Shown here: one piece after another, positions 1 to 64,000 of the stretch
How positions within the stretch are numbered: the stretch's first letter is position 1
Layout of the letters: each line of letters starts with the position of its first letter
The notes under the pieces: generated by a model
What the model was told of the DNA's origin: nothing
The model's input: only the letters and a program-made list of their open reading frames with translations
Database searches by the model: none
Program-made: the position numbers and the translations under genes
Assembly: GCF_900156875.1 (NCBI RefSeq)
Contig: NZ_LT707409.1
Coordinates: 3,307,435-3,371,434, forward strand
DNA from: Robertmurraya dakarensis
GTDB lineage: Bacteria; Bacillota; Bacilli; Bacillales; Cytobacillaceae
Length of the DNA: 64,000 bases
Reading direction: 5' to 3'

Positions 1-499
1 AGTTTTCGAGTGTGATGTATTTATCTTCAATCAACTTTATTATCATGGCTTCAAATAATTCGTCCATCAAGACTTTCATCCGTTCTCCACGGAACTCATT
101 AATAGTACGAAAATCAGGTTGGTGCATCGCAGCTAACCACATAGCTGGTATGTTTTCTTTAATCAATGTTTCTATTCCTCGGCAAGAGTAAACCTTCTGA
201 GAATACGCGAACAGAATGATCTTAAGCATCATTTTGGGATGAAAAGAACTTCGTCCTCCACCTTTATAATGAGAGAATAACCGATCGTTTGGAACAGCTT
301 CGACCATTTCATCCACTACACGAGCCACATGATTCTCTTGAATAAGTGTTTCAATATCAAAAATGGATTGAATTTGACGGTTGTCATAGGGTTTAAACGT
401 AGGAGCTAATTGTCTTTTAGGAGGCGATTTCTCATCAACCTCTGGAAGAAGAATCATTTGAGTGTTATAATCTGCAGTAGTAGTCTTTGGATTACACAT
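1..499 (-). CDS. IS1182 family transposase, N-terminal part
   Basis: A 166-codon open frame reads from ATG at 499 to the window edge, so the protein is incomplete at its C-terminus. It begins MCNPKTTTADYN and contains the features of the IS1182/DUF772 N-terminal domain: FDIETLI, a basic segment with SSFHPKMMLKIILFAYS, SCRGIETLIKEN and PDFRTINEFR. This part of the family precedes the DDE catalytic core, which is outside the window. It would catalyse cut-and-paste transposition of its own element. No stop or frameshift is seen in the visible part, so it may be intact. The next elements downstream are repeat and remnant DNA. Confidence 0.8.
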   Translation of the reverse strand, partial: MCNPKTTTADYNTQMILLPEVDEKSPPKRQLAPTFKPYDNRQIQSIFDIETLIQENHVARVVDEMVEAVPNDRLFSHYKGGGRSSFHPKMMLKIILFAYSQKVYSCRGIETLIKENIPAMWLAAMHQPDFRTINEFRGERMKVLMDELFEAMIIKLIEDKYITLEN

Positions 500-580
500 A
501 AAAAATCGTCCTTTCTAAAATGTTGGTTTGGTCACTTACATTTTACTAAATAGGGCGATTTTTTTGTGTGCTTTTTTATA
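1..580 (-). mobile_element. 5' part of an IS1182-type insertion sequence, cut by the window edge
   Basis: The transposase start and its upstream end lie here; the rest of the element is beyond position 1. An imperfect inverted repeat spans 500-566 just upstream of the start codon (AAAAAATCG at 500-508 against CGATTTTTT at 556-565, with ACATTTT/AAAATGT-like inner pairing). A hairpin here could block outside transcription from reaching the transposase. The exact element end was not determined. Confidence 0.7.
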
Positions 581-618
581 ATTAGATGGATTTATAAGCC
601 AAAAAAGATTAAATATAG

Positions 619-747
619 GTTGATTGGAACGGAAGGCACGAAGACTCCTGCGGGACGACGGGGCAGGGGAGACCCCACAGGCGCTTAGCGCCGAGGAGGC
701 TCCCCGTACCGCCCGCGGAAAGCGAAGTGCCTGGAGTGGAAATCAAC
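619..747. repeat. 129-bp Bacillaceae-type GC-rich interspersed repeat
   Basis: A GC-rich island in AT-rich DNA is bounded by a 7-bp inverted repeat, GTTGATT at 619-625 and AATCAAC at 741-747. It contains the phrases GACTCCTGCGGGA, GGGGAGACCCC and GAGGAGGCTCCCC with a hairpin GGCGCTTAGCGCC. I recall closely similar sequences scattered in many Bacillus-related genomes; that is memory, not a search. No protein is encoded. Confidence 0.65.
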
Positions 748-778
748 AACTCCGTTTAACCAACTACTAAAAAATAAA

Positions 779-818
779 GGGCTGTCAAAGGTCAGTTACC
801 TGACTTTTTGGACAGCCC
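779..818 (+). terminator. Hairpin with T-rich tail, terminator-like
   Basis: GGGCTGTC (779-786) pairs with GACAGCCC (811-818) and an inner TCAG/CTGA stem, followed by CTTTGTTTT. A-rich DNA lies on the other side, so it could act on both strands. No intact gene ends just before it. Confidence 0.5.
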
Positions 819-1151
819 CTTTGTTTTAAATAGGGAAAGAGTAAATTCGTATGATCGCATATGCACTTTGTTCTTTTACTGTTTCATCTAATCGGAAGAA
901 ACCAAGTGACTGAGAAATGTCTTCTTAGTACCATAATATTCGATTCCACTGACTAACCTATCATAGTAAAAATGTACATATCTAGGAAAAGACTAGAATG
1001 CAAATGACAGATGTCGTATCCTACAACCTGTTTTTTTAGGACCCAAAGCATATATGGTTTACAAAGATAAATTCTAACCTTCTAAATTACCAATAATTTT
1101 TCTTGAGATTTCTACTCTAGTTGTTACATCATGAGAGATACCTGGCACTCG
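819..1151. other. Gene-free AT-rich stretch
   Basis: No frame with a start, ribosome site and plausible protein was seen on either strand. It lies between a terminator-like hairpin and a decayed surface-protein fragment and is probably degenerate DNA. Confidence 0.5.
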
Positions 1152-1366
1152 CTAGATATATGCTGTGGTGGCATTGTCTATTTGGGCTTGTGTTTTATTT
1201 TCCCTATCATCATAGACACCTTCAGCAGTCGTTATAGCTGCTGCTAACGCATCTCTATCTGCTTGAGCTACCTGTCCTACTTCTGTACCTACAGTCACTT
1301 CATTCAACACTGTAGTTGCCACACCTATTTTTGCATTTAGATTTTTGGCATTTATACTATTCTCGT
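1152..1366 (-). pseudogene. Remnant of a helical surface-protein repeat domain
   Basis: A 71-codon open stretch on the minus strand ends at a TAG at 1152-1154 and has no start codon or ribosome site. The translation includes LNAKIGVATTVLNEV, TVGTEVGQVAQADRDALAAA and KTQAQIDNATTAY. This pattern, with an 'xGxEvGQ' step followed by a helix and 'kTQAQIDNA', is typical of repeated helical modules in large Gram-positive surface proteins. The frames on both sides carry stops. It is probably the leftover of a deleted surface-protein gene; the 2258-residue gene at 7895-14671 has different repeats and is not its direct source. Confidence 0.55.
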
Positions 1367-1614
1367 CTTATACCTTCTTTTTTCGGATTTATAACGAGAC
1401 TTCACCATGCAGGCGGCTTTCGCCGCACACAGCGATCCATCAGCAGTAGTTTCTTACTTATTTCCCCACACTAATTATAAAATAAGGGAAAACGAATTTA
1501 AATAATATTTACTAAAAATTCGGACTATTATCGAAGGTATATGGGTTAACTAATAGGGATATAGGTACCTAATGTTTAAATTTGTTATACGGTGATGAGA
1601 ATAGTCGCTAATTT

Positions 1615-1793
1615 GACCATTCTCGCATATCCATCTTCTGGGGATATAATTCTTCTATCCTTATAAAGCATGCTAGATTCTTTCACCATTCTTAAGCTAA
1701 CAATGTTTACACTTTATCAGGCTGCTTCTTCATTTCCACTCCTTCTTCAAGTAGTTCTAATTGCTTCATTGGCTTCCTTACATATTGGTTCAT
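1615..1793 (-). pseudogene. Decayed second copy of the radC-like gene 5' part
   Basis: Reading down from ATG at 1793 the frame starts MNQYVRKPMKQLELLEEGVE, nearly the same as the radC-like gene at 6534, then runs into stops and frameshifts after about 30 codons. Matching words (ESSMLYKDRRI, SPEDGY) continue to about 1615. The JAMM half is missing. The copy also keeps the upstream hairpin at 1819-1849, so leader and gene start were duplicated together. Confidence 0.75.
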
Positions 1794-1818
1794 AATTTCT
1801 TCTCCTAAAATAAAAATA

Positions 1819-1849
1819 GCCCTTAACTCCCTGAAAGGAATTAGGGCCT
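1819..1849 (-). other. Leader hairpin of the decayed radC-like copy
   Basis: GCCCTTAACTCC pairs with GGAATTAGGGC around a CTGAAA loop. It matches the hairpin at 6555-6586 in front of the other copy. On the minus strand it is followed by TATTTTTATTTTAGG, so it may act as a weak terminator or attenuator. Confidence 0.5.
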
Positions 1850-1984
1850 AAAATAGATTCATAATTAAATTAATCTGATCAAACTATTAGTGCTTTTTCA
1901 TGATTTCTTAAAGATGACTGAACATCTTTCACCACACGTATATGGTGATCAATTAAAGAATATGAAAATGTAGAGATTTCATTT

Positions 1985-4162
1985 TTATTTGGATCTTACT
2001 TCTTCCAGCAATTCTAGTGATTCTGGTGACAGCGGATTATAATCAGCATAAATAATTTGCAGGTTCTTAAGATTTTCCAATGGAGACAAATCGGAAACAT
2101 TATTGAAACTGAATCTAATTGTTCTAAGGTTGGTTAGTTGACTCACTACGTCAATAGTGGAAACATTATTATAATCAAAATAAAGCTCCCGAATATAAGT
2201 GTGATTTTTCAGCGGGCTGATATCCGTAATCTGATTTTTTTCTAATGATAAAGTGTTCAACTCAGTCAAATTACTTAACGGTGTTAAATCTTGGACTCTA
2301 TTATCATCTAGATGCAAATATACGAGAGATGTTAATGACGATAGTGGCTCTATATCGGTTATTTTATTTTGATTTAAATTTAACACATCCAGGTTTGTAA
2401 AATGACCTATTTCATTAATAACACTCAAATCATTCCCATCCAAATTTAAATTTTCCAAATTAGGAAAAGCAGCAATCCCGTGAAGACTACTAATTTCATT
2501 GTAGGCAAAGCTTAAAGACTCCAAGTTTGGTAGTTCTTGTAGGCTACTAAGTGTGGAAACATTATTACCATCGATACTAATATGTTTAAGATTTGGAAGT
2601 CCAGAAAGAGGAGAAACATCTGATATGTTACTATTTTGAAAGTTGACTCGCACCAAATTTGTCAAATTGCTTAATGGGGTGAGATCGGAAATGCTGTCTT
2701 TCCTTAGCTCTAAAACCTCTAAATTTATTGCATATTCTAATCCACTCAAACTTTTAATATTTTCATCTGGACCTGTACCGTAGCCCAATAATTTCGTGAG
2801 CTCTGTGATTTTTTCTTTCGTTACCGGTGTATTATTCTCTATCTCAAGGGTGTGTTTAACCGATTTCTCAAGATACTTATCTTCAAAAATTACAATATCA
2901 TTTACAGGTTCCGGTTCATTATCTTCTTTGATTGTAAATTCCATGACGATGGGTTGTGTTAACGTATTGCCATCAGCCGACTGAATTGAATCATTAATAT
3001 GTAGAACATATGTGTCACCATGTTTAAAACCATCTGCTGGGGCTTTAATTGTAACAGACTCCCTATCTGTATTTCGATGAACAGTAATCCCGTCTACGTT
3101 TTTATCCTCGTGCATAATAAAAATATTATTCGTATTAATGGTAGATTCATCTAAAATAGCATTGAAGGTGATCGTCCAGTCATGATTAGGGTCGACATTC
3201 CTTCTCGATTCCCATCGAAATGGTTCCATGGGATATTCCCCTTTTAATTCCTTCTCTATTTCTTCTAGTTCTTCCATACTTCTTTTAATATTTTCTTCAA
3301 ATCCTGCTTTTGCTGCATAATAAGTGCTTACTAAAAATGGCGAATAGTATTTAAAATATACCGGATCTTGTCCTTTCAAGATTTGATAAATGTCAAAAAG
3401 AATTTGCTCCAAGTCCTTTTCAGTTGCTTTACCATATCCATAAGAATTATCGGTTTTAATAATTGGAATGACTGGACCGTCAAGTAATGATAAATTTTCT
3501 CCATTAATAATATTTAAGTATGTATCAAACCTTTGAATATTTTCATTGAGTTGTTTTCCATTTTCCATCCATGTAAACTTATCTCCGTCATTAAAAATTC
3601 CATCCATATAAGGGATGTTTAGAATAATCCAATCATCTGTCGAAACAGTCCCGCCTTCTTCTGCAATGAGACCATAGTTTAATATTTTTATCGCTTCAAT
3701 AGCGTAGCTGTCTGGATACTGTTCTGACGGTGTAAAGGTCTTAATCATCTTCTCTACTGTCTCTATGTTTGATTTAACGTCATTTATTTTCCGAATGGCT
3801 TCTACACCTTCAAAAAACTTTCCACCTATTATTAAACTACCTGCCTCATAGATTCCTTCTTTCCCATTCTCCACAACAACCTCCCAAGGACTTTCCGCAT
3901 AGTAAGCATTCTTCATCATAGGACCAACAATAGGAATAAAATCATTAATAAAGTCAAAAAAAACACGAGTATCTTCTGGAATAAAATGCACTTCCCAAGT
4001 ATCGTTCCCACTGAGGTTATTCCAATAATCCACCTTAATCCCTCTTTGTTTCAGTTCCAGCTCAGCGTCACTATCAAAGAACGCATAGGCTTGGATCGGT
4101 GTAAAAACTGATATTACAAGAAGTAATGAAAGTAAAGACTTTAGCCAATTCCCATTTTTCAT
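1985..4162 (-). CDS. Secreted internalin-like leucine-rich-repeat protein
   Basis: The 725-residue product starts with a signal peptide (MKNGNWLKSLLSLLLVISVF, cleavage near AYAF). An unassigned region follows to about residue 310. An SbsA-type Ig-like domain lies at about 325-420 (WTITFNA, SVTIKAP, GDTYVLHI). About ten 22-residue leucine-rich repeats of the internalin type run from about 470 to the end, each with the pattern NLxxLxLxxNxIxDLxPLxxLT. There is no LPXTG motif, SLH domain or C-terminal membrane segment, so it is secreted or held by other means. GGGAGG lies upstream of the ATG. The role is unknown; such repeats usually bind proteins. It is intact although surrounded by decayed elements. 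Confidence 0.8.
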   Translation of the reverse strand: MKNGNWLKSLLSLLLVISVFTPIQAYAFFDSDAELELKQRGIKVDYWNNLSGNDTWEVHFIPEDTRVFFDFINDFIPIVGPMMKNAYYAESPWEVVVENGKEGIYEAGSLIIGGKFFEGVEAIRKINDVKSNIETVEKMIKTFTPSEQYPDSYAIEAIKILNYGLIAEEGGTVSTDDWIILNIPYMDGIFNDGDKFTWMENGKQLNENIQRFDTYLNIINGENLSLLDGPVIPIIKTDNSYGYGKATEKDLEQILFDIYQILKGQDPVYFKYYSPFLVSTYYAAKAGFEENIKRSMEELEEIEKELKGEYPMEPFRWESRRNVDPNHDWTITFNAILDESTINTNNIFIMHEDKNVDGITVHRNTDRESVTIKAPADGFKHGDTYVLHINDSIQSADGNTLTQPIVMEFTIKEDNEPEPVNDIVIFEDKYLEKSVKHTLEIENNTPVTKEKITELTKLLGYGTGPDENIKSLSGLEYAINLEVLELRKDSISDLTPLSNLTNLVRVNFQNSNISDVSPLSGLPNLKHISIDGNNVSTLSSLQELPNLESLSFAYNEISSLHGIAAFPNLENLNLDGNDLSVINEIGHFTNLDVLNLNQNKITDIEPLSSLTSLVYLHLDDNRVQDLTPLSNLTELNTLSLEKNQITDISPLKNHTYIRELYFDYNNVSTIDVVSQLTNLRTIRFSFNNVSDLSPLENLKNLQIIYADYNPLSPESLELLEEVRSK

Positions 4163-4823
4163 TATCGATTCTCGCCTCCCGTTTCATAATGCTAAAGTAC
4201 TAGTTATGTATATATCTCCCATGTTAACACAGTTAAATTTTCCCTTCAATTCTCCGTATGCCAAAAGAGTCAATGACACAATTAAAAGCGAGTTAACAGC
4301 CCAAATAATCACTTTTTACCTGCAACTATGTAACATCTGTTTAAATTGAAGGGGGCAACCCAAATAAAAAATGCCCTACAGAGAAATTCCCTAAAGAGCC
4401 ACATACTCTTTTATTCCTTCGTAACACTCACCACATTCTCTCCATCACAAACAGCTAGGTACATTTTTACTTTCAAATCAATTTTATTCATGTTTCAATT
4501 CTTCCGTATATTTCTCTGCTAGCTTATTAGCATGTTAGCATGTCAGCAACCCCTTTTCACTACCACTTGCTTCATAGAAATTGAGAAAGTCCTGTTCAAT
4601 AGAGTGAATCAGTTCCAATGCCGGCACATTAGCAAAAGTTCAGTCTTACTAATTCATTTTTTAGTCGACCAAAAATTAAACAATCCATTACAGTACATGG
4701 ATTGGAGTGAATGATGTGAAAAAATTACACTTAGGAAGTCGGGCTCCGCAGACTGGACAAAAGATTGCTCAACTAGAAGGGCTGGACTTATCATGAATTC
4801 ATATATGAGGTTTTGAGTCATAA
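4163..4823. other. Gene-poor stretch with decayed coding fragments
   Basis: Fragments of minus-strand coding potential are visible at about 4480-4640 (ELIHSIEQDFLNFYEASG) and a 26-codon frame at 4411-4491 starting MNKIDLKVKM, but stops break them and I recognise no family. A 26-codon plus-strand frame at about 4716-4800 may be debris of the IS21-type element that follows. Confidence 0.4.
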
Positions 4824-5515
4824 ATGAATTATCGAGAGAGAAAGAATAAAGAAAGATTAATGAAATGGGCGGACTTCCCGGAGAAATTGACATTCGAAAG
4901 TTATAACCTTAGTGAACAGACTGCCATTGGAGAAAAGCAACTAAACGTCCTAAAAGAGTTAAATTGGATAGAAGGGTGTTTCACACTCATAATGATGGGG
5001 CCAACTGGAGCTGGAAAAACGCATTTATCAATTGCATTAGGCATTCATGCAGTAGAAAGAGGCTATAAAGTATCATTTGTATCCATGAATCAGCTTATAT
5101 ATATCTTAAAGACTAGGGAATATATCAATAAATCAAAAAACGATATAAAAGAATAATAAATTCAGACTTAGTAATCATCGATGATGTTATGTATATGACC
5201 TATGAGCCAGTGGAAGCCAATATGTTTTTTCAATTTATTTATGATTTATATGATAAATCAGCATTTATTTTAACATCAAATAAAGGACCAAGCGATTGGG
5301 GCAAGTTTTTAGGTGACCCCACCCTAACGGCAGCCATTCTAGATCGGCTTCTCCATCGTAGCGAGATTCTTACATTCGATAGTGAAGCCGACAGCATTAG
5401 AATGAAATACAGAAAAACAATTTTTGAAGATCAAACTGTTGAATCTTAATTGTGGAAAACTGCTTAAAATTATTTGCGGAAAACTGTTTAATTCTACTTG
5501 ACGGTTACACACCTC
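4720..5515 (+). mobile_element. Remnant of an IS21-type insertion sequence
   Basis: Only istB remains; no istA is seen upstream. After the istB stop the end-like repeats TGTGGAAAACTG and GCGGAAAACTG occur at about 5451-5491, followed by TTGACGGTTACACA. Repeated TGG/GCGGAAAACTG words of this kind are usual near IS21-family ends. The left end was not found, so the start is approximate. Confidence 0.6.
4824..5449 (+). pseudogene. istB: istB, IS21 helper ATPase, frameshifted
   Basis: The first part reads MNYRERKNKERLMKWADFPE and carries the Walker A motif GPTGAGKTHLS. It stops at a TAA near 5154. The rest continues in another frame: RIINSDLVIIDDVMYM (Walker B), then ILTSNKGPSDWGK and LLHRSEILTF, ending at 5449. 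Adding one A to the A4 run near 5146 would join both halves into one normal IstB C-terminal two-thirds. IstB helps the IstA transposase assemble on target DNA. With istA missing and this frameshift, the element should not move by itself. Confidence 0.8.
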
Positions 5516-5641
5516 CTTTAGAAAATGTTCCTAACATAGCGTCTCACGACAGTTCTATAATAATGGCGTGGGTTTTATTTAAATAAAATAGTCAGTATCT
5601 TATGATATTATTGGGTTTTGCTTTACTTTACTTTTTAGTAT

Positions 5642-5941
5642 TTAGAAATGTCGTAAGTTTCTATAAAGAAATGTCGTGAGCTTACTCAAAGGACTCAGGA
5701 CAGCTTCAAGATAATTGATATAGTTTTGGACCATCTTCCGTTGAAATGGGCTAGAAATACAATTTATAGCTCTTTCAATCTCACCTTCATCAATTTCTAC
5801 CTCTGCTTCCACCACTTCCTCCATTAGCTGTTGTATTAGCTCGTCCTCAGTCAGCATTTCATTTTCATAGTAACCCCTTGTTGTATCAAACTCTCTAAAG
5901 AAGACACTTCCGTTAATCGTGATTTTATGGTATGTTGGCAT
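5642..5941 (-). CDS. Hypothetical small protein
   Basis: A 99-residue frame begins MPTYHKITINGSVFFREFDT behind a good ribosome site, AGAGGAG, 8 bases before the ATG. The middle is very acidic (EEVVEAEVEIDEGEIE) and probably helical; the end is basic and hydrophobic. No signal peptide or known motif is seen. It lies 77 bases downstream of the broken radC-like gene on the same strand and may have been in one operon with it. I do not recognise the family. Confidence 0.5.
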   Translation of the reverse strand: MPTYHKITINGSVFFREFDTTRGYYENEMLTEDELIQQLMEEVVEAEVEIDEGEIERAINCISSPFQRKMVQNYINYLEAVLSPLSKLTTFLYRNLRHF

Positions 5942-6018
5942 AATTCATTCTCCTCTGCTATTCTTTTAATTTTTTTATATTCATCAATTTAGCTATTCTA
6001 GTTCTTTTACATCCTTTG

Positions 6019-6534
6019 TCAAACATATCCTTTTTCTTTAAGGGACACATATTTTTCATCGCATACAATCAAATGGTCAAGAACATCAATCCCGATAATC
6101 TTACCCGCCTCAACAAGTCGCTTAGTGACTTCGCAATCTTCTCTACTTGGCGTTGGGTCCTGGGAGGGATGATTATGTCCGACAAGAATGGATGCTGCAT
6201 TAGATATAACAGCTACCTTCATCACTTCTCTTGGATGTACTATACTAGCGTTTAGGCTACCCACATGGCAGATGTTAATGGCAGTTGGTTAATTTTTCGT
6301 ATCCAAGCAGACAACTACAAATCGTTCCCTGTCTGATTCTACTAGAAAATCTTTTAAGAGTTTGTAAGCATCTTCTGGGGAACTGATTCTTCGCTCCTTG
6401 TATAAAATGCTAGATTCTTTTACTAGCTTTAGGCTTACAACGTTCACTCGTTTGGCATGTTGCTTCTTCTTTTCTACTCCTTCTTCAAGTAGTTCTAATT
6501 GCTTCATTGGCTTTCTTACATATTGATTCATCAT
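6019..6534 (-). pseudogene. radC: radC-like JAB/JAMM protein broken by an in-frame stop
   Basis: One reading frame of 171 codons covers a short mobile-element type RadC: LKLVKESSILYK, ISSPEDAYKLL, then [16 protein letters not shown], the JAMM metal site [14 protein letters not shown], and [16 protein letters not shown]. It is interrupted by TAA at 6289-6291 directly after CLDTKN, with no frame change. RadC relatives have NQ at this place, so a single C-to-T change (CAA to TAA) explains it. A GTG near 6264 could restart the catalytic half, but it has no clear ribosome site. In the usual HPSGDPTPS motif the Gly is Gln here. The family is linked to mobile elements; its reaction is not settled. 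Confidence 0.8.
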
Positions 6535-6554
6535 TTTTCCTCCCTAAATAGAAA

Positions 6555-6586
6555 TAGCCCTAACTCCACGAAAGGAATTAGGGCTG
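6555..6586 (-). other. Leader hairpin before the radC-like gene
   Basis: AGCCCTAACTCC pairs with GGAATTAGGGCT around ACGAAA. On the minus strand it is followed by ATTTCTATTT and then the ribosome site GGGAGG of the radC-like gene, so it sits in the leader like an attenuator. A near-identical hairpin is at 1819-1849. Confidence 0.5.
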
Positions 6587-6744
6587 ATATAAAATATATG
6601 TTCTCGTTATTATAATATATATTTATTTTAAATTTTATTCCATTTAAGTTGAGTGATTTTAATCTCAAAAGACTAATAGACTAATACACATAGGTTTCCA
6701 TTATAGAAATAGTATTTCTACCCCCTCATATTTCATTCTCAATA

Positions 6745-6770
6745 CGAATCACTGTAGTAACAGTGATTCG
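6745..6770. repeat. Perfect 10-bp inverted repeat
   Basis: CGAATCACTG and CAGTGATTCG flank a 6-base spacer, TAGTAA. No T run follows on either strand, so it looks more like a binding site or element end than a terminator. The rest of 6587-6884 shows no gene. Confidence 0.5.
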
Positions 6771-6884
6771 CTAAGGAACTCACCTTACAAAAGGCAATTT
6801 TTAAAATTAATTCATCTAGTAGGTTATTTCTTTATTTCATCACAATCCCTTTTTATCTTCTGATTAAGACTGAATTTCTTTTAA

Positions 6885-6925
6885 AAAGGCGAAATAGACT
6901 TATTTCTAAGCTCATCTCGCCCTAT
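6885..6925 (-). terminator. Probable terminator of the gene at 6995-7765
   Basis: On the minus strand GGCGA pairs with TCGCC, with an inner CTTA/TAAG stem, followed by TTTTT. It lies 70 bases after the stop of the gene. Confidence 0.5.
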
Positions 6926-6994
6926 TTTGCTCTACTTTTCCTTGGAGAAACGAGTTCTAATTTGTAAATATTTATCCAATATGGTTTGGTTTGT

Positions 6995-7765
6995 TTATGA
7001 AGATAACGCTAATGAAGGAGCAATAGATTTCATGAATGGATTTATCGATAAAATACCTAAAGCATTTGCTTTAATTAAATCATATTTTTCAATCATTTTT
7101 CGCAGCTGAATTTGAAGCTGATTTAACGTGTAGACATTAGATTTATCAAAATGAGTATATAACTGGTATAACTTTTGTCCATCAATTAAACTATTATCAA
7201 AACCTAGCCTTGTTAGTGATTTTAACCATTGTTCTTCATTTGTTGGAACCAAGCATTGCTCCCAAATATCTTTGTATATTTCTAGCATTTCTTTCGAATG
7301 CTGCATTAATTCTTCTTCAGAATTAAATTGAGTAATACCTTTCATTTGTAACTGCTCTTTAATCCAGTTTCTAGCGGCTCTCCCAATATTAAAAAATGCA
7401 TCAAAACGCAGTTGTAGCAATGCATCATCCATATATTCAATTGATAAAGGATATGAGATATCAGGAGTAACAGCTGGCTTTTTCTTCTCTATAAACTTCC
7501 ATTTTGTCTTCAAATTTTGAATACGGATGATACATTCCCAATATAAATCTCCACCATCAGTAAATGCAGTTTTTACCTGTTGTTCGATTTCAACTAACTC
7601 CGACTCTAAGACATTTTTAGAAGCTTCTAGTTGCTTAATTTCTTTATTAAAAGCAGTATATTTAGATTCAATAGACTGATATGGTGTCAATGTTAATATC
7701 ACATTTATATTACCTGCATCTAACTTTAACTGTTCTATCTCTGATGTGTGAGCAACTGTATGCAT
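6995..7765 (-). CDS. Hypothetical coiled-coil protein
   Basis: The frame is open from 7804, but the second ATG at 7765 (MHTVAHTSEIEQLKL) has an AAAGGA ribosome site and the first has none; from there the product is 256 residues. A coiled-coil-like stretch lies near residues 35-75 (NKEIKQLEASKNVLESELVEIEQQ in two runs), followed by a mostly helical region with RFDAFFNIGRAARNW and DIWEQCLVP. There is no signal peptide or membrane segment, so it is likely cytoplasmic. I do not recognise the family. It is followed by a terminator and lies just downstream of the giant repeat gene, from which it is separated by another terminator. Confidence 0.6.
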   Translation of the reverse strand: MHTVAHTSEIEQLKLDAGNINVILTLTPYQSIESKYTAFNKEIKQLEASKNVLESELVEIEQQVKTAFTDGGDLYWECIIRIQNLKTKWKFIEKKKPAVTPDISYPLSIEYMDDALLQLRFDAFFNIGRAARNWIKEQLQMKGITQFNSEEELMQHSKEMLEIYKDIWEQCLVPTNEEQWLKSLTRLGFDNSLIDGQKLYQLYTHFDKSNVYTLNQLQIQLRKMIEKYDLIKANALGILSINPFMKSIAPSLALSS

Positions 7766-7818
7766 AGTTCTAATCCTTTCATTTTTAGAATATAAATGAT
7801 TCATTATTATTTAAAAGA

Positions 7819-7849
7819 AAACCCCTTCCCTCTAGTGAGGAAAAGGGTT
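7819..7849 (-). terminator. Terminator of the 2258-residue gene
   Basis: On the minus strand AACCCTTTTCCTC pairs imperfectly with GAGGGAAGGGGTT around a CTA loop, followed by TTCTTTT. It is 45 bases after the stop codon. Confidence 0.65.
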
Positions 7850-7894
7850 GTCCTATTATACCTTATTAAGATACTAATTTATAAAACTAATAGA

Positions 7895-10800
7895 TTATTT
7901 GTTAGCTTCAACGATTGCTTTTACTTGAGCAATTGTTTTAACTGCATAACCTGCTTCTGGCTTAGCGTCTAAGATAGCTTCCGCTAAATCAAGCTTTTGA
8001 ACAGATGTTAATCCAGCTAAATATTCAGTGCCAGTTAAATCAGTGATTGCAGTAATAATTTCATTTTTAGCTGTAGTAATTTCAGCTGCTGTTGCATCTG
8101 ACGCAATATCTACATTAGCTTTAGTGTTGAATGCTGCAATATTAGTAGTATAAGTACCTACATATGTTGAAACTGCTTCATCAAATGTTGTTGTACTACT
8201 AAATACCGTTTCGTCTGTAGTTGCTTGTAGAATAATGTAAGCACCTAATTCAGAACGTTGAGCACTTGATAAACTAGAGAAATCTACATTGTCTAAAGCA
8301 ACAATGATTTCTTGTAATGCTATTACATCACCTTCACCGATTGCTGCGTTAATAGTAACAACGTCAAGTAATTCTTGTGCTGCTGCTAAATCAGCTTCTA
8401 ATGCTGCTTTATCTGCATTGAAATCGTCTGCAGGTGGGTCAGTAACTTCTGTAGTTCCTGGTAATGCTTCTACTAATTTTGCGGCTGCATCAATCTCAGC
8501 TTGACCTACACCTTCTGCCAGTGCTGAATCATCTTCATTTGTTAATGCATCCACTGCTGCTTCTGCTGCTGCTAAGTTAACTCCATCTTGAAGAACTTGT
8601 GCTGCTGCTAAATCAGCTTCTAATGCTGCTTTATCTGCATTGAAATCGTCTGCAGGTGGGTCAGTAACTTCTGTAGTTCCTGGTAATGCTTCTACTAATT
8701 TTGCGGCTGCATCAATCTCAGCTTGACCTACACCTTCTGCTAGTGCTGAATCATCTTCATTTGTTAATGCATCCACTGCTGCTTCTGCTGCTGCTAAGTT
8801 AACTCCATCTTGAAGAACTTGTGCTGCTGCTAAATCAGCTTCTAATGCTGCTTTATCTGCATTGAAATCGTCTGCAGGTGGGTCAGTAACTTCTGTAGTT
8901 CCTGGTAATGCTTCTACTAATTTTGCGGCTGCATCAATCTCAGCTTGACCTACACCTTCTGCTAGTGCTGAATCATCTTCATTTGTTAATGCATCCACTG
9001 CTGCTTCTGCTGCTGCTAAGTTAACTCCATCTTGAAGAACTTGTGCTGCTGCTAAATCAGCTTCTAATGCTGCTTTATCTGCATTGAAATCGTCTGCAGG
9101 TGGGTCAGTAACTTCTGTAGTTCCTGGTAATGCTTCTACTAATTTTGCGGCTGCATCAATCTCAGCTTGACCTACACCTTCTGCTAGTGCTGAATCATCT
9201 TCATTTGTTAATGCATCCACTGCTGCTTCTGCTGCTGCTAAGTTAACTCCATCTTGAAGAACTTGTGCTGCTGCTAAATCAGCTTCTAATGCTGCTTTAT
9301 CTGCATTGAAATCGTCTGCAGGTGGGTCAGTAACTTCTGTAGTTCCTGGTAATGCTTCTACTAATTTTGCGGCTGCATCAATCTCAGCTTGACCTACACC
9401 TTCTGCTAGTGCTGAATCATCTTCATTTGTTAATGCATCCACTGCTGCTTCTGCTGCTGCTAAGTTAACTCCATCTTGAAGAACTTGTGCTGCTGCTAAA
9501 TCAGCTTCTAATGCTGCTTTATCTGCATTGAAATCGTCTGCAGGTGGGTCAGTAACTTCTGTAGTTCCTGGTAATGCTTCTACTAATTTTGCGGCTGCAT
9601 CAATCTCAGCTTGACCTACACCTTCTGCTAGTGCTGAATCATCTTCATTTGTTAATGCATCCACTGCTGCTTCTGCTGCTGCTAAGTTAACTCCATCTTG
9701 AAGAACTTGTGCTGCTGCTAAATCAGCTTCTAATGCTGCTTTATCTGCATTGAAATCGTCTGCAGGTGGGTCAGTAACTTCTGTAGTTCCTGGTAATGCT
9801 TCTACTAATTTTGCGGCTGCATCAATCTCAGCTTGACCTACACCTTCTGCTAGTGCTGAATCATCTTCATTTGTTAATGCATCCACTGCTGCTTCTGCTG
9901 CTGCTAAGTTAACTCCATCTTGAAGAACTTGTGCTGCTGCTAAATCAGCTTCTAATGCTGCTTTATCTGCATTGAAATCGTCTGCAGGTGGGTCAGTAAC
10001 TTCTGTAGTTCCTGGTAATGCTTCTACTAATTTTGCGGCTGCATCAATCTCAGCTTGACCTACACCTTCTGCTAGTGCTGAATCATCTTCATTTGTTAAT
10101 GCATCCACTGCTGCTTCTGCTGCTGCTAAGTTAACTCCATCTTGAAGAACTTGTGCTGCTGCTAAATCAGCTTCTAATGCTGCTTTATCTGCATTGAAAT
10201 CGTCTGCAGGTGGGTCAGTAACTTCTGTAGTTCCTGGTAATGCTTCTACTAATTTTGCGGCTGCATCAATCTCAGCTTGACCTACACCTTCTGCTAGTGC
10301 TGAATCATCTTCATTTGTTAATGCATCCACTGCTGCTTCTGCTGCTGCTAAGTTAACTCCATCTTGAAGAACTTGTGCTGCTGCTAAATCAGCTTCTAAT
10401 GCTGCTTTATCTGCATTGAAATCGTCTGCAGGTGGGTCAGTAACTTCTGTAGTTCCTGGTAATGCTTCTACTAATTTTGCGGCTGCATCAATCTCAGCTT
10501 GACCTACACCTTCTGCTAGTGCTGAATCATCTTCATTTGTTAATGCATCCACTGCTGCTTCTGCTGCTGCTAAGTTAACTCCATCTTGAAGAACTTGTGC
10601 TGCTGCTAAATCAGCTTCTAATGCTGCTTTATCTGCATTGAAATCGTCTGCAGGTGGGTCAGTAACTTCTGTAGTTCCTGGTAATGCTTCTACTAATTTT
10701 GCGGCTGCATCAATCTCAGCTTGACCTACACCTTCTGCTAGTGCTGAATCATCTTCATTTGTTAATGCATCCACTGCTGCTTCTGCTGCTGCTAAGTTAA

Positions 10801-13800
10801 CTCCATCTTGAAGAACTTGTGCTGCTGCTAAATCAGCTTCTAATGCTGCTTTATCTGCATTGAAATCGTCTGCAGGTGGGTCAGTAACTTCTGTAGTTCC
10901 TGGTAATGCTTCTACTAATTTTGCGGCTGCATCAATCTCAGCTTGACCTACACCTTCTGCTAGTGCTGAATCATCTTCATTTGTTAATGCATCCACTGCT
11001 GCTTCTGCTGCTGCTAAGTTAACTCCATCTTGAAGAACTTGTGCTGCTGCTAAATCAGCTTCTAATGCTGCTTTATCTGCATTGAAATCGTCTGCAGGTG
11101 GGTCAGTAACTTCTGTAGTTCCTGGTAATGCTTCTACTAATTTTGCGGCTGCATCAATCTCAGCTTGACCTACACCTTCTGCTAGTGCTGAATCATCTTC
11201 ATTTGTTAATGCATCCACTGCTGCTTCTGCTGCTGCTAAGTTAACTCCATCTTGAAGAACTTGTGCTGCTGCTAAATCAGCTTCTAATGCTGCTTTATCT
11301 GCATTGAAATCGTCTGCAGGTGGGTCAGTAACTTCTGTAGTTCCTGGTAATGCTTCTACTAATTTTGCGGCTGCATCAATCTCAGCTTGACCTACACCTT
11401 CTGCTAGTGCTGAATCATCTTCATTTGTTAATGCATCCACTGCTGCTTCTGCTGCTGCTAAGTTAACTCCATCTTGAAGAACTTGTGCTGCTGCTAAATC
11501 AGCTTCTAATGCTGCTTTATCTGCATTGAAATCGTCTGCAGGTGGGTCAGTAACTTCTGTAGTTCCTGGTAATGCTTCTACTAATTTTGCGGCTGCATCA
11601 ATCTCAGCTTGACCTACACCTTCTGCTAGTGCTGAATCATCTTCATTTGTTAATGCATCCACTGCTGCTTCTGCTGCTGCTAAGTTAACTCCATCTTGAA
11701 GAACTTGTGCTGCTGCTAAATCAGCTTCTAATGCTGCTTTATCTGCATTGAAATCGTCTGCAGGTGGGTCAGTAACTTCTGTAGTTCCTGGTAATGCTTC
11801 TACTAATTTTGCGGCTGCATCAATCTCAGCTTGACCTACACCTTCTGCTAGTGCTGAATCATCTTCATTTGTTAATGCATCCACTGCTGCTTCTGCTGCT
11901 GCTAAGTTAACTCCATCTTGAAGAACTTGTGCTGCTGCTAAATCAGCTTCTAATGCTGCTTTATCTGCATTGAAATCGTCTGCAGGTGGGTCAGTAACTT
12001 CTGTAGTTCCTGGTAATGCTTCTACTAATTTTGCGGCTGCATCAATCTCAGCTTGACCTACACCTTCTGCTAGTGCTGAATCATCTTCATTTGTTAATGC
12101 ATCCACTGCTGCTTCTGCTGCTGCTAAGTTAACTCCATCTTGAAGAACTTGTGCTGCTGCTAAATCAGCTTCTAATGCTGCTTTATCTGCATTGAAATCG
12201 TCTGCAGGTGGGTCAGTAACTTCTGTAGTTCCTGGTAATGCTTCTACTAATTTTGCGGCTGCATCAATCTCAGCTTGACCTACACCTTCTGCTAGTGCTG
12301 AATCATCTTCATTTGTTAATGCATCCACTGCTGCTTCTGCTGCTGCTAAGTTAACTCCATCTTGAAGAACTTGTGCTGCTGCTAAATCAGCTTCTAATGC
12401 TGCTTTATCTGCATTGAAATCGTCTGCAGGTGGGTCAGTAACTTCTGTAGTTCCTGGTAATGCTTCTACTAATTTTGCGGCTGCATCAATCTCAGCTTGA
12501 CCTACACCTTCTGCTAGTGCTGAATCATCTTCATTTGTTAATGCATCCACTGCTGCTTCTGCTGCTGCTAAGTTAGCTGTTGCTTCTTCTGCTGCTTTTA
12601 ATTGCGCAGTTAATGTTGCTACTTTATTGCGTGAACCTTCAACATCTGGTGCTAAACGATTGATTGCTGTTTCTGCTGCAGTAATGTTTTCAGGCGTTAA
12701 GTTTGCTACTGCATCATTCACTAAATCTTCAGCAATATCATCATTTACACCATCAATAAGCCCTTGAATTTCAGATAAGGAATCTGCTGTTGTAGTTAAA
12801 CCTTCTAATTCTGTAGCATATTTAACAATATAATCTTCATAAGCACGTTCTACACCCGCTTCTTGTAGAGCAGTATTTAATTTCGCTTGATTAATTGGTG
12901 TGCTTGCAGTAATTACAGTGTAAACTAACTTAGCTGATTTAATATCTTCTACAATCGCAGTTAAAGCTTCTTTAACATTTTGACCTTTAACTTCAATTGT
13001 TACTCCAGCCACTGTTAAATCTGCTTCACCATCAGCGAACACTGAATCTACGTCAACTACAGCTACTTTTTCTTCTGCTTGTGTAATTACTGTATCATTA
13101 GAATCTGCAGTAAGAGTTTTCACCGCATCAACAGCATTAGTAACAGTAGCTTCTTGAGCTTTATCAATTACGTTTGATTGGATACCAGTTGCAGTTAATT
13201 TTGCAGCGTCAGCTGTTGCAAAACCTTGAATTGTTGCTACATAAGTAGTGAAGTATTTATCAAAGTTTACTCCTGTTAATAAACCTTTTTCAACACCGAA
13301 TTCAAGAGCAGTATATAATTTTGAATCGTCTACAGTGGTAAGGTCAGCTGTTACACCCAAGTTTACAGCAGCTTCTACTAATTCAACAAATTGTGCTTCA
13401 GAGAAGTAAGCTTGGATTTCTTGAACAGTTGTTACTGCTTGTAATTTATCTACTGCTAAATCTGCGATAGTAATAGTTTCATATTCAAATCCAAATGCAT
13501 CTAATGCTGCTTTTGTTTGGATTGTAGAACCTGCTGTTGCAGCTGTTGTTACTGATTCAACAACGCCAGTTAATTGCTCATCAAAGATTGCTGTTTGAGC
13601 ATCTAATTGAGCTTGTAATTCAGTCTTAACAGTTTCATCAGCTACTGCGTCTACTGCTGTTTGTGCTGCTACTTCTAATTCTACGACAACTGCAACATCA
13701 GCATATGTAGAAATTGTTGCTTCTTCATAAGCTGCGATTGCTTCTGCTGCTGCTACTACTTCTGCAGGAGTTACAAAGTTTACTTCTTCAGCTGCTGCAG

Positions 13801-14671
13801 TACCGTTAACTGTTAATACACCAGCTTTTTCTGCTAAATCAACAGTTAATGTTACTGTAACACCATCTTCAGCTACTTCAACATTTGAAACTGCGATTGT
13901 TTCTTCGCCAACAGTTACGATAAAGTCTTCTGCTGTTGGTACTTCAGTTAGAGCTTCAGGTAATGTAACAGTAACACTTGTAGCGTTAATCGCACTTACT
14001 TCAGAAACCTCAAGTGTAGGTGCTTCTAAAGTAACAGTTTGTCCTTCCTGAATTACCAGATCTTCGGATGTAACTGTGTATTCAGTATTTGCTACTAAAG
14101 AACTATTTTCAGGCAAAATAAAAGTCACCTTGTTATCTGATAGGCTTCCCTCACTATATGTAAGAGTTAAAGTCTGATCACCGGCAGTTAGAGTAATTAC
14201 TTTACCTGTTAAATCAGCCTCTTCCACGCCGGAGTTACTGGGAAATGATACGTCAACACTTGTCTCGTCGACTGCACTGATATCGATTACTTCAAATTCA
14301 GCAGGTGTTTCCCCACCAACTTCTGGTGATTTTCCATTTTCATCGACATTTTGATAAGTTCCTACAGGGATATCACCAGGTGTATAACTTACAAAACCTG
14401 TTTCATTAATAATAAGATCTTCCATAGTTCCAAAAGTATCTTGTCCAAGATACACATATACTTTATCAAGGCCAGCTTTATTTAAAAGTTCATTTACTTT
14501 TTCTGGTTGAAGTACATAATCTGCAAGTGACATGTATGCATTTGCTTCTCCACCAAAATAGAAACCTTGTTCTAGTTGTGCTACTTCATCAGCAGATACA
14601 GATGCAACTGGTACAGCAAGTAGAGCTGCAAAAGCTGCTGCAGAAAGTAATTTTACGGGAGACTTTTTCAT
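7895..14671 (-). CDS. Giant secreted surface protein with 19 near-identical repeats
   Basis: The 2258-residue protein has a signal peptide (MKKSPVKLLSAAAFAALLAV, cleavage near VSA-DEV). Residues 30-135 are a unique domain with FYFGGEANAYMSLADYV. Two Ig-like domains follow (about 140-215 and 220-300), then an alanine-rich helical region to 699. Residues 700-2105 are 19 copies of a 74-residue unit, and 2106-2258 are a unique helical end. There is no SLH domain, LPXTG or membrane anchor. AGGAGG lies 5 bases before the ATG. It lies 102 bases downstream of the SLH S-layer gene, separated by a terminator; a TATAAT at 14683-14688 may serve it. It is probably a second S-layer or surface-stalk protein exported with the help of SecA2; this is inferred from context. 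It lacks cysteine-rich or enzymatic motifs. Confidence 0.85.
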   Translation of the reverse strand: MKKSPVKLLSAAAFAALLAVPVASVSADEVAQLEQGFYFGGEANAYMSLADYVLQPEKVNELLNKAGLDKVYVYLGQDTFGTMEDLIINETGFVSYTPGDIPVGTYQNVDENGKSPEVGGETPAEFEVIDISAVDETSVDVSFPSNSGVEEADLTGKVITLTAGDQTLTLTYSEGSLSDNKVTFILPENSSLVANTEYTVTSEDLVIQEGQTVTLEAPTLEVSEVSAINATSVTVTLPEALTEVPTAEDFIVTVGEETIAVSNVEVAEDGVTVTLTVDLAEKAGVLTVNGTAAAEEVNFVTPAEVVAAAEAIAAYEEATISTYADVAVVVELEVAAQTAVDAVADETVKTELQAQLDAQTAIFDEQLTGVVESVTTAATAGSTIQTKAALDAFGFEYETITIADLAVDKLQAVTTVQEIQAYFSEAQFVELVEAAVNLGVTADLTTVDDSKLYTALEFGVEKGLLTGVNFDKYFTTYVATIQGFATADAAKLTATGIQSNVIDKAQEATVTNAVDAVKTLTADSNDTVITQAEEKVAVVDVDSVFADGEADLTVAGVTIEVKGQNVKEALTAIVEDIKSAKLVYTVITASTPINQAKLNTALQEAGVERAYEDYIVKYATELEGLTTTADSLSEIQGLIDGVNDDIAEDLVNDAVANLTPENITAAETAINRLAPDVEGSRNKVATLTAQLKAAEEATANLAAAEAAVDALTNEDDSALAEGVGQAEIDAAAKLVEALPGTTEVTDPPADDFNADKAALEADLAAAQVLQDGVNLAAAEAAVDALTNEDDSALAEGVGQAEIDAAAKLVEALPGTTEVTDPPADDFNADKAALEADLAAAQVLQDGVNLAAAEAAVDALTNEDDSALAEGVGQAEIDAAAKLVEALPGTTEVTDPPADDFNADKAALEADLAAAQVLQDGVNLAAAEAAVDALTNEDDSALAEGVGQAEIDAAAKLVEALPGTTEVTDPPADDFNADKAALEADLAAAQVLQDGVNLAAAEAAVDALTNEDDSALAEGVGQAEIDAAAKLVEALPGTTEVTDPPADDFNADKAALEADLAAAQVLQDGVNLAAAEAAVDALTNEDDSALAEGVGQAEIDAAAKLVEALPGTTEVTDPPADDFNADKAALEADLAAAQVLQDGVNLAAAEAAVDALTNEDDSALAEGVGQAEIDAAAKLVEALPGTTEVTDPPADDFNADKAALEADLAAAQVLQDGVNLAAAEAAVDALTNEDDSALAEGVGQAEIDAAAKLVEALPGTTEVTDPPADDFNADKAALEADLAAAQVLQDGVNLAAAEAAVDALTNEDDSALAEGVGQAEIDAAAKLVEALPGTTEVTDPPADDFNADKAALEADLAAAQVLQDGVNLAAAEAAVDALTNEDDSALAEGVGQAEIDAAAKLVEALPGTTEVTDPPADDFNADKAALEADLAAAQVLQDGVNLAAAEAAVDALTNEDDSALAEGVGQAEIDAAAKLVEALPGTTEVTDPPADDFNADKAALEADLAAAQVLQDGVNLAAAEAAVDALTNEDDSALAEGVGQAEIDAAAKLVEALPGTTEVTDPPADDFNADKAALEADLAAAQVLQDGVNLAAAEAAVDALTNEDDSALAEGVGQAEIDAAAKLVEALPGTTEVTDPPADDFNADKAALEADLAAAQVLQDGVNLAAAEAAVDALTNEDDSALAEGVGQAEIDAAAKLVEALPGTTEVTDPPADDFNADKAALEADLAAAQVLQDGVNLAAAEAAVDALTNEDDSALAEGVGQAEIDAAAKLVEALPGTTEVTDPPADDFNADKAALEADLAAAQVLQDGVNLAAAEAAVDALTNEDDSALAEGVGQAEIDAAAKLVEALPGTTEVTDPPADDFNADKAALEADLAAAQVLQDGVNLAAAEAAVDALTNEDDSALAEGVGQAEIDAAAKLVEALPGTTEVTDPPADDFNADKAALEADLAAAQVLQDGVNLAAAEAAVDALTNEDDSALAEGVGQAEIDAAAKLVEALPGTTEVTDPPADDFNADKAALEADLAAAQVLQDGVNLAAAEAAVDALTNEDDSALAEGVGQAEIDAAAKLVEALPGTTEVTDPPADDFNADKAALEADLAAAQELLDVVTINAAIGEGDVIALQEIIVALDNVDFSSLSSAQRSELGAYIILQATTDETVFSSTTTFDEAVSTYVGTYTTNIAAFNTKANVDIASDATAAEITTAKNEIITAITDLTGTEYLAGLTSVQKLDLAEAILDAKPEAGYAVKTIAQVKAIVEANK
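8357..12574 (-). repeat. 19 tandem 222-bp coding repeats
   Basis: The unit is 222 bp (74 codons), in frame, from 12574 down to 8357. Each unit reads NLAAAEAAVDALTNEDDSAL, then an acidic helix with GVGQAEIDAAAKLVEALPG, a Pro/Thr linker TTEVTDPPADDFN, and KAALEADLAAAQ. Copies 1-18 look identical at the DNA level apart from the first junction; the last copy differs at a silent base near 8518 and ends AQELLDVV instead of AQVLQDGV. The pattern of two helices and a proline linker suggests a stalk. A diverged ancestor of the unit is visible just before copy 1 (ITAAETAINRLAPD, ATLTAQLKAAEEA). Confidence 0.95.
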
Positions 14672-14720
14672 TTCATTATTCCTCCTAATTATATTACACT
14701 AGTTCATTTTTTATTTTAAA

Positions 14721-14755
14721 GAATAGCCGAAGCCAGTTAAAGGGTTCGGCTATTC
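14721..14755 (-). terminator. Terminator of the S-layer gene
   Basis: GAATAGCCGAA pairs perfectly with TTCGGCTATTC (11 bp). On the minus strand TTTAAAATAAAAAA follows, a weak U tract. It lies 19 bases after the stop of the SLH S-layer gene and before the giant repeat gene. Confidence 0.75.
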
Positions 14756-14773
14756 ATACGGTTTAGTTAATAA

Positions 14774-17700
14774 TTACTGGATAGTAACTTTCTGAGTTCC
14801 TACTTCTTCTGTTCCGTTGTAGAATACTAGTGTTACTTCATTAAGTTTTTCTGAATTAGCAAATCCAAGTTTAAATCCACCATCTGCCACTGTTGTTTCT
14901 GCACCTGCAATACCTTGTGCAACTACACTAGTAACAGTCTTCCCATCCACGATAGTACCTTGGATAGCATGGATGAATTGGCCAGCAATTTCAGATGCCT
15001 TTGCAGCTTGAATAGTAGCTATATCTTCAGCAACTACTTCAGCTTCTTCAACTGTAATAGTAGTTTTTGCTTCTACTGCCTTACCTGTAGCATCAGCAGC
15101 ATCTGCATATACCACTTCTAGTTGATCACCAGCATTTCCTGCGACAGTGTAAGATACTGAGAATATACCAGTATTAACACCAGTTTCAGTCAACTCTACA
15201 TTAGCAGCACCTACAGTAACAGTAACTTTTTCTACGGTAGTAGCAGACTTGTTTAGGTCAGCATCTTTAACAGTAATTGTTACTGCTTCGCCAACTTTAG
15301 CTTTCTCTGGAGCTTCAACTGTTCCAGTAGCTGTTGTTGGTGTTGGGTTTTGTGTATTAGACGCTTTAGATGTAACTAAAACAACATCGATAAAACGAGT
15401 TGAGTTCGGGCTGTACACTACTGTTACAGAATCCCCAACTTTAACATCTCTGAACTGTTCTGTTTCTATATTAGAACCTGTATAGTCATAAACGTCAGCA
15501 CCATTATCAAGTGAATATACAGATCCGTCAACTGTGATTGTTTTATTAGCAACGCTAACAGCATCTACTTTACCTGACTTAGTTGCAATTACATCAACAT
15601 CTTTAACAAGATCAGTGTTGTCGTTGATTTCTAATACAACAGTCTTTCCTTTAGCAATGCTACCGTCTTTTACTTTGTCAACTTTATAAGTTTCTTCTTT
15701 TCCATCAACAAACACTTTAACTTCAACGATTTCATCACTTGTATTACGGATTACCTTTGTAACAACACCATTGTAAAGTGTAGTGTCTTCCGCATCAGAG
15801 TTTTCGATCACTAGATACTCAACTTCATCATCTTCGTTGTAGTAATAAGTTGCCTCAGTGATATCGAAACCTTTATCCTTCAAGTCAGCCCAAGTTGTTA
15901 CTTCGATTTCATCTGCATCAGGATTATATTCAGAACCTGATTTTGATGCATCCCAACCTTCAGAACCATCAAGAACGATAGTGTCAGAAAGAAGTCTATA
16001 ACCGTTAACAAACTTATCATCAAGCTTTAATTCGTTGTTAGTATTTAATTTGTTGTCAGAGTTTAAGAATTCTAGTTCTTTCACTTGACCATTATCATTT
16101 GTTTTAACTTCGAATAATGCGTTATCAGCAGCAGAAACACTAAGGTCAACAATTACTGTTGCAGTTCCGAATGAAGTAGAGACTGTAGTTCCACCAGCGT
16201 TGATAGCATTGCCATTTTCATCTAGAGCGATAACATTTCCAGTTGCATTACCAGAAGCGTTATCCGCTAAAGCGAATTTATCAATTTCAACAGATGTTCC
16301 TGGGAAGTTTTCATCAACTTCAAACTCAGTACCTGCTGCATTAGTAATCATATCAAGAGCATCAATACGGAATTCGTATAGCTTTTCTTCACTGTTAGTT
16401 GTTAAACCTTCAATCTCAACGATTCCTCTTTCTTTGATACCATTGTTATAAGAAACAATTGGAGCTTCAACAGAATGGAATCCAACAGTATTAGAATCAA
16501 CATCTTCTTGTGCACCAGTGATGAATACTACATCGCCTTTGCGGTCTAAGAATAATGTTACTTCTCCGCCTGCTTGGAATTCTTCAGCGTCGTTATCTGA
16601 AAGATCTTTAAACTTATCTCCATCAAGGAATTGAGTTTTCTTTCCGTTGTATTTAACGCTAGTATACTTATAATCTTTTCCATCAATGCGGATATATTCA
16701 GCAAATACATCTTCAATTTCACCAGTAACTGTTGTATTTAATACTTCAGCAACGCCGTTCTTTTCGTTAGCATCTTCGTTAAAGTAGATGATGTCGCCTT
16801 CTTCAATATCACCAGCAGTGATTTGCTTTCCGTCTTTCATAATCAAGTAATCTTCAAGGTCCAACTCTGAATCATCACCAGCGATTACTACATCTTCATC
16901 CATAGAATCTACTACAATGAAATCGTCCCAGTTGTACGCTAAGATTAATTCTACATCACCGTTTTTATCAAATAGAAGTTTAGCATAGTCATATTTGTCA
17001 CCGTCAGTACCAGCGCCGAATAGGTTGCTTGCTGTCTTCTTTTCATCGTTAAGATATACTTCTACATCTTCAGAAAGAGTATATACATCCCCTGAAGATT
17101 TAACCTTAATTTCTCCATCTTCCGTTGTGGAAACTTCTTCAACAACTTCGAAAGAGTCTACTACTACATCTTCTTCAACATAAGAGATGTTAACAAGATC
17201 TCTATCTTTATTAAACCAAGCATTCACTTCACGACCAAAAGCATCAGCGTAATCAAATTCAGTATCTTTTGGAATATTAATTGTAGAAGAACCCACTTTG
17301 ATAGTTCTATCTTTCGGATCAATTTCTACAACTCTTTCATTAACGTGTGCTGGACGGATAAATGAAGTTTGGATTGTTTCACCATTAACAAATACAGTTA
17401 AATCATAATATTTAAGTGTATCTAATACCATTTCAGCTACATTTGGTCTTTCGTCTGTAGTGAATAATTCTATAGTAGCGATTTTACCATTTGAAGATAA
17501 CTTAACGTCTTTAACACCTTTTCTTGCTTTTGAGTCAGCATCTTGAATGATAATATCAGAAGCTTCTACACCAACAACCGGCTTGTTGAATTGCACTTCA
17601 ACAAATGCACCAACTGTATCAAGCACAGTTACCTTCTCAATTTTTACTTCTTGTACTTTTTCGATCGCGCGTACGATGAATGATGCGAATTGACCACGCT

Positions 17701-18268
17701 TCACATTTCCAAGTGGATTGAAAGTAGCTTCAGTTGTAATTCCATGTTCAGAAAGCAGGTTAATATTAGCGCGGTGTACTTCCCAAGCTGAATCGTTATC
17801 AGTTACTTTTGATTCAACATCTTCAATATCAGTAAGTTCGAATAAACGAGCAACTACTGAAGCCATTTCTTGACGAGTGATGTTTTTACCAGCGTTTAAC
17901 GCACCGTCAGAACCAGTGAATACGCCAGCTGCACGTACTTTTAAAGCTGCTGCTTTAAGTTCAGTATCAGGTGAAGTAGCAACATCAGTGAATTGTTGAA
18001 CACCAGTTGTGTCAACATTCCCTAGATAACGAGCGATGATTTTTGCAACTTGACCACGAGTGATATCTTGGTAAGTTCCAAAAGTACCATCTGGATATCC
18101 GTTGATAAGACCCATTTCTACTGCCTTATTAACGTTGATTGCATGTGTATCGTTTGCAGATACGTCAGAAAATGCTGCGCTAGCAGCTGGAGCAACAGCA
18201 GAAGCTACAACAGCAGCTGTTACTGTACCCGCTAAAAATTTACGGTAAGACTTTGGTTGGTAAGCCAT
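14774..18268 (-). CDS. S-layer protein with three N-terminal SLH domains
   Basis: The 1164-residue protein has a signal peptide (about 1-31, ending APAASA-AFSD). Three SLH domains follow at about 32-85, 88-150 and 152-207, with the signature ends ITRGQVAKI, ITRQEMASV and VKRGQFASF. SLH domains bind pyruvylated secondary cell wall polysaccharide. The remaining 950 residues are beta-rich, acidic, serine/threonine-rich and nearly free of cysteine, with Ig-like modules near the end (PEKAKVGEAVTITV, FSVSYTVAG), as in self-assembling S-layer proteins. GGGAGG lies upstream of the ATG and a strong sigma-A promoter at 18377-18405 gives a leader of about 100 bases. It is probably the main S-layer subunit and a SecA2/SlaP client by analogy with B. 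anthracis. Confidence 0.92.
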   Translation of the reverse strand: MAYQPKSYRKFLAGTVTAAVVASAVAPAASAAFSDVSANDTHAINVNKAVEMGLINGYPDGTFGTYQDITRGQVAKIIARYLGNVDTTGVQQFTDVATSPDTELKAAALKVRAAGVFTGSDGALNAGKNITRQEMASVVARLFELTDIEDVESKVTDNDSAWEVHRANINLLSEHGITTEATFNPLGNVKRGQFASFIVRAIEKVQEVKIEKVTVLDTVGAFVEVQFNKPVVGVEASDIIIQDADSKARKGVKDVKLSSNGKIATIELFTTDERPNVAEMVLDTLKYYDLTVFVNGETIQTSFIRPAHVNERVVEIDPKDRTIKVGSSTINIPKDTEFDYADAFGREVNAWFNKDRDLVNISYVEEDVVVDSFEVVEEVSTTEDGEIKVKSSGDVYTLSEDVEVYLNDEKKTASNLFGAGTDGDKYDYAKLLFDKNGDVELILAYNWDDFIVVDSMDEDVVIAGDDSELDLEDYLIMKDGKQITAGDIEEGDIIYFNEDANEKNGVAEVLNTTVTGEIEDVFAEYIRIDGKDYKYTSVKYNGKKTQFLDGDKFKDLSDNDAEEFQAGGEVTLFLDRKGDVVFITGAQEDVDSNTVGFHSVEAPIVSYNNGIKERGIVEIEGLTTNSEEKLYEFRIDALDMITNAAGTEFEVDENFPGTSVEIDKFALADNASGNATGNVIALDENGNAINAGGTTVSTSFGTATVIVDLSVSAADNALFEVKTNDNGQVKELEFLNSDNKLNTNNELKLDDKFVNGYRLLSDTIVLDGSEGWDASKSGSEYNPDADEIEVTTWADLKDKGFDITEATYYYNEDDEVEYLVIENSDAEDTTLYNGVVTKVIRNTSDEIVEVKVFVDGKEETYKVDKVKDGSIAKGKTVVLEINDNTDLVKDVDVIATKSGKVDAVSVANKTITVDGSVYSLDNGADVYDYTGSNIETEQFRDVKVGDSVTVVYSPNSTRFIDVVLVTSKASNTQNPTPTTATGTVEAPEKAKVGEAVTITVKDADLNKSATTVEKVTVTVGAANVELTETGVNTGIFSVSYTVAGNAGDQLEVVYADAADATGKAVEAKTTITVEEAEVVAEDIATIQAAKASEIAGQFIHAIQGTIVDGKTVTSVVAQGIAGAETTVADGGFKLGFANSEKLNEVTLVFYNGTEEVGTQKVTIQ

Positions 18269-18376
18269 TGAGATATTTCCTCCCTTTAATTAACTAAAAA
18301 ATTATAAAAGCGTGATCTAAGAGTCTATCTACTTATATATGTATTGAACTCTTAAACTAGCTCGTTAACAAATATT

Positions 18377-18405
18377 AGTATAGAAGTTTATGGGGTTAAT
18401 GTCAA
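18377..18405 (-). promoter_or_regulatory. Sigma-A promoter of the S-layer gene
   Basis: On the minus strand TTGACA (18405-18400), a 17-base spacer and TATACT (18382-18377) form a near-consensus promoter. Transcription should start near 18370, leaving a leader of about 100 bases before the ATG at 18268. Confidence 0.85.
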
Positions 18406-18409
18406 TGCA

Positions 18410-18436
18410 TATGGTGATTTCCTATAAATTACCATA
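18410..18436. promoter_or_regulatory. Palindrome just upstream of the S-layer promoter
   Basis: TATGGTGATTT (18410-18420) and AAATTACCATA (18426-18436) are 11-base arms with one mismatch around CCTAT. The centre is about 53 bases upstream of the expected transcription start, a usual place for an activator site. The binding protein is unknown. Confidence 0.55.
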
Positions 18437-18757
18437 CATATTAATCTGTACCCATAAGAAGCTACTATACATTCTATAATTCTACAGGATTTGCCATAAA
18501 TATCAATAGATTATTGATATTTTTTTGGTCTTTTGTGAAAAAAGTATGGATTTATGAAGGAGAAACCAACATAATACCTGTCATTCTAACACTCTAGCAA
18601 ATTTCGACATACACATTACTTCTATAGTTATATTACAGACTACGAATCTTTTGTTACAAAACTGTAAAATAACAATCTTCGATAATATGGTACTATTTTC
18701 TTGTCTGAAAAATTTGTAAAATATTCGACTATTATGCCAAGGAGGTTTTTTCCCTAT
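18437..18757. other. Intergenic region between S-layer gene and SLH hydrolase
   Basis: It holds an AT-only hairpin, AAATATCAATA/TATTGATATTT at 18498-18522, followed by TTTTGG on the plus strand, which could be a weak terminator. An extended -10-like TGGTACTAT at 18688-18696 and the ribosome site AAGGAGG at 18739-18745 precede the hydrolase start. No gene is seen. Confidence 0.5.
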
Positions 18758-19741
18758 ATGTATAGACGATTGATTTTAGGATTGGTTTCAACTTTTGCAA
18801 TTTTTTTCTTATGGGCTGGATCGGCATCTGCTTCCACGAATTATGATAAGCTTCTTCCAGTTGCAAAAAAGTACATAGGTGTTCCATATAAATATGGAGG
18901 AACAACAGCAAGCGGGTTTGATTGTTCAGGATACATAAATGTGGTTTATAAAGAATTAGGTATTAATCTGCCGCGTACGACGAAAGGAATAGCCACAGCT
19001 GGTACATATATTGAACGTGATAACCTTCGTGTCGGTGACCTGGTTATTTTCAATACTTTTGGTTCTGGTCCTTCACATGCAGGTATATACATAGGAAATG
19101 ATGAGTTTATTCATTCGTCCTCAAGCAAGGGCGTTACGATCTCAAGCTTAAATGATCCTTATTATTGGAAAAATAAATACATCGGTGCACGCCGTGTTCT
19201 CTCATTTGACCTAGGTGTTGGCGAGTTCCGCGATATTAACTCTGATCATTGGGTTCAGCCGATTGTTAATGAGCTGGCGAAAGAAGAACTAGTACTTGGT
19301 TACGAAAACAGTTATTACAAACCGCAAGATAATATCACAAGAGCTGAAGTGGCAGCAATGCTTGCTGAAGCGTTCGACCTAAAAGTGAACAACCGCAGCG
19401 GTAATTTCCCAGATGTTAATTCTAACCACTGGGCGGTAGGTGTTGTTAATGCCGTCTACCAAGAAGGAATTTTTCAAGGAAATGATTCTAACCACTTCCG
19501 ACCAAGCGACGCTTTAACTCGGGGTCAAATGGCTGCTATTATCTCCAGAGCATTTGATTTAGGCGCACCTGCATCAGCAGTTGAATTCTCAGATGTATCT
19601 GCAGATCACTGGGCTTATAACGACGTACAGAAGCTTGCAGGTTCCAGAATTACCGTTGGTTTCCCTGACGGAAGCTTTAAACCTGAAGAGCATGTAACAC
19701 GATCACAGTTTGCAGCGTTTTTATATAGAGCAATGAAATAA
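18758..19741 (+). CDS. NlpC/P60 peptidoglycan endopeptidase with C-terminal SLH domains
   Basis: The start chosen is the ATG at 18758 (MYRRLILGLV), because AAGGAGG lies 12 bases before it and it begins a proper signal peptide ending ASA; a longer frame from 18701 has no ribosome site. The product has 327 residues. The NlpC/P60 domain covers about 26-145 with the catalytic Cys in GFDCSGYI and His in GPSHAGIYIG. Three SLH domains fill about 155-327 with ITRAEVAAM, LTRGQMAAI and VTRSQFAAF. It should cut stem peptides of peptidoglycan while held on the wall polysaccharide. It is divergent from the S-layer gene and ends at a strong terminator, so it is a single-gene unit. Confidence 0.9.
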   Translation: MYRRLILGLVSTFAIFFLWAGSASASTNYDKLLPVAKKYIGVPYKYGGTTASGFDCSGYINVVYKELGINLPRTTKGIATAGTYIERDNLRVGDLVIFNTFGSGPSHAGIYIGNDEFIHSSSSKGVTISSLNDPYYWKNKYIGARRVLSFDLGVGEFRDINSDHWVQPIVNELAKEELVLGYENSYYKPQDNITRAEVAAMLAEAFDLKVNNRSGNFPDVNSNHWAVGVVNAVYQEGIFQGNDSNHFRPSDALTRGQMAAIISRAFDLGAPASAVEFSDVSADHWAYNDVQKLAGSRITVGFPDGSFKPEEHVTRSQFAAFLYRAMK

Positions 19742-19766
19742 CAACTTGGCGGGCTGCCAACAGAGT

Positions 19767-19799
19767 AAAGCCTCGGTTCAATAATTGAACCGAGGCTTT
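19767..19799 (+). terminator. Terminator of the SLH hydrolase gene
   Basis: A perfect 15-bp stem (AAAGCCTCGGTTCAA and its complement) with loop TAA is followed by TTGGTTATTTTT. Confidence 0.9.
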
Positions 19800-19818
19800 T
19801 TGGTTATTTTTATAAAAA

Positions 19819-19857
19819 AAACACGATTTGCCTCCCTAATGGTGACAAATCGTGTTT
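19819..19857 (-). terminator. Terminator of the metalloprotease/SLH gene
   Basis: AAACACGATTTG pairs with CAAATCGTGTTT (12 bp). On the minus strand the second arm runs into a T tract (19812-19821). It lies 10 bases after the stop of the minus-strand gene, next to the terminator of the convergent gene. Confidence 0.88.
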
Positions 19858-19866
19858 CTCTAGCTA

Positions 19867-22329
19867 TTATTCTTCCATCAGTTTAATCGTTCTTTCAAGG
19901 AAGAGTGCAAATTGTGATCTTTTGACTGCTTCATTCGGTCTGAATGGGTCAGCCACTGTAATGTTGTTATGTGCTAGTGTGTTAATGTCGTCATAGTTCC
20001 AGAATGACCCCTGGTCTGTGAATGAAGTCTGCTGCGTTGGTTCTTCATAGACTTCATCAAATGCTCTGACCAAGATAGCCGCCATTTGCGCACGGGTTAG
20101 GGTTTCATTCGGACGAAGTGCTCCGCCGCTTCCCATTAAGCCATGTGCTTCTGCAATGAGCATATCCTCATACCCAATCTGACCCGGCGCCATGTCTGTT
20201 GCTTTCATCTCATAGCCTTGTGGCCGTTTCATATCAAGTGCTTTTACAATGAGAGATGCAGCATGACGTCGGAGTAATTGCGTTTCCGGTCTAAACGTGC
20301 CATCTGTGTATCCATTAATAATGTCTCGATGCTGCAAGTAAGCAACAGCCGTAGCAACTTCTTCTCTGTTCACATCCGGGAACAAATTGATATTCCCCTC
20401 TACAATATTAGAAGAAGCAATATAGCCTTCAAAGCCTGTACCCTTTACCTTATACATGGCATACTGATTTTCAGGGTTTGAAGTCGTCTCAAAAGGACCG
20501 CCGATGATTTCTAGCGGATTATAATGCTTCAACTTCTTAGACACACTTCCGTCAATCCCATCTCGAAGGTTGGAATAGCTTAGGTGTGGATTTTGGCTGT
20601 GTACCATATCTCCAACCTGATAGTTTTGTGTAGTCCTTGTCTGCGTTGGCCACTTGTAATTTGATGTTTCACCAAAGACGATGATTTCCGGTTTGTCCTC
20701 ATGTGGATAGCTGATATCAAGTTCAGGTGTCTGTCCAATCTCAAGCAAGCTGCGATTTCTGATAATGTCATAGACGCGTTCTTGATAGGCATCCTCATTT
20801 AGATTTGGATCATTACGTTTTGATAAGCCGTTATATGCCATGACAGCAAAATACCAATCTTCAATGCTATTTTTATCATGATTATTGATCGTTGGCAGAC
20901 GTAAATCCCATTTTTCTAGTAAAATATCTGCCCCAACTTCAATGTTGTAGCGGATGTCGTATTTTACTTTTTCCTTATCAATGCCCTTACTTCCATACTC
21001 CTCATCACTCATCGTGATTTGCATCATGCCGATCCCGCCGTCAGCCGTAATGAGCGGTTCGCCATTTTCATCAAATTGCTGAAAACCTGTTTCTACATAA
21101 GCAATAGCCTTTAAGATCTCGGCTGGAATTCCTTTTTCATTCGCCACTTCTGTCAGCATTTCCTTAATTTCAGGAACAGTAAGCTGCATTTGCTGATAAG
21201 CGTGGATTTGCTCTTTTGTCTTTACAGTCTCATTAATAGTTTCATAGGCAAGGTTGTATGTGGCAGAACCTCTGTTGAAGCCGTCAGCATTATGCTGCAC
21301 CGCCTGAAGCCTTACTCCAGTGAAATCTTCCCCATTTAATACCCAAGATTTCTCACTATCTAGTTGACCGTGGCGCACCCAGCCTTCCTGCTCATCCTCA
21401 CCTGTCCACTTTAAAATTTGAACCGGAGAATAAGCGAAGTTGTCATCCTGTGCCACCACGTATGTGTTCTGACCATTTAAATTTTGGCCATAAAGCTTCA
21501 AGTCATAACGATTATAAGGTGACTTTTCAAAATCCGTAACATATAAGGAAGGACTTTCTTCTAACGGATATTCTCGGTCAGTCAGTAGATCATTCCAATA
21601 TCCCATGATGCTTGGATTATCAAATGGTGTATCAATCTGTCCGTTCATTTGCATATGGTCTTTGATGGCCGATTCTGTTCCAAACAGCTGTACATAATCT
21701 TCAGCCAAAATTTCCGGCATACTCCATTGGTACTCGCCGCTTCCATCTACATGGACATCAGGAAGTGAGCTTAAGCCTCTCTCCTGCGCATATTGTGATG
21801 ACAGCCAATTTTCCGGAAGAACCCGCTCTCCTACTATTAAATGGTAGTACGTAAAATGATGTCCGTACTCATGCGATAGTGTCGTTGCCATTGCTTCAGG
21901 AGTACCATAGTCATTCCCGCCGTACAGCTCAATCACACGGTCGTCTGAATAACGGATGATGTTTCCTCCATGCTCATAGCTCGCATAGTACTGCCCAAGC
22001 ACACCTTTACCTGCTGGATAATCCGAGAAAATTTTGACCTTTCCTAAATAAGCAAGCTCTTCGCCTGTCTTATTTTTCAATAATTCCTGCTCAAGTGCTT
22101 TTAATTCTTCAACAGTCTTCCAATTCTTACTATAGTCCTTGCTGTAGCTTTCGAACGTTACGCCGCTTTCGCCTGTATATTGCTGCTGAAGCGTGTAGTA
22201 ATCCTCATAGCTGCCTGCAGCCGCCTGCTTTCCTTGCACTTCGTCAATGACATTCGCGCTTGCACTTCCTGAAAATAGGAATGCTAAAAGAAAGAAGAGG
22301 GAGCCAGCTGCTAGTTTCCAATTCTTCAT
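19867..22329 (-). CDS. Secreted metalloprotease / lytic transglycosylase / SLH fusion
   Basis: The ATG at 22329 (MKNWKLAAG) is preferred over a TTG two codons earlier because AAGGAG is 7 bases before it. The signal peptide ends near SASA. Around residue 155 is a zinc-protease helix, LSHEYGHHFTYYH, with a possible third ligand in PEILAEDYVQLF about 50 residues later. At about 390-500 is an SLT-type goose-lysozyme/transglycosylase fold: AIAYVETGFQ with the likely catalytic Glu, GGIGMMQIT, and FAVMAYNG. An SH3-like region may lie near 560-645. SLH-like domains fill about 650-820 (LLRRHAASL, LTRAQMAAI, VKRSQFALF). It would be anchored to wall polymer and cut both protein and glycan strands. Both enzyme assignments rest on motifs only. 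Confidence 0.8.
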   Translation of the reverse strand: MKNWKLAAGSLFFLLAFLFSGSASANVIDEVQGKQAAAGSYEDYYTLQQQYTGESGVTFESYSKDYSKNWKTVEELKALEQELLKNKTGEELAYLGKVKIFSDYPAGKGVLGQYYASYEHGGNIIRYSDDRVIELYGGNDYGTPEAMATTLSHEYGHHFTYYHLIVGERVLPENWLSSQYAQERGLSSLPDVHVDGSGEYQWSMPEILAEDYVQLFGTESAIKDHMQMNGQIDTPFDNPSIMGYWNDLLTDREYPLEESPSLYVTDFEKSPYNRYDLKLYGQNLNGQNTYVVAQDDNFAYSPVQILKWTGEDEQEGWVRHGQLDSEKSWVLNGEDFTGVRLQAVQHNADGFNRGSATYNLAYETINETVKTKEQIHAYQQMQLTVPEIKEMLTEVANEKGIPAEILKAIAYVETGFQQFDENGEPLITADGGIGMMQITMSDEEYGSKGIDKEKVKYDIRYNIEVGADILLEKWDLRLPTINNHDKNSIEDWYFAVMAYNGLSKRNDPNLNEDAYQERVYDIIRNRSLLEIGQTPELDISYPHEDKPEIIVFGETSNYKWPTQTRTTQNYQVGDMVHSQNPHLSYSNLRDGIDGSVSKKLKHYNPLEIIGGPFETTSNPENQYAMYKVKGTGFEGYIASSNIVEGNINLFPDVNREEVATAVAYLQHRDIINGYTDGTFRPETQLLRRHAASLIVKALDMKRPQGYEMKATDMAPGQIGYEDMLIAEAHGLMGSGGALRPNETLTRAQMAAILVRAFDEVYEEPTQQTSFTDQGSFWNYDDINTLAHNNITVADPFRPNEAVKRSQFALFLERTIKLMEE

Positions 22330-22448
22330 TTCCAATCTCCTTCCACTCTTTTTCTATTATATTAACATGAATAAAGGAGGAACCTATAATAAAAGAAAAG
22401 ATTGGGAATTTAATAGAGCTAGAGTGTCGTTGAGGTTTTTATATAAAA

Positions 22449-22650
22449 ATGGTCATTGAGCTTGGTAATTGATGTATAAGTACGTCTATTGGACCGATTT
22501 TCCTCGAATTTACTGATTTGGGGCCTTTAGAATTTTCTAATGGACCAAGTTATGTAGTTTCCGGCATGTTTGGGTCATTAGACTCTTTCTATTGACCCAA
22601 ATACCTTCAATGTTACCTATTTCGGGCCATAAGAGTTGCTTAGACCACTA
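22449..22650. repeat. 51-52 nt hairpin repeat, array 1
   Basis: Three units of 51, 52 and 52 nt start at 22486 with CTATTGGACC, CTAATGGACC and CTATTGACCC, and each carries near its end a complementary word such as GGGTCATTAGA or GGGCCATAAGA. The tail of an earlier unit (GGTCATTGAG) is at 22451. Each unit can fold on itself. It fills most of the space between two minus-strand genes, and no gene is present in 22330-22688. Confidence 0.8.
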
Positions 22651-22688
22651 TCGTTAACCCTAAACCACAATAACCTTTTTCAAACAAA

Positions 22689-22720
22689 GAAAAACCCAGC
22701 AGTTCAACACCGCCAGGCTT
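22689..22720 (-). terminator. Terminator of the subtilisin-like protease gene
   Basis: On the minus strand AGCCTGGC pairs with GCTGGGTT (with G-U pairs) around GGTGTTGAACT and is followed by TTTCTTTG. It lies 14 bases after the stop. Confidence 0.75.
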
Positions 22721-22733
22721 CTCTCCCAATCTA

Positions 22734-25700
22734 TTACTTCACTAAAACCTCTAACTCATAAGCTTTCGTACTAGCACGGCTTGCTGCTTCGCTAACTTCA
22801 ATGTAATATTGGCCTTTTTGCAGGGCAACTGTACCTACTTCATGATCGGCTACACCATAGTAATCCATTTCCTTCACAAGAGCGCCGTTTGCATTATAGA
22901 CTTTGATTACACCGTCTAGTGAACCTTCTGTCTTAAATGTTATTGTGGCAGAACCATCCTTCGCCATATTCAATCCATAATAGTCCTTGTCGCCGAAATC
23001 AACGCCAGAGTTCAAGTAGCCTTGTGCTTTTAACACACCATTTGCCGCTGTTAGTGCAAGTGGTTTTGATGGAACATTGTTTTTCACAACAGAACCGGCA
23101 TCTTCATCAGCCTTCGTCATATCTGTTAATACGACTTGATACGGCTGCACAGAAGCTGTTCCCCATGAACCATTTTGGGCCATCACAAAGTAACCTACAT
23201 CCTTCTTCGCTTTGAAAGACGCACTTACTTCATACGTCAACGCATTCGTTGGGTAGAACGATAATGCCTTCATCGCTTCTTCTGGATCAATGTTCATGTT
23301 TCCGTTGCTGTCTTCAATGATCGTTGTGTAAATGTATAATGGTTCTTGTACAGACTTCGGTAAGTTTTTCTTTTCCTCAGCTGTGAATGGTTGAGGAGTT
23401 AACTTCAGATTGAAAATCTTTTGATCGGCGCGATGCTTATAATAATAGATGTCGTTATCCGTATTCTGGATTAGGTAGTTTGTATACGCTTTTCCAGGAC
23501 TGATGACTTTCGCACGGACTGGATCATTTTCATCATTGTCATTTTCTTCTGGTGAATCCATGATCTTGCTCGATTTAATCACATAAGGATCTGCTGACAT
23601 TGCGTACATTTCATTGCGCATTTGAATAAAATACTTCTTATCCTTCTCTAACGCGGTAGACATCTTAATGTCTTCACCATACGAATAAAAGTATCCGAAA
23701 TCAGTGATAGGAATTAAATCATTGTGCTCTTCATCATATTCATAAATCGTTCCCCATAAGTAGGTTTCTTCCCCGGCATCTAAGCCGAATTCATAGATCG
23801 CATCTGAATCAGAAGTGAATGAATAGAAATCTTCATCTCCTGCGAACTGGAAGTAGCCTTCAACATCTGTGCCAATTGTCATTTCCGGGGCACCGTTTAC
23901 AATCTGATCAACCATTTCTTCTTCAAACATGCGGTAGTAAGTTTCCGCTTCTTCAACTACATCTTCCGCAAATTTCTTGAAATCAGCTTTCTTCGCTTCC
24001 ATGTACTCAATTGTAGTCATTTCGTCTTTCATATACATTTCTTCTGGACTGTTCATAGGGTAGCCATCTTCATCAGGAGGCAGCTCTAACCCTTCAATAT
24101 CTAACTCATAAGGAACACTAGAGTTACCAGGTGTAAAGTCTAAATTAATGCCTGTAAAGAATGGATCATAAATCATATACTCAAAGCTAGGTGCAGCCGA
24201 AACCTCTAACACATACTCCATGCCTGGTACCGCTTCAAAGACAAGCTTTTCATCTGCACCTTTGCCACCTTTATTTGACATCTGCACTGGGTATGGCCAT
24301 GTTTCCCATTCCGGCAGATCCGGCGGACGCTCCATTTCAAAGTCTTGTTTAAAGTATAGCCCGAGTGTGGAGTCGACACCTGGAATTCCGGATACATCGA
24401 TTGATAGCATTTGCGGTTCTTCTACGGAGAAACTAAAGTAATCCTTATCTCCTTCTTCATCCTCTGAGAAAAGGGTGAATGGTCCATTTTTATCATCAGC
24501 GCTTGCATATGGAATCGCTGAAATTGGGATGATATTGTCCTTGGACGATTTGTCACTCTTAATCTCTGAAAGTACCTCCGCTGTGAACGTATACTTAGAA
24601 TCACCGCCCACATGATAGTTTCCGTTCGCATCCTTGACTGTAATCAACAATGTTCCCGCTGACTCTGCTTTATATAAGTAACCTTCTGCTTCTCCTGCTC
24701 TTGCTGCGTTCACCTTTACAGGCTCCGCCGTTGCACCGACCTCTGGAATAAACGTCAGCTCCATGCCATAATCAAATTGCTCTGATCCTTCTAGCCCCGT
24801 TTGTAAGTATTCACCTTCATTTAGATGAACTTTGTAGTAATGTCTTTCTTCTGGCTGGGTAAAAGAGCCGCTTTGTGTATCTTCGCCTTTTAACTCAGTA
24901 GCATTTGCTAACTTTTGCGCAGCTGTTAATGACTCGATTTTTGGCAAATTAGCTATGTCATACTTTAAAGCCGCAACCGGATCTACAAGACCGTTGGCAA
25001 ACTTAAGATCGTAGCCTTCTTCCCCTAAGTCTTTCGCCGTTTGTTCTAAAATATATTCCACTTCAAATGGCTTTAAGTTTGGATATTTTGACTTAAGAAG
25101 TGCCGCCACACCCGCTACGACCGGTGACGCCATGGACGTACCGCTTGCTTCTATGTAGCTGGAACCTTTTTGAAAATCGTAGACCGTACTGTACACATTT
25201 TCCCCAGGTGCCACGATGTCAACAGATGGTCCGAAGTTGGAGTAGCTTGATAATTCATTTTGATCATTTGTTGAGCCAACGCTGATGACGCCATCATAGG
25301 AAGCTGGAGATGCATACTCATCCCATCCTTCGTTTCCTGCTGCAGCGACAACCGTAATGCCCGCGTCAATTGCCTTTTGGACCGCGTCTTCAAAAACAGG
25401 CGATTCCATGTAGCCGCCTAAGCTCATATTAATGACATCGGCGCCTTTCTCAATTGCATAGAGAATTCCTTCTGCAATGACGTAGTCACTTGCGCCCCAT
25501 TCTCCATTAAAAACATCAACCGGAAGAATTTTTGCATTAGGAGCAACCCCTTGTCCGCCGATACCATTATTAGCGCCAGCCGCAATGATTCCCGCCACAT
25601 GGGTACCATGCATATCTGTGAACGAACCGTTGGCAGGATCTGCTGCATTATAAGGAGGCAGTACTTGTGACTTAAGATCTGGATGGTTGAAGTCCAAGCC

Positions 25701-26225
25701 CGTATCAACTACTGCAACTGTTACATCATTTTTTCCTGCAAATTTTAATGCTTCATCTATTTGTAGCAGAGATTGATGGTATTGTTTATCCTTTTTCGGA
25801 TCTGGTGCACTACTTGTTTTATACTGAACACTCTGAGTAGCTGATTTTACACCTTCCATATTGCTATAAAATGAGAGAGCCGATTGTAAAGATTGACCTT
25901 TTTTCACTTTCACGACATCATAACCTAGCGTAGGGATTGATTTCACCAAAACCGTACCTGCCTTCTGGTGGACAGATGGTGAAAGCTTCTGATCGTATTT
26001 AATCACTAGAGTATCGCTGCTAAGCTGGTCTTTCTGTTCCTGCTGCTTTTTATAAGCAAGAATCTTCTTTTCTGTGTCAGATCCTAAGATGTCTTTTAAA
26101 ATATCGGGCTTTTCTTCTTTCTGTAACTTACTAATTTCATCAAACGTTGCCGCTGATGCAGCACTTGGTACGACTAAAGCCGCCGTTGTTCCAAGCGCAA
26201 ACCCTGTTTTTAGCCATTTTTTCAC
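22734..26225 (-). CDS. Large secreted subtilisin-like (S8) serine protease
   Basis: The 1163-residue protein starts with GTG at 26225, with GGGAGG 9 bases before. The signal peptide ends near SAASA-ATF. An inhibitor-like propeptide covers about 70-140. The S8 domain (about 150-420) has the catalytic Asp174 in AVVDTGLD, His206 in MHGTHVAG, Asn298 in AAAGNEG and Ser364 in SGTSMASP. About 740 further residues contain several beta-sandwich units that resemble pre-peptidase C-terminal domains (GDKDYFSFSV, GDEDFYSFTS, GDKDYYGLNM). There is no SLH domain or wall anchor. It should be an extracellular protease for nutrition or surface-protein processing. It is divergent from secA2 and is a single-gene unit with its own terminator. 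Confidence 0.92.
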   Translation of the reverse strand: MKKWLKTGFALGTTAALVVPSAASAATFDEISKLQKEEKPDILKDILGSDTEKKILAYKKQQEQKDQLSSDTLVIKYDQKLSPSVHQKAGTVLVKSIPTLGYDVVKVKKGQSLQSALSFYSNMEGVKSATQSVQYKTSSAPDPKKDKQYHQSLLQIDEALKFAGKNDVTVAVVDTGLDFNHPDLKSQVLPPYNAADPANGSFTDMHGTHVAGIIAAGANNGIGGQGVAPNAKILPVDVFNGEWGASDYVIAEGILYAIEKGADVINMSLGGYMESPVFEDAVQKAIDAGITVVAAAGNEGWDEYASPASYDGVISVGSTNDQNELSSYSNFGPSVDIVAPGENVYSTVYDFQKGSSYIEASGTSMASPVVAGVAALLKSKYPNLKPFEVEYILEQTAKDLGEEGYDLKFANGLVDPVAALKYDIANLPKIESLTAAQKLANATELKGEDTQSGSFTQPEERHYYKVHLNEGEYLQTGLEGSEQFDYGMELTFIPEVGATAEPVKVNAARAGEAEGYLYKAESAGTLLITVKDANGNYHVGGDSKYTFTAEVLSEIKSDKSSKDNIIPISAIPYASADDKNGPFTLFSEDEEGDKDYFSFSVEEPQMLSIDVSGIPGVDSTLGLYFKQDFEMERPPDLPEWETWPYPVQMSNKGGKGADEKLVFEAVPGMEYVLEVSAAPSFEYMIYDPFFTGINLDFTPGNSSVPYELDIEGLELPPDEDGYPMNSPEEMYMKDEMTTIEYMEAKKADFKKFAEDVVEEAETYYRMFEEEMVDQIVNGAPEMTIGTDVEGYFQFAGDEDFYSFTSDSDAIYEFGLDAGEETYLWGTIYEYDEEHNDLIPITDFGYFYSYGEDIKMSTALEKDKKYFIQMRNEMYAMSADPYVIKSSKIMDSPEENDNDENDPVRAKVISPGKAYTNYLIQNTDNDIYYYKHRADQKIFNLKLTPQPFTAEEKKNLPKSVQEPLYIYTTIIEDSNGNMNIDPEEAMKALSFYPTNALTYEVSASFKAKKDVGYFVMAQNGSWGTASVQPYQVVLTDMTKADEDAGSVVKNNVPSKPLALTAANGVLKAQGYLNSGVDFGDKDYYGLNMAKDGSATITFKTEGSLDGVIKVYNANGALVKEMDYYGVADHEVGTVALQKGQYYIEVSEAASRASTKAYELEVLVK

Positions 26226-26430
26226 AGTTTGACCCTCCCAATGTAATAGTTAAATAGTTTACTACTCTAGTATATGACGGATGGAATTGGAAAAAGTTTC
26301 ATTTATATGAAATTTTTCAAAATCTTTTATTTTTTTATGGAAAAAGTAGCAATGATTTGGGTAAGATAAGCGTGGATATAAATGGATGTTGTATCTTTTG
26401 TTACATAAGATGAAAGTGGAATTAATCAGT

Positions 26431-26438
26431 GATATACT
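26431..26438 (+). promoter_or_regulatory. Extended -10 promoter of secA2
   Basis: TGATATACT (26430-26438) matches the TGnTATAAT extended -10 pattern. No good -35 was found. It lies about 35 bases before the secA2 start. Confidence 0.45.
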
Positions 26439-26472
26439 TAAGTCAAGTGCCATTTTACAAGGAGAGAATAGA

Positions 26473-28830
26473 ATGCTATCTGGATTAAAGAAGCTTATTG
26501 GCGACAAACAAGATCGAAAAATTAAGCAATACTACAAGCAAGTCGAGAAAATTAATAGTCTTGAGGCTGAAATTGAAAAGCTTTCAAATCAAGAGCTGCG
26601 AGATAAAACGAACTATTTTAAAGAACAGTTAGCAAACGGAAAAACAATTGTTGATATACTGCCTGAAGCCTTTGCGGTCGTCCGTGAAGCATCAAAGCGC
26701 ATTACGGGAATGCGCCATTTTGACGTTCAGCTGATTGGCGGAATGGTGCTGACCGAAGGAAGCATTGCGGAAATGCCCACGGGAGAAGGAAAAACGCTTG
26801 TTGCTTCCCTCCCGAGTTATTTGCGTGCACTAGAGGGAAAAGGTGTTCACGTTATTACCGTCAATGAATATCTAGCACGCCGTGACCGAGAGCTGATCGG
26901 GCAAATTCATGAATTTCTTGGCTTAACGGTTGGTTTGAACCTTCCGATGATGCAGCCTGAACAGAAAAAGCTATCCTATGAAGCGGATATTACATACGGA
27001 GTCGGAACGGAATTTGGCTTCGATAATCTCCGCGACAATATGGTGTATGAAACAAAGCAGCGCGTGCAGCGACCGTATCATTATGCGATTATTGATGAAG
27101 TTGACAGCGTGCTGATTGACGAAGCGAAGACACCATTGATTATTGCTGGTAAAACAGGTGTCAGCTCCGAGCTCAGCTACTTATGTGCTAGAGTTGTGAA
27201 AACTTTTAAAGAAGATGAAGATTTTCTATTCGATTTGGAAACAAAGACGACGAACCTTACTGATGAAGGAATTGTCAAAATCGAACGCGGCTTTGATATC
27301 GATAACCTCTATGATTTAGAGCATCAGACTCTCTATCATTATGTGATTCAGGCTTTGCGCGCCCGCGTGATGTTTGAACGCGATGTCGATTATATCGTCA
27401 AGGATGGGAAAATTCTCTTAATTGATATGTTTACAGGCCGTCCAATGGAAGGTCGTACTTTGAGCAACGGTCTCCACCAGGCGATTGAAGCAAAAGAAGG
27501 ACTGCATGTAACAGAAGAGAACAAGACACAGGCAGCGATTACGATTCAGAACTATTTCCGCTTGTATCCTGTGCTGTCCGGCATGACTGGTACAGCAAAG
27601 ACAGAGGAAAAAGAGTTCCAGGAAATCTACGGCATGCAGGTTGTGCAGATTCCAACGAATAAACCGAGAGCACGCGTTGATTCACCGGACCGTGTCTATG
27701 ATACAGCTGAGCATAAATATTCTGCTGTTGCAAAAAGAGTGAAGGAACTGCATGCAGAAGGACGCCCCGTCTTAATTGGAACTACGTCCATTCTTCAATC
27801 TGAAAAAGTAGCTGCGGTTTTAAGGGCAGAAGAATTGAGCTTTGAGCTGTTGAACGCGAAAACGATTGAACAGGAAATTCAATTAATCTCCCTTGCTGGT
27901 CAAAAAGGACGGATTACTGTTGCGACAAACATGGCGGGCCGTGGTACCGATATCATGCTTGGTGAAGGTGTCGCTGAACTTGGCGGATTGTATGTCATCG
28001 GGACAGAACGTCATGAATCACGCCGCATTGATAACCAGTTAAAAGGACGTTCCGGTCGTCAAGGTGACCCTGGTACAACTGAATTCTTTATTTCGATTGA
28101 AGATGACATGATTAAGCGCTTTGCCAGCGATGATGTCGAGAAGTTCAAGAAATCGATGAAAACTGATGATACCGGGAAGATTTTGAATAAAAACATCCAC
28201 GAGTTTGTCGATCGTGTTCAGCGTATTTGTGAAGGAGCGAACTTCTCAATCCGCGAATACAACCTGAAGCTGGATGATGTCTTAAATGTTCAGCGTAATA
28301 CTGTTTACGAGCTGCGCAACAAGGTTTTAGAAAGTGATGATTTAATTCCACTTCTCAAGTCGTCGATTGAGTCTTATGTCAAAGAGGAAATTCACCATTG
28401 CTGCCCAGAAGATGTCGATACTTCTAAATGGAAGATTGATCGCCTGCAGAAGAATATCTCGGAAATCCTGCCTTCTGGAAAAATCGAACTTCGTAAAGAT
28501 GTGTTGGATAAGAGTGAGTTGACTGATCCGATCTATGAAGCGGTGAATGCTTATCTTCCATTATTAGATGAGTATCAAGACAAACCGGAAATCGGCGAGG
28601 CGATTCAAAGATTCCTTCTATCTGTGGTAGACTACCATTGGCTCCGACATATCGATGCGATGGACCGCTTAAAAGAAGGTGTCGGACTGCGAAGCTACAG
28701 CCAGGAAGACCCAATGCGTCAATATGCTCGTGAAGCGTTGGAGCTATTTACACAAATGTACTTTGTGCTTGAGATGGATATTAGTAAGCAGACGGCGAGT
28801 TTAGTTCAAGCTTTAGAGAATAGGAAATAA
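26473..28830 (+). CDS. secA2: Accessory Sec translocase ATPase SecA2
   Basis: The ATG at 26473 (MLSGLKKLIGDKQ) is chosen because AAGGAGAG lies 6 bases before it; the open frame reaches back to 26386 without a ribosome site. The 785-residue product has the SecA order: DEAD motor with MPTGEGKTLV (Walker A), the preprotein-binding part, IIDEVDSVLIDEA (Walker B), MAGRGTDIML and GRSGRQGDPG in the second motor half. It ends soon after the scaffold region (ALENRK) and lacks the Cys-rich zinc tail of housekeeping SecA. Length and neighbours match the accessory SecA2 of B. anthracis, which exports S-layer proteins. slaP follows on the same strand after 105 bases. Confidence 0.93.
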   Translation: MLSGLKKLIGDKQDRKIKQYYKQVEKINSLEAEIEKLSNQELRDKTNYFKEQLANGKTIVDILPEAFAVVREASKRITGMRHFDVQLIGGMVLTEGSIAEMPTGEGKTLVASLPSYLRALEGKGVHVITVNEYLARRDRELIGQIHEFLGLTVGLNLPMMQPEQKKLSYEADITYGVGTEFGFDNLRDNMVYETKQRVQRPYHYAIIDEVDSVLIDEAKTPLIIAGKTGVSSELSYLCARVVKTFKEDEDFLFDLETKTTNLTDEGIVKIERGFDIDNLYDLEHQTLYHYVIQALRARVMFERDVDYIVKDGKILLIDMFTGRPMEGRTLSNGLHQAIEAKEGLHVTEENKTQAAITIQNYFRLYPVLSGMTGTAKTEEKEFQEIYGMQVVQIPTNKPRARVDSPDRVYDTAEHKYSAVAKRVKELHAEGRPVLIGTTSILQSEKVAAVLRAEELSFELLNAKTIEQEIQLISLAGQKGRITVATNMAGRGTDIMLGEGVAELGGLYVIGTERHESRRIDNQLKGRSGRQGDPGTTEFFISIEDDMIKRFASDDVEKFKKSMKTDDTGKILNKNIHEFVDRVQRICEGANFSIREYNLKLDDVLNVQRNTVYELRNKVLESDDLIPLLKSSIESYVKEEIHHCCPEDVDTSKWKIDRLQKNISEILPSGKIELRKDVLDKSELTDPIYEAVNAYLPLLDEYQDKPEIGEAIQRFLLSVVDYHWLRHIDAMDRLKEGVGLRSYSQEDPMRQYAREALELFTQMYFVLEMDISKQTASLVQALENRK

Positions 28831-28876
28831 GCTTTACAAGCAGGACCGTTTTGCGTTTCAATTAGAGGGAAGCTTT

Positions 28877-28909
28877 GCCTTGCTAATCAACCTAGCCAAT
28901 AGGCAAGGC
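28877..28909 (+). terminator. Hairpin between secA2 and slaP
   Basis: GCCTTGC (28877-28883) pairs with GCAAGGC (28903-28909), followed by TTCTTTC. The U tract is poor, so some transcripts probably read on into slaP. Confidence 0.5.
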
Positions 28910-28935
28910 TTCTTTCACATGATGGAGGTTTTTAT

Positions 28936-29838
28936 ATGTTCAATCTTTTTAAAAGAAATAAAAATGTTGGAAAACAAGGTGCAGACAGTACAGTAGATTC
29001 AAAGGAATTATTCGGCGGCGAGGACTCCAGTCAGGAAAAGATTGTTAAAACAACCTTATCACTGCCGCCTAACGGAAAGTTAAAACCAGAAGATCGCTAC
29101 TACTTTCAGTTTTTAAACAATGAACTGCCCCCTTTAAAGCAAAATCAGATTTCATTATCTGGAGTGGAGCTGAAGGTCGATGATGATAGCGGAAAAGTGT
29201 TCGTTACTGCGTTCGTACGCAACAGTCTGGCAAGAGGCATTCGCCTTGAAAAAGAAACAACGTTGCTTTTATTAGGCCCGAATGACGAAAGAATTGCGCG
29301 CCAACAGTTTGATTTAACCAAAATTGGAGAAATTCCCGCTGAAAGCAGCCGTCCGTGGTATTTTATTTTTGAAGAAAAAAATGTCTTGATCAAAGAGATT
29401 CCACAGACTGATTGGAAGCTGGCGTTTGAATTAAAGAAAGCAAAAGGGCCGCATGCCCTTGATTTAGAGGAAAGCTGGGAGAAATCGCTGGCTGACCAGG
29501 ATAAAGAAAAGCTGGAAAACCTCGTGAAGTCAATGACACCGCCTAAGGCTGGTGAAGTGAATTTCATGGGTGTACAAGCTCGTGTTGCTGATGATGGCGG
29601 TTTGCATGTTACTCTGTTGATCCGTAACGGCAGTGAAAAGAACCTTACTTTGCAGCAGCTGCCATTGACAGTGGAAGATGCGTCAGGTGACGTTATCGCT
29701 AAGGGTGGCTTTAAACTTGAGGATTTAGAGGTTAAAGCCAATACTAGCAAGCCTTGGACGTTTATTTTCCCGAAGGAGCTTGTGTTGAAGGAAGAGTTGG
29801 ATTTAAGTAAGTGGAAGGCTTATCCTCCGCAGAAATAA
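28936..29838 (+). CDS. slaP: Accessory Sec system S-layer assembly protein SlaP
   Basis: The 300-residue protein begins MFNLFKRNKNVGKQ, without a signal peptide. It has two copies of one domain: about 55-160 (FQFLNNELPPLKQNQISLSG, FVTAFVRN, RPWYFIFEE) and about 185-298 (MTPPKAGEVNFMGVQ, HVTLLIRNG, KPWTFIFPK). This duplicated domain next to secA2 is the mark of the B. anthracis SlaP type, a cytoplasmic partner that helps SecA2 export S-layer proteins. A good AGG ribosome site (GATGGAGG) precedes the ATG. A terminator follows directly, so secA2-slaP form the accessory Sec unit. The name relies on remembered family features and gene order. Confidence 0.85.
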   Translation: MFNLFKRNKNVGKQGADSTVDSKELFGGEDSSQEKIVKTTLSLPPNGKLKPEDRYYFQFLNNELPPLKQNQISLSGVELKVDDDSGKVFVTAFVRNSLARGIRLEKETTLLLLGPNDERIARQQFDLTKIGEIPAESSRPWYFIFEEKNVLIKEIPQTDWKLAFELKKAKGPHALDLEESWEKSLADQDKEKLENLVKSMTPPKAGEVNFMGVQARVADDGGLHVTLLIRNGSEKNLTLQQLPLTVEDASGDVIAKGGFKLEDLEVKANTSKPWTFIFPKELVLKEELDLSKWKAYPPQK

Positions 29839-29846
29839 AGTTGATG

Positions 29847-29873
29847 GCACCGCTTGTTGGCGGTGCTTTTTTA
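29847..29873 (+). terminator. Terminator of slaP
   Basis: GCACCGC (29847-29853) pairs with GCGGTGC (29860-29866), followed by TTTTTTAG. Confidence 0.9.
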
Positions 29874-29938
29874 GTCTTTCTACCAAAATTGGTAATCAAT
29901 CTTTTGGCGGTGGTGCTTCAACTAGCTTCTGCTCAATT

Positions 29939-30130
29939 CTATTGGACCGGTTTTGCTTATTTTCACTCATATGCGGCCTTTAGAATTCTTCTAATGGACC
30001 TAGTTTGCCCTTCCGCACCTTCTTCGGGACTTTAGATTAATTCTATGAGACCAAATCCTATAGGAGCCACCTATTTCGGACCATGAGCACTCGCTCAGCC
30101 TACGCTTTCTACCTAGGCCCTCAGCTCAAA
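29939..30130. repeat. 52 nt hairpin repeat, array 2
   Basis: Three units of exactly 52 nt start at 29939 (CTATTGGACC), 29991 (CTAATGGACC) and 30043 (CTATGAGACC). A fourth is badly decayed to about 30130. The second half of each unit carries GCGGCCTTTAGA, CGGGACTTTAGA or CGGACCATGAG. The units match arrays 1 and 3. It lies between the convergent slaP and polymerase genes; nothing codes in 29874-30382. Confidence 0.8.
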
Positions 30131-30214
30131 TCTACCTACGACTCTCTGCCCCCTACGGTTTGCCCATAAAAAGAAAAAAAGATGCCCACGTCAACCAACG
30201 CGAACACCGAAAAA

Positions 30215-30250
30215 TGAGAAAACACCTATCAATTGATAGGTGCAGTCTCA
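30215..30250 (-). terminator. Palindromic hairpin downstream of the polymerase gene
   Basis: CACCTATC-AATT-GATAGGTG (30223-30242) is a perfect 20-base palindrome inside TGAGA (30215-30219)/TCTCA (30246-30250). On the minus strand a long T-rich run appears only 35-50 bases further on. It may end the polymerase operon, but the distance to the stop (130 bases) is large. Confidence 0.45.
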
Positions 30251-30382
30251 TGGGCTACCAACCGAGATATTTATATCAGAAGCAGAAGGAAATAAATCTC
30301 TCTGTTAACTACATTCTACCACTATTGCTCTTTTATCTCAATCAAATAATTACGAAAATGTACCTTTGTTACCAAATATTTC

Positions 30383-31648
30383 TTAAGTATTTTGTAATGG
30401 CTTTTTTTCGATACTGGTTGAGACGATCGCATAGGCGATCATGAGCAAGAATACTAAGTCTAATAGTCCTGTGTGCAGTGAAAGAACAAAGATCGTTGTG
30501 ACGAAGGCATAGCCGACGGTTTGATAGGATTTAATGCCCGTACGCTGTACTTGGTTATACAGCATGCCAATGATCAATCCATATAGGGCAAATCCAATGA
30601 TAATCGCGATGTATCCGGCTTCTACATAAAGCTGGCCAAGATATGTAGGCGTCGTCGTCCGGCCTGGTCTTGTAATATACTTCCCTTCATCGACACTCAA
30701 GGAGTTCACCATTTCGGTCACTTGCATCCGTGGTGACAGCTGCTCACCCGGCAGTACCGTTGTAAAAATACCAGAATGCAATCTTCCATACATATAGCCA
30801 TGTTCATCTGTGTATTCGATTAGCTTACTTAACACAATATGACCAGTAACCATTTCAGAGTTTAATGCTCTCACCCATTTAGGTGTGGCATTAATTTTAC
30901 GCTGAATCTTAAGATTCTCATCAAGATCTTCCTCAGTTAGCTCCACATCTGGACCTTCTCTAGAGTTATGTTTCTCTGTTGGATCCTCCGAAATAATGCG
31001 GATGAAGCCGAACAGCGAGAACAGGATTCCAAGTATTACGAGGACACTAAGAAACCACGTAAGCTTAATTCTCTTAATAATATAATGAAAGACGATAAAT
31101 GACGTAAAGAACATCACCATGATCGGCGTTCTGTAGCCCATTAGGATAAAGAGCACAAACACGACCATCAAGATTCCGCCGTAAGTCAGCTTCTTTTTCG
31201 TCGTTAATTCTTTTTCTTTTAAAATCTGATGACATAGTAAAAAGATTACCGAAAACCATAAGAATGAACTTAAGAAGTTCAATTTCGGATCGAGGTTTCG
31301 GCGGACTGATTCATCGAGAATCCCTACTTGTCCTGTAAATAACATGATTAAATAGGCAACTAAGCCGATAGCTCCTAATAGATAGAGGAACCAAATCGTT
31401 TTCCCTCTTAAAAAGCCTAAGCCAAACGAAGGAAATGTCCACTGCTTTTTATCCGTAATGTACACCGCCGCGTAATACGCTGCCAATCCAAGCAGGACAG
31501 CGAGGAAGACATTGCGGTTGACATCAAAGTACTCAAAGCGGCTGAAGTCGAAAAGACTGATAAAGAAATATAAGACCAGCACAAACGGTAGAAAAAAGTA
31601 TGGTGAAAATGTATCAATACGATTAATTTTTTGAATGAAATTTTTCAT
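30383..31648 (-). CDS. Wzy-like polysaccharide polymerase
   Basis: The 421-residue protein has about ten hydrophobic segments, starting with FFLPFVLVLYFFISLF, and a large outside loop at about 225-345 (EGPDVELTEEDLDEN ... PGRTTTPTYLGQLY). This fits the O-antigen/oligosaccharide repeat-unit polymerase fold, where the loop holds catalytic residues. The late motif TPTYLGQLYVEAGYIAIIIG is typical of such polymerases. It is the last gene of a minus-strand operon after the flippase (12 bases). It should link lipid-carried repeat units into a wall polysaccharide on the outer face of the membrane. The exact polymer is inferred from neighbours. AGAGGAT before the ATG supports the start. Confidence 0.8.
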   Translation of the reverse strand: MKNFIQKINRIDTFSPYFFLPFVLVLYFFISLFDFSRFEYFDVNRNVFLAVLLGLAAYYAAVYITDKKQWTFPSFGLGFLRGKTIWFLYLLGAIGLVAYLIMLFTGQVGILDESVRRNLDPKLNFLSSFLWFSVIFLLCHQILKEKELTTKKKLTYGGILMVVFVLFILMGYRTPIMVMFFTSFIVFHYIIKRIKLTWFLSVLVILGILFSLFGFIRIISEDPTEKHNSREGPDVELTEEDLDENLKIQRKINATPKWVRALNSEMVTGHIVLSKLIEYTDEHGYMYGRLHSGIFTTVLPGEQLSPRMQVTEMVNSLSVDEGKYITRPGRTTTPTYLGQLYVEAGYIAIIIGFALYGLIIGMLYNQVQRTGIKSYQTVGYAFVTTIFVLSLHTGLLDLVFLLMIAYAIVSTSIEKKPLQNT

Positions 31649-31660
31649 ATTCCTGATCCT

Positions 31661-33187
31661 CTAGGTAGAAGACTTTGCTTTCCCTCCCCTTGCAAGAAGC
31701 TGGGTCATTGATGTTGTTTTTAGTATATACAGACCCGCGAAATATACGACGGCCCCCGTGATGATCATGATTGCTAAATAGAGGATGTCTCCCAGTAACG
31801 CTGGAGAAATAACCTTTCCTAGACCCCATAAAGCAAGGAACATCAGCGCTGTCGCTGTTATCATTTTGATGTATTCTTTTCCAATGTATTTAAGATTAAA
31901 ACCGTTGAAAATTTTATATAGCGTTGAAAAAGTAATAACGGAATAAATCATGCCGACTACCGACGTTGATAGCGCCAAACCTGCCGGCCCCATGATATTC
32001 GATAGAATCCAGTTGGAAATCACGTTAACGACAACGGAAATCATTCCGATTCTCATCATATAGTGACCTTTGTCTAATGTATAAAAACCTTTGGCAACTA
32101 CGGCTTGTATGCTGTAAAAGAAGACAGAACCGATATAAAATATCGCGTATTGTGTCGTCAGCGCCGTTGCACTTTCGGTGAACGCTCCTCTTTCATACGT
32201 TAAACGAACGATTGATTCCATTAAAATCAGCATGCCAATCACAGTTGGAGCCAGGAACATAAACATATATGAAAGTCCCCGTTCCATTCCAAGCTTAAAG
32301 CTTTGGTGATCACCATCTGACTTTGCTTTTGCCAGTAAAGGATAGACAATCGTTGCAATCGTCACCCCAAAAATCGCCTGCGGGATGTTCACCAGCCTGA
32401 AGGCGTAATTTAAGTTAGAGACGACCCCTTCCCCCATTCCAGATGCAAATATCTGGTTGACGGCAAGGTTGATTTGCCCGACCGCAATCGTGAGGCCGAC
32501 CGGAATAAAGATCCAATAAAAGGACTTAATCTCCTGCCAGTCCATCTTTTGCGTCCATGCCATCATTTTTCCAGGCTTCAAGACAACTAGCTTCAGTAAA
32601 AATGAAAAAAGTGTCCCGACAAAATACCCGATCGGCACCGCATAAATGCTTAACGTTTTATGAAAGATAATCGCAAATAAAATCGTCGTTAGAACGACAA
32701 TGGTTTGTGAAAAGGTGGAGAATGAGAATTTTTTTTGCGAATCAAAATAACCCTCGTATACGGCATTTACCCCAACTAAGCTGATTGACAAGAAGTAAAT
32801 CGCTGCCGTCCAGGCTGCTATCATCATGCCTTGCTCGAATTTGGCAAAGTCCGGATAAAGCATCCCTACCAGCCATGGTGATGCGGCCGCTCCCACAATT
32901 GACACAGCAAGTGAAATCCAGAAGGTCCCCTTCACAATATTCGTTAAATGCGAGAAGCCTTTCCCCAATTTGTCATATTTGAAATAACTGGGCAGAAACG
33001 CATCCTTCATTCCCGTCAGCATAAACAGGACGATCGCATTCGGAATGACCATGGAGGCGAAGTAGGCGTCGGCCATATAGGAGTCGCCATACAAACCGGA
33101 AATGACAATGTCGCGGATCATGCTCGAAAATTTCAAAAAGAAGGTAGACAGCAAAAATAATATGCTGGCCAATCGTAATTTTGACAT
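31661..33187 (-). CDS. MurJ/Wzx-like lipid-linked oligosaccharide flippase
   Basis: The 508-residue membrane protein has about 14 membrane segments and the MurJ/MVF pattern: FLLSTFFLKFSSMIRDIVIS at the start, YFASMVIPNAIVLFML, SYMFMFLAPTVIGMLIL and ALSTSVVGMIYSVITF. MurJ family members turn lipid-linked sugars across the membrane. Its place between the transferase (15 bases upstream) and the polymerase (12 bases downstream) indicates a polymer-specific flippase rather than the cell's main lipid II flippase. AGGA sites precede the ATG. No truncation is seen. Confidence 0.85.
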   Translation of the reverse strand: MSKLRLASILFLLSTFFLKFSSMIRDIVISGLYGDSYMADAYFASMVIPNAIVLFMLTGMKDAFLPSYFKYDKLGKGFSHLTNIVKGTFWISLAVSIVGAAASPWLVGMLYPDFAKFEQGMMIAAWTAAIYFLSISLVGVNAVYEGYFDSQKKFSFSTFSQTIVVLTTILFAIIFHKTLSIYAVPIGYFVGTLFSFLLKLVVLKPGKMMAWTQKMDWQEIKSFYWIFIPVGLTIAVGQINLAVNQIFASGMGEGVVSNLNYAFRLVNIPQAIFGVTIATIVYPLLAKAKSDGDHQSFKLGMERGLSYMFMFLAPTVIGMLILMESIVRLTYERGAFTESATALTTQYAIFYIGSVFFYSIQAVVAKGFYTLDKGHYMMRIGMISVVVNVISNWILSNIMGPAGLALSTSVVGMIYSVITFSTLYKIFNGFNLKYIGKEYIKMITATALMFLALWGLGKVISPALLGDILYLAIMIITGAVVYFAGLYILKTTSMTQLLARGGKAKSST

Positions 33188-33202
33188 AGCGTGTCCTTCC
33201 TT

Positions 33203-33910
33203 CTATTTCTTTATTGCTTTTAAAATGAACTTTGGCAAGAGGAGTTGACGCTTCCATCTCCATGGTTCCTTCATTAAACGGTAGAACCATTCCAGTCCAA
33301 GCCTTTGGAATCCAGCAGGTGCCCGCTTAATATGGCCGGAAATCACATCAAATGAGCCCCCTACCCCTTGGTAAACTTTCGGGGCAAGCTGGTGCATATG
33401 ATCGACAATCCAATATTCCTGTGTCGGACTTCCTTTTGCGACAAAAATAATGTCCGGATTCGCATCATTGATGGTTTGCCTAATCAACGCATCATCCTTC
33501 ACGTACCCATCAAGAGTCCCGACAATTTGCAGACCAGGAAAGCGTTCTTCAAGCTTTTGCTTTGCCTCATCTGCGCGCCCCGGCTTTGCACCGTAAAGGA
33601 AGATCGTCTTGCGATTTTTCCAAGCAGCATCGCAAAGGGCGAGCATCATATCGATTCCCGTGACCCTTTTACGAATTTTTCCGCCTTTTAGCATCGATGC
33701 AATGATGACACCTATTCCATCTGGGATTTGATAATCGGCCTTATTTAAAAGCTCCTTTAAAGAGACGTCCTCCTGAGCCTTCATAATTTTCTCAGGATTG
33801 ATCGCCACGATAAAGGATTTTTTATTTTTTTCAATATCATTCATTAAAGACGAGGTGATTTGTTCGTATGTTTGATTACAGACATCTACCCCTAGAAAAT
33901 TCTCTTTCAT
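33203..33910 (-). CDS. WecG/TagA/CpsF family glycosyltransferase
   Basis: The 235-residue protein is full length for the family and has its signatures: FIVAINPEKIMKA, the catalytic Asp in YQIPDGIGVI, KRVTGIDMM, IFLYGAKPG, IIFVAKGSPTQEYWI and QGVGGSFDVISG-KRAP. TagA members add ManNAc, and WecG adds ManNAcA, to undecaprenyl-PP-GlcNAc. The gene follows wecC by 30 bases, which favours ManNAcA as donor sugar here, as in enterobacterial common antigen. The basic C-terminal tail (EPWRWKRQLLLPKFILKA) probably holds it on the membrane. It is the only glycosyltransferase in the operon. Confidence 0.88.
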   Translation of the reverse strand: MKENFLGVDVCNQTYEQITSSLMNDIEKNKKSFIVAINPEKIMKAQEDVSLKELLNKADYQIPDGIGVIIASMLKGGKIRKRVTGIDMMLALCDAAWKNRKTIFLYGAKPGRADEAKQKLEERFPGLQIVGTLDGYVKDDALIRQTINDANPDIIFVAKGSPTQEYWIVDHMHQLAPKVYQGVGGSFDVISGHIKRAPAGFQRLGLEWFYRLMKEPWRWKRQLLLPKFILKAIKK

Positions 33911-33940
33911 CTCATCACCTATTTTTGTGAGATCAGTTTT

Positions 33941-35218
33941 TTAGACGTTTTTGGAATCTCCAAGAACGGTTACTTCAAAGCCAGCATCTTCCCAGACATT
34001 ACGGACAATGCAATTTTTCGTATCAAACACATGCTTTGTACGAAGCATATCAGCGAAACCTTCTGGGTTCAGTGTCTTGAACTCATTATGATCAGTCAAG
34101 ACTAGCACAAGATCAGCGTGATTCACTGCTTCTTCGAGGCTTTGTGTTTGATGGGCAAGTTTGTTTTCTTTAATATGCGGATCGTAAGCTGTGTAATCAA
34201 GGCCAAGCTCTTCGATGTGCTTAATCACTTCAACGGAAGGACTTTCACGCATATCATCAATATTTGCTTTAAATGATAACCCAAGAACAGCCACACGGCC
34301 ATGGGAAATATTCTTTTTATCTAAAATTGATTTTGCCTTCAACGCTGTGTATTCCGGCATTGAATCATTTGTTCTTCTTGATTTATGAATAATCTTGGCA
34401 ACCTCTGGCTGTAATTCAACCAAGAACCATGGATCAACAGCGATACAATGTCCGCCGACTCCAGGACCAGGCGTATGAATATTCACGCGCGGATGGTAGT
34501 TCGCAAGCTTAATCGCTTCCCATACGTTGACACCAATGCTATCACAAATTTGCGCCAATTCATTTGCAAACGCAATGTTGACATCGCGGTAAGTATTTTC
34601 CATAACCTTAACAAGTTCAGCTGTTGTTGCATCTGTAAGGTGAATATTTCCTTTTACAAATGTTCTGTACAGTTCTTCTGTTAAGCGTGAAGATTCTTCG
34701 TTAATTCCGCCGACAATGCGGTCGTTGTTAACAAGCTCTTCGAACACTCTTCCTGGAATCACACGTTCCGGTGAGTGAGAAATATATAGATCGGTACCCA
34801 TTTCAAGGCCCGTTTCTTTTAAAACTGGAATCATAATATCTTCAACGGTTCTTGGCGGAACTGTTGATTCAAGGATGACTAGGTTTCCTTTTTTCACAAA
34901 TGGCACGATTGATTTTGTTGCATCGCGCACATAATCTAAATTAGCACTTTTATCAGGATTGATTGGGGATGGAACCGCAATAATGAAGACATCTGCCTCC
35001 ACCGGCTGCGTTGATACGGTGAAATTCCCGCTGTCAATCGCTGTATTTAAGCGGTCCTGAAGACCATTTTCTTCAATGTGAAGCTGCTTCTCCGCGATCA
35101 TTTTAACAGCTCTTTCATTGATATCTACTCCATGAACCGTCATTCCGTGATTCGCAAACATGACGGCTGTTGGCAATCCAATGTATCCAAGGCCAACCAC
35201 GCACAGTTTCTTTGTCAT
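33941..35218 (-). CDS. wecC: UDP-N-acetyl-D-mannosamine dehydrogenase
   Basis: The 425-residue protein has an N-terminal NAD fold (VVGLGYIGLPTAVMFA), the central dehydrogenase domain and a C-terminal UDP-binding domain (VAVLGLSFKANIDDMRESPS). The catalytic Cys lies in GPGVGGHCIAVDPWFL, the GGHC form typical of UDP-ManNAc/UDP-GlcNAc 6-dehydrogenases and distinct from the GGSC form of UDP-glucose dehydrogenase at 35450-36754. It oxidises UDP-ManNAc to UDP-ManNAcA with 2 NAD. It heads the operon wecC, transferase, flippase, polymerase. UDP-ManNAc itself must come from a mnaA gene outside the window. GAAAGGAAG precedes the ATG. Confidence 0.87.
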   Translation of the reverse strand: MTKKLCVVGLGYIGLPTAVMFANHGMTVHGVDINERAVKMIAEKQLHIEENGLQDRLNTAIDSGNFTVSTQPVEADVFIIAVPSPINPDKSANLDYVRDATKSIVPFVKKGNLVILESTVPPRTVEDIMIPVLKETGLEMGTDLYISHSPERVIPGRVFEELVNNDRIVGGINEESSRLTEELYRTFVKGNIHLTDATTAELVKVMENTYRDVNIAFANELAQICDSIGVNVWEAIKLANYHPRVNIHTPGPGVGGHCIAVDPWFLVELQPEVAKIIHKSRRTNDSMPEYTALKAKSILDKKNISHGRVAVLGLSFKANIDDMRESPSVEVIKHIEELGLDYTAYDPHIKENKLAHQTQSLEEAVNHADLVLVLTDHNEFKTLNPEGFADMLRTKHVFDTKNCIVRNVWEDAGFEVTVLGDSKNV

Positions 35219-35250
35219 AAGTATTTCTTCCTTTCATAGGCTGCCTTTTA

Positions 35251-35277
35251 GAAAAACTCGATTCTGTGGAAATCGAG
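35251..35277 (-). terminator. Terminator after ugd
   Basis: On the minus strand CTCGATT (35277-35271) pairs with AATCGAG (35263-35257), followed by TTTTTCT. It lies between ugd and wecC and suggests separate units. A 14-base palindrome, TTCTCTTAAGAGAA, is at 35283-35296. The rest of 35297-35449 holds no gene. Confidence 0.8.
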
Positions 35278-35449
35278 GACTTTTCTCTTAAGAGAAGTTA
35301 CACTTTCCTAAAGTACAAAAAATAACCTAAATGATATTATATCGAAAATTGTCTAATGATGATAGCTTTTCATGTATATATTTAGCATTCCAAAGATAAG
35401 ACGAAATTTGCATGGAATAAGTGACAACTGTTTCCTTCACTTCGCGCCC

Positions 35450-36754
35450 TTATTCAACCGGCTTGCGGCCAATTGAATAATACTGGATGCCAAGTTCCTT
35501 CGCCTCGTGAAGTGGATAACAATTTCGCCCATCAAAAATGACTGGCTGCGCCATGCTTTCTTTGTATTGTGCTAGCGTAAGCTCTTTGATTTCTCTCCAC
35601 TCCGTGACAATAAATACCATATCTGCTTCTTGAATGGCCTCTAGCGCCGAATTTGCATAATTGATTTTGTCATGAAACAGTTCTTCTACATTACCCATTG
35701 CAATCGGATCAAAAACCGTAATTTGGGCATTCTCTTTTAGAAGACTCTCAATGATATCGATCGAAGGAGCTTCCCGAATATCGTCCGTATTCGGTTTAAA
35801 TGCCAATCCGAGCACGGTTACTTTTTTTCCAGTGAAGTCTTGAAAAAGTTCTTTCGCTTTCAGGAAAAGCTTATCCTTCTGGTATTTGTTCACGTTGATG
35901 ACCGATTCGAGAATTCTAAAATCAAAGTCGTACTGCTTTGCAAGGTAATTAAGCGCCTTTGTATCTTTTGGGAAACAAGATCCGCCGTACCCGATGCCTG
36001 CGCGAAGGAATTGATTTCCGATCCGCTTATCATAGCCCATTCCTTCCGCCACTTCTTCAATATTGGCGCCTGTTTTTTCACAAAGATTCGCGATTTCGTT
36101 GATAAAACTGATTTTCGTCGCTAAAAAGGCATTTGACGCATATTTGATCATTTCGGCACTGCGGATATCGGTCGTGACAATCGGAATGTTGAGCGGCTCG
36201 TAAATGCTTCTTAACAGCTGCGCCGTTTCTTGACTTTCCGTTCCAATCACAATCCGGTCTCCGTTAAAGGTATCGTGAATCGCTGACCCTTCTCTTAAAA
36301 ATTCCGGGTTAGAAGCGACTTCGATGTTAATCGATGGATCCACTCTCTCCTTAATAATGCGGGCAATTCTTTCGTTTGTCCCCACCGGCACGGTGCTTTT
36401 TACAACGATTACGGTGTCTTTGTGGATGTACTCGGAAATCATAATCGCTGCTTGCTCTACATAAGATAGGTTTGCTGAACCGTCCTCATTTTCCGGTGTA
36501 CCGACCGCGATAAAAATGCAATCGGCGTCAGCATATGCCTGCTCGGGCTCTGACGTGAAATGCAGCCTCTTAGCTTCAAGGTTTTTCGTGATCAAGTCTT
36601 CAAGGCCTGGTTCGTAAATCGGCGACTTTCCCCCATTGAGCTCTTGAATTTTTCTTTCATCTATATCAAAGCATGTGATGGTGTGTCCGACATCAGCCAG
36701 GCAGACACCTGTCACAAGCCCCACATATCCGGTTCCTGCTATCGTTATTTTCAT
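35450..36754 (-). CDS. ugd: UDP-glucose 6-dehydrogenase
   Basis: The 434-residue protein has the NAD fold (ITIAGTGYVGLVTGVCLAD), NPEFLREGSA, the catalytic Cys in GIGYGGSCFPKDTKAL and the third domain with VLGLAFKPNTDDIREAPS. It makes UDP-glucuronate from UDP-glucose. galU, which makes UDP-glucose, lies 87 bases upstream on the same strand, so both steps are likely co-expressed. B. subtilis has three such enzymes (tuaD, ywqF, ytcA); position near ywqA/ywqB suggests the ywqF counterpart. GlcA may enter the wall polymer or a teichuronic-type acid. GAAGGG precedes the ATG. Confidence 0.92.
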   Translation of the reverse strand: MKITIAGTGYVGLVTGVCLADVGHTITCFDIDERKIQELNGGKSPIYEPGLEDLITKNLEAKRLHFTSEPEQAYADADCIFIAVGTPENEDGSANLSYVEQAAIMISEYIHKDTVIVVKSTVPVGTNERIARIIKERVDPSINIEVASNPEFLREGSAIHDTFNGDRIVIGTESQETAQLLRSIYEPLNIPIVTTDIRSAEMIKYASNAFLATKISFINEIANLCEKTGANIEEVAEGMGYDKRIGNQFLRAGIGYGGSCFPKDTKALNYLAKQYDFDFRILESVINVNKYQKDKLFLKAKELFQDFTGKKVTVLGLAFKPNTDDIREAPSIDIIESLLKENAQITVFDPIAMGNVEELFHDKINYANSALEAIQEADMVFIVTEWREIKELTLAQYKESMAQPVIFDGRNCYPLHEAKELGIQYYSIGRKPVE

Positions 36755-36841
36755 GTTATCCCTTCTCTAAATCCTTAGTTGCGAGTGTGCTTCGCTTGTA
36801 AAATAGGTCCCAAATTCCCGAGGGGTTTCGGACATTTTTAT

Positions 36842-37717
36842 TTATTTATCATTTACCAATAATTGATTTAAATACTGACGCAGTTCGGTGCGTAAATCGT
36901 CGCGCTTCAAGGCCAGTTCGAGTGTGGCTTTGATGAAACCAAGCTTGTCCCCGACGTCATAACGGTCACCTTCAAAGTAGTATGCCAGCACTCTTTTTGT
37001 GTTCGTTAGTGTTCGCAGTGCATCGGTTAACTGCACTTCTCCGCCTGCTCCCGGCGGCAGATTTTCTAGAATTTTTAAGATTTCCGGTTCAAGAATGTAA
37101 CGCCCCATGATCGCATAGTTGGAAGGAGCCGCTTCCTGCTCTGGCTTTTCGACTAAGCTTTTAACTTGAAAGATGTTTTCGTCAAGTTTTTGCTCTGAAT
37201 CGATAATTCCGTATTTTGATACTTCTTCGCTTGGTACTTCTTGAATGCCGATCACGGTTGAATCGTGCTTTTCATAGACATCCATAAGCTGTTTCAGGCA
37301 TGGTGTCTCCGCTTGTACGATGTCATCGCCAAGCATGACGGCAAATGGTTCGTCGCCAATAAAACTGCGGGCGCAGTAAATCGCGTGCCCCAGCCCTTTC
37401 GGCTCTTTTTGCCTAATATAATGAATGTTCGCGAGGTTGGAGATTTCTCTGATTTCCTCGAGCCGATCCCATTTCCCTTTTTTGAGAAGAGTCTCTTCCA
37501 ACTCATAGGATTTATCAAAATGGTCTTCAATCGCACGCTTTCCGCGGCCGCTGATGATCATAATATCCTCGATGCCCGATTTCACCGCTTCTTCGACAAT
37601 GTATTGAATCGTTGGCTTATCCACAATCGGCAGCATTTCCTTCGGCTGTGCCTTCGTGGCCGGCAAAAAGCGTGTTCCCAGTCCAGCTGCCGGAATGATC
37701 GCTTTACGAATTTTCAT
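36842..37717 (-). CDS. galU: UTP-glucose-1-phosphate uridylyltransferase
   Basis: The ATG at 37717 ([20 protein letters not shown]) is chosen because GGGAGGTG lies 8 bases before it and it gives 291 residues, the usual GalU/GtaB length; the frame is open back to 37846. The nucleotidyltransferase signature is [20 protein letters not shown]. Other family motifs are [26 protein letters not shown] and SLVEKP. It forms UDP-glucose from UTP and glucose-1-phosphate for wall polymers and glycolipids. It lies upstream of ugd and is divergent from the LysM hydrolase gene. Confidence 0.94.
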
Positions 37718-37805
37718 GCAGGGCGCACCTCCCTCGTTCACCTGCATCATCATTGGATCTACTTCTATTTTCATATTAACTTTTATATCGATAAACATAA
37801 ATACA

Positions 37806-37840
37806 GGCATCACCCAAAAAGATGCCCGTCCACTATTATA
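37806..37840 (-). promoter_or_regulatory. galU -10 box and leader hairpin
   Basis: TATAAT lies at 37840-37835 on the minus strand, but no clear -35 is seen. A start near 37828 would place the hairpin GGCATC (37826-37821)/GATGCC (37811-37806) at the very 5' end of a leader of about 110 bases. It may stabilise the RNA or act as a weak attenuator. Confidence 0.45.
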
Positions 37841-37914
37841 GCTCAAACTCCAGTAGTTTACATGAAATAACCCCAGAATTCAAACACAAGTAACCAAATT
37901 GTAACATTATTAAT

Positions 37915-38013
37915 ATGGTACCAGGTACCGCCCATGGACACTTTCCCCTTTTTGTCCACCGCCGGTACCTGGTACCGGCGGTGGACAGTGTCTTTTCGGG
38001 ACGGACAGTACCT
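37915..38013. repeat. GGTACC-type palindromic element, copy A
   Basis: GGTACCAGGTACCG and ATGGACA (37917-37940) face TTGTCCACCGCC and GGTACCTGGTACC (37951-37976), then GCGGTGGACA and a decayed GACAGTACCTG. It can form nested hairpins. It lies between the divergent galU and LysM hydrolase genes. Nothing else codes in 37718-38177. Confidence 0.8.
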
Positions 38014-38126
38014 GAAGCATACTCAGCCAAGGTTTATCTTGCGAAATTTGCAGAGAATTTTGTAGAAATTTTTGGATTTATTTCTTGTAGAAATTGCTAA
38101 TTTTCAGTCAACAAAAATCGCTTATA

Positions 38127-38135
38127 TGGTAGAAT
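38127..38135 (+). promoter_or_regulatory. Extended -10 promoter of the LysM hydrolase
   Basis: TGGTAGAAT fits TGnTATAAT with one base off. The -35 side (GTCAAC near 38107) is weak. It is about 43 bases before the ATG, and the ribosome site GGAGGG is at 38161-38166. Confidence 0.5.
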
Positions 38136-38177
38136 AATGATAGATTAATAGCCAATTATAGGAGGGCTGAACTAACG

Positions 38178-39353
38178 ATGAAGAAAAAAGTTGTCGCTTT
38201 TACGACTGTTGCCATTCTATCATCAACAATCGCGTCAAACGCTTTAGCTGATACATATAAAGTGCAACAAGGAGACACACTTTCTTATATTGCAAAGAAG
38301 TATAGTTTAAGTGTTTCTGAGCTTAAAGCTTTAAATAATCTTTCATCAGATTTAATCTACGTGGATCAGACACTTAATGTAGCAGCAACTGCACAAGTAA
38401 AGGTGCCTGTAATTGACAAGGCTCCGGCTAAGCCAGCGGCAACCACCATGACAACTGCACCTGTCGTGTCCAAATCCTACTCTTCAGCTCCCGCTGCTGG
38501 GAGTACCGTCTACACCGTTGTTAAAGGCGATACGTTAGGAAAGATCGCGAATCAGCATAAAATCCCTCTGGCGGATTTAATGAAACTGAATAATCTTAGC
38601 AGTTACATGATCTATCCTGGACAAGTGCTGAAGGTATCGCAATCAGCTTCTCCTGCTCCTGCTGAAAAGGTTGATAAGGCGCCAGTTCCTCCGAAGGAAT
38701 CCAATTCAGCGCTATCAAGTACAGGTGAGTATGTTGTCAAAAGCGGTGATACATTAGGTCATATCAGCGTCAGAAACGGGATGACCGTGGCAGAACTAAA
38801 GGAACTGAATGCTCTTTCTTCTGACCTTATTTACGTTGGACAAAAATTAAAGCTGCGCGCTGGTTCCACGTCCAGCGCTAACAGTACATCAACCGTTAAG
38901 CCGATAACAGCTGATAAGGGTGACAACATCAGTACACCAGGGCAGACAGTAAAACCAGAAGCGTCTGAAGGTGACAGCCTCTACCCTGTTAATTCCCAAA
39001 GTTTAATAAATGAAGCAACCGATTTACTTGGGACTCCTTATGCTTGGGCAGGAAATTCACCGGAGGGCTTTGACTGCAGCGGATTTATTCATTATGTTTT
39101 AAATGGAGCTGGGACAAGCATGACCAGACAATCAACAGAAGGCTATTACAGCCGTTCCTTTTATATAGATGAACCGCAGCCAGGTGATTTTGTCTTTTTC
39201 GAGAACACCTATAAAGCTGGCATCTCACATATGGGAATCTATTTAGGAAATAATGAATTCATTCATGCCAGCTCTTCAAAAGGCGTCATCATCAGCAGCC
39301 TCGACGAACCTTACTATGAATCACGCTTCGATGGATTCAAGCGTTTATACTAG
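38178..39353 (+). CDS. LysM x3 NlpC/P60 peptidoglycan endopeptidase
   Basis: The 391-residue protein has a signal peptide (MKKKVVAFTTVAILSSTIAS, cleavage near ALA-DTY). Three LysM domains follow at about 27-68, 112-155 and 187-230 (YKVQQGDTLSYIAKKY, YTVVKGDTLGKIANQH, YVVKSGDTLGHISVRN), separated by Ser/Pro/Thr linkers. The NlpC/P60 domain (about 275-391) has the catalytic Cys in GFDCSGFIHYV and His in GISHMGIYLG. LysM modules hold it on glycan strands, and the enzyme cuts the D-Glu-(diamino acid) type bond, as B. subtilis LytE, LytF and CwlS do. A perfect palindromic terminator follows, so it is transcribed alone. Confidence 0.93.
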   Translation: MKKKVVAFTTVAILSSTIASNALADTYKVQQGDTLSYIAKKYSLSVSELKALNNLSSDLIYVDQTLNVAATAQVKVPVIDKAPAKPAATTMTTAPVVSKSYSSAPAAGSTVYTVVKGDTLGKIANQHKIPLADLMKLNNLSSYMIYPGQVLKVSQSASPAPAEKVDKAPVPPKESNSALSSTGEYVVKSGDTLGHISVRNGMTVAELKELNALSSDLIYVGQKLKLRAGSTSSANSTSTVKPITADKGDNISTPGQTVKPEASEGDSLYPVNSQSLINEATDLLGTPYAWAGNSPEGFDCSGFIHYVLNGAGTSMTRQSTEGYYSRSFYIDEPQPGDFVFFENTYKAGISHMGIYLGNNEFIHASSSKGVIISSLDEPYYESRFDGFKRLY

Positions 39354-39357
39354 TTAC

Positions 39358-39389
39358 TAGAAAAGACGTCCACGTGGACGTCTTTTCTA
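39358..39389 (+). terminator. Perfect 32-base palindromic terminator
   Basis: TAGAAAAGACGTCCAC is followed directly by its complement, ending in TCTTTTCTA. It lies 4 bases after the LysM hydrolase stop and could work on both strands. Confidence 0.85.
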
Positions 39390-39420
39390 TCTAAATTGAA
39401 GGTTTTTATCTTCTGTCCTC

Positions 39421-39483
39421 CCGGCGCGGACAATATCAAGAAAATGTCCACGAGCGGTACCTGGTACCTAAATGAAGGGTACC
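39421..39483. repeat. GGTACC-type palindromic element, copy B
   Basis: GCGCGGACA, then TGTCCACGAGC, GGTACCTGGTACC (39456-39468) and a last GGTACC at 39478-39483. It is a partial copy of the family at 37915, 41224 and 48126. It lies between convergent genes. Confidence 0.75.
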
Positions 39484-39486
39484 TAA

Positions 39487-39792
39487 TTATTTTGATATGC
39501 ATGTATGGATGCCGATGATGTTGAGGAAGTGGTGTATTTTGTTTAGGGATATTTTTATATATTCTTCACAGATTGTGTGCTCTTTGAGGTAGGCTATCTT
39601 TTTCTTTTGTCCGGCGGGATGATGATGGGTGGTGGTTCTGCGGTTGCTTTCAATTTCTTCACACGGTGCTTCACCATAAGTGAATACCACTGCTTCACCA
39701 ATCTTTTTAGCATTTTTACTAAAGTAAAACGAAAAGACAATGGCACATTCATGATCAATAAAAGAGGGTTGAATCTTCATTTCGATATCCAT
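39487..39792 (-). CDS. Hypothetical small protein
   Basis: A 101-residue frame starts MDIEMKIQPSFIDHECAIVF behind a strong AAAGGAGG ribosome site. It has a His-rich step (TTTHHHPAGQKKK) in the middle and a C-terminal part with a hydrophobic run (FLNIIGIHTC). There is no signal peptide. The GGTACC element ends 3 bases after its stop codon, so the natural C-terminus may have been changed by it. I do not recognise the family. Confidence 0.55.
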   Translation of the reverse strand: MDIEMKIQPSFIDHECAIVFSFYFSKNAKKIGEAVVFTYGEAPCEEIESNRRTTTHHHPAGQKKKIAYLKEHTICEEYIKISLNKIHHFLNIIGIHTCISK

Positions 39793-40008
39793 CCTATTTC
39801 CTCCTTTTACCGTTGTTCCTTATACTGTAACAAAATCCAGAAAAGGTGGTTTTTTCGATAGACATGGCAGAAACGCAGCCAAGCAAACCATATGTACCTA
39901 TATATCTTTTATTTTTATAAATATATAACTATAGGCATATGCTTAGGGAATATTTCTTCCTATCGATGATTACCCTTTTTACAACCCAGCTCTTCAAACA
40001 TAAAAAAA

Positions 40009-40027
40009 ACACCTCATAAAGAGATGT
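40009..40027 (-). terminator. Terminator of the PapR-like peptide gene
   Basis: On the minus strand ACATCTC (40027-40021) pairs with GAGGTGT (40015-40009) with one T-G pair, followed by TTTTTTTT. It lies 20 bases after the peptide gene's stop. Nothing else is seen in 39793-40008. Confidence 0.75.
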
Positions 40028-40047
40028 CCAAGAATAAGGGATATCAA

Positions 40048-40167
40048 TCAGTATTCAGATGGAAGTTCGTGAATGGAGTCGCCGCCGCCAATTGGCCCAG
40101 GCGAAATGATTCCTGCGTTTGTTGCTAAAATAAGCGCTAATGCTAGTCCGATAATACGTTTTTTCAT
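40048..40167 (-). CDS. PapR-like secreted signalling peptide precursor (39 residues)
   Basis: A short gene reads MKKRIIGLALALILATNAGI, then ISPGPIGGGDSIHELPSEY and TGA. GAGGAGG lies 8 bases before the ATG and a terminator follows, so it has full gene structure. The form is that of Phr/PapR peptides: a Lys/Arg start, a hydrophobic signal core, and a short mature end. The last residues ELPSEY resemble the DLPFEY end of B. cereus PapR, whose processed C-terminal 5-7 residues enter the cell and bind PlcR. It is divergent from a PlcR-like regulator, 190 bases away. In B. cereus papR lies behind plcR on the same strand. The exact mature peptide is not known. Confidence 0.72.
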   Translation of the reverse strand: MKKRIIGLALALILATNAGIISPGPIGGGDSIHELPSEY

Positions 40168-40357
40168 TGGTAAACCTCCTCAAAAAGTGTTGATAGCGTT
40201 AAAATGAATATATCTTGACTCTAGTAAAACATATTTCTACAATTTTCAATTTTTCGATATAAGTTGATTTTCTCTACTTTCTACTCTAGTAAATCCGTTA
40301 TACATACTATTTAACCAAAAAATATAATTTTGGGAATATTTGCAGGAGGTGTTTTAA
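40168..40357. promoter_or_regulatory. Divergent control region of peptide and regulator genes
   Basis: The word ACTCTAGTAAA occurs twice in the same direction (40218-40228 and 40283-40293). TATAAT at 40323-40328 is a likely -10 for the regulator, and TATATT near 40208-40213 (minus strand) a possible -10 for the peptide gene. The classical PlcR box TATGnAnnnnTnCATA was not found. AGGAGG at 40345-40350 is the regulator's ribosome site. Confidence 0.45.
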
Positions 40358-41260
40358 ATGGACTTTTCAGCAGTAGGGAAAAGGATCAAGGAGCTTCGCA
40401 AGCAAATCGGCTTGTCTCAAGGAGAGCTGGCCAAAGGGATTTGTACACAGGCGCAAATTAGTAAAATTGAAAACGGGGATGTTTATCCGTATGCTTCTAC
40501 TCTTTATTTGATTTCTGAACGGCTTGGTGTTGACGTTAACTACTTTTTTGACATCGGACTGACACCCCGCCTTGATTATGTACAAGAAGTTTGTAAGCAG
40601 CTTCGGATTACGAGGAGAACAATGAATTATGAAGAAATGAAGCAAATTGTGGAGATGGAGCAGAAGAACCCGCTGTTTTCGCAGAATAGACGAAACTATC
40701 AAGTGCTTCTCTGGCATAAAGGAATTTATGAGCATGCAATGAACAAGGATCTCGGAAAAGCTATACAGACCCTCCAAGAAGCCATTTCCCTCACGCAAAC
40801 TACCGAGAAAATTTACTCTGAGAGAGAGCTTGAGATTATGCTGACGATCGGGGTCATTTACTTTGAGGAAAATGATTTAGACAGCGCACTGAAAATATAT
40901 AAAACAGCTTTTCATGCCATTAAGCAGCTTCCTTATTTAAATGATATTTCGATACAAACCCGGCTTTATTATAATATCGGCCGCGTCCTTACCAGACAGG
41001 AGAAATACCATGAATCGATTCAGTACTGCCAAGAGGGAATTGACTGGTGCATCAAGAGGGAAAGCCTTTATCTGTTAGGGGAACTTCATTATCATACAGG
41101 CTACAACTACGAACTGCTAAACAACCCAATAAAAGCGATACAACTCATGGAAAAAGCCCGGCTCATCTTCGAACTCCAACACGACAATCGCTTCCTCACC
41201 TTCATCACCAAAAAAATCAAAAACATGGTACCAGGTACCCCTCATGGACAAATGGGGTAA
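40358..41260 (+). CDS. PlcR-like RNPP quorum-sensing regulator (HTH plus TPR)
   Basis: The 300-residue protein has an N-terminal XRE-type helix-turn-helix (about 5-60: VGKRIKELRKQIGLSQGELA, QAQISKIENGDVYP). The rest is five or so TPR-like helix pairs (about 80-290: GKAIQTLQEAISL, EENDLDSALKIYKTAF, YYNIGRVLTRQEKYHESIQY, LGELHYHTGYNYELLNN). This is the layout of PlcR, NprR and PrgX, where TPRs bind a re-imported peptide. A PapR-like gene lies head-to-head with it, which supports the assignment. The last 11 residues (MVPGTPHGQMG) are encoded by a GGTACC-type repeat that supplies the stop, so the native end was probably different. A strong AGGAGG ribosome site is present. Confidence 0.85.
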   Translation: MDFSAVGKRIKELRKQIGLSQGELAKGICTQAQISKIENGDVYPYASTLYLISERLGVDVNYFFDIGLTPRLDYVQEVCKQLRITRRTMNYEEMKQIVEMEQKNPLFSQNRRNYQVLLWHKGIYEHAMNKDLGKAIQTLQEAISLTQTTEKIYSERELEIMLTIGVIYFEENDLDSALKIYKTAFHAIKQLPYLNDISIQTRLYYNIGRVLTRQEKYHESIQYCQEGIDWCIKRESLYLLGELHYHTGYNYELLNNPIKAIQLMEKARLIFELQHDNRFLTFITKKIKNMVPGTPHGQMG

Positions 41261-41300
41261 GTTTGTCCACGGACGGTACCTGGTACCGTTCGTGGACATT
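41224..41300. repeat. GGTACC-type palindromic element, copy C, inside a gene end
   Basis: ATGGTACCAGGTACC and CATGGACA (41224-41250) face TTTGTCCACGGAC and GGTACCTGGTACC (41262-41287), then GTTCGTGGACA. It has the same module order as copy A. The first half lies in the reading frame of the PlcR-like gene and provides its last codons and stop. Confidence 0.82.
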
Positions 41301-41319
41301 TGTCTCCCTGAGGGAGACA
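41301..41319. terminator. Hairpin between convergent genes
   Basis: TGTCTCCC and GGGAGACA flank a TGA loop. T tracts are poor on both sides (plus: CCCCTGTTTATTT). It could end the regulator and the adaptor gene, or be part of the adjoining repeat. Confidence 0.5.
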
Positions 41320-41326
41320 CCCCTGT

Positions 41327-42514
41327 TTATTTGGTTAGGAGTCCTCGGCCGATGTAGCGGAGGATTTCTTTTTTGGGCATGGTGGTTAGCTCAGTTTTTG
41401 ATAGTTTACTTATGTTGATTGGGGTGAAGTAGGGCGCTTGGTTTTTGAGGCCTTCTGGTTCGTACGCAACCAATTCTCCTTCTTCCCCTTCACTAATCAG
41501 TTCGACGGTTTTACCTACAACAAGGCCTTTCTCGATTTCGCGCTTCTGCACCTTGCCATCCCGTCCAAGCACAAAAATGCTATCCTTTCTTATAGCCTTT
41601 TCTGATACCGTCAGAACATCCTGAGCTTCCGCTACTTTAATCTTCAACCCAACATTTGCCCCAACTGGAATCAATGTTTCCGGCTGCTCCTCAAGCTCGA
41701 CGGTAAAACTGTACTGGCTTTCCTCATCCAGCTTAGGATCACTTATCGGGTTAACAGACACACTTGAAACAGTCCCCTTCAATTTCTCCGGCAGCTTATT
41801 TGAAGTGATCGCAACTTCCATCCCTTCAGCGATTTCAAGCACCTCATCCTCATCCAATACGCCCTCCACCTTCATGTCATGCGAAGTAATCGTAACAACC
41901 GGATTTTGCAGTTCATAGCTGATGTCTTTCACGACACCCGCCATTCCGCTATCGACGGTCAAACTTCTAAGGCCGTCTTCGGCAATGTCGATGAGATCGT
42001 TATATTTATCAATTTCCGCTTCAACTTTTCCTAATTCCCATTTCTTTTCGGAGATTTCCGCTGAAAAACTGTTCACAATCGAATCAGCATAAGGGTTATC
42101 ATCCCCAAAAGATGTTGTTCTCTCGAGCTTCTCCAAATCATCGATATTATCCTCAAGCGCTTCTTTCTCACGGTCCAGTTTGGAGATTTCCGCTTCAAAA
42201 CTCGAGATGGTCGCCTCGATATCGACCGGAGAGTACTCAAATAAAGCTTCTCCAGACCTTACCTCTTCTCCCTCACTGACGAGAAACTCTTCAAAAATAC
42301 CGCTTCCAGCTTGATAGTAGACATACTCCTCTTGCGCAGGAACGAGTACGCCGGATTTATTTTTCGACAATACCAAGTCCTGTTCTTTAACTTCAGTCCA
42401 TTCACCAATATAAGCTGCTCTCTCGATTTTACTTTCTTTTTTAAAAATCAAGAAAAGGTTCGCGGCAAGCAATAACCCTATGATCGCCAGCACCGTCCAT
42501 TTTTTTCTATTCAA
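41327..42514 (-). CDS. HlyD/YknX-like membrane fusion (adaptor) protein
   Basis: The start is TTG at 42514 with AAAGGAGG 8 bases before it, 14 bases after the stop of the next gene. The 395-residue protein has one N-terminal membrane helix (TVLAIIGLLLAANLFLIF), a split lipoyl-like domain (GSGIFEEFLVSEGEEVRSGE), a coiled coil at about 105-195 (SFEAEISKLDREKEALEDNI), a beta-barrel domain and a C-terminal part. This is the RND/ABC efflux adaptor plan. Together with the Yip1-like gene it matches B. subtilis YknX and YknW. The ATPase and permease partners YknY and YknZ are not adjacent here. Confidence 0.8.
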   Translation of the reverse strand: MNRKKWTVLAIIGLLLAANLFLIFKKESKIERAAYIGEWTEVKEQDLVLSKNKSGVLVPAQEEYVYYQAGSGIFEEFLVSEGEEVRSGEALFEYSPVDIEATISSFEAEISKLDREKEALEDNIDDLEKLERTTSFGDDNPYADSIVNSFSAEISEKKWELGKVEAEIDKYNDLIDIAEDGLRSLTVDSGMAGVVKDISYELQNPVVTITSHDMKVEGVLDEDEVLEIAEGMEVAITSNKLPEKLKGTVSSVSVNPISDPKLDEESQYSFTVELEEQPETLIPVGANVGLKIKVAEAQDVLTVSEKAIRKDSIFVLGRDGKVQKREIEKGLVVGKTVELISEGEEGELVAYEPEGLKNQAPYFTPINISKLSKTELTTMPKKEILRYIGRGLLTK

Positions 42515-42528
42515 GTTTGCCGCCTCCT

Positions 42529-43191
42529 TTAAAGCATGACTTCAAATTTTATATAAGAAAAGAGTGCAGAAAAGATCCAGATAAATAGATTAGTAGATAA
42601 AACGATAAGTAGAAGTACCCCGTTCTTTTTCTCCGTTGTCCATTTTAAATATAAATAATGAAGGACCATCATCCAGATTGAAAAAATTGAAATGTTCCCA
42701 AGTAACTGGATGAGAAATTCAAGTCGAGTTACATACTGCGCCACAACACCCAATCCAAAAGGAGACGATGCCTCATCCAGTCCGAAAAACAGCTGAAATG
42801 GGATCAGCATGGCTTTTTCTAATAACGAAATTGCCGCTGTCAGCAAGCCGATCACCACTAGTTTGCTATACTCGATATCGGTAAAAACCCAAAAGACGAG
42901 CGCCGGGAAGAATATCAGTGCTGTCGTTATTAACATACTCAGAACAACTTGTCCAACCGCAAATAATGCCTTCATATTTTCAAACTCTGCTGCTGAAACA
43001 TCATAGATCTGCTTCGATAGTGATTCATTCCCAATTCCGAAAAAAGCAGAAATTCCTGCTAAAATTAGGCTAATCGCGAGAATCATGGAGGTACGTGTCC
43101 AAATTCCATGAATTTGCTCCGCTTTATGTAATTGATGTGCCGCGACATATGGTGAAAAAAGTCCTCGAAACAGCCTAACTTGAAAAAACAT
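42529..43191 (-). CDS. YIP1-family membrane protein, YknW-like
   Basis: The 220-residue protein begins MFFQVRLFRGLFSPYVAAHQ and has five hydrophobic segments (SMILAISLILAGISAFFGIG, LSMLITTALIFFPALVFWV, LVVIGLLTAAISLL, ISIFSIWMMVLHYLYL, LLIVLSTNLFIWIF). This is the Yip1 layout. In B. subtilis YknW is a Yip1 protein working with the YknXYZ exporter in resistance to the SDP toxin. It is the first gene of a two-gene unit with the adaptor. GGAGG lies 7 bases before the ATG. The assignment to YknW rests on fold type and gene pairing. Confidence 0.7.
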   Translation of the reverse strand: MFFQVRLFRGLFSPYVAAHQLHKAEQIHGIWTRTSMILAISLILAGISAFFGIGNESLSKQIYDVSAAEFENMKALFAVGQVVLSMLITTALIFFPALVFWVFTDIEYSKLVVIGLLTAAISLLEKAMLIPFQLFFGLDEASSPFGLGVVAQYVTRLEFLIQLLGNISIFSIWMMVLHYLYLKWTTEKKNGVLLLIVLSTNLFIWIFSALFSYIKFEVML

Positions 43192-43702
43192 AATGAATCC
43201 TCCAACAATTTGTCATATTCTGTGTATTCATTTTACATCACTTACAGGAAACAGGCATCTGAAATCCATCGTAAATTCTAAAGATTAAGGTAAATCTGTT
43301 AAAAATAGTAAATAATACCCGACCAAAAAAAGACACCCCAGACTTTTCTGGAGTGTAAAAATGGAGATTCTAATAGTATTGTTCTCAAGGAACAATAGAG
43401 CTAAAGGATTGTTACATTAGGATAGCGCCTTTTGGGCTAGACCTATATCCTTATTGAATCACAGTTTTCAGAAAAGAATAAACCCTAAAAAGCAGCGATA
43501 ATCCACTGGTATTACGGCATATATTATCTTTATCTGCCCTTTCTGCTCCGAAATATAACTTTAGGAATATTTTTAAAAGAATTCCCAAAAACGTTAAGCA
43601 ATTCCCATCAAACTTCCATGCCCCTCCCCTCTCACCCTAAAATTTTGTATAATAAGATATTATGGTGTTTTTTACACGTGCAAACGGTGGGAGGTTTTTG
43701 AA
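43192..43702. other. Intergenic region with an orphan minus-strand terminator
   Basis: On the minus strand the hairpin ACACTCCAGA/TCTGGGGTGT (43356-43333) is followed by CTTTTTTT, a good terminator with no gene before it. A second hairpin, TATTGTTC/GAACAATA at 43377-43397, lies just upstream on that strand. No reading frame is seen, so a small RNA is possible. TATAAT at 43648-43653 may belong to the plus-strand ywqB promoter. Confidence 0.4.
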
Positions 43703-45325
43703 TTGGCATCGATCCCAATGAAATATGAAGAGCTGCTTCAAGCAGCGGCAGCGGATTTAAAAGCGCTACTGTGGTCGGAACGGATCGAAGATGAAAAAAT
43801 CGTTCAAAAAGGCCTTCTTTTATACCGACAAGGTCTTGTCTCTAAAGCAAAGCTTGAAAATGACTTTGTCACGGCATCGGTACAGGATGTCACGAGAGTC
43901 CATGTCGAGCTCGACTTAAACTTTTTAAATTTGAGCACTTGCTCCTGTCCTACTGACGGGACGTGCCGGCATATTCTTGCTGTCTTTTTCTACGCATACT
44001 CCCAAGTCGGCAGTGTCGCAGAATGGGTGGAAGACTGGCGGCAGCCCGCTAAAGAGAAAAAATCAGCAGAAACATGGGGGCTGCAAAGAGCAAAGGACTT
44101 GTTGAAGACAGCCGGTGCTTTGCAGCCAGATTATGATTCCTGGGTATCCAGCTTTCGTGAAGACTTCGATTCCATCATGAAGGGAACGAAAAACCCTAAA
44201 CCCTATTTAGTACCAGATTTATTTCAAGTCTACAGCCGTAAGCTCAAGGCGAGCGCGCCCGTGAAGCAGGAATGGAAGCAGTTATATTATATCGTCGCTG
44301 CCATCCACTCTTTTCAACAATTGCTCAACCTGAGCCGGGAGCTGGATCATCAGGAAGCAGACATTAACCGGCACTATCGGCATCTGTTTTTTTCCATTAT
44401 CGATGAAATTGAAGAGCTGGTGGAAAAGTTAAGTGTGCATGCCATGCCCTTTGCGTTTGATGAGTTTATCGCAAGATTGAAGGATGATTGCATTTATTTG
44501 TTGGCAGAGGACTTTGACCTTGAATTTGAACGGACCCATCTTTATGTTGTGCTTTGGACAAAGCTTTACAAAAAGAAGGGCTGGCGTGAACAAGAAACCA
44601 AAAAACTTCAAGAGCTTTATGAACAAACACACACCGTTCCTCTTTTGCTTGGAAGCGCCCATCAGCACATCATGCTGCGGGATGACGACCGCGCATTAAA
44701 AATTTTACAGCATCTTGAAGAAGAAGCAGCACCTTATATGCTTTTCTGGCTGGAAATGTTGAAGGCTTCAAAGGATTGGAAGCGAATGGGCCCTTTTGTC
44801 GACATATTTGCGAACATGCTGCAAGGCTATATTAAGGAACTTCACGATACATATGCGCGCATGGAATTTACCCGCTGGGCATTGAAGGCTGTTTCTGTCT
44901 ACTGCATTGAAAATCATAAGTTCGATTTATATGAAAAAATTCTCGTTCAAACCCTGCCGTACAGTTACCGAATTTATGACGATTTTCTTTTCGAACAAAA
45001 ACAATATGATAAATGGAGTGACCTGCAAGTCTACATTGGATATGACATTTCTTCCTTATCAAACGACAAACTTAAGGCACTGCAAAAAGAAGAGCCGACG
45101 GTCCTGCTCCCGCTTTATCATCAATCAGTTCAACAGCAAATTAATTTAAAAAACCGCAGCAGTTACCGTGTAGCTGTCAAACATTTAAAGAAGCTGCGGA
45201 CGATTTATAAGAAGCTCAAGCGTGAAGACGATTGGCAGCAGTTTTTATCAGTACTTTTAGAAAACACGAAACGGCTGCGAGCCTTCCAGGAAGAATGCGA
45301 AAGGGGCAAGCTGATCAATGCTTAA
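43703..45325 (+). CDS. ywqB: SWIM zinc-finger protein, YwqB-like
   Basis: The start is TTG at 43703 with GGGAGG 8 bases before. The 540-residue protein has a SWIM zinc finger near residue 75 (STCSCPTDGTCRHILAVFF, the CxC...CxH pattern). The rest is mostly helical and not recognisable. SWIM domains are thought to bind DNA or protein. The stop overlaps the SNF2 helicase start by 8 bases, so the two are made together. The same pair occurs in B. subtilis as ywqB-ywqA. A role in DNA metabolism is likely, but the exact task is not known. Confidence 0.87.
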   Translation: MASIPMKYEELLQAAAADLKALLWSERIEDEKIVQKGLLLYRQGLVSKAKLENDFVTASVQDVTRVHVELDLNFLNLSTCSCPTDGTCRHILAVFFYAYSQVGSVAEWVEDWRQPAKEKKSAETWGLQRAKDLLKTAGALQPDYDSWVSSFREDFDSIMKGTKNPKPYLVPDLFQVYSRKLKASAPVKQEWKQLYYIVAAIHSFQQLLNLSRELDHQEADINRHYRHLFFSIIDEIEELVEKLSVHAMPFAFDEFIARLKDDCIYLLAEDFDLEFERTHLYVVLWTKLYKKKGWREQETKKLQELYEQTHTVPLLLGSAHQHIMLRDDDRALKILQHLEEEAAPYMLFWLEMLKASKDWKRMGPFVDIFANMLQGYIKELHDTYARMEFTRWALKAVSVYCIENHKFDLYEKILVQTLPYSYRIYDDFLFEQKQYDKWSDLQVYIGYDISSLSNDKLKALQKEEPTVLLPLYHQSVQQQINLKNRSSYRVAVKHLKKLRTIYKKLKREDDWQQFLSVLLENTKRLRAFQEECERGKLINA

Positions 45326-48122
45326 GTCAACATCGTTAAAAATTAATATAGAACCCTTGGAAGATGGCCAATTCTTTTTAACAGCCGAAAATGAAGACGG
45401 CTTTGATCTCAAGCCTAGCGAATGGAAGTCTCTCCTTTTCAATCGTCATGAAGCAAGCTACTATGGAACATTTGTTCAGGAGAAAAAGCTCGGTGTGGTC
45501 GTCGACGGCTGGCAGCTCGTTACGCTGCTTGCCAATGAGCAGTTTAACCGGCTCGTTGAATGGGATTGGGACGATACCGGGCAAATTTGCTTAGCCGCCG
45601 CCCATTCGATGTATGAATCGATCCAGGAAAAAGACTGGTTCCCCGACTTCGAGGCGCTCCAGCAGGATGAATTCAAATGGCGCCTCCCCCAGCGGGTGTA
45701 CCATGAATTCGGCGAAAACTTCTGGGAGCAGAACGTCGAGCATGACATCCCTGTTAAAGATTTTGTAACAGGCTGGTATAACGCATCCCTGCAGGCTTTT
45801 TTTAAAAAAGAACCGCAGTGGAAAGAAAAAATCGGCAAGAAGCTCGAAGCCATTCAAAATCATTCTCTTCCTCCACGGGCACTTTCTTCTTATTTTGATG
45901 AAGAAACTTGGAGTGAATGGATTGGATTGAAGGATAGCGCCCTGCCCTTTTCGATAGGGCTGAGATTAGAAGAGCCCGCTGATATCGCTGAACCGTGGGA
46001 GCTGCGGATCTTTTTACGAGGAAAAGATGATCCTGAAGTCGTCGTTGATGTAAATGATCATAGCAATATGCCTGCGAAATGGTTTGACTTCCTTGAAGCA
46101 GTCGATCGAGAGCAGCAGCGCTGGATTGCGCTTTTTCCCTGGCTGGAAGGTAAAAATGGCGTAACAAACATACTGACGGAAAATGAAGCATGGCTATTCT
46201 TAACAGAAGGCAGTGAAACACTATTGGCGTTAGGAATTGAGATTCTTCTCCCTTCATGGTGGCTGGCGATGAAAAATGCCAATTTGAAAGTCAAAGCGAA
46301 ATTGAAGGGTTCCGCCTCCAGCCATAGGCCTTCATTCGTTGGATTGCAGGCGATGCTGGATTACAACTGGCGCTTCTCGATGAATGGCGTTGAGCTTTCT
46401 GAAGAGGAGTTCTCACAGCTCGTTGAAGAAAAGCGGCGACTTGTCTATATTCGCGGCCGCTGGATTAAGCTTGATCCTGGGTTTGTTCATCAAATTCAAG
46501 AATTGATGAAACGAGCTGAAAAGGAAGGCCTGCATGTTCGCGATTTAATTCAGCAGGAATTACTTGGACCTGATGAAAATGAAGGCGATTCAGCTGAAGA
46601 TCTCGGGCTGATGCGCGTGCAAATTGAACTGAATCGTCAATGGAAGCAAATGATCAAACAGCTCCGCGATATCAAATCGATTCCTGAAGCATCTGTGCCT
46701 GACAGCTTCCAAGGCGCGCTCCGCCCTTATCAAATTCAAGGGATGAGCTGGCTCTTGTTTTTACGCCAGTACGGTTTTGGGGCTGTGCTTGCCGATGATA
46801 TGGGACTTGGAAAAACGATTCAATTGATCTCGTATATTCTGTCTGTGAAGGAAAAAGAAAAAAGCGGTCCTGCCCTGATTATTTGCCCTACCTCCGTTTT
46901 AGGAAACTGGCAAAAGGAGATTGAACGTTTTGCACCTGATTTGAACGTCTATCTCCACTATGGATCAAATCGTATGAAGGAAGACGCTTTTACGGAAAAA
47001 GTGTCTGAAGTTGATATCGTGCTGACCTCATTCGGGCTGACCCATCTTGATCTTGCTGAATTTGAGAGCATTGAATGGAGTTCTATTTCAATAGATGAAG
47101 CGCAAAACATTAAAAATGCGCAGACGAAGCAGTCGCGGGCGGTGCGCAAGTTAAAAGGCAAGCATCATATCGCATTAACGGGGACACCGATGGAAAACCG
47201 CTTGAGCGAATTGTGGTCGATTTTTGATTTTACCAATCACGGTTTCCTTGGCAGCCTTGGTCAATTCCAGAAAAACTATGTCGTTCCAATCGAGAAGAAC
47301 GATGAAAAAGAAAAGATTGGTGAGCTGCAGGCGTTGATTCGTCCCTTCCTTTTAAGAAGGACGAAAAAGGATGAAGAGGTTGCACTAAATCTGCCTGATA
47401 AGCAGGAGCAAAAGGAATACTGTCCGCTGACGGCCGAGCAGGCGTCACTTTACGAACAGCTCGTCCGCGATACATTTGTGCAAATTGAGACATTAACAGG
47501 CCTTGAACGAAAAGGATTAATTCTGCAATTATTGAGCCGTTTGAAGCAGCTTTGCAACCACCCTGCACTGTATTTGAAAGAAGAAAAGCCGAAGCGTGTG
47601 CTGGAACGATCTGTGAAGCTTGAAAAATTGGCCGAACTAGTCGACGCCGTGCTGGAGCAAAAGGAAAGCTGCTTAATTTTTACCCAATATATTGAAATGG
47701 GTGAAATGATGCGGACGATGCTGAAGCAGAAGTTCAAAATCGAAGTTCCATTCCTGAATGGCAGTGTTCCAAAAAGCAAGCGTGATGAGATGATTACCCG
47801 TTTCCAAAACCACGAGTTCCCTGTATTCATACTGTCGTTAAAAGCAGGCGGCACCGGTTTGAATTTAACGGCGGCCAATCATGTCATCCACTATGACCGC
47901 TGGTGGAACCCCGCTGTCGAGAATCAAGCAACAGACCGTGCTTACCGCATTGGCCAAAAGCGGTTTGTCCATGTTCATAAATTCATCAGCACCGGCACAC
48001 TCGAAGAAAAAATCGATGCCATGCTCGAGAAAAAACAATCGCTCAACGACGCCATCATCCAAAGCGACAGCTGGATCACCGAACTCTCCACAGACGAACT
48101 CCGCGACCTCGTCTCCCTATAA
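45318..48122 (+). CDS. ywqA: SNF2-family DEAD/DEAH-type helicase/translocase, YwqA-like
   Basis: The 934-residue protein has a long N-terminal region (about 1-450, bacterial SNF2-associated) and a C-terminal SNF2 motor. Motifs in order: LADDMGLGKTIQLISY (I), LIICPTSVLGNWQKEI (Ia), SIDEAQNIKN (II), ALTGTPMENRLSELWSIFDF (III), SLKAGGTGLNLTAANHV (V) and RWWNPAVENQATDRAYRIGQ (VI). It is an ATP-driven double-strand DNA translocase that may remodel protein-DNA complexes. It overlaps ywqB. The stop is followed 4 bases later by a GGTACC-type repeat and then a terminator. Confidence 0.93.
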   Translation: MLKSTSLKINIEPLEDGQFFLTAENEDGFDLKPSEWKSLLFNRHEASYYGTFVQEKKLGVVVDGWQLVTLLANEQFNRLVEWDWDDTGQICLAAAHSMYESIQEKDWFPDFEALQQDEFKWRLPQRVYHEFGENFWEQNVEHDIPVKDFVTGWYNASLQAFFKKEPQWKEKIGKKLEAIQNHSLPPRALSSYFDEETWSEWIGLKDSALPFSIGLRLEEPADIAEPWELRIFLRGKDDPEVVVDVNDHSNMPAKWFDFLEAVDREQQRWIALFPWLEGKNGVTNILTENEAWLFLTEGSETLLALGIEILLPSWWLAMKNANLKVKAKLKGSASSHRPSFVGLQAMLDYNWRFSMNGVELSEEEFSQLVEEKRRLVYIRGRWIKLDPGFVHQIQELMKRAEKEGLHVRDLIQQELLGPDENEGDSAEDLGLMRVQIELNRQWKQMIKQLRDIKSIPEASVPDSFQGALRPYQIQGMSWLLFLRQYGFGAVLADDMGLGKTIQLISYILSVKEKEKSGPALIICPTSVLGNWQKEIERFAPDLNVYLHYGSNRMKEDAFTEKVSEVDIVLTSFGLTHLDLAEFESIEWSSISIDEAQNIKNAQTKQSRAVRKLKGKHHIALTGTPMENRLSELWSIFDFTNHGFLGSLGQFQKNYVVPIEKNDEKEKIGELQALIRPFLLRRTKKDEEVALNLPDKQEQKEYCPLTAEQASLYEQLVRDTFVQIETLTGLERKGLILQLLSRLKQLCNHPALYLKEEKPKRVLERSVKLEKLAELVDAVLEQKESCLIFTQYIEMGEMMRTMLKQKFKIEVPFLNGSVPKSKRDEMITRFQNHEFPVFILSLKAGGTGLNLTAANHVIHYDRWWNPAVENQATDRAYRIGQKRFVHVHKFISTGTLEEKIDAMLEKKQSLNDAIIQSDSWITELSTDELRDLVSL

Positions 48123-48125
48123 AAA

Positions 48126-48187
48126 AGCGGTACCTGGTACCGTCCGTGGACAGTTGTTCGATTTTGTCCGCACGGAGCGGACACACA
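48126..48187. repeat. GGTACC-type palindromic element, copy D
   Basis: GCGGTACCTGGTACCG and TCCGTGGACA (48127-48152) are followed by TGTCCGC-ACGGA-GCGGACA, an inner hairpin. It is a half copy of the family at 37915 and 41224. It lies directly after ywqA and before its terminator. Confidence 0.8.
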
Positions 48188-48199
48188 CTATATTTTACG

Positions 48200-48220
48200 G
48201 CACCAGGTCTTTCCTGGTGC
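48200..48220 (+). terminator. Terminator of ywqB-ywqA
   Basis: GCACCAGG pairs with CCTGGTGC around TCTTT, followed by TGTTTTTCTG. Confidence 0.88.
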
Positions 48221-48247
48221 TGTTTTTCTGTCTTGAAATAGAAAAAA

Positions 48248-48269
48248 CGACGGTTCTAGTTTACCGTCG
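48248..48269 (-). terminator. Terminator of the ssbB unit
   Basis: On the minus strand CGACGGT pairs with ACCGTCG around AAACTAGA, followed by TTTTTTC. It is about 95 bases after the stop of the small gene behind ssbB. Confidence 0.8.
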
Positions 48270-48361
48270 CTGGAAATGTGAGGTTTGGAGGATTGCTTTG
48301 ATTTTTTCTACCAAGAACTTGGGGAATTGGGGGGATAATATTTAGTAAAGATCATGAATAA

Positions 48362-48541
48362 TTATGATATAAATGATTTCTTTTCAGCAGGTTCTTTGGG
48401 GCTTTCGTTAAGTAAGATGTATTCAAGCTGCAGGATGCGCTTATGAAGCTGTTCGGCTCGTTCATTTGATTTCCCAACCATCATTATGAGCCGTTCGAGT
48501 AATATTTCGAGACTTTTGTCTCGATCGATCAGGGTCTTCAA
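48362..48541 (-). CDS. 59-residue protein overlapping the ssbB stop
   Basis: A TTG start at 48541 overlaps the ssbB stop (TTGA), with AGAGGTGG about 9 bases before it inside ssbB. The product begins MKTLIDRDKSLEILLERLIM and ends EKKSFIS. It is a highly charged, helical protein with heptad-like leucines (LEILLERLI, RAEQLHKRILQLEYILL), fitting a small coiled coil. Translational coupling suggests it acts with SsbB or is simply co-expressed. I do not recognise a family. No other reading fits the overlap so well. Confidence 0.68.
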   Translation of the reverse strand: MKTLIDRDKSLEILLERLIMMVGKSNERAEQLHKRILQLEYILLNESPKEPAEKKSFIS

Positions 48542-48900
48542 TTGGTGACCACCTCTTTTTCAGCATGTGTACTATTCGCTTTCTTGCTATCCAGAAATTT
48601 TACATTTTCGGCAATAACCTCCGTTACATAGGTTCTCTTTCCATCTTGATTATCATAATTCCTCGTTTTAATTCGTCCCGTAATGCCGATCAACGACCCC
48701 TTTTTACAATAGCGCGACGTATTTTCAGCCATTTTCCTCCACAAGGTGCACTGAACAAAATCCGCCTCAATTTCACCCTGGTGATTTCGAAAATTTCTGC
48801 TCACTGCAAGTGTTACGTTGGTTACGGCATTTCCATCTGTCGTCACCCTTAACTCAGGATCTTTCGTCAACCTTCCAACCAGTGTTACTTGATTGATCAT
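48538..48900 (-). CDS. ssbB: Single-stranded DNA-binding protein SsbB
   Basis: The 120-residue protein is an OB-fold SSB: MINQVTLVGRLTKDPELRVT, ADFVQCTLWRKMAENTSRYC, KKGSLIGITGRIKTRNYD. It is short and lacks the acidic DIPF-type tail of SsbA, as expected for SsbB, which protects incoming single strands during natural transformation. In B. subtilis ssbB is near ywpF and is switched on by ComK; ComK-like AT boxes lie at 48970-49036. A GAGAGGTG ribosome site precedes the ATG. It is divergent from ywpF. Confidence 0.93.
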   Translation of the reverse strand: MINQVTLVGRLTKDPELRVTTDGNAVTNVTLAVSRNFRNHQGEIEADFVQCTLWRKMAENTSRYCKKGSLIGITGRIKTRNYDNQDGKRTYVTEVIAENVKFLDSKKANSTHAEKEVVTN

Positions 48901-48969
48901 CTTTCATCACCTCTCTCCCTTGGGATATCGTTATCATAACCGGAGATGACCATTCTCGTAAAACCGCCG

Positions 48970-49036
48970 AAATTAAATTTTAGCCTCTTTTCAAAGCCGA
49001 AAATCTGATTTTCCCCTAGAGAAAAATTAAACTTTT
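48970..49036. promoter_or_regulatory. Possible ComK boxes upstream of ssbB
   Basis: ComK sites are paired AAAAN5TTTT boxes. AAAATCTGATTTT at 49000-49012 fits exactly. Imperfect boxes are AAATTAAATTTT at 48970-48981, 18 bases away, and AAAATTAAACTTTT at 49023-49036, 10 bases away. Spacings of 8 and 18 are usual. The distance to ssbB (70-136 bases) is suitable. Background AT content is high, so chance matches are possible. Confidence 0.5.
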
Positions 49037-49132
49037 AACTTAAAATAAACCCAATACGACAAAATTCTTTTCTCTTTCCTATTTTTATCGACAATATTCG
49101 ACAATGGCAAAATTTTCATTATCAGACTGGTA

Positions 49133-49141
49133 TGGTATAAT
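49133..49141 (+). promoter_or_regulatory. Extended -10 promoter of ywpF
   Basis: TGGTATAAT is a full TGnTATAAT match, about 39 bases before the ATG at 49180. The -35 region is weak. GGGAGG at 49168-49173 is the ribosome site. Confidence 0.65.
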
Positions 49142-49179
49142 TTTATCTAGCAAATACTACTGCGGTCGGGAGGTGTAGG

Positions 49180-49608
49180 ATGAAGACATTTAAGCTTGTT
49201 TCGTTAAAAGTGGTAAAAGAAGACGGTCTAATGGATGTCCCGCTTGAGGATGGCATAATGATTAGTAAAGAGGATGAAGAAAATTCTTGGTTAATTGAGA
49301 GTTATATTGATAAATCATTTCAGCGTTTTTTCCAGGAAGCGTATGACCAGAAGAAGGAATTGCTCATCCAAACAATCATTTCCAAATTAGATAATGATCC
49401 CGTTCTCTTCCGTGTCCACACAAGATCAGTTATTTCCTTCGAGAAGCATATTAGCATTCTGCTTCAAGGAACACTGAAAAAAATGAGAAGCAGCTATGCT
49501 GAGAACCTGTTAAGCAGTTTGATCTCAAAAGGCCTCAGCGGAGAGAATCTATTAATTGAGTTTAAAGATAAATTCTATAATCGTCCTAAGTCCAACTCAA
49601 AGGTTTAA
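49180..49608 (+). CDS. ywpF: YwpF-like protein of unknown function
   Basis: The 142-residue protein begins MKTFKLVSLKVVKEDGLMDV and contains INKEDGE-like SKEDEENSWLIES and a basic end. Start, length and position beside ssbB match B. subtilis YwpF. No signal peptide or membrane segment is present. The central part has RVHTRSVISFEKHISILLQG. The function is not known; the place beside competence and DNA genes gives no firm clue. Confidence 0.8.
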   Translation: MKTFKLVSLKVVKEDGLMDVPLEDGIMISKEDEENSWLIESYIDKSFQRFFQEAYDQKKELLIQTIISKLDNDPVLFRVHTRSVISFEKHISILLQGTLKKMRSSYAENLLSSLISKGLSGENLLIEFKDKFYNRPKSNSKV

Positions 49609-49677
49609 AACAAGCGTTGAACAAGCTGCACTGCACCCGAGACACTGCATCCGCCGCAATATTTTTGACATAACAAA

Positions 49678-49706
49678 ACTCCCGGCCCTGAAGGATGCTC
49701 GGGAGT
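49678..49706 (+). terminator. Terminator of ywpF
   Basis: ACTCCCG pairs with CGGGAGT over a 15-base loop, followed by ACTTATTTATAG. The T tract is modest. It could also serve the minus strand, where TTTTGTTATG follows. Confidence 0.65.
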
Positions 49707-49725
49707 ACTTATTTATAGTCAAAAA

Positions 49726-49899
49726 TCAGTGCAGAATACTCGATTGAAAAACGTCTTTCTTTTCTATGATCTTGATATTCAGCTGTTCAATGATATAATC
49801 AATGTCCTGATTTTTATAATCACGAAGGGGAAGCTCCTCACTGTAACATTGGTAGTACAGGATGGAAGCCAGCTTTAATTTTTCCTCACTGGCAGGCAT
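49726..49899 (-). CDS. 57-residue frame downstream of an A9 tract, probable gene tail
   Basis: The frame reads MPASEEKLKLASILYYQCYS ... KIIEKKDVFQSSILH. It has no ribosome site of its own. The same frame is open upstream through VEQL to the A9 run that ends the previous gene. With one more A in that run the two would join into one 202-residue protein. It is therefore probably the C-terminal part of the gene at 49908-50333, cut by a frameshift or joined by slippage. Confidence 0.5.
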   Translation of the reverse strand: MPASEEKLKLASILYYQCYSEELPLRDYKNQDIDYIIEQLNIKIIEKKDVFQSSILH

Positions 49900-49907
49900 T
49901 AGCTGTT

Positions 49908-50333
49908 CTACTTTTTTTTTAACTCCTGCTTTAAATCCTCAATGACAAACTTTGCTTCCGTTTTACAAGAATAATTCCGTTCTTCTCCAACTTCCTGCTG
50001 AAGTCTATCAATTTCTTGCATTTGCTCTTCTGTTGGTTCTTCCGAAAGGATTTTATCAATGGTTTCATTAATCTTATCTGCAAGCTGCTCATGAAACGCA
50101 GGATTATTTTTAACATCATCGCTAATTTTTTCATACCAAGATGAGTTATTTGTTATATAGTGCTGCCACTCACTAATAAATTTTTCAATATCAAATTTAT
50201 TTTCATTCCAACGTATTTGATTCATGTATTGTTCAAATGCGGTTGAAATGGATCGTGAAATGCTAATTTTTATGCCTGGTGAAAGATCTTTAAACATTCT
50301 AGTAAAAGTACCCCCAAACTTAATCTCGACCAT
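49908..50333 (-). CDS. Hypothetical helical protein ending at an A9 tract
   Basis: The 141-residue product begins MVEIKFGGTFTRMFKDLSPG behind AAGGAG. It is charged and mostly helical (FISEWQHYITNNSSWYEKIS, INETIDKILSEEPTEEQMQE) and has no membrane segment. It ends EDLKQELKKK and then TAG, directly after a run of nine A bases (49912-49920 on the minus strand). The next frame continues plausibly for 61 more residues. I do not recognise the family. Which length is made in the cell cannot be decided from sequence. Confidence 0.6.
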   Translation of the reverse strand: MVEIKFGGTFTRMFKDLSPGIKISISRSISTAFEQYMNQIRWNENKFDIEKFISEWQHYITNNSSWYEKISDDVKNNPAFHEQLADKINETIDKILSEEPTEEQMQEIDRLQQEVGEERNYSCKTEAKFVIEDLKQELKKK

Positions 50334-50607
50334 AAACTCCTTCTCAACATTTTCACTTTATCATAATAGCTTTCATCTGACAAATAAAACTAGGTAAATT
50401 CAAAATTCGACCGTTCTTCATTCGCCATTAAAAAAGCCGCGCTCATGGTTCGCGATTACTCTATTTAGAGCTGATTTTTCAATTAGTCCAGGCAGATGCC
50501 CTCTCTAACTTTCTGTAATTTGTTTCGTAAAAATAAGGACAGGTCACCCTGTCCTATTTATTGCTATGACATTATCGGGCAGTGAAACCACCTTTAGAGA
50601 TTTCACA
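50334..50607. terminator. Intergenic region with lipoprotein terminator
   Basis: AGGACAGG (50536-50543) pairs with CCTGTCCT (50548-50555) around TCAC. On the minus strand ATTTTTACG follows. It lies 53 bases after the lipoprotein gene stop. The rest shows no gene. Confidence 0.65.
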
Positions 50608-50940
50608 TTATTTATCTTGATTATTCTCGTCTTCCATATCATTTTGATCTTCCAGCATATCTTCGCCTTGCTCATTATTATCTTCGAGCATATCGCCGCC
50701 GCCAGTTTGATCCTCTGTTTGGTTCATATCCATATCGCCATTTCCGTTCTCTCCAGTTGTGCCAGCTCCGTTATCGCCATTTGTACCAGCACCGTTGTTG
50801 TCATTAACGTCGCCGTTATTTGGAGTCTCCACATTCACATCTTCTTCTGGAGGCGGATCCTGATCATTCCCAGCACAGCCAGCCAGTACCATCGCTGTCA
50901 ATAAAGTACCTCCAAGGAGTGCTAAAAGCTTTTTCTTCAT
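50608..50940 (-). CDS. Small acidic lipoprotein
   Basis: The 110-residue protein has a lipoprotein signal (MKKKLLALLGGTLLTAMVLA) with the lipobox LAGC at about 19-22, so the mature protein is fixed to the membrane by a lipid on Cys22. The rest is low-complexity and very acidic, rich in Asn, Asp, Gly and Glu (NGAGTNGDNGAGTT, EDQNDMEDENNQDK), and probably disordered. GGAG precedes the ATG. I know no function; such proteins occur in many Bacillus species. It lies upstream of a terminator and is probably transcribed alone. Confidence 0.78.
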   Translation of the reverse strand: MKKKLLALLGGTLLTAMVLAGCAGNDQDPPPEEDVNVETPNNGDVNDNNGAGTNGDNGAGTTGENGNGDMDMNQTEDQTGGGDMLEDNNEQGEDMLEDQNDMEDENNQDK

Positions 50941-51062
50941 AAGTATAAGCTCCTTTCATATTTTATTGATTCTGGACCTAATATGTATCGGTCTGTTGTT
51001 ATGTTGCCCAAAAGCGATAATTATTTGCATATTTTTTCAAAAAATTTTTTTGCAAATAAAAA

Positions 51063-51087
51063 CACCCGGCACAACACGTACCAGGTG
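51063..51087 (-). terminator. Terminator of fabZ
   Basis: On the minus strand CACCTGGT pairs with GCCGGGTG (with G-U pairs), followed by TTTTTATTTG. It lies 10 bases after the stop. Confidence 0.78.
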
Positions 51088-51096
51088 GATCCTTTG

Positions 51097-51531
51097 CTAT
51101 TCTTTTTTCTCTCCAAGACCAAACATAATTTCCGCTTCTACCGCGACTTCTCCATCTACCGTTGCCACCGCTTTCCCTTTTCCAAAAGAACCGCGCACAC
51201 GAGTCATTTCTACCTCTAAGCGGAGCTGGTCGCCCGGTACTACCTGTCTTTTCATCCGGCAATTATCAATTCCAGCAAAAAACGCAAGTCTTCCTCGGTT
51301 TTCTTCCTTTTTTAAAATTGCCACAGCGCCCACTTGTGCTAACGCCTCCACAATCAATACTCCCGGCATCACCGGGTACTCTGGGAAATGACCGTTGAAA
51401 AATTCTTCATTCGCTGAAACATTCTTAATGCCGACAGCTCTTTTGCCTTCTTCTACTTCTAAAATTCGATCCACAAGCAAAAACGGGTAGCGGTGCGGAA
51501 TAATATCTTTAATTTCGTTAATATCAAGCAT
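51097..51531 (-). CDS. fabZ: 3-hydroxyacyl-ACP dehydratase FabZ
   Basis: The 144-residue hot-dog protein has the family marks: [18 protein letters not shown] with the catalytic His, and [20 protein letters not shown] with the catalytic Glu. It removes water from 3-hydroxyacyl-ACP in fatty acid synthesis. Length and position near flhP/mbl match B. subtilis ywpB (fabZ). AGGAGG lies upstream of the ATG. It is transcribed alone, as shown by its terminator and the separate operon upstream. Confidence 0.95.
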
Positions 51532-51625
51532 ATGTAATTAGTACCTCCTACTAACACTAGGTTTTATCTTATTTTATAGGCTAAACCTGGAACATGCAAG
51601 CTTTGCCTTTCCCTTACAAACAAAT

Positions 51626-51647
51626 AGAGAGCCTCAATCGGCTCTCT
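51626..51647 (-). terminator. Terminator after the M20 peptidase gene
   Basis: AGAGAGCC pairs with GGCTCTCT around TCAATC. On the minus strand ATTTGTTTG follows. It closes the transporter operon, 8 bases after the stop. Confidence 0.75.
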
Positions 51648-51655
51648 CATTTTAC

Positions 51656-52789
51656 TTAATCAGTCAGTCTTTCAATCGTCTTTGCCAGCAATAATGTACG
51701 TTCCGGCAGCGTATCTATTTCTAAATACTCTCTTTCACTATGTGCATTCCCGCCAACAGGGCCTAGACCGTCAATTGTTGCCACACCTGATGCAGATGTG
51801 AAGGAAGCGTCTCCCCCGCCGCCAGTTGCGGTATCGCGGACACTAATTCCAATCTCTTTTCCTACATCCTGAATGATCTGCAGCAAAGACTCTGTTTGTT
51901 CATTATATTCCATTGGAGGACGGCTGATATCTCCCTCTAGGAAAATTTTCGTCCCATCGACTTCCGTTTTTGAACAGATTTCATGAATCTTTTCTTTTAA
52001 ATATTCAGCCTGCTCCATTTCAGAAATGCGGATATCAACATGCGCAACCGCACTGGCAGATACGGTATTCACAGAAGATCCGCCTTCAATTAACCCAACA
52101 TTCACGCTGATTCCTTTTTCATGATCGGTTAAGGAATGCAATTGAATAATTTTAAAAGCTAGCTCTTCAATGGCACTGCGCCCTTTTTCCGGTTCGATCC
52201 CAGAATGCGCTGCTTTCCCTTTTACAATCAGCGTATAACGGCCGCCGCCGCGTCTTGCAGAAACCAATGAGCCATCCTTTCTCGCCGGTTCCATGACAAG
52301 CGCATACTCTTTCCCCTGTGAAAGTTGTTCGATTAACGGACGAGATGTCACCGATCCGATTTCTTCATCGCCATTTAAAATGATTTGCACATTTTTAATC
52401 GCTTCTGACCCGTTCTGCTCCAGCGCTTTAATCGCATAAAGCAGCTCTACCAAGCTCGATTTCATATCGACTACGCCTGGTCCATAGGCGCGGTTGCCTT
52501 CGATGCGAAATGGACGCTCTGCCACCGTTCCTTTTGGAAAAACCGTGTCCATATGAGCCACTAAAATAATTTTTGGATCCTTGGCATCTCGATGCTGAAT
52601 CACCAAATTGTTGCCATTCTCATTCTCTTCTTTCACGTCAACGACAAAACCTAATTCTTCATACTTTTCCTTTAAAATACTGCCTACTTCATCAATGCCT
52701 TCTTTCACATATGAGCCGCTATCAATATTTACCAGCCTCTCAATTAGTTGGAGCATTTCATCTTTTTTCCCCTGTATAAAGTCTTCCAT
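51656..52789 (-). CDS. M20 family metallopeptidase (carboxypeptidase G2-like)
   Basis: The 377-residue protein has the M20 zinc sites: VAHMDTVFP (His, and Asp two residues on), GPGVVDMKSS (bridging Asp), GDEEIGS (catalytic Glu and zinc Glu) and MEPARKDGS (Asp/Glu), plus the late His in VGGNAHSERE. The dimerisation domain lies at about 180-290 (AHSGIEPEKGRSA). It should cut peptides or acyl-amino acids in the cytoplasm. It is the last gene of an oligopeptide transporter operon, 18 bases after the ATPase gene, so it probably digests what the transporter brings in. GGGAGATG lies before the ATG. Confidence 0.9.
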   Translation of the reverse strand: MEDFIQGKKDEMLQLIERLVNIDSGSYVKEGIDEVGSILKEKYEELGFVVDVKEENENGNNLVIQHRDAKDPKIILVAHMDTVFPKGTVAERPFRIEGNRAYGPGVVDMKSSLVELLYAIKALEQNGSEAIKNVQIILNGDEEIGSVTSRPLIEQLSQGKEYALVMEPARKDGSLVSARRGGGRYTLIVKGKAAHSGIEPEKGRSAIEELAFKIIQLHSLTDHEKGISVNVGLIEGGSSVNTVSASAVAHVDIRISEMEQAEYLKEKIHEICSKTEVDGTKIFLEGDISRPPMEYNEQTESLLQIIQDVGKEIGISVRDTATGGGGDASFTSASGVATIDGLGPVGGNAHSEREYLEIDTLPERTLLLAKTIERLTD

Positions 52790-52807
52790 TTTCGCATCTC
52801 CCTATTT

Positions 52808-53848
52808 TTATTTGTCTAGTAAGATACCGTGGCCTTCCTCTAACGGAAAATGACAAGCCACAAAATGATCTTGTTGTTCTTCCACTAGTTTAGGTTCTTC
52901 TATTTTACATCTTTCCTGCGCATATGGACATCTCGGATGAAAACGACATCCTGATGGCGGATTAGCAGGACTTGGCATATCACCTTCAATGATAATACGA
53001 TTCTTTTTATCACGAAGAGTTGGATCTGGTATAGGTACCGCAGACAGCAATCCTTCTGTATAGGGGTGCAATGGCTGATCAAACAGTTTTTCCTTTGTCG
53101 TTATTTCAACGATTTTCCCTAAATACATCACGGCAATGCGATCGCTTATATGTTTTACGGCCGGCAGCCCATGGGCGATAAAAATATAAGTAAGATTAAA
53201 TTCTTTTTGCAGCTTTGCCATTAAATTAAGAATTTGTGATTGAATCGAAACATCCAGCGCAGACACTGGTTCATCACAAATAATCAGTTTCGGTTTTAAA
53301 GCAAGTGCTCTCGCAATGCCGATTCTCTGGCGCTGACCGCCGCTGAACTCGTGCGGATAGCGTCTCGCATATGAGCGGTCCAATCCAACAACATCCATCA
53401 ATTCGTATACCTGATTTTCTAACTCTTTTCCCTTTGCCACATGATGAGTTTTTAACGGTTCGGCAATGATATCGAATACTCTCATTCTTGGATTTAAAGA
53501 AGAGAACGGATCTTGGAAAATCATTTGAATTTCTGCTCGTTTTCTGCGCAGCTTTTCACCTGAAAGCTTTCCTAAATCGACGCCTTCAAAAATAATTTCA
53601 CCTTCTGTTTTATCCAGCAATTGCATAATCAAGTTTCCAGTCGTTGATTTACCGCAGCCTGATTCCCCAACAATCCCAAGAGTTTCTCCTGGTTTTACAA
53701 AAAAATCAATATTATCAACAGCTCGTACAAAGGATTTTCTTTTCTTAAAAAGCCCTTCAGACACATCAAAATATTTTTTTAATCCTCTTACTTCTAATAG
53801 ATATTCAGTTTGAACGTTTTTGCTATCTTCTTTCATTAATTGTTCCAT
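52808..53848 (-). CDS. Oligopeptide ABC transporter ATPase (OppF/DppF type)
   Basis: The 346-residue protein has Walker [15 protein letters not shown]-loop [14 protein letters not shown], signature [15 protein letters not shown] and Walker [15 protein letters not shown]. The C-terminal oligopeptide-type extension has a Cys cluster ([16 protein letters not shown]), likely an iron-sulphur site as in the family. The start overlaps the stop of the other ATPase gene (TAATG). Together the two ATPases drive uptake through the two membrane proteins upstream. Confidence 0.93.
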
Positions 53849-54834
53849 TAAATGGCCACCTCTCCTTCTTCATGAAGCCAGCAGCGTACTTGGTGGTTTG
53901 GAGAAACTTCCGTTAGTTCGGGTGTTTCCGAGAAACATTTTTCTGTTGCGTAAGGACAGCGAGTGTTAAAACGGCAGCCAACCGGAATGGACCCCGGCGG
54001 AGGAACTGTTCCTTCAATAGACTGAAGCTCTTCCTTCAGTTCATGAATCTTCGGTGTACTATCAAGCAGCCCTTTTGTGTAAGGATGTTTTGGATCTTTA
54101 AACAATGTATATACATCGGTATGCTCCACCACTTGGCCAGCGTACATCACAATGACCTTATCAACCATTTCCGCCACTACTCCTAAATCATGGGTAATTA
54201 ACATGATAGAAGTATCATTTTCACGCGAAAGGTTCCTCATTAACTCTAGTATTTGTGCTTGAATTGTTACATCCAATGCAGTTGTTGGCTCATCAGCAAT
54301 TAATAGTTTCGGATTACAAGAGAGAGCCATGGCAATCATCACGCGCTGCCGCATTCCACCGCTTAATAAATGCGGATGTGAGGAATAAATTTTCTCTGCC
54401 CTTGGAATCCCAACCTTTTTCAACATCTCAATCGCAATCTTCTTCGCTTCTTCTTTGCTGGCTTTTTGATGAAGCCGAATGGACTCAGAAATTTGGTTTC
54501 CTACCGTAAACAACGGGTTTAAGGAAGTTAATGGTTCTTGGAAAATCATCGCAATTTCATTGCCGCGTAATTTTCGCATCTCCCGCTTCGATATTTTCGT
54601 AATATCTTTACCTTCAAAAAGAATTTCTCCGCCAGCAACTTTCCCTGGGGACCCGACCAACCCCATAATGGATAGTGATGTTACACTTTTTCCACTTCCA
54701 GATTCACCAACAATCGCAATTGTCTCGCCTTTTTTAATATCAAAAGTTACTCCATCAACAGATGGGATGACGCCGTTTTCTGTATAAAAATATGTCTTTA
54801 AATCTTTCACTTCTAAAATTGTATCTGTAGTCAT
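53848..54834 (-). CDS. Oligopeptide ABC transporter ATPase (OppD/DppD type)
   Basis: The 328-residue protein has Walker [18 protein letters not shown]-loop [14 protein letters not shown], signature [15 protein letters not shown] and Walker [15 protein letters not shown], ending with the Cys-rich [15 protein letters not shown]. It pairs with the ATPase at 52808-53848. GAGGAGG precedes the ATG, 14 bases after the permease stop. No missing motif is seen. Confidence 0.93.
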
Positions 54835-54848
54835 CAGCCAACCTCCTC

Positions 54849-55775
54849 TTATCGCCCGTTATTCGCTCTTGGATCCAGTACATCCCGCAGCCAGTCACCC
54901 AAAAAGATGATTCCGAGTACTGTAATCGTGATCGCAAGTCCTGGGAATGTCGCCAGCCACCAGCTTGTTGCAATATAATCTCTTCCGTCACTTAAAATGC
55001 CTCCCCAAGAGATTGTTGGCGGTTGAATCCCTAAACCTAAGAAGCTTAGTGAAGCCTCTAAAATGATGGTTGTTGCTACGCTTAACGTTGAAATAACGAT
55101 AAAAGGCGAGATAACATTCGGAAGCAGATGCCGAAGAATAATTTGGTTATCCCGAACACCGATTGATTTTGCTGCTTTTACGAATTCTCTTTCCTTTATG
55201 GATAATACCTCTCCGCGGACAAGCCGTGCGTATTGAACCCAGTTGGTAATCCCTAAGACAACGATTAACGTTGGAACACTTGGACCAAAAATACTTAAAA
55301 TAACAAGTGCAAATAGAATAGTAGGGATCGCTAGAAATGAATCCACCAGCCGCATGAGAATATTATCGATAATTCCGCCATAGTACCCAGCTACTAACCC
55401 AACAAAGACACCGATTACCCCTGCTAATACTACAGCAGAGATCCCAACAGCCAGTGATATTTGCGAACCGAAGATAATTCTGCTCAAAATATCTCGTCCT
55501 AAATTATCGGTACCAAGGATATAATCAGCGCTGCCGCCATCCATCCAAACAGGTGGCTTCAGCATCATGGCTGGATTGATTTGATTTGGATCATGCGGTG
55601 CCAGTTGTTTCGCGAAAATGGAGATCAGAATGACCGTTAGTACAATGATTAAGCCTACGGTTCCTGTTTTACTTTTGAGCAGCAGCCGGAACCAGCGTTT
55701 GAACGCACTAGGACTTTTCGATATGGGAGTTGCAACAGGCCCAGTGCCTGTTGTTGTTTGTGGATTTGCCGCCAT
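54849..55775 (-). CDS. Oligopeptide ABC transporter permease (OppC/DppC type)
   Basis: The 308-residue membrane protein has an N-terminal OppC-type segment (VGLIIVLTVILISIFAKQLA) and about five further helices. The permease signature with the EAA-type loop is EFVKAAKSIGVRDNQIILRH. It carries the TDNLGRDILSR motif typical of DppC/OppC. It lies 15 bases after the other permease gene, and GGAGGG precedes the ATG. Confidence 0.93.
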   Translation of the reverse strand: MAANPQTTTGTGPVATPISKSPSAFKRWFRLLLKSKTGTVGLIIVLTVILISIFAKQLAPHDPNQINPAMMLKPPVWMDGGSADYILGTDNLGRDILSRIIFGSQISLAVGISAVVLAGVIGVFVGLVAGYYGGIIDNILMRLVDSFLAIPTILFALVILSIFGPSVPTLIVVLGITNWVQYARLVRGEVLSIKEREFVKAAKSIGVRDNQIILRHLLPNVISPFIVISTLSVATTIILEASLSFLGLGIQPPTISWGGILSDGRDYIATSWWLATFPGLAITITVLGIIFLGDWLRDVLDPRANNGR

Positions 55776-55790
55776 CTTTGTCCCTCCTTC

Positions 55791-56708
55791 TTAGTTGTAT
55801 TTGATTCGTGGATCTAATACTTTATAAATGATATCCGCCAGCAGGTTCATGAGGATGACAATAAATGCAATGACAAAAACGCTTGCTTGCACGATCGCCA
55901 TATCTCTCGTGTTAACTGCTTGAATTAAAAGCTGACCAAGTCCTGGCCAAGAAAAGACGGTTTCCGTAATTAATGTACCGCCTACTACGGTCGAAGTTTG
56001 CAGAGCCGTTATCGTTACTACTGGAATTAGGGCGTTTCGAAAGGCATGTTTGTTAATAACAAAGAAATCTCTAATTCCCTTACTTCTTGCCGTTCTAATA
56101 TAATCCTGGTTAAGGATTTCTAGCATACTTGACCTTATTAATCTCGTCATTTCTGCGGCAATTCCGGTTCCTAACGTAATAGCCGGCAGAATCAAGTGCA
56201 TGAATGTTCCTCTTCCCGAAACAGGGAACCAGCCAAATGTTACGGAGAATAGTAAAATCAACATAATCCCGAGCCAAAAGTTCGGCATCGCTTTCCAAAG
56301 TACTGACCCTCCTGTAGCAAGCAGATCAACTGGTGAATTTTGCTTTGTAGCAGACCAAATACCAAGAGGAATGGCAATGACAATTGCAATCACCATTGCT
56401 GCGATTGCTAATTCAATTGTCGCTGGGAGTCGTTCAAGAACGATTGGAAGGGCACTTTCGTTGTAGCGGAAAGATTCTCCGAAGTCGAGTGTGAACAAGC
56501 CTGCCATGTATGTCAGATATTGAATATGAAACGGTTCATTTAAACCTAGAGACTCTCGAAGCTGTTCAATATCTTCTTGACTAGCATCCTCTGGCAGCAT
56601 TAATGCAACAGGATCTCCTGCAACAAACACAAGACAAAATACTATGAAAGATATAATGAAAAGCACTGGAATAATCTGTAGAAGTCGACGTACTAAAAAC
56701 TTTCCCAT
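55791..56708 (-). CDS. Oligopeptide ABC transporter permease (OppB/DppB type)
   Basis: The ATG at 56708 (MGKFLVRRLLQIIPVLFIIS) is chosen because GAGGTGA lies 5 bases before it and it fits the family start; the frame is open to 56747 but lies in the terminator hairpin there. The 305-residue protein has six membrane helices, the EAA loop DYIRTARSKGIRDFFVINKH and the family end NLLADIIYKVLDPRI. It follows the binding-protein gene after a terminator, so it is made at a lower level. Confidence 0.92.
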   Translation of the reverse strand: MGKFLVRRLLQIIPVLFIISFIVFCLVFVAGDPVALMLPEDASQEDIEQLRESLGLNEPFHIQYLTYMAGLFTLDFGESFRYNESALPIVLERLPATIELAIAAMVIAIVIAIPLGIWSATKQNSPVDLLATGGSVLWKAMPNFWLGIMLILLFSVTFGWFPVSGRGTFMHLILPAITLGTGIAAEMTRLIRSSMLEILNQDYIRTARSKGIRDFFVINKHAFRNALIPVVTITALQTSTVVGGTLITETVFSWPGLGQLLIQAVNTRDMAIVQASVFVIAFIVILMNLLADIIYKVLDPRIKYN

Positions 56709-56728
56709 TATCTCACCTCGATTGGATG

Positions 56729-56762
56729 AAAAAGGACTAAGGATCACTCCCTAGTCCTTTTT
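56729..56762 (-). terminator. Terminator between binding protein and permease genes
   Basis: AAAAAGGACTA pairs with TAGTCCTTTTT around GGATCACTCCC. It lies 11 bases after the binding-protein stop. Partial readthrough would give much binding protein and less membrane complex, a common plan in opp operons. Confidence 0.88.
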
Positions 56763-56773
56763 CGAATGTAAGT

Positions 56774-58345
56774 TTATTTTCTTGTCATGGATGGTGCATA
56801 CAGCATTTCATCTGGAGTTGGTACGAAATTAATACGGTCGCTTACACCGAGATTAATTTTTTCCTGATGAAGCATAATGTGTGGAACTTCTTCAGCAGCG
56901 ATTTCTTGAATTTCTTGAATTTGCGCTGCACGTTCTTCTTGATTCATATTAACAGCAGACGCTGCCAACAATTCTTCGATTCTATCATTCTTATAATCTG
57001 TATGTCCTTCAAATCGAGCAGCACGGTACCAGTCAACAGAATAAGCTCCATCAAACATTGAGTTTCCAAGACCGATTAAGTAAGCTTCCTTATTTTCATT
57101 TGCTGCACGCATTTCAACGAAGTTACTCCATTCTAAGAATTCAACATTCACTTTGATATTAATAGCTGATAGCATACCAGCGATCATTTCAGCCACTTCA
57201 GCATCTTGCAGGTAACGGCCGCGTGGAGATTGAAGCGTCATTTCAAAGCCATCCTCGAAACCTGCTTCAGCCATTAGCTGTTTTGCTTTTTCAAGATCAT
57301 AGTTGAATTTGTTAAATAAATCTTCAGCAGCCCCAAAGTTACCAGGACCTACACGAGTAAGGGTTGGCACTGCGCCGCCCTTTAGAACATTTTCAGTGAT
57401 AGCGCCATTGTCAATCGCAAAATCAATCGCTTGACGTACACGAACATCTGATGTTGGAAGACCTTCCGTTGAACGAAGGATCAACATAACGACACGGTTT
57501 GAGTTTTCTTGAACGACTGATGTACCTTCATTGCTATTAATACGATCCCAGTCAGCAGGTGGAACGTTAACAGCAATGTCAACACCGCCTGTTAATAATT
57601 CAGAAACACGCGTAGAATTTTCAGGGATAATACGGAATACTAGCTCATCCCATTCTTCTACTTTTCCATCATAGTAGTTATCATATGGTGTAAAGACGAT
57701 GCGATCGTCGCGAACCCACTCTTTAAATTGGTATGGACCCGTTCCAACTGGGTTCGCTAAGAAATGATCCCAGCCATTTTCTTCAATATACTTGCTTGGT
57801 AAAATACCTGAACCTAGACGGGAAAGTCTGTGGAATAAAGACGGTTCTGGAGCATGTGTAACGACTTTAAATGTAAGTTCATCAATAATTTGTACTTCTT
57901 TAATTTGCTTGTAGTTTGGATATTCTTGAAGTTTGTCATCTGTTGCGACTCTTTCAAGCGTAAATTTAACGTCAGCTGAAGTCAGCGGATCTCCATTGTG
58001 GAAAGTAACGCCTTCTTTCAACTTCATTTCAACTGTTAAATCATCAATCTGCGTGAATTCCTGTACTAGTTCTGGATGAATTTCACCAGATGCGTCTTTC
58101 TTAAATAAGTAATTGAACATATTAACATGAACGGCTTCAGTTGAAGTATTGTTATGATCATGTATGTCAAATGTAACCATATCTGTTCCTAAAGCAATTG
58201 TTAATGTTTTGCTGTCAGCATTTGTTGATGCCTTCCCTTCACCCTCAGCAGGAGCTTCAGATGTTTCCTCACTGCCAGAGCAGCCTACTAGCATGAAAGC
58301 AACCATTGCCATCATTAAAAATCCCCAAAATGACTTTTTTCTCAT
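56774..58345 (-). CDS. Oligopeptide-binding lipoprotein (SBP_bac_5 family)
   Basis: The 523-residue protein has a lipoprotein signal (MRKKSFWGFLMMAMVAFMLV) with lipobox LVGC, so it is lipid-anchored outside. Family motifs follow: VHVNMFNYLFKKD, VEMKLKEGVTFHNGDPLTSA, NPVGTGPYQFKEW and VRQAIDFAIDN. It captures peptides for the four transporter genes downstream. The substrate (oligopeptide, dipeptide or glutathione) cannot be told from sequence. AGGAGG precedes the ATG. The upstream region holds two AATATTAATATT palindromes. Confidence 0.93.
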   Translation of the reverse strand: MRKKSFWGFLMMAMVAFMLVGCSGSEETSEAPAEGEGKASTNADSKTLTIALGTDMVTFDIHDHNNTSTEAVHVNMFNYLFKKDASGEIHPELVQEFTQIDDLTVEMKLKEGVTFHNGDPLTSADVKFTLERVATDDKLQEYPNYKQIKEVQIIDELTFKVVTHAPEPSLFHRLSRLGSGILPSKYIEENGWDHFLANPVGTGPYQFKEWVRDDRIVFTPYDNYYDGKVEEWDELVFRIIPENSTRVSELLTGGVDIAVNVPPADWDRINSNEGTSVVQENSNRVVMLILRSTEGLPTSDVRVRQAIDFAIDNGAITENVLKGGAVPTLTRVGPGNFGAAEDLFNKFNYDLEKAKQLMAEAGFEDGFEMTLQSPRGRYLQDAEVAEMIAGMLSAINIKVNVEFLEWSNFVEMRAANENKEAYLIGLGNSMFDGAYSVDWYRAARFEGHTDYKNDRIEELLAASAVNMNQEERAAQIQEIQEIAAEEVPHIMLHQEKINLGVSDRINFVPTPDEMLYAPSMTRK

Positions 58346-58600
58346 TGATATCCTCCTAATACAAAAAGTTTAAAATTTATTATTGAAGTAAAGCTTTTCG
58401 TCCCCCTCTCAATAATAATTAAATATTAATATTGTTAATCTTCTGTTAATAAATTTAACAAAATATTAATATTCGCTTATTTAAGACAATTCTAAATAAT
58501 TATTCTGTAAAAATCAATTAAATTTTTATAATTTTTTAAAGATAGTTAATATTAGTACATTAACGCTTTAAAGACATAGATTTCATGAAAAAGTGAAACA
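58346..58600 (-). promoter_or_regulatory. AT-rich control region of the peptide transporter operon
   Basis: The 12-base palindrome AATATTAATATT occurs at 58422-58433 and 58462-58473, exactly 40 bases apart, with GTTAA/TTAAC repeats between. A third weaker site (GTTAATATTAG) is near 58545. The spacing suggests a regulator bound on one side of the helix. The regulator is unknown, and the promoter itself was not pinned down. Confidence 0.45.
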
Positions 58601-58631
58601 AAAAAATCAGAGCCTCATGACTCTGATTTTT
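58601..58631 (-). terminator. Terminator of the flhO-flhP-epuA unit
   Basis: AAAAATCAGAG pairs with CTCTGATTTTT around CCTCATGA. On the minus strand TTTTTTTTGTTTC follows. It lies 14 bases after the epuA stop. Confidence 0.9.
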
Positions 58632-58644
58632 CCCTTAAAATTCA

Positions 58645-58935
58645 TTATTCTTTTTCTATCAAATCAAGCATATGCGTCCATGTTGATTTTTTAAAAACGT
58701 CCTTCGCTTCTCCATCTCCAATAACACTATAACCAAACACTGCTCCGACTATGACACTGACGGCAAGCAATAATGCAACCAATATTACACGAAGCCAAAT
58801 CGGAATAAGACGTACACGCACAATTCTACGCTGCTTTGTCGCCGGTTTTTCCTGCTTTTGCTGTTTTTTGACCTTTTCCTTTTTATACTTTTCTCGTGCT
58901 CCGGTTACTTCCTGGTTATTTTTGTTCAAAGCCAT
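58645..58935 (-). CDS. EpuA-family (DNA-directed RNA polymerase subunit beta-like) membrane protein
   Basis: The ATG at 58935 (MALNKNNQEV) is chosen because AAAGGGG lies 7 bases before it; a longer frame starts inside flhP. The 96-residue protein has a very basic start (EKYKKEKVKKQQKQEKPA), one membrane helix (LRVILVALLLAVSVIVGAVF) and a short outside tail with GYSVIGDGEAKDVFKKSTW. This is the EpuA/YwzB type, often misnamed 'RNA polymerase subunit beta'. It follows flhP by 13 bases. The function is not known. Confidence 0.82.
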   Translation of the reverse strand: MALNKNNQEVTGAREKYKKEKVKKQQKQEKPATKQRRIVRVRLIPIWLRVILVALLLAVSVIVGAVFGYSVIGDGEAKDVFKKSTWTHMLDLIEKE

Positions 58936-58948
58936 TTTAATTCCCCTT

Positions 58949-59794
58949 TTACCGAATTCCATTCACAAGTCCCATCATTTGATCAGCAATACTGATCGAT
59001 CTTGATTGGAATTGATAAGCACGCTGCGTCTGAATGAGATCTGTCATTTCCTTAGACATATCAACATTAGACTGTTCCAATGCTCCTTGTTGAATGGCGA
59101 TTTCACCGCGAAGCGGACCACCTAAATCGGTGAAGATATCATCAAGCGCGACGCCAAGTTCATTCAAGTTATCCGGAAGTCCATACAGATTATTGCCATT
59201 AGCTGTTAAAAACTGAGGTTTATTCACCTGCACGACTCCGATATCAAAGATTTGGTCCGTTCCTGCTGCCATTCTTACTGAAAGCCGGCCATGGTTATCT
59301 ATACTATAATCTAAAGGCTCCCCATTTATGTAGATGGGATTGTCATTTTCATCTAGTATACTATGTCCATCAGATGTAACAAGGGCGATTTCATCATCAC
59401 TAAGCGGCGATAAATACATCGCACCGTTTCTCGTGTACTGAATGCTGCTATTTCCCGCTTCATCCTGTACCAACACCTTATAGAGCTGACCAACACTAGC
59501 AAAAGCAGTGTCAAGGGGGCGGTCTGTCGCTTTAATGCCGCCTTGTTTCATATCCAGCTGGGTTTGAGCAATCCTTGCCCCAGTTCCCACACGAATGCCA
59601 TTTGGTGTTAGACGATTTACTTCCTCATCCGCATTTCTTTGATTGTTAAATTGCTGATGAATGAGATCACTGAAGGTGGCATCTCTCCGTTTATAACCGT
59701 TCGTATCGATGTTCGCCATATTATTCGAAATGATATCCATCTGTTTTTGCAGCTGTGTTAAGGTATTCGTTGCTGTCAGCATCGTGCGATTCAT
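58949..59794 (-). CDS. flhP: Flagellar hook-basal body rod protein FlhP
   Basis: The 281-residue protein has the rod-protein start (TQLQKQMDIISNNMANIDTN-GYK) and the typical end (IQQGALEQSNVDMSKEMTDL-IQTQRAYQ), both coiled-coil parts of FlgG-like rod and hook proteins. It should form part of the distal rod. It follows flhO by 15 bases, and the pair sits below mbl as in B. subtilis. AAGGGGGAT precedes the ATG. No signal peptide is present, as expected for type III export. Confidence 0.93.
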   Translation of the reverse strand: MNRTMLTATNTLTQLQKQMDIISNNMANIDTNGYKRRDATFSDLIHQQFNNQRNADEEVNRLTPNGIRVGTGARIAQTQLDMKQGGIKATDRPLDTAFASVGQLYKVLVQDEAGNSSIQYTRNGAMYLSPLSDDEIALVTSDGHSILDENDNPIYINGEPLDYSIDNHGRLSVRMAAGTDQIFDIGVVQVNKPQFLTANGNNLYGLPDNLNELGVALDDIFTDLGGPLRGEIAIQQGALEQSNVDMSKEMTDLIQTQRAYQFQSRSISIADQMMGLVNGIR

Positions 59795-59809
59795 CGTTTA
59801 TCCCCCTTT

Positions 59810-60649
59810 TTAGCCAATCCTTCCGACCTCGTTCGCCGCCTTTTCCATACTCTTGTCATAAGCCTGCAGTACTTTTTGATTTGCCTCAAAGGCACGATAA
59901 GCGGTTAACATATCCGTCATCGTCCGGCTTGTGTCGACGTTTGATCTTTCTAGAAATCCTTGCTGAAGGCTAAACTGTACTCCCTCTTGGTTATGAGCAT
60001 TAGCCAGCGGATTTCCATTTTCCGTGGAGTAAAGGCCATCGCCTTCCTTTATCAGTCCATGAGGGTTAGCTGCAAAGCCTATCCCTAACTGCGCAGTTTC
60101 ACCGTTTGCCCCTTGGAGGACTCCATTTTCTAACACCTGAAACTGGTCGCTGGAAAGCTGGATTGGATTCCCCGCTGTATCAAGGACAAAGTATCCACTC
60201 GCGGTCGTTAAAAAACCTTGGCCATCTAGCGTAAAATCTCCATTTCTACTATAACGCATTTCTCCTGCTTGGTTTTGCACTGTAAAAAATACGGATCCCC
60301 TTAATCCCGTTTCTGGATTAACAGGCATTTCTTGATCAATTAGCGCGAGATCTGTACGCTGCTCTGTATCCTGCAGTGCACCCTGCGTAAAATTCGGGAT
60401 CGCTTCCTGCACGTAAACACCCGTATTAATAGGTCCTACCGTTTGATTAAAAGGGAGCTTTAAGCCATTCTGTGTTGGTACTTTCTCTTGATCGATCCGA
60501 TGAAGCAGGATCTCCGGAAAAGCCCTGAGTGCCGACTGATCTGCTTTAAATCCTGGTGTATTGGCATTTGCCATATTATTTGTTAACATCTCTGTTCTTC
60601 TTTGCTGCGACAGCATTCCTGACGCAACCGTATAAAAGCCTCTAAACAT
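59810..60649 (-). CDS. flhO: Flagellar hook-basal body rod protein FlhO
   Basis: The 279-residue protein has the rod-protein start (MLSQQRRTEMLTNNMANANT, PGFKADQS) and the end (QQGFLERSNVDTSRTMTDML-TAYRAFEANQKVLQAYD). It is a paralogue of FlhP and a part of the flagellar rod. A ribosome site AAAGGGTG precedes the ATG. The repeat array at 60854-61109 lies in the space upstream. Confidence 0.93.
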   Translation of the reverse strand: MFRGFYTVASGMLSQQRRTEMLTNNMANANTPGFKADQSALRAFPEILLHRIDQEKVPTQNGLKLPFNQTVGPINTGVYVQEAIPNFTQGALQDTEQRTDLALIDQEMPVNPETGLRGSVFFTVQNQAGEMRYSRNGDFTLDGQGFLTTASGYFVLDTAGNPIQLSSDQFQVLENGVLQGANGETAQLGIGFAANPHGLIKEGDGLYSTENGNPLANAHNQEGVQFSLQQGFLERSNVDTSRTMTDMLTAYRAFEANQKVLQAYDKSMEKAANEVGRIG

Positions 60650-60853
60650 GGTATCACCCTTTTAATGAAGCGTTAGGACATTAAGTTTTAATGCCATTCC
60701 CTTCTATTATAAAAAAAAATCACTAAATAAACATTATATTTTTGCAGATTCTTGAAGATTTTTGCAGAATCATGACAAAAAGAGTGAGAGATTCGCTTCA
60801 AATAACCGTTTAGATTAGAAGATTTTTAGATCATGCTCATCTGAAATCCGCTC

Positions 60854-61109
60854 CTCAAGGCCCGTTTCCTGCTGTATTATCGGAAATCGGGTCATAAGGA
60901 TTCAGCTAATGGACCATTTTCAGCTTGAAATGTCATATATGGTCAATGAGGATCGGCTCAGTGACCACTTCTTGCTTTTTAAGCCTAAAACGGTCAATGA
61001 GAATCCGCTCAGTGACCACTTCTCACTTTTTCAACCCCAAAACGGCCATGAGCACCTGCTCATCGACCATTTCTTGTTTAGGAAGCCATAAACCGGCCTT
61101 GAGCGCCCG
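60854..61109. repeat. 51 nt hairpin repeat, array 3 (best-preserved)
   Basis: Four units of exactly 51 nt start at 60906, 60957, 61008 and 61059 (CTAATGGACC, CTCAGTGACC, CTCAGTGACC, CTCATCGACC), after an older 52-nt unit at 60854. Each ends GGTCAATGAG, GGTCAATGAG, GGCCATGAG or GGCCTTGAG plus a 6-7 base step. The end of one unit also pairs with the start of the next (GGTCAATGAG-n6-CTCAGTGACC). The open frame it creates is not a gene. Nothing codes in 60650-61173. Confidence 0.9.
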
Positions 61110-61173
61110 CTCACAATCCACGCAGGAAACAGTTTTCTACGGGTCCTTTACGACTCACCCACTCCAAAAAAAC

Positions 61174-61207
61174 AACAGACACCCTCCACTAAAAAAGGGT
61201 GTCTGTT
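61174..61207 (-). terminator. Terminator of mbl
   Basis: AACAGACACCC pairs with GGGTGTCTGTT (11 bp). On the minus strand GTTTTTTTGG follows. It lies 7 bases after the mbl stop. Confidence 0.92.
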
Positions 61208-61213
61208 CCTTGC

Positions 61214-62215
61214 TTATCCAAATCGTCTGCTTGAGATTTTATCGATATTATCGAGCATGATGCCTGTGCCGACTGCGACACAGTCCATTGGGTTTTCCGC
61301 GATTAAAACAGGAACCTTAAGCTCTTCTGCAAGGAGCATGTCAAATCCATGAAGCAGCGCTCCTCCTCCTGTTAAAATAACGCCGCGGTCAATAATGTCT
61401 GCTGATAATTCTGGAGGTGTGCGCTCTAATACACCTTTGGCAGCTTGTACAATCACCGCAGCCGATTCACGCAAAGCCTCTTCGATTTCTTCTGAACGAA
61501 CCGAAATGGTTCTTGGTAAACCAGATACCATATCCCGGCCGCGAATTTCCATTTCCTCTTGGCGGGATCCTTGGAATACCGTACCAATTTGAATTTTAAT
61601 ATTTTCGGCCGTCCGTTCACCAATCAACAGCTTGTACTGACGCTTTATATAATGAAGAATTTCGTTATCAAATTTATCTCCAGCCATTTTAATAGAGGAA
61701 GAGGTAACGATATCACCCATTGATAGTACTGCAATATCCGTTGTTCCTCCTCCAATATCTACTACCATGTTTCCACTTGGCTGGAAAATATCCATGCCTG
61801 CACCAATGGCAGCCACCTTTGGTTCTTCTTCCAAATACACTTTCTTCCCGCCGCTTTTCTCAGCTGCTTCTTTAATGGCTTTCTGCTCGACGCTCGTAAT
61901 GTTTGTCGGGCAGCAAATTAAGATGCGCGGCTTAGACAGGAACCCTTTTACATTCAGCTTGTTAATAAAATGCTTAAGCATCGCTTCGGTTACATCGAAG
62001 TCGGCAATGACCCCATCTTTTAACGGACGAATCGCCACGATATTTCCTGGCGTACGTCCGACCATGCGTCTAGCTTCTTCACCAACTGCCAGAACTTTAT
62101 TATTATTTTTATCAATTGCCACCACAGATGGCTCGTTTAAAACGATTCCTCTACCTTTTACGTGTATGAGTACGTTTGCCGTCCCTAAATCAATTCCAAT
62201 ATCCCTTGCAAACAT
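61214..62215 (-). CDS. mbl: MreB-like rod-shape protein Mbl
   Basis: The ATG at 62215 (MFARDIGIDLGTANVLIHVK) gives 333 residues, the B. subtilis Mbl length. AAGGAGG lies 11 bases before it; the ATG two codons earlier is too close to that site. Actin-fold motifs are DIGIDLGTANVLIH (phosphate 1), MVVDIGGGTTDIAVLSMG (phosphate 2) and GVILTGGGALLHGFD (adenosine). It forms filaments under the membrane that guide side-wall synthesis. It lies between spoIIID and flhO as in B. subtilis. Confidence 0.95.
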   Translation of the reverse strand: MFARDIGIDLGTANVLIHVKGRGIVLNEPSVVAIDKNNNKVLAVGEEARRMVGRTPGNIVAIRPLKDGVIADFDVTEAMLKHFINKLNVKGFLSKPRILICCPTNITSVEQKAIKEAAEKSGGKKVYLEEEPKVAAIGAGMDIFQPSGNMVVDIGGGTTDIAVLSMGDIVTSSSIKMAGDKFDNEILHYIKRQYKLLIGERTAENIKIQIGTVFQGSRQEEMEIRGRDMVSGLPRTISVRSEEIEEALRESAAVIVQAAKGVLERTPPELSADIIDRGVILTGGGALLHGFDMLLAEELKVPVLIAENPMDCVAVGTGIMLDNIDKISSRRFG

Positions 62216-62494
62216 TCTTTTCATTTCCTCCTTGAACAAAAGTTCTCACTCTTATGCGGGTGCGCACCATCTCGTCTACGTGGTAGCAACGATTCATTCA
62301 TGTATGTGGTTGATTTATTATTCGCAACTAATCACTACTATTGAAAAAGCCATGTGCGCTTTTTACAAATTCAGCTCTATCCCTAATTGAGTATTTTACC
62401 ATATTTATAAAAAATAAAGTAATCATTTGTCAAAAATGCCGAGAAATTTGCTGAAATTTGTCAAAAGGAATGAAAAAAGCGGGATTTGGGTTGA

Positions 62495-62767
62495 TTAAAT
62501 CGGCTCTCCTTCTAATTCTTCTTCTTTCTTATATTTCATTTTTGTCGCTTCGCCCCCTCGCAGGTGACGGATTGATTTATGGTAATCTAAAATTTCTTTT
62601 ACCTCATTTGCAAGATCTGGGTTGATTTCAGGAAGCCTCTCTGTCAAATCTTTATGGACTGTACTTTTGGATACGCCAAACTCCTTCGCAATTACGCGAA
62701 CTGTTTTTTTCGTCTCCACGATATACTTTCCAATCTTGATAGTTCTCTCTTTGATGTAATCGTGCAC
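62495..62767 (-). CDS. spoIIID: Sporulation transcription factor SpoIIID
   Basis: The start is GTG at 62767 with GGAGGG 8 bases before. The 90-residue protein has the helix-turn-helix KTVRVIAKEFGVSKSTVHKD and a basic end (RHLRGGEATKMKYKKEEE). SpoIIID activates and represses mother-cell genes after sigma-E is active. A sigma-E-type promoter and a short upstream frame like usd lie at 62912-63004. Its presence shows the host forms spores. Confidence 0.96.
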   Translation of the reverse strand: MHDYIKERTIKIGKYIVETKKTVRVIAKEFGVSKSTVHKDLTERLPEINPDLANEVKEILDYHKSIRHLRGGEATKMKYKKEEELEGEPI

Positions 62768-62911
62768 ACCACTCGCCCTCCCTAAATTGGATGTGAGAAG
62801 TGTGAAATGAGACTCGCTCCGGCTTCATCTAACTACTATTATCGCACTGTGTTAAAGTACGTCAGAAAGCGTTTACTTTCTGAATTTACAAGGAATAATC
62901 CATATCTTGGG

Positions 62912-62956
62912 CTAAGTATATGTTCTCGTCCTCAAACGATCCCTCACCTCAAACAC
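62912..62956 (-). CDS. usd: Usd-like leader reading frame before spoIIID
   Basis: A 14-codon frame (MFEVRDRLRTRTYT, GTG start) lies in the spoIIID leader. In B. subtilis translation of the short usd frame upstream of spoIIID is required for spoIIID translation, probably by opening an RNA structure. This frame is shorter than the B. subtilis one, and an inner GTG is another possible start. No strong ribosome site is visible, so the exact frame is uncertain. Confidence 0.45.
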   Translation of the reverse strand: MFEVRDRLRTRTYT

Positions 62957-62977
62957 TCTCTTTGTAAGGTTTATAAC

Positions 62978-63004
62978 AGTGTATTAGCTTGGATATGAGA
63001 ATAT
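62978..63004 (-). promoter_or_regulatory. Sigma-E-type promoter of spoIIID
   Basis: On the minus strand ATATTC (63004-62999), a 13-base spacer and AATACACT (62985-62978) match the sigma-E pattern ATATT-n13/14-CATACAnT with one base off. Transcription would start near 62971, before the usd-like frame. B. subtilis spoIIID is a sigma-E gene. Otherwise 63005-63124 is empty. Confidence 0.7.
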
Positions 63005-63124
63005 GCACGAAAAACCTAATAAGGACAAGGGGATTTGTTATTTTTTGAAAATTTAACCAATTTATAGACTTAAAATTTATTTACCTTCATGTTCGAATAC
63101 ATGATTAAGCCATGCTGGTACCGT

Positions 63125-63790
63125 TTATAAAAACAATGAACGGGCGCTATTGTCTGTTGCATTGATAAGCTCACCCCATGTATCATACCCTCTGTTTTTA
63201 AACTGCCAGAGGAGTTCAACAAATAAATAGGCCGTCGTCAACGCGTCCCCTACCGCACTATGACGATCATACATCCTCGTACCAAAGATACGGGCGTACT
63301 TCTCCAGATCACGCATATCATAGGAGGGCGCAATGTAGCCTATTAAATCGAGGGTATCAATGGTGAACCAATCCTTTAATTGAACTTTTTCCCGCTTTAA
63401 CTCACTTTTGATTGCAAGCGAATCAAAGCTTACATAATGACCAACAAGACAGACGGTATTCCAAGACTGAACATAATCGATAAAGCTCAGAATTGCCTCA
63501 TGTGCAGGCGGCGCATCTCTTACTTTTTCGCCGGTAATCGACGTAAGCTCTGTTATTTCCCGAGAAATTTGTCGCTTCGGGTTCACAAATGTCTGAAAAA
63601 TCCCCTCCTCCAGCACCTCAAAGCCCATCACCTGAACAGCACCGATTTCAATTAACCGGTCTGTTGTCCCCACTTGAAATCCCGTTGTCTCTGTATCAAA
63701 AACCGTATATCGGAGCTCAGCCAACGGGGTTGAAAGTGGGATTGTATTATACTGCAAGCCGCAGGATATCTTCTTTCTTTGAAAAAACAT
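63125..63790 (-). CDS. DnaQ-like 3'-5' exonuclease (DEDDh)
   Basis: The 221-residue protein has the DEDDh sites: FDTETTGFQVG (Asp and Glu), VGHYVSFDSLAIKSEL (Asp) and YDRHSAVGDALTTAYLF (His and Asp). This is the DNA polymerase III epsilon-type exonuclease fold, as a free protein. GGTGAAGG lies before the ATG. The gene lies 70 bases behind a DUF294-like gene end on the same strand, a pairing seen in other bacilli and other bacteria. It may act in DNA repair or nucleotide turnover; the exact substrate is not known. Confidence 0.9.
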   Translation of the reverse strand: MFFQRKKISCGLQYNTIPLSTPLAELRYTVFDTETTGFQVGTTDRLIEIGAVQVMGFEVLEEGIFQTFVNPKRQISREITELTSITGEKVRDAPPAHEAILSFIDYVQSWNTVCLVGHYVSFDSLAIKSELKREKVQLKDWFTIDTLDLIGYIAPSYDMRDLEKYARIFGTRMYDRHSAVGDALTTAYLFVELLWQFKNRGYDTWGELINATDNSARSLFL

Positions 63791-63860
63791 ACCTTCACCC
63801 CATATTGAAGCTTTTCCTTGCTTTCACGCTTAACCGCTGCATTAAATATCTACGACTGTC

Positions 63861-64000
63861 TCAAATAGAAAAATTTGACCATGTATTGTTTTGCAATTCC
63901 CGCAGTACTTTCAAACTCCAGATTAACGCTTCCTTTTCTTTCGTCGAAAGCTGGAGAAAATGAATGTTCGCTGTAAGCTCCTCGCCTTTTCTTGCCTGCT
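63861..64000 (-). CDS. C-terminal end of a DUF294/CBS-type nucleotidyltransferase-like protein
   Basis: About 46 codons reach from the window edge to a TGA at 63861-63863: ARKGEELTANIHFLQLSTKE, then WSLKVLRELQNNTWSNFSI. This resembles the last helices of DUF294 proteins, and such genes are often paired with a DnaQ-like exonuclease gene, as here. Most of the protein is outside the window, so the call rests on a short tail and context. Confidence 0.5.
   Translation of the reverse strand, partial: QARKGEELTANIHFLQLSTKEKEALIWSLKVLRELQNNTWSNFSI

Follow-up and report, generated by a model that had tools for sequence, protein, structure and literature searches.

Receptor-peptide signalling of the RRNPP type is a known kind of system, and the described member that comes closest to the locus treated here is PlcR-PapR of the Bacillus cereus group. 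PlcR boxes follow the consensus wTATGnAwwwwTnCATAw, and 28 active boxes are spread over the chromosome (PMC2464732, in part). In streptococci, divergent peptide and receptor genes are known from groups I and II of the Rgg-SHP systems (PMC3679016, in part), and the arbitrium system AimP-AimR-AimX of Bacillus phages consists of a peptide, a receptor and a receptor-controlled non-coding RNA (PMC13389391, in part). The RRNPP_detector survey found PlcR to form one cluster and added 21 new clusters, with the gene orientation shown in a figure; its main text mentions none of Peribacillus, Rossellomorea, Cytobacillus, Niallia or sRNA, and some of the receptor-peptide pairs described below may already be contained in its figures or supplementary tables (PMC10075063, in part). 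As to the gene order, the discussion of an mBio paper of 2022 places the pheromone gene of Bacillales systems immediately downstream of that for the receptor, and its introduction gives upstream or downstream positions for the family at large (PMC9765709, in part).

The locus lies in 64,000 nt of Robertmurraya dakarensis (GCF_900156875.1, contig NZ_LT707409.1, 3,307,435-3,371,434, forward strand), in the following called the window, and all coordinates are positions within it; the whole genome comprises 5.48 Mb. With PlcR-PapR the locus shares an HTH plus TPR receptor, a putatively secreted precursor, a C-terminal peptide of the [DE]LPxEY type and a 16-bp palindromic operator frame. It differs from it in several respects: papR lies downstream of plcR in the same direction, whereas the pheromone gene is divergent here; the PlcR box reads TATGnA..TnCATA and the present operator TATAAC..GGmATA; PlcR boxes are scattered, whereas three strong sites with a near-fixed 105-bp promoter spacing are clustered at a single locus here; and a protein X and a small RNA are additions relative to PlcR-PapR. 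The divergent layout is common to this locus and to Rgg-SHP groups I and II, which differ in peptide export (PptAB) and in the receptor branch (PMC9765709, in part). Like in arbitrium, there is a peptide, a receptor and an RNA, but the receptor is PlcR-like with 300 aa, there is the extra protein X, and no phage genes were recognised beside the locus. Judged from sequence, the locus is likely to be a chromosomal, autoregulated system for RRNPP peptide signalling that belongs to a PlcR-like clade of its own and has two kinds of output, a protein and an RNA. In the freely accessible paper texts that were searched, the clade's divergent layout, operator, X and RNA were not found.

A predicted pheromone divergent from its receptor

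The receptor gene and the predicted pheromone gene, with its terminator, are located as follows:

40358..41260, plus strand: RNPP/PlcR-like receptor-regulator, 300 aa (Pfam, PDB, AlphaFold2/Foldseek)
40048..40167, minus strand: pheromone precursor, 39 aa, with a signal-type N-terminus and the C-terminus HELPSEY (ORF; relatives)
40007..40029, minus strand: intrinsic terminator of the pheromone transcript (called at 40029-40007)

A preliminary description had taken this pair for a PlcR-like HTH-TPR regulator that lies head-to-head with a 39-codon gene for a PapR-like peptide, and this reading stands. The regulator has an HTH domain at about residues 6-64 and a TPR domain at about 70-290, with Pfam matches to RNPP_C (1.8e-18) and HTH_3 (5.7e-13); its best sequence match in the PDB is PlcR (2qfc, 6e-15), and with the AlphaFold2 model (pLDDT 90.4) Foldseek ranks PlcR structures 1-4 (3u3w/2qfc/4fsc), followed by ComR, Rgg2, PrgX and other TPR proteins. 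The nearest solved fold is hence PlcR, with 69 of 278 aligned residues identical (24.8%). Pfam, model and Foldseek together give the RRNPP/RNPP arrangement of an N-terminal HTH and a C-terminal TPR peptide-binding domain, and the adjacent small secreted propeptide with a C-terminal signal, also typical of these families, is predicted at 40048-40167 and in 64 of the best 80 of 244 relatives' loci. The protein does not appear to be a nine-TPR receptor of the AimR type, as it has 300 aa, PlcR as the closest fold and no AimR among the 50 Foldseek matches listed.

A TPR pocket lacking peptide-binding residues had been named beforehand as a point that would speak against a peptide receptor, and in the part of the pocket that was compared the PlcR residues are indeed not retained: K89, Q237 and Y275, reported to hold the glutamate of PapR, correspond to M89, E242 and F279 in one pairwise alignment, which could be explained by a different peptide. 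The regulator ends with 11 codons (MVPGTPHGQMG) to which nothing corresponds in the 12 aligned relatives; they stem from a GGTACC repeat that occurs at 83 places in the R. dakarensis genome (none with a reversed control). This repeat, centred on GGTACCTGGTACC, is found at 6 places in the window (37917-37976, 39456-39468, 41227-41287 and 48129-48141), and one repeat pair makes up the last 11 codons and a hairpin just 3' of the regulator.

A quick tree with 70 rows puts the regulator inside a clade of 52 rows (support 98), and PlcR, represented by one row on a long branch, falls outside. Within this clade, 37 rows have a divergent pheromone ORF, 1 has it upstream and co-directional, and 14 have none; beyond the clade there are other layouts, tandem with DLPDRH and DLPSQH, convergent with DLPYCH and divergent with EPGVMH. 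The idea of a peptide pair of its own type agrees with this position of PlcR and with the differing operator bases.

The pheromone ORF begins with ATG behind an AGGAGG and ends with IHELPSEY, fitting the core [DE]LPxEY/F; the mature peptide is predicted to have about 6-8 residues ending in ELPSEY. Conservation was assessed in the best 80 of 244 relatives' loci, which came from a regulator scan of genomes, by a fixed rule that demands a divergent ORF with a signal-type N-terminus and [EDP]LP in the remainder; secretion was called by a simple basic-plus-hydrophobic rule in place of a signal-peptide program, and 929 windows taken from the same loci served as controls. Such an ORF is present in 64 of the 80 loci versus 8 of the 929 controls, the divergent orientation, noted early on as a departure from plcR-papR, being shared by these 64, and the distance to the regulator is 180-220 bp in 62 of the 64 (228 and 446 bp in the other two). 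In a second sample of 61 genomes including R. dakarensis, 48 have a regulator match, and many of the 30 loci listed from these 48 show a short ORF of the secreted type that is read away from the regulator. A regulator that is accompanied by no short gene, which had been proposed as the refuting case, does occur in 16 of the best 80 of 244 loci and does not in the other 64; 15 of the 16 have the same promoter position, followed by a short predicted non-coding transcript. In one of these loci, L063 of Peribacillus frigoritolerans T7-IITJ, the pheromone frame is interrupted, and operator, X and receptor are still present.

Tails in the relatives include ELPGLY, ELPSVY, ELPTIF, ELPSVH and ELPSEY; only 4 of the 64 end in ELPSEY or ELPNEY, and the glutamate is absent from most others (ELPxx). 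Two to 5 peptide copies per precursor are found in 25 of the 64 pheromone loci (best 80 of 244). In 38 non-redundant triples out of 58, pheromone distance correlates with the distance of the TPR domain (r 0.41), with that of the HTH at 0.24 and that of X at 0.19; the partial correlation between pheromone and TPR is 0.37 given X (permutation p <=2e-4) and 0.34 given the HTH, and that between pheromone and X is -0.01 given the TPR.

Operator and promoter geometry

The early expectation of an operator that differs from the PlcR box was borne out. As for the PlcR box itself, TATGNANNNNTNCATA, the window has 4 matches with at most one mismatch versus 3.3 expected, all of them more than 8 kb from the locus, and it was therefore rejected as the operator. 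Instead, a block just 5' of the regulator start in an alignment of 45 intergenic regions was the first sign of a 22-bp element, AAATATAACTnTAGGmATATTT, for which a matrix was built from 33 distinct sites. Operator and PlcR box have the 16-bp frame TAT-N10-ATA in common, and the remaining fixed bases differ. The operator, like X and the RNA, had no part in the preliminary description. The sites at the locus, the extended -10 elements predicted behind them, and the gene of X are:

40320..40341, plus strand: operator 1, AAATATAATTTTGGGAATATTT, 25.0 bits, with 16 bp to the start codon ATG of the regulator (matrix, alignment)
40223..40231, minus strand: predicted extended -10 of the pheromone, TGTTTTACT, score 8.0, 105 bp behind operator 1
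39921..39942, plus strand: operator 2, ATATATAACTATAGGCATATGC, 19.7 bits, 129 bp upstream of X (matrix)
39824..39832, minus strand: predicted extended -10 of X, TGTTACAGT, 105 bp behind operator 2
39487..39792, minus strand: protein X, 101 aa, predicted b-b-b-b-a-b fold (homologs, structure model)
43551..43572, plus strand: operator 3, AAATATAACTTTAGGAATATTT, 33.4 bits (matrix)
43453..43461, minus strand: predicted extended -10 of the small RNA, TGATTCAAT, 106 bp behind operator 3

With at most 2 mismatches, the 5.48-Mb genome contains three copies of the operator, all at this locus, and operator 3 is its only exact match to the 22-bp consensus. Operator 2 is weak at its 19.7 bits, and a second, overlapping half-site extends it to about 39956. 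At 3 mismatches there are ten further sites (a reversed-pattern control gave 12 in all), and none of the ten in the R. dakarensis genome has an extended -10 with a score of at least 8 at 103-107 bp behind it. Operator 1 has an equivalent that reaches the matrix cut within 75 bp of the regulator start in 74 of the best 80 of 244 loci. It overlaps TATAAT at 40323-40328, a hexamer that could be the regulator's own -10. This suggests negative autoregulation, and it should be added that a sigma-70 promoter scan, with 12 sites versus 9.9 by chance, was near chance overall.

Counted over 74 operators of the regulator, extended -10 elements are found most often at 105 bp (54 loci) and next at 104 bp (15), and any other distance is represented by at most 8 loci. 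When 103-117 bp were searched in the best 80 of 244 loci, an extended -10 with a score of at least 8 was present at 103-106 bp in 60 of the 64 pheromone loci and in all 16 others, and 4.4% of 4800 random positions had one at 103-107 bp. In the window, a higher-scoring hexamer for the pheromone, AGATATATT with a score of 9.0, lies at 121 bp from operator 1. For the promoters of X, 33 of 59 X genes entered the spacing test (32 relatives and the window), and 32 of the 33 have an operator of at least 9 bits, with L071 as the exception. Among extended -10 candidates no more than 70 bp from the X start, the best one has a distance of 104-106 bp to the centre of the operator in 28 of the 32, and of exactly 105 bp in 22. 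The sequence between operator and -10 is poorly conserved in these X promoters, and their alignment has no conserved -35 upstream of the extended -10, which suggests that they need an activator. The near-fixed distance of the extended -10 promoters likewise suggests activation, and part of the fixed spacing may be due to common descent.

Operators of this type were also seen in other surroundings. In L111-L114 (three Rossellomorea and one [Bacillus] enclensis), the operator lies between a gene which we take to encode a threonine aldolase and that of an HTH-TPR regulator whose length of 418 aa is similar to NprR, a hint of a cascade; on the aldolase side, no -10 candidate at 105 bp reaches a score of 8. 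The Cytobacillus firmus-type loci L039-L041 and L044 encode two PlcR-like receptors, and the second of these has an operator-like site to itself, with the UCUCC RNA module behind it.

Protein X

X belongs to a family of about 105 aa that is found in 58 of the best 80 of 244 relatives' loci, and in addition in L006, L007 and the window; it is absent from the other 22 of the 80. Pheromone and X mostly occur together, with both in 57, only the pheromone in 7, only X in 1 and neither in 15 of these best 80 of 244 (Fisher p 3.7e-10, relatedness ignored), and in the sample of 61 genomes X is found in 4, each time within 4 kb of the receptor. X has no Pfam match and no credible NCBIfam match. Its structure model has a pLDDT of 84.6. 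An enzyme function was considered and rejected, as X has no family, the PDB profile search gave a best E of 0.8, and Foldseek found weak half-GNAT folds with a best E of 6e-3.

A predicted small RNA behind the third operator

Behind operator 3, a structured transcript is predicted:

43326..43446, minus strand: predicted small RNA, about 120 nt, three hairpins, unpaired AAUCUCCAUUUU (fold, model R1)
43356-43333, minus strand: terminator of the small RNA, within 43326-43446

It carries the motif AUCUCC, has a fold z of -4.0 and has no match in Rfam at the gathering score or at E <=1. A covariance model, R1, was trained on 19 rows with the window's RNA excluded, and finds this RNA with 40.7 bits (E 2.2e-7), the next best match having 15.8. 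Over 89 sources (1.1 Mb) there are 34 matches with at least 38 bits, the next having 23.5, and by coordinates all 34 are behind an operator or operator-like site; 19 of them had served for training, and several of the rest are nearly identical to these. Among the 16 pheromone-less loci, 11 have a match in the slot, and among the 64 pheromone loci, 14 have one in the 3' UTR (best 80 of 244); the remaining ones are 4 at second receptors, 4 in loci of the 61-genome sample and the one of the window. Among 41 genomes, 18 have an R1 match at E <=0.01. Four of the 12 R1 loci that were inspected, with 32.8-36.5 bits and in three cases located after one and the same metabolic gene, have no operator within 1.5 kb, and the same is true for a fifth with 30.4 bits, so that the 40.7 bits alone are not decisive. 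In L185, L186 and L190, a UCUCC-type element with a terminator is located at the 3' end of a metabolic gene, presumably that of isocitrate lyase, with no operator within 1.5 kb.

In three congeners (R1 45.0, 35.2 and 35.2 bits) the RNA is at the same place beside a SWIM gene with the -10 at 105.0 bp; the operator is good in one of them (27.0 bits) and poor in two (8.9 bits), and these congeners have no close ortholog of the receptor (best 36-38%). Of the 16 pheromone-less loci, 14 have in the slot a terminated transcript whose terminator contains UCUCC or has it alongside, the two others being L063, with its interrupted frame, and L109. The window's own pheromone transcript has no RNA module. 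A 104-nt piece of a Niallia-type RNA folds only slightly better than shuffled sequences (z -1.6). A plain DNA search with the window's RNA gave matches in 16 of 193 family genomes, and all but one of those outside R. dakarensis covered the operator end of the query; the relatives of the RNA were therefore taken from R1. An anti-Shine-Dalgarno pattern search for targets of the RNA gave an uninformative 22 matches versus 12 in the control.

The SWIM-SNF2 helicase gene pair (window 43703-48122) adjoins the locus and follows the receptor in Peribacillus simplex (L048). Its operon (43703 onward) was considered as the target of operator 3 and is the less likely one: the nearest extended -10 candidates on that side are at 89 or 99 bp, which is why the leftward RNA at 106 bp is preferred. 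L048 (4627-4722, minus strand) and 20 similar Peribacillus-type loci contain a different structured RNA, with a CTAGTACC motif and a terminator, which was considered as an equivalent of the window's RNA and dismissed as being another RNA. It has its -10 at 114-115 bp behind a further operator, its hairpins covary (double changes at 12 of 18 pairs, in 17 of 21 sequences), and the three loci searched gave no Rfam match at the gathering score. The gene that follows it in 19 of the 21 loci codes for about 480 aa and resembles CorA weakly at best: two members have Pfam E values of 0.018 and 0.08, and a third has no match. Riboswitches of the c-di-GMP-I type lie about 4.5 kb (L076, 1372-1456) and about 6 kb (L107, 12382-12465) from the receptor gene.

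Proposed mechanism and alternative explanations

In the system as proposed, the precursor would be exported, trimmed and re-imported, and the mature peptide would sit in the TPR groove of the receptor, which in its peptide-loaded form would bind the operator. At operator 1 the loaded receptor would shut or tune its own promoter, and from its position 105-106 bp upstream, about ten helical turns, it would activate the extended -10 promoters of the pheromone, X and the RNA, with a positive feedback at the pheromone promoter. The unpaired AUCUCC of the small RNA could pair with Shine-Dalgarno sequences, and the RNA therefore probably represses the translation of other mRNAs. As a more tentative extension, for which the chances are somewhat below even, one receptor-controlled promoter may yield a pheromone mRNA, a pheromone mRNA with an anti-Shine-Dalgarno sRNA at its 3' end, or the sRNA alone; in the window, the two products would be split onto separate operator copies, and in lineages like Niallia only the RNA would be left after loss of the peptide.

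The locus might also be a plain PlcR-PapR system in which papR has moved to the other side, with operator logic and family unchanged, as PlcR is the closest solved relative, the peptide ends are alike ([DE]LPxEY) and the TAT-N10-ATA frame is retained. However, with an identity of only 24.8%, PlcR outside the 52-row clade, no PlcR box nearby, other operator bases, the lost contacts to the PapR glutamate, and ELPSEY or ELPNEY in only 4 of 64 tails, this is very unlikely. Even a little less probable is that the divergent ORF is no working signal but incidental or decaying, and that the real product of the promoter is a regulatory RNA. This would suit the pheromone-less loci, 15 of 16 with a short terminated transcript, 14 with UCUCC and 11 with the full 3' module, as well as the 14 of 64 pheromone loci with the module in the 3' UTR, but then it would be difficult to see why 64 ORFs in the best 80 of 244 loci keep a signal-type N-terminus and an ELPxx-type tail, 25 of them with 2-5 copies, why the pheromone co-varies with the TPR domain of the receptor, and why the window's pheromone transcript has no RNA module.

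More weight has to be given to the mode of action. The receptor could repress, or the peptide could free it from the DNA as in AimR, and the 105-bp operators would then serve looping and not activation. Operator 1 does overlap a possible regulator -10, albeit in a promoter scan near chance overall, the spacing is near a whole number of helical turns, and arbitrium receptors quit the DNA upon peptide binding (PMC13389391, in part). On the other hand, the X promoters have no visible conserved -35, and in PlcR, which is the nearest solved relative, the peptide has an activating effect (PMC6568020, in part), which makes repression or release the unlikely option, if by no means a negligible one. 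About the same modest chance is given to the RNA behind operator 3 being a mere attenuator-ended leader of the downstream membrane-protein gene (42529-43191) that does not act in trans. The start of this gene is 135 bp past the RNA end, and the different structured RNA of the Peribacillus-type loci, also behind an operator, precedes the genes of about 480 aa in 19 of 21 cases; but a different gene follows the RNA in 2 of the 3 congeners, and the same 3' module recurs in other loci, either within the 3' UTR of the pheromone or as a transcript by itself. Activation by the peptide-loaded receptor, with an RNA that acts on other mRNAs, is the preferred reading.

Implications

The divergent pheromone of this clade runs against the printed generalisation that Bacillales encode it immediately downstream of the receptor (PMC9765709, in part). 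The predictions extend to pheromone, receptor, operator and promoter geometry and can be tested at low cost, which gives a readable peptide language to dozens of Bacillaceae, including Peribacillus, Rossellomorea, Cytobacillus and others. The natural series of peptide only, peptide plus RNA in one transcript, and RNA only lends itself to the study of how signal and effector genes merge and split, and if the proposed system is true, peptide quorum sensing would be joined to a small RNA in a bacterial chromosome.
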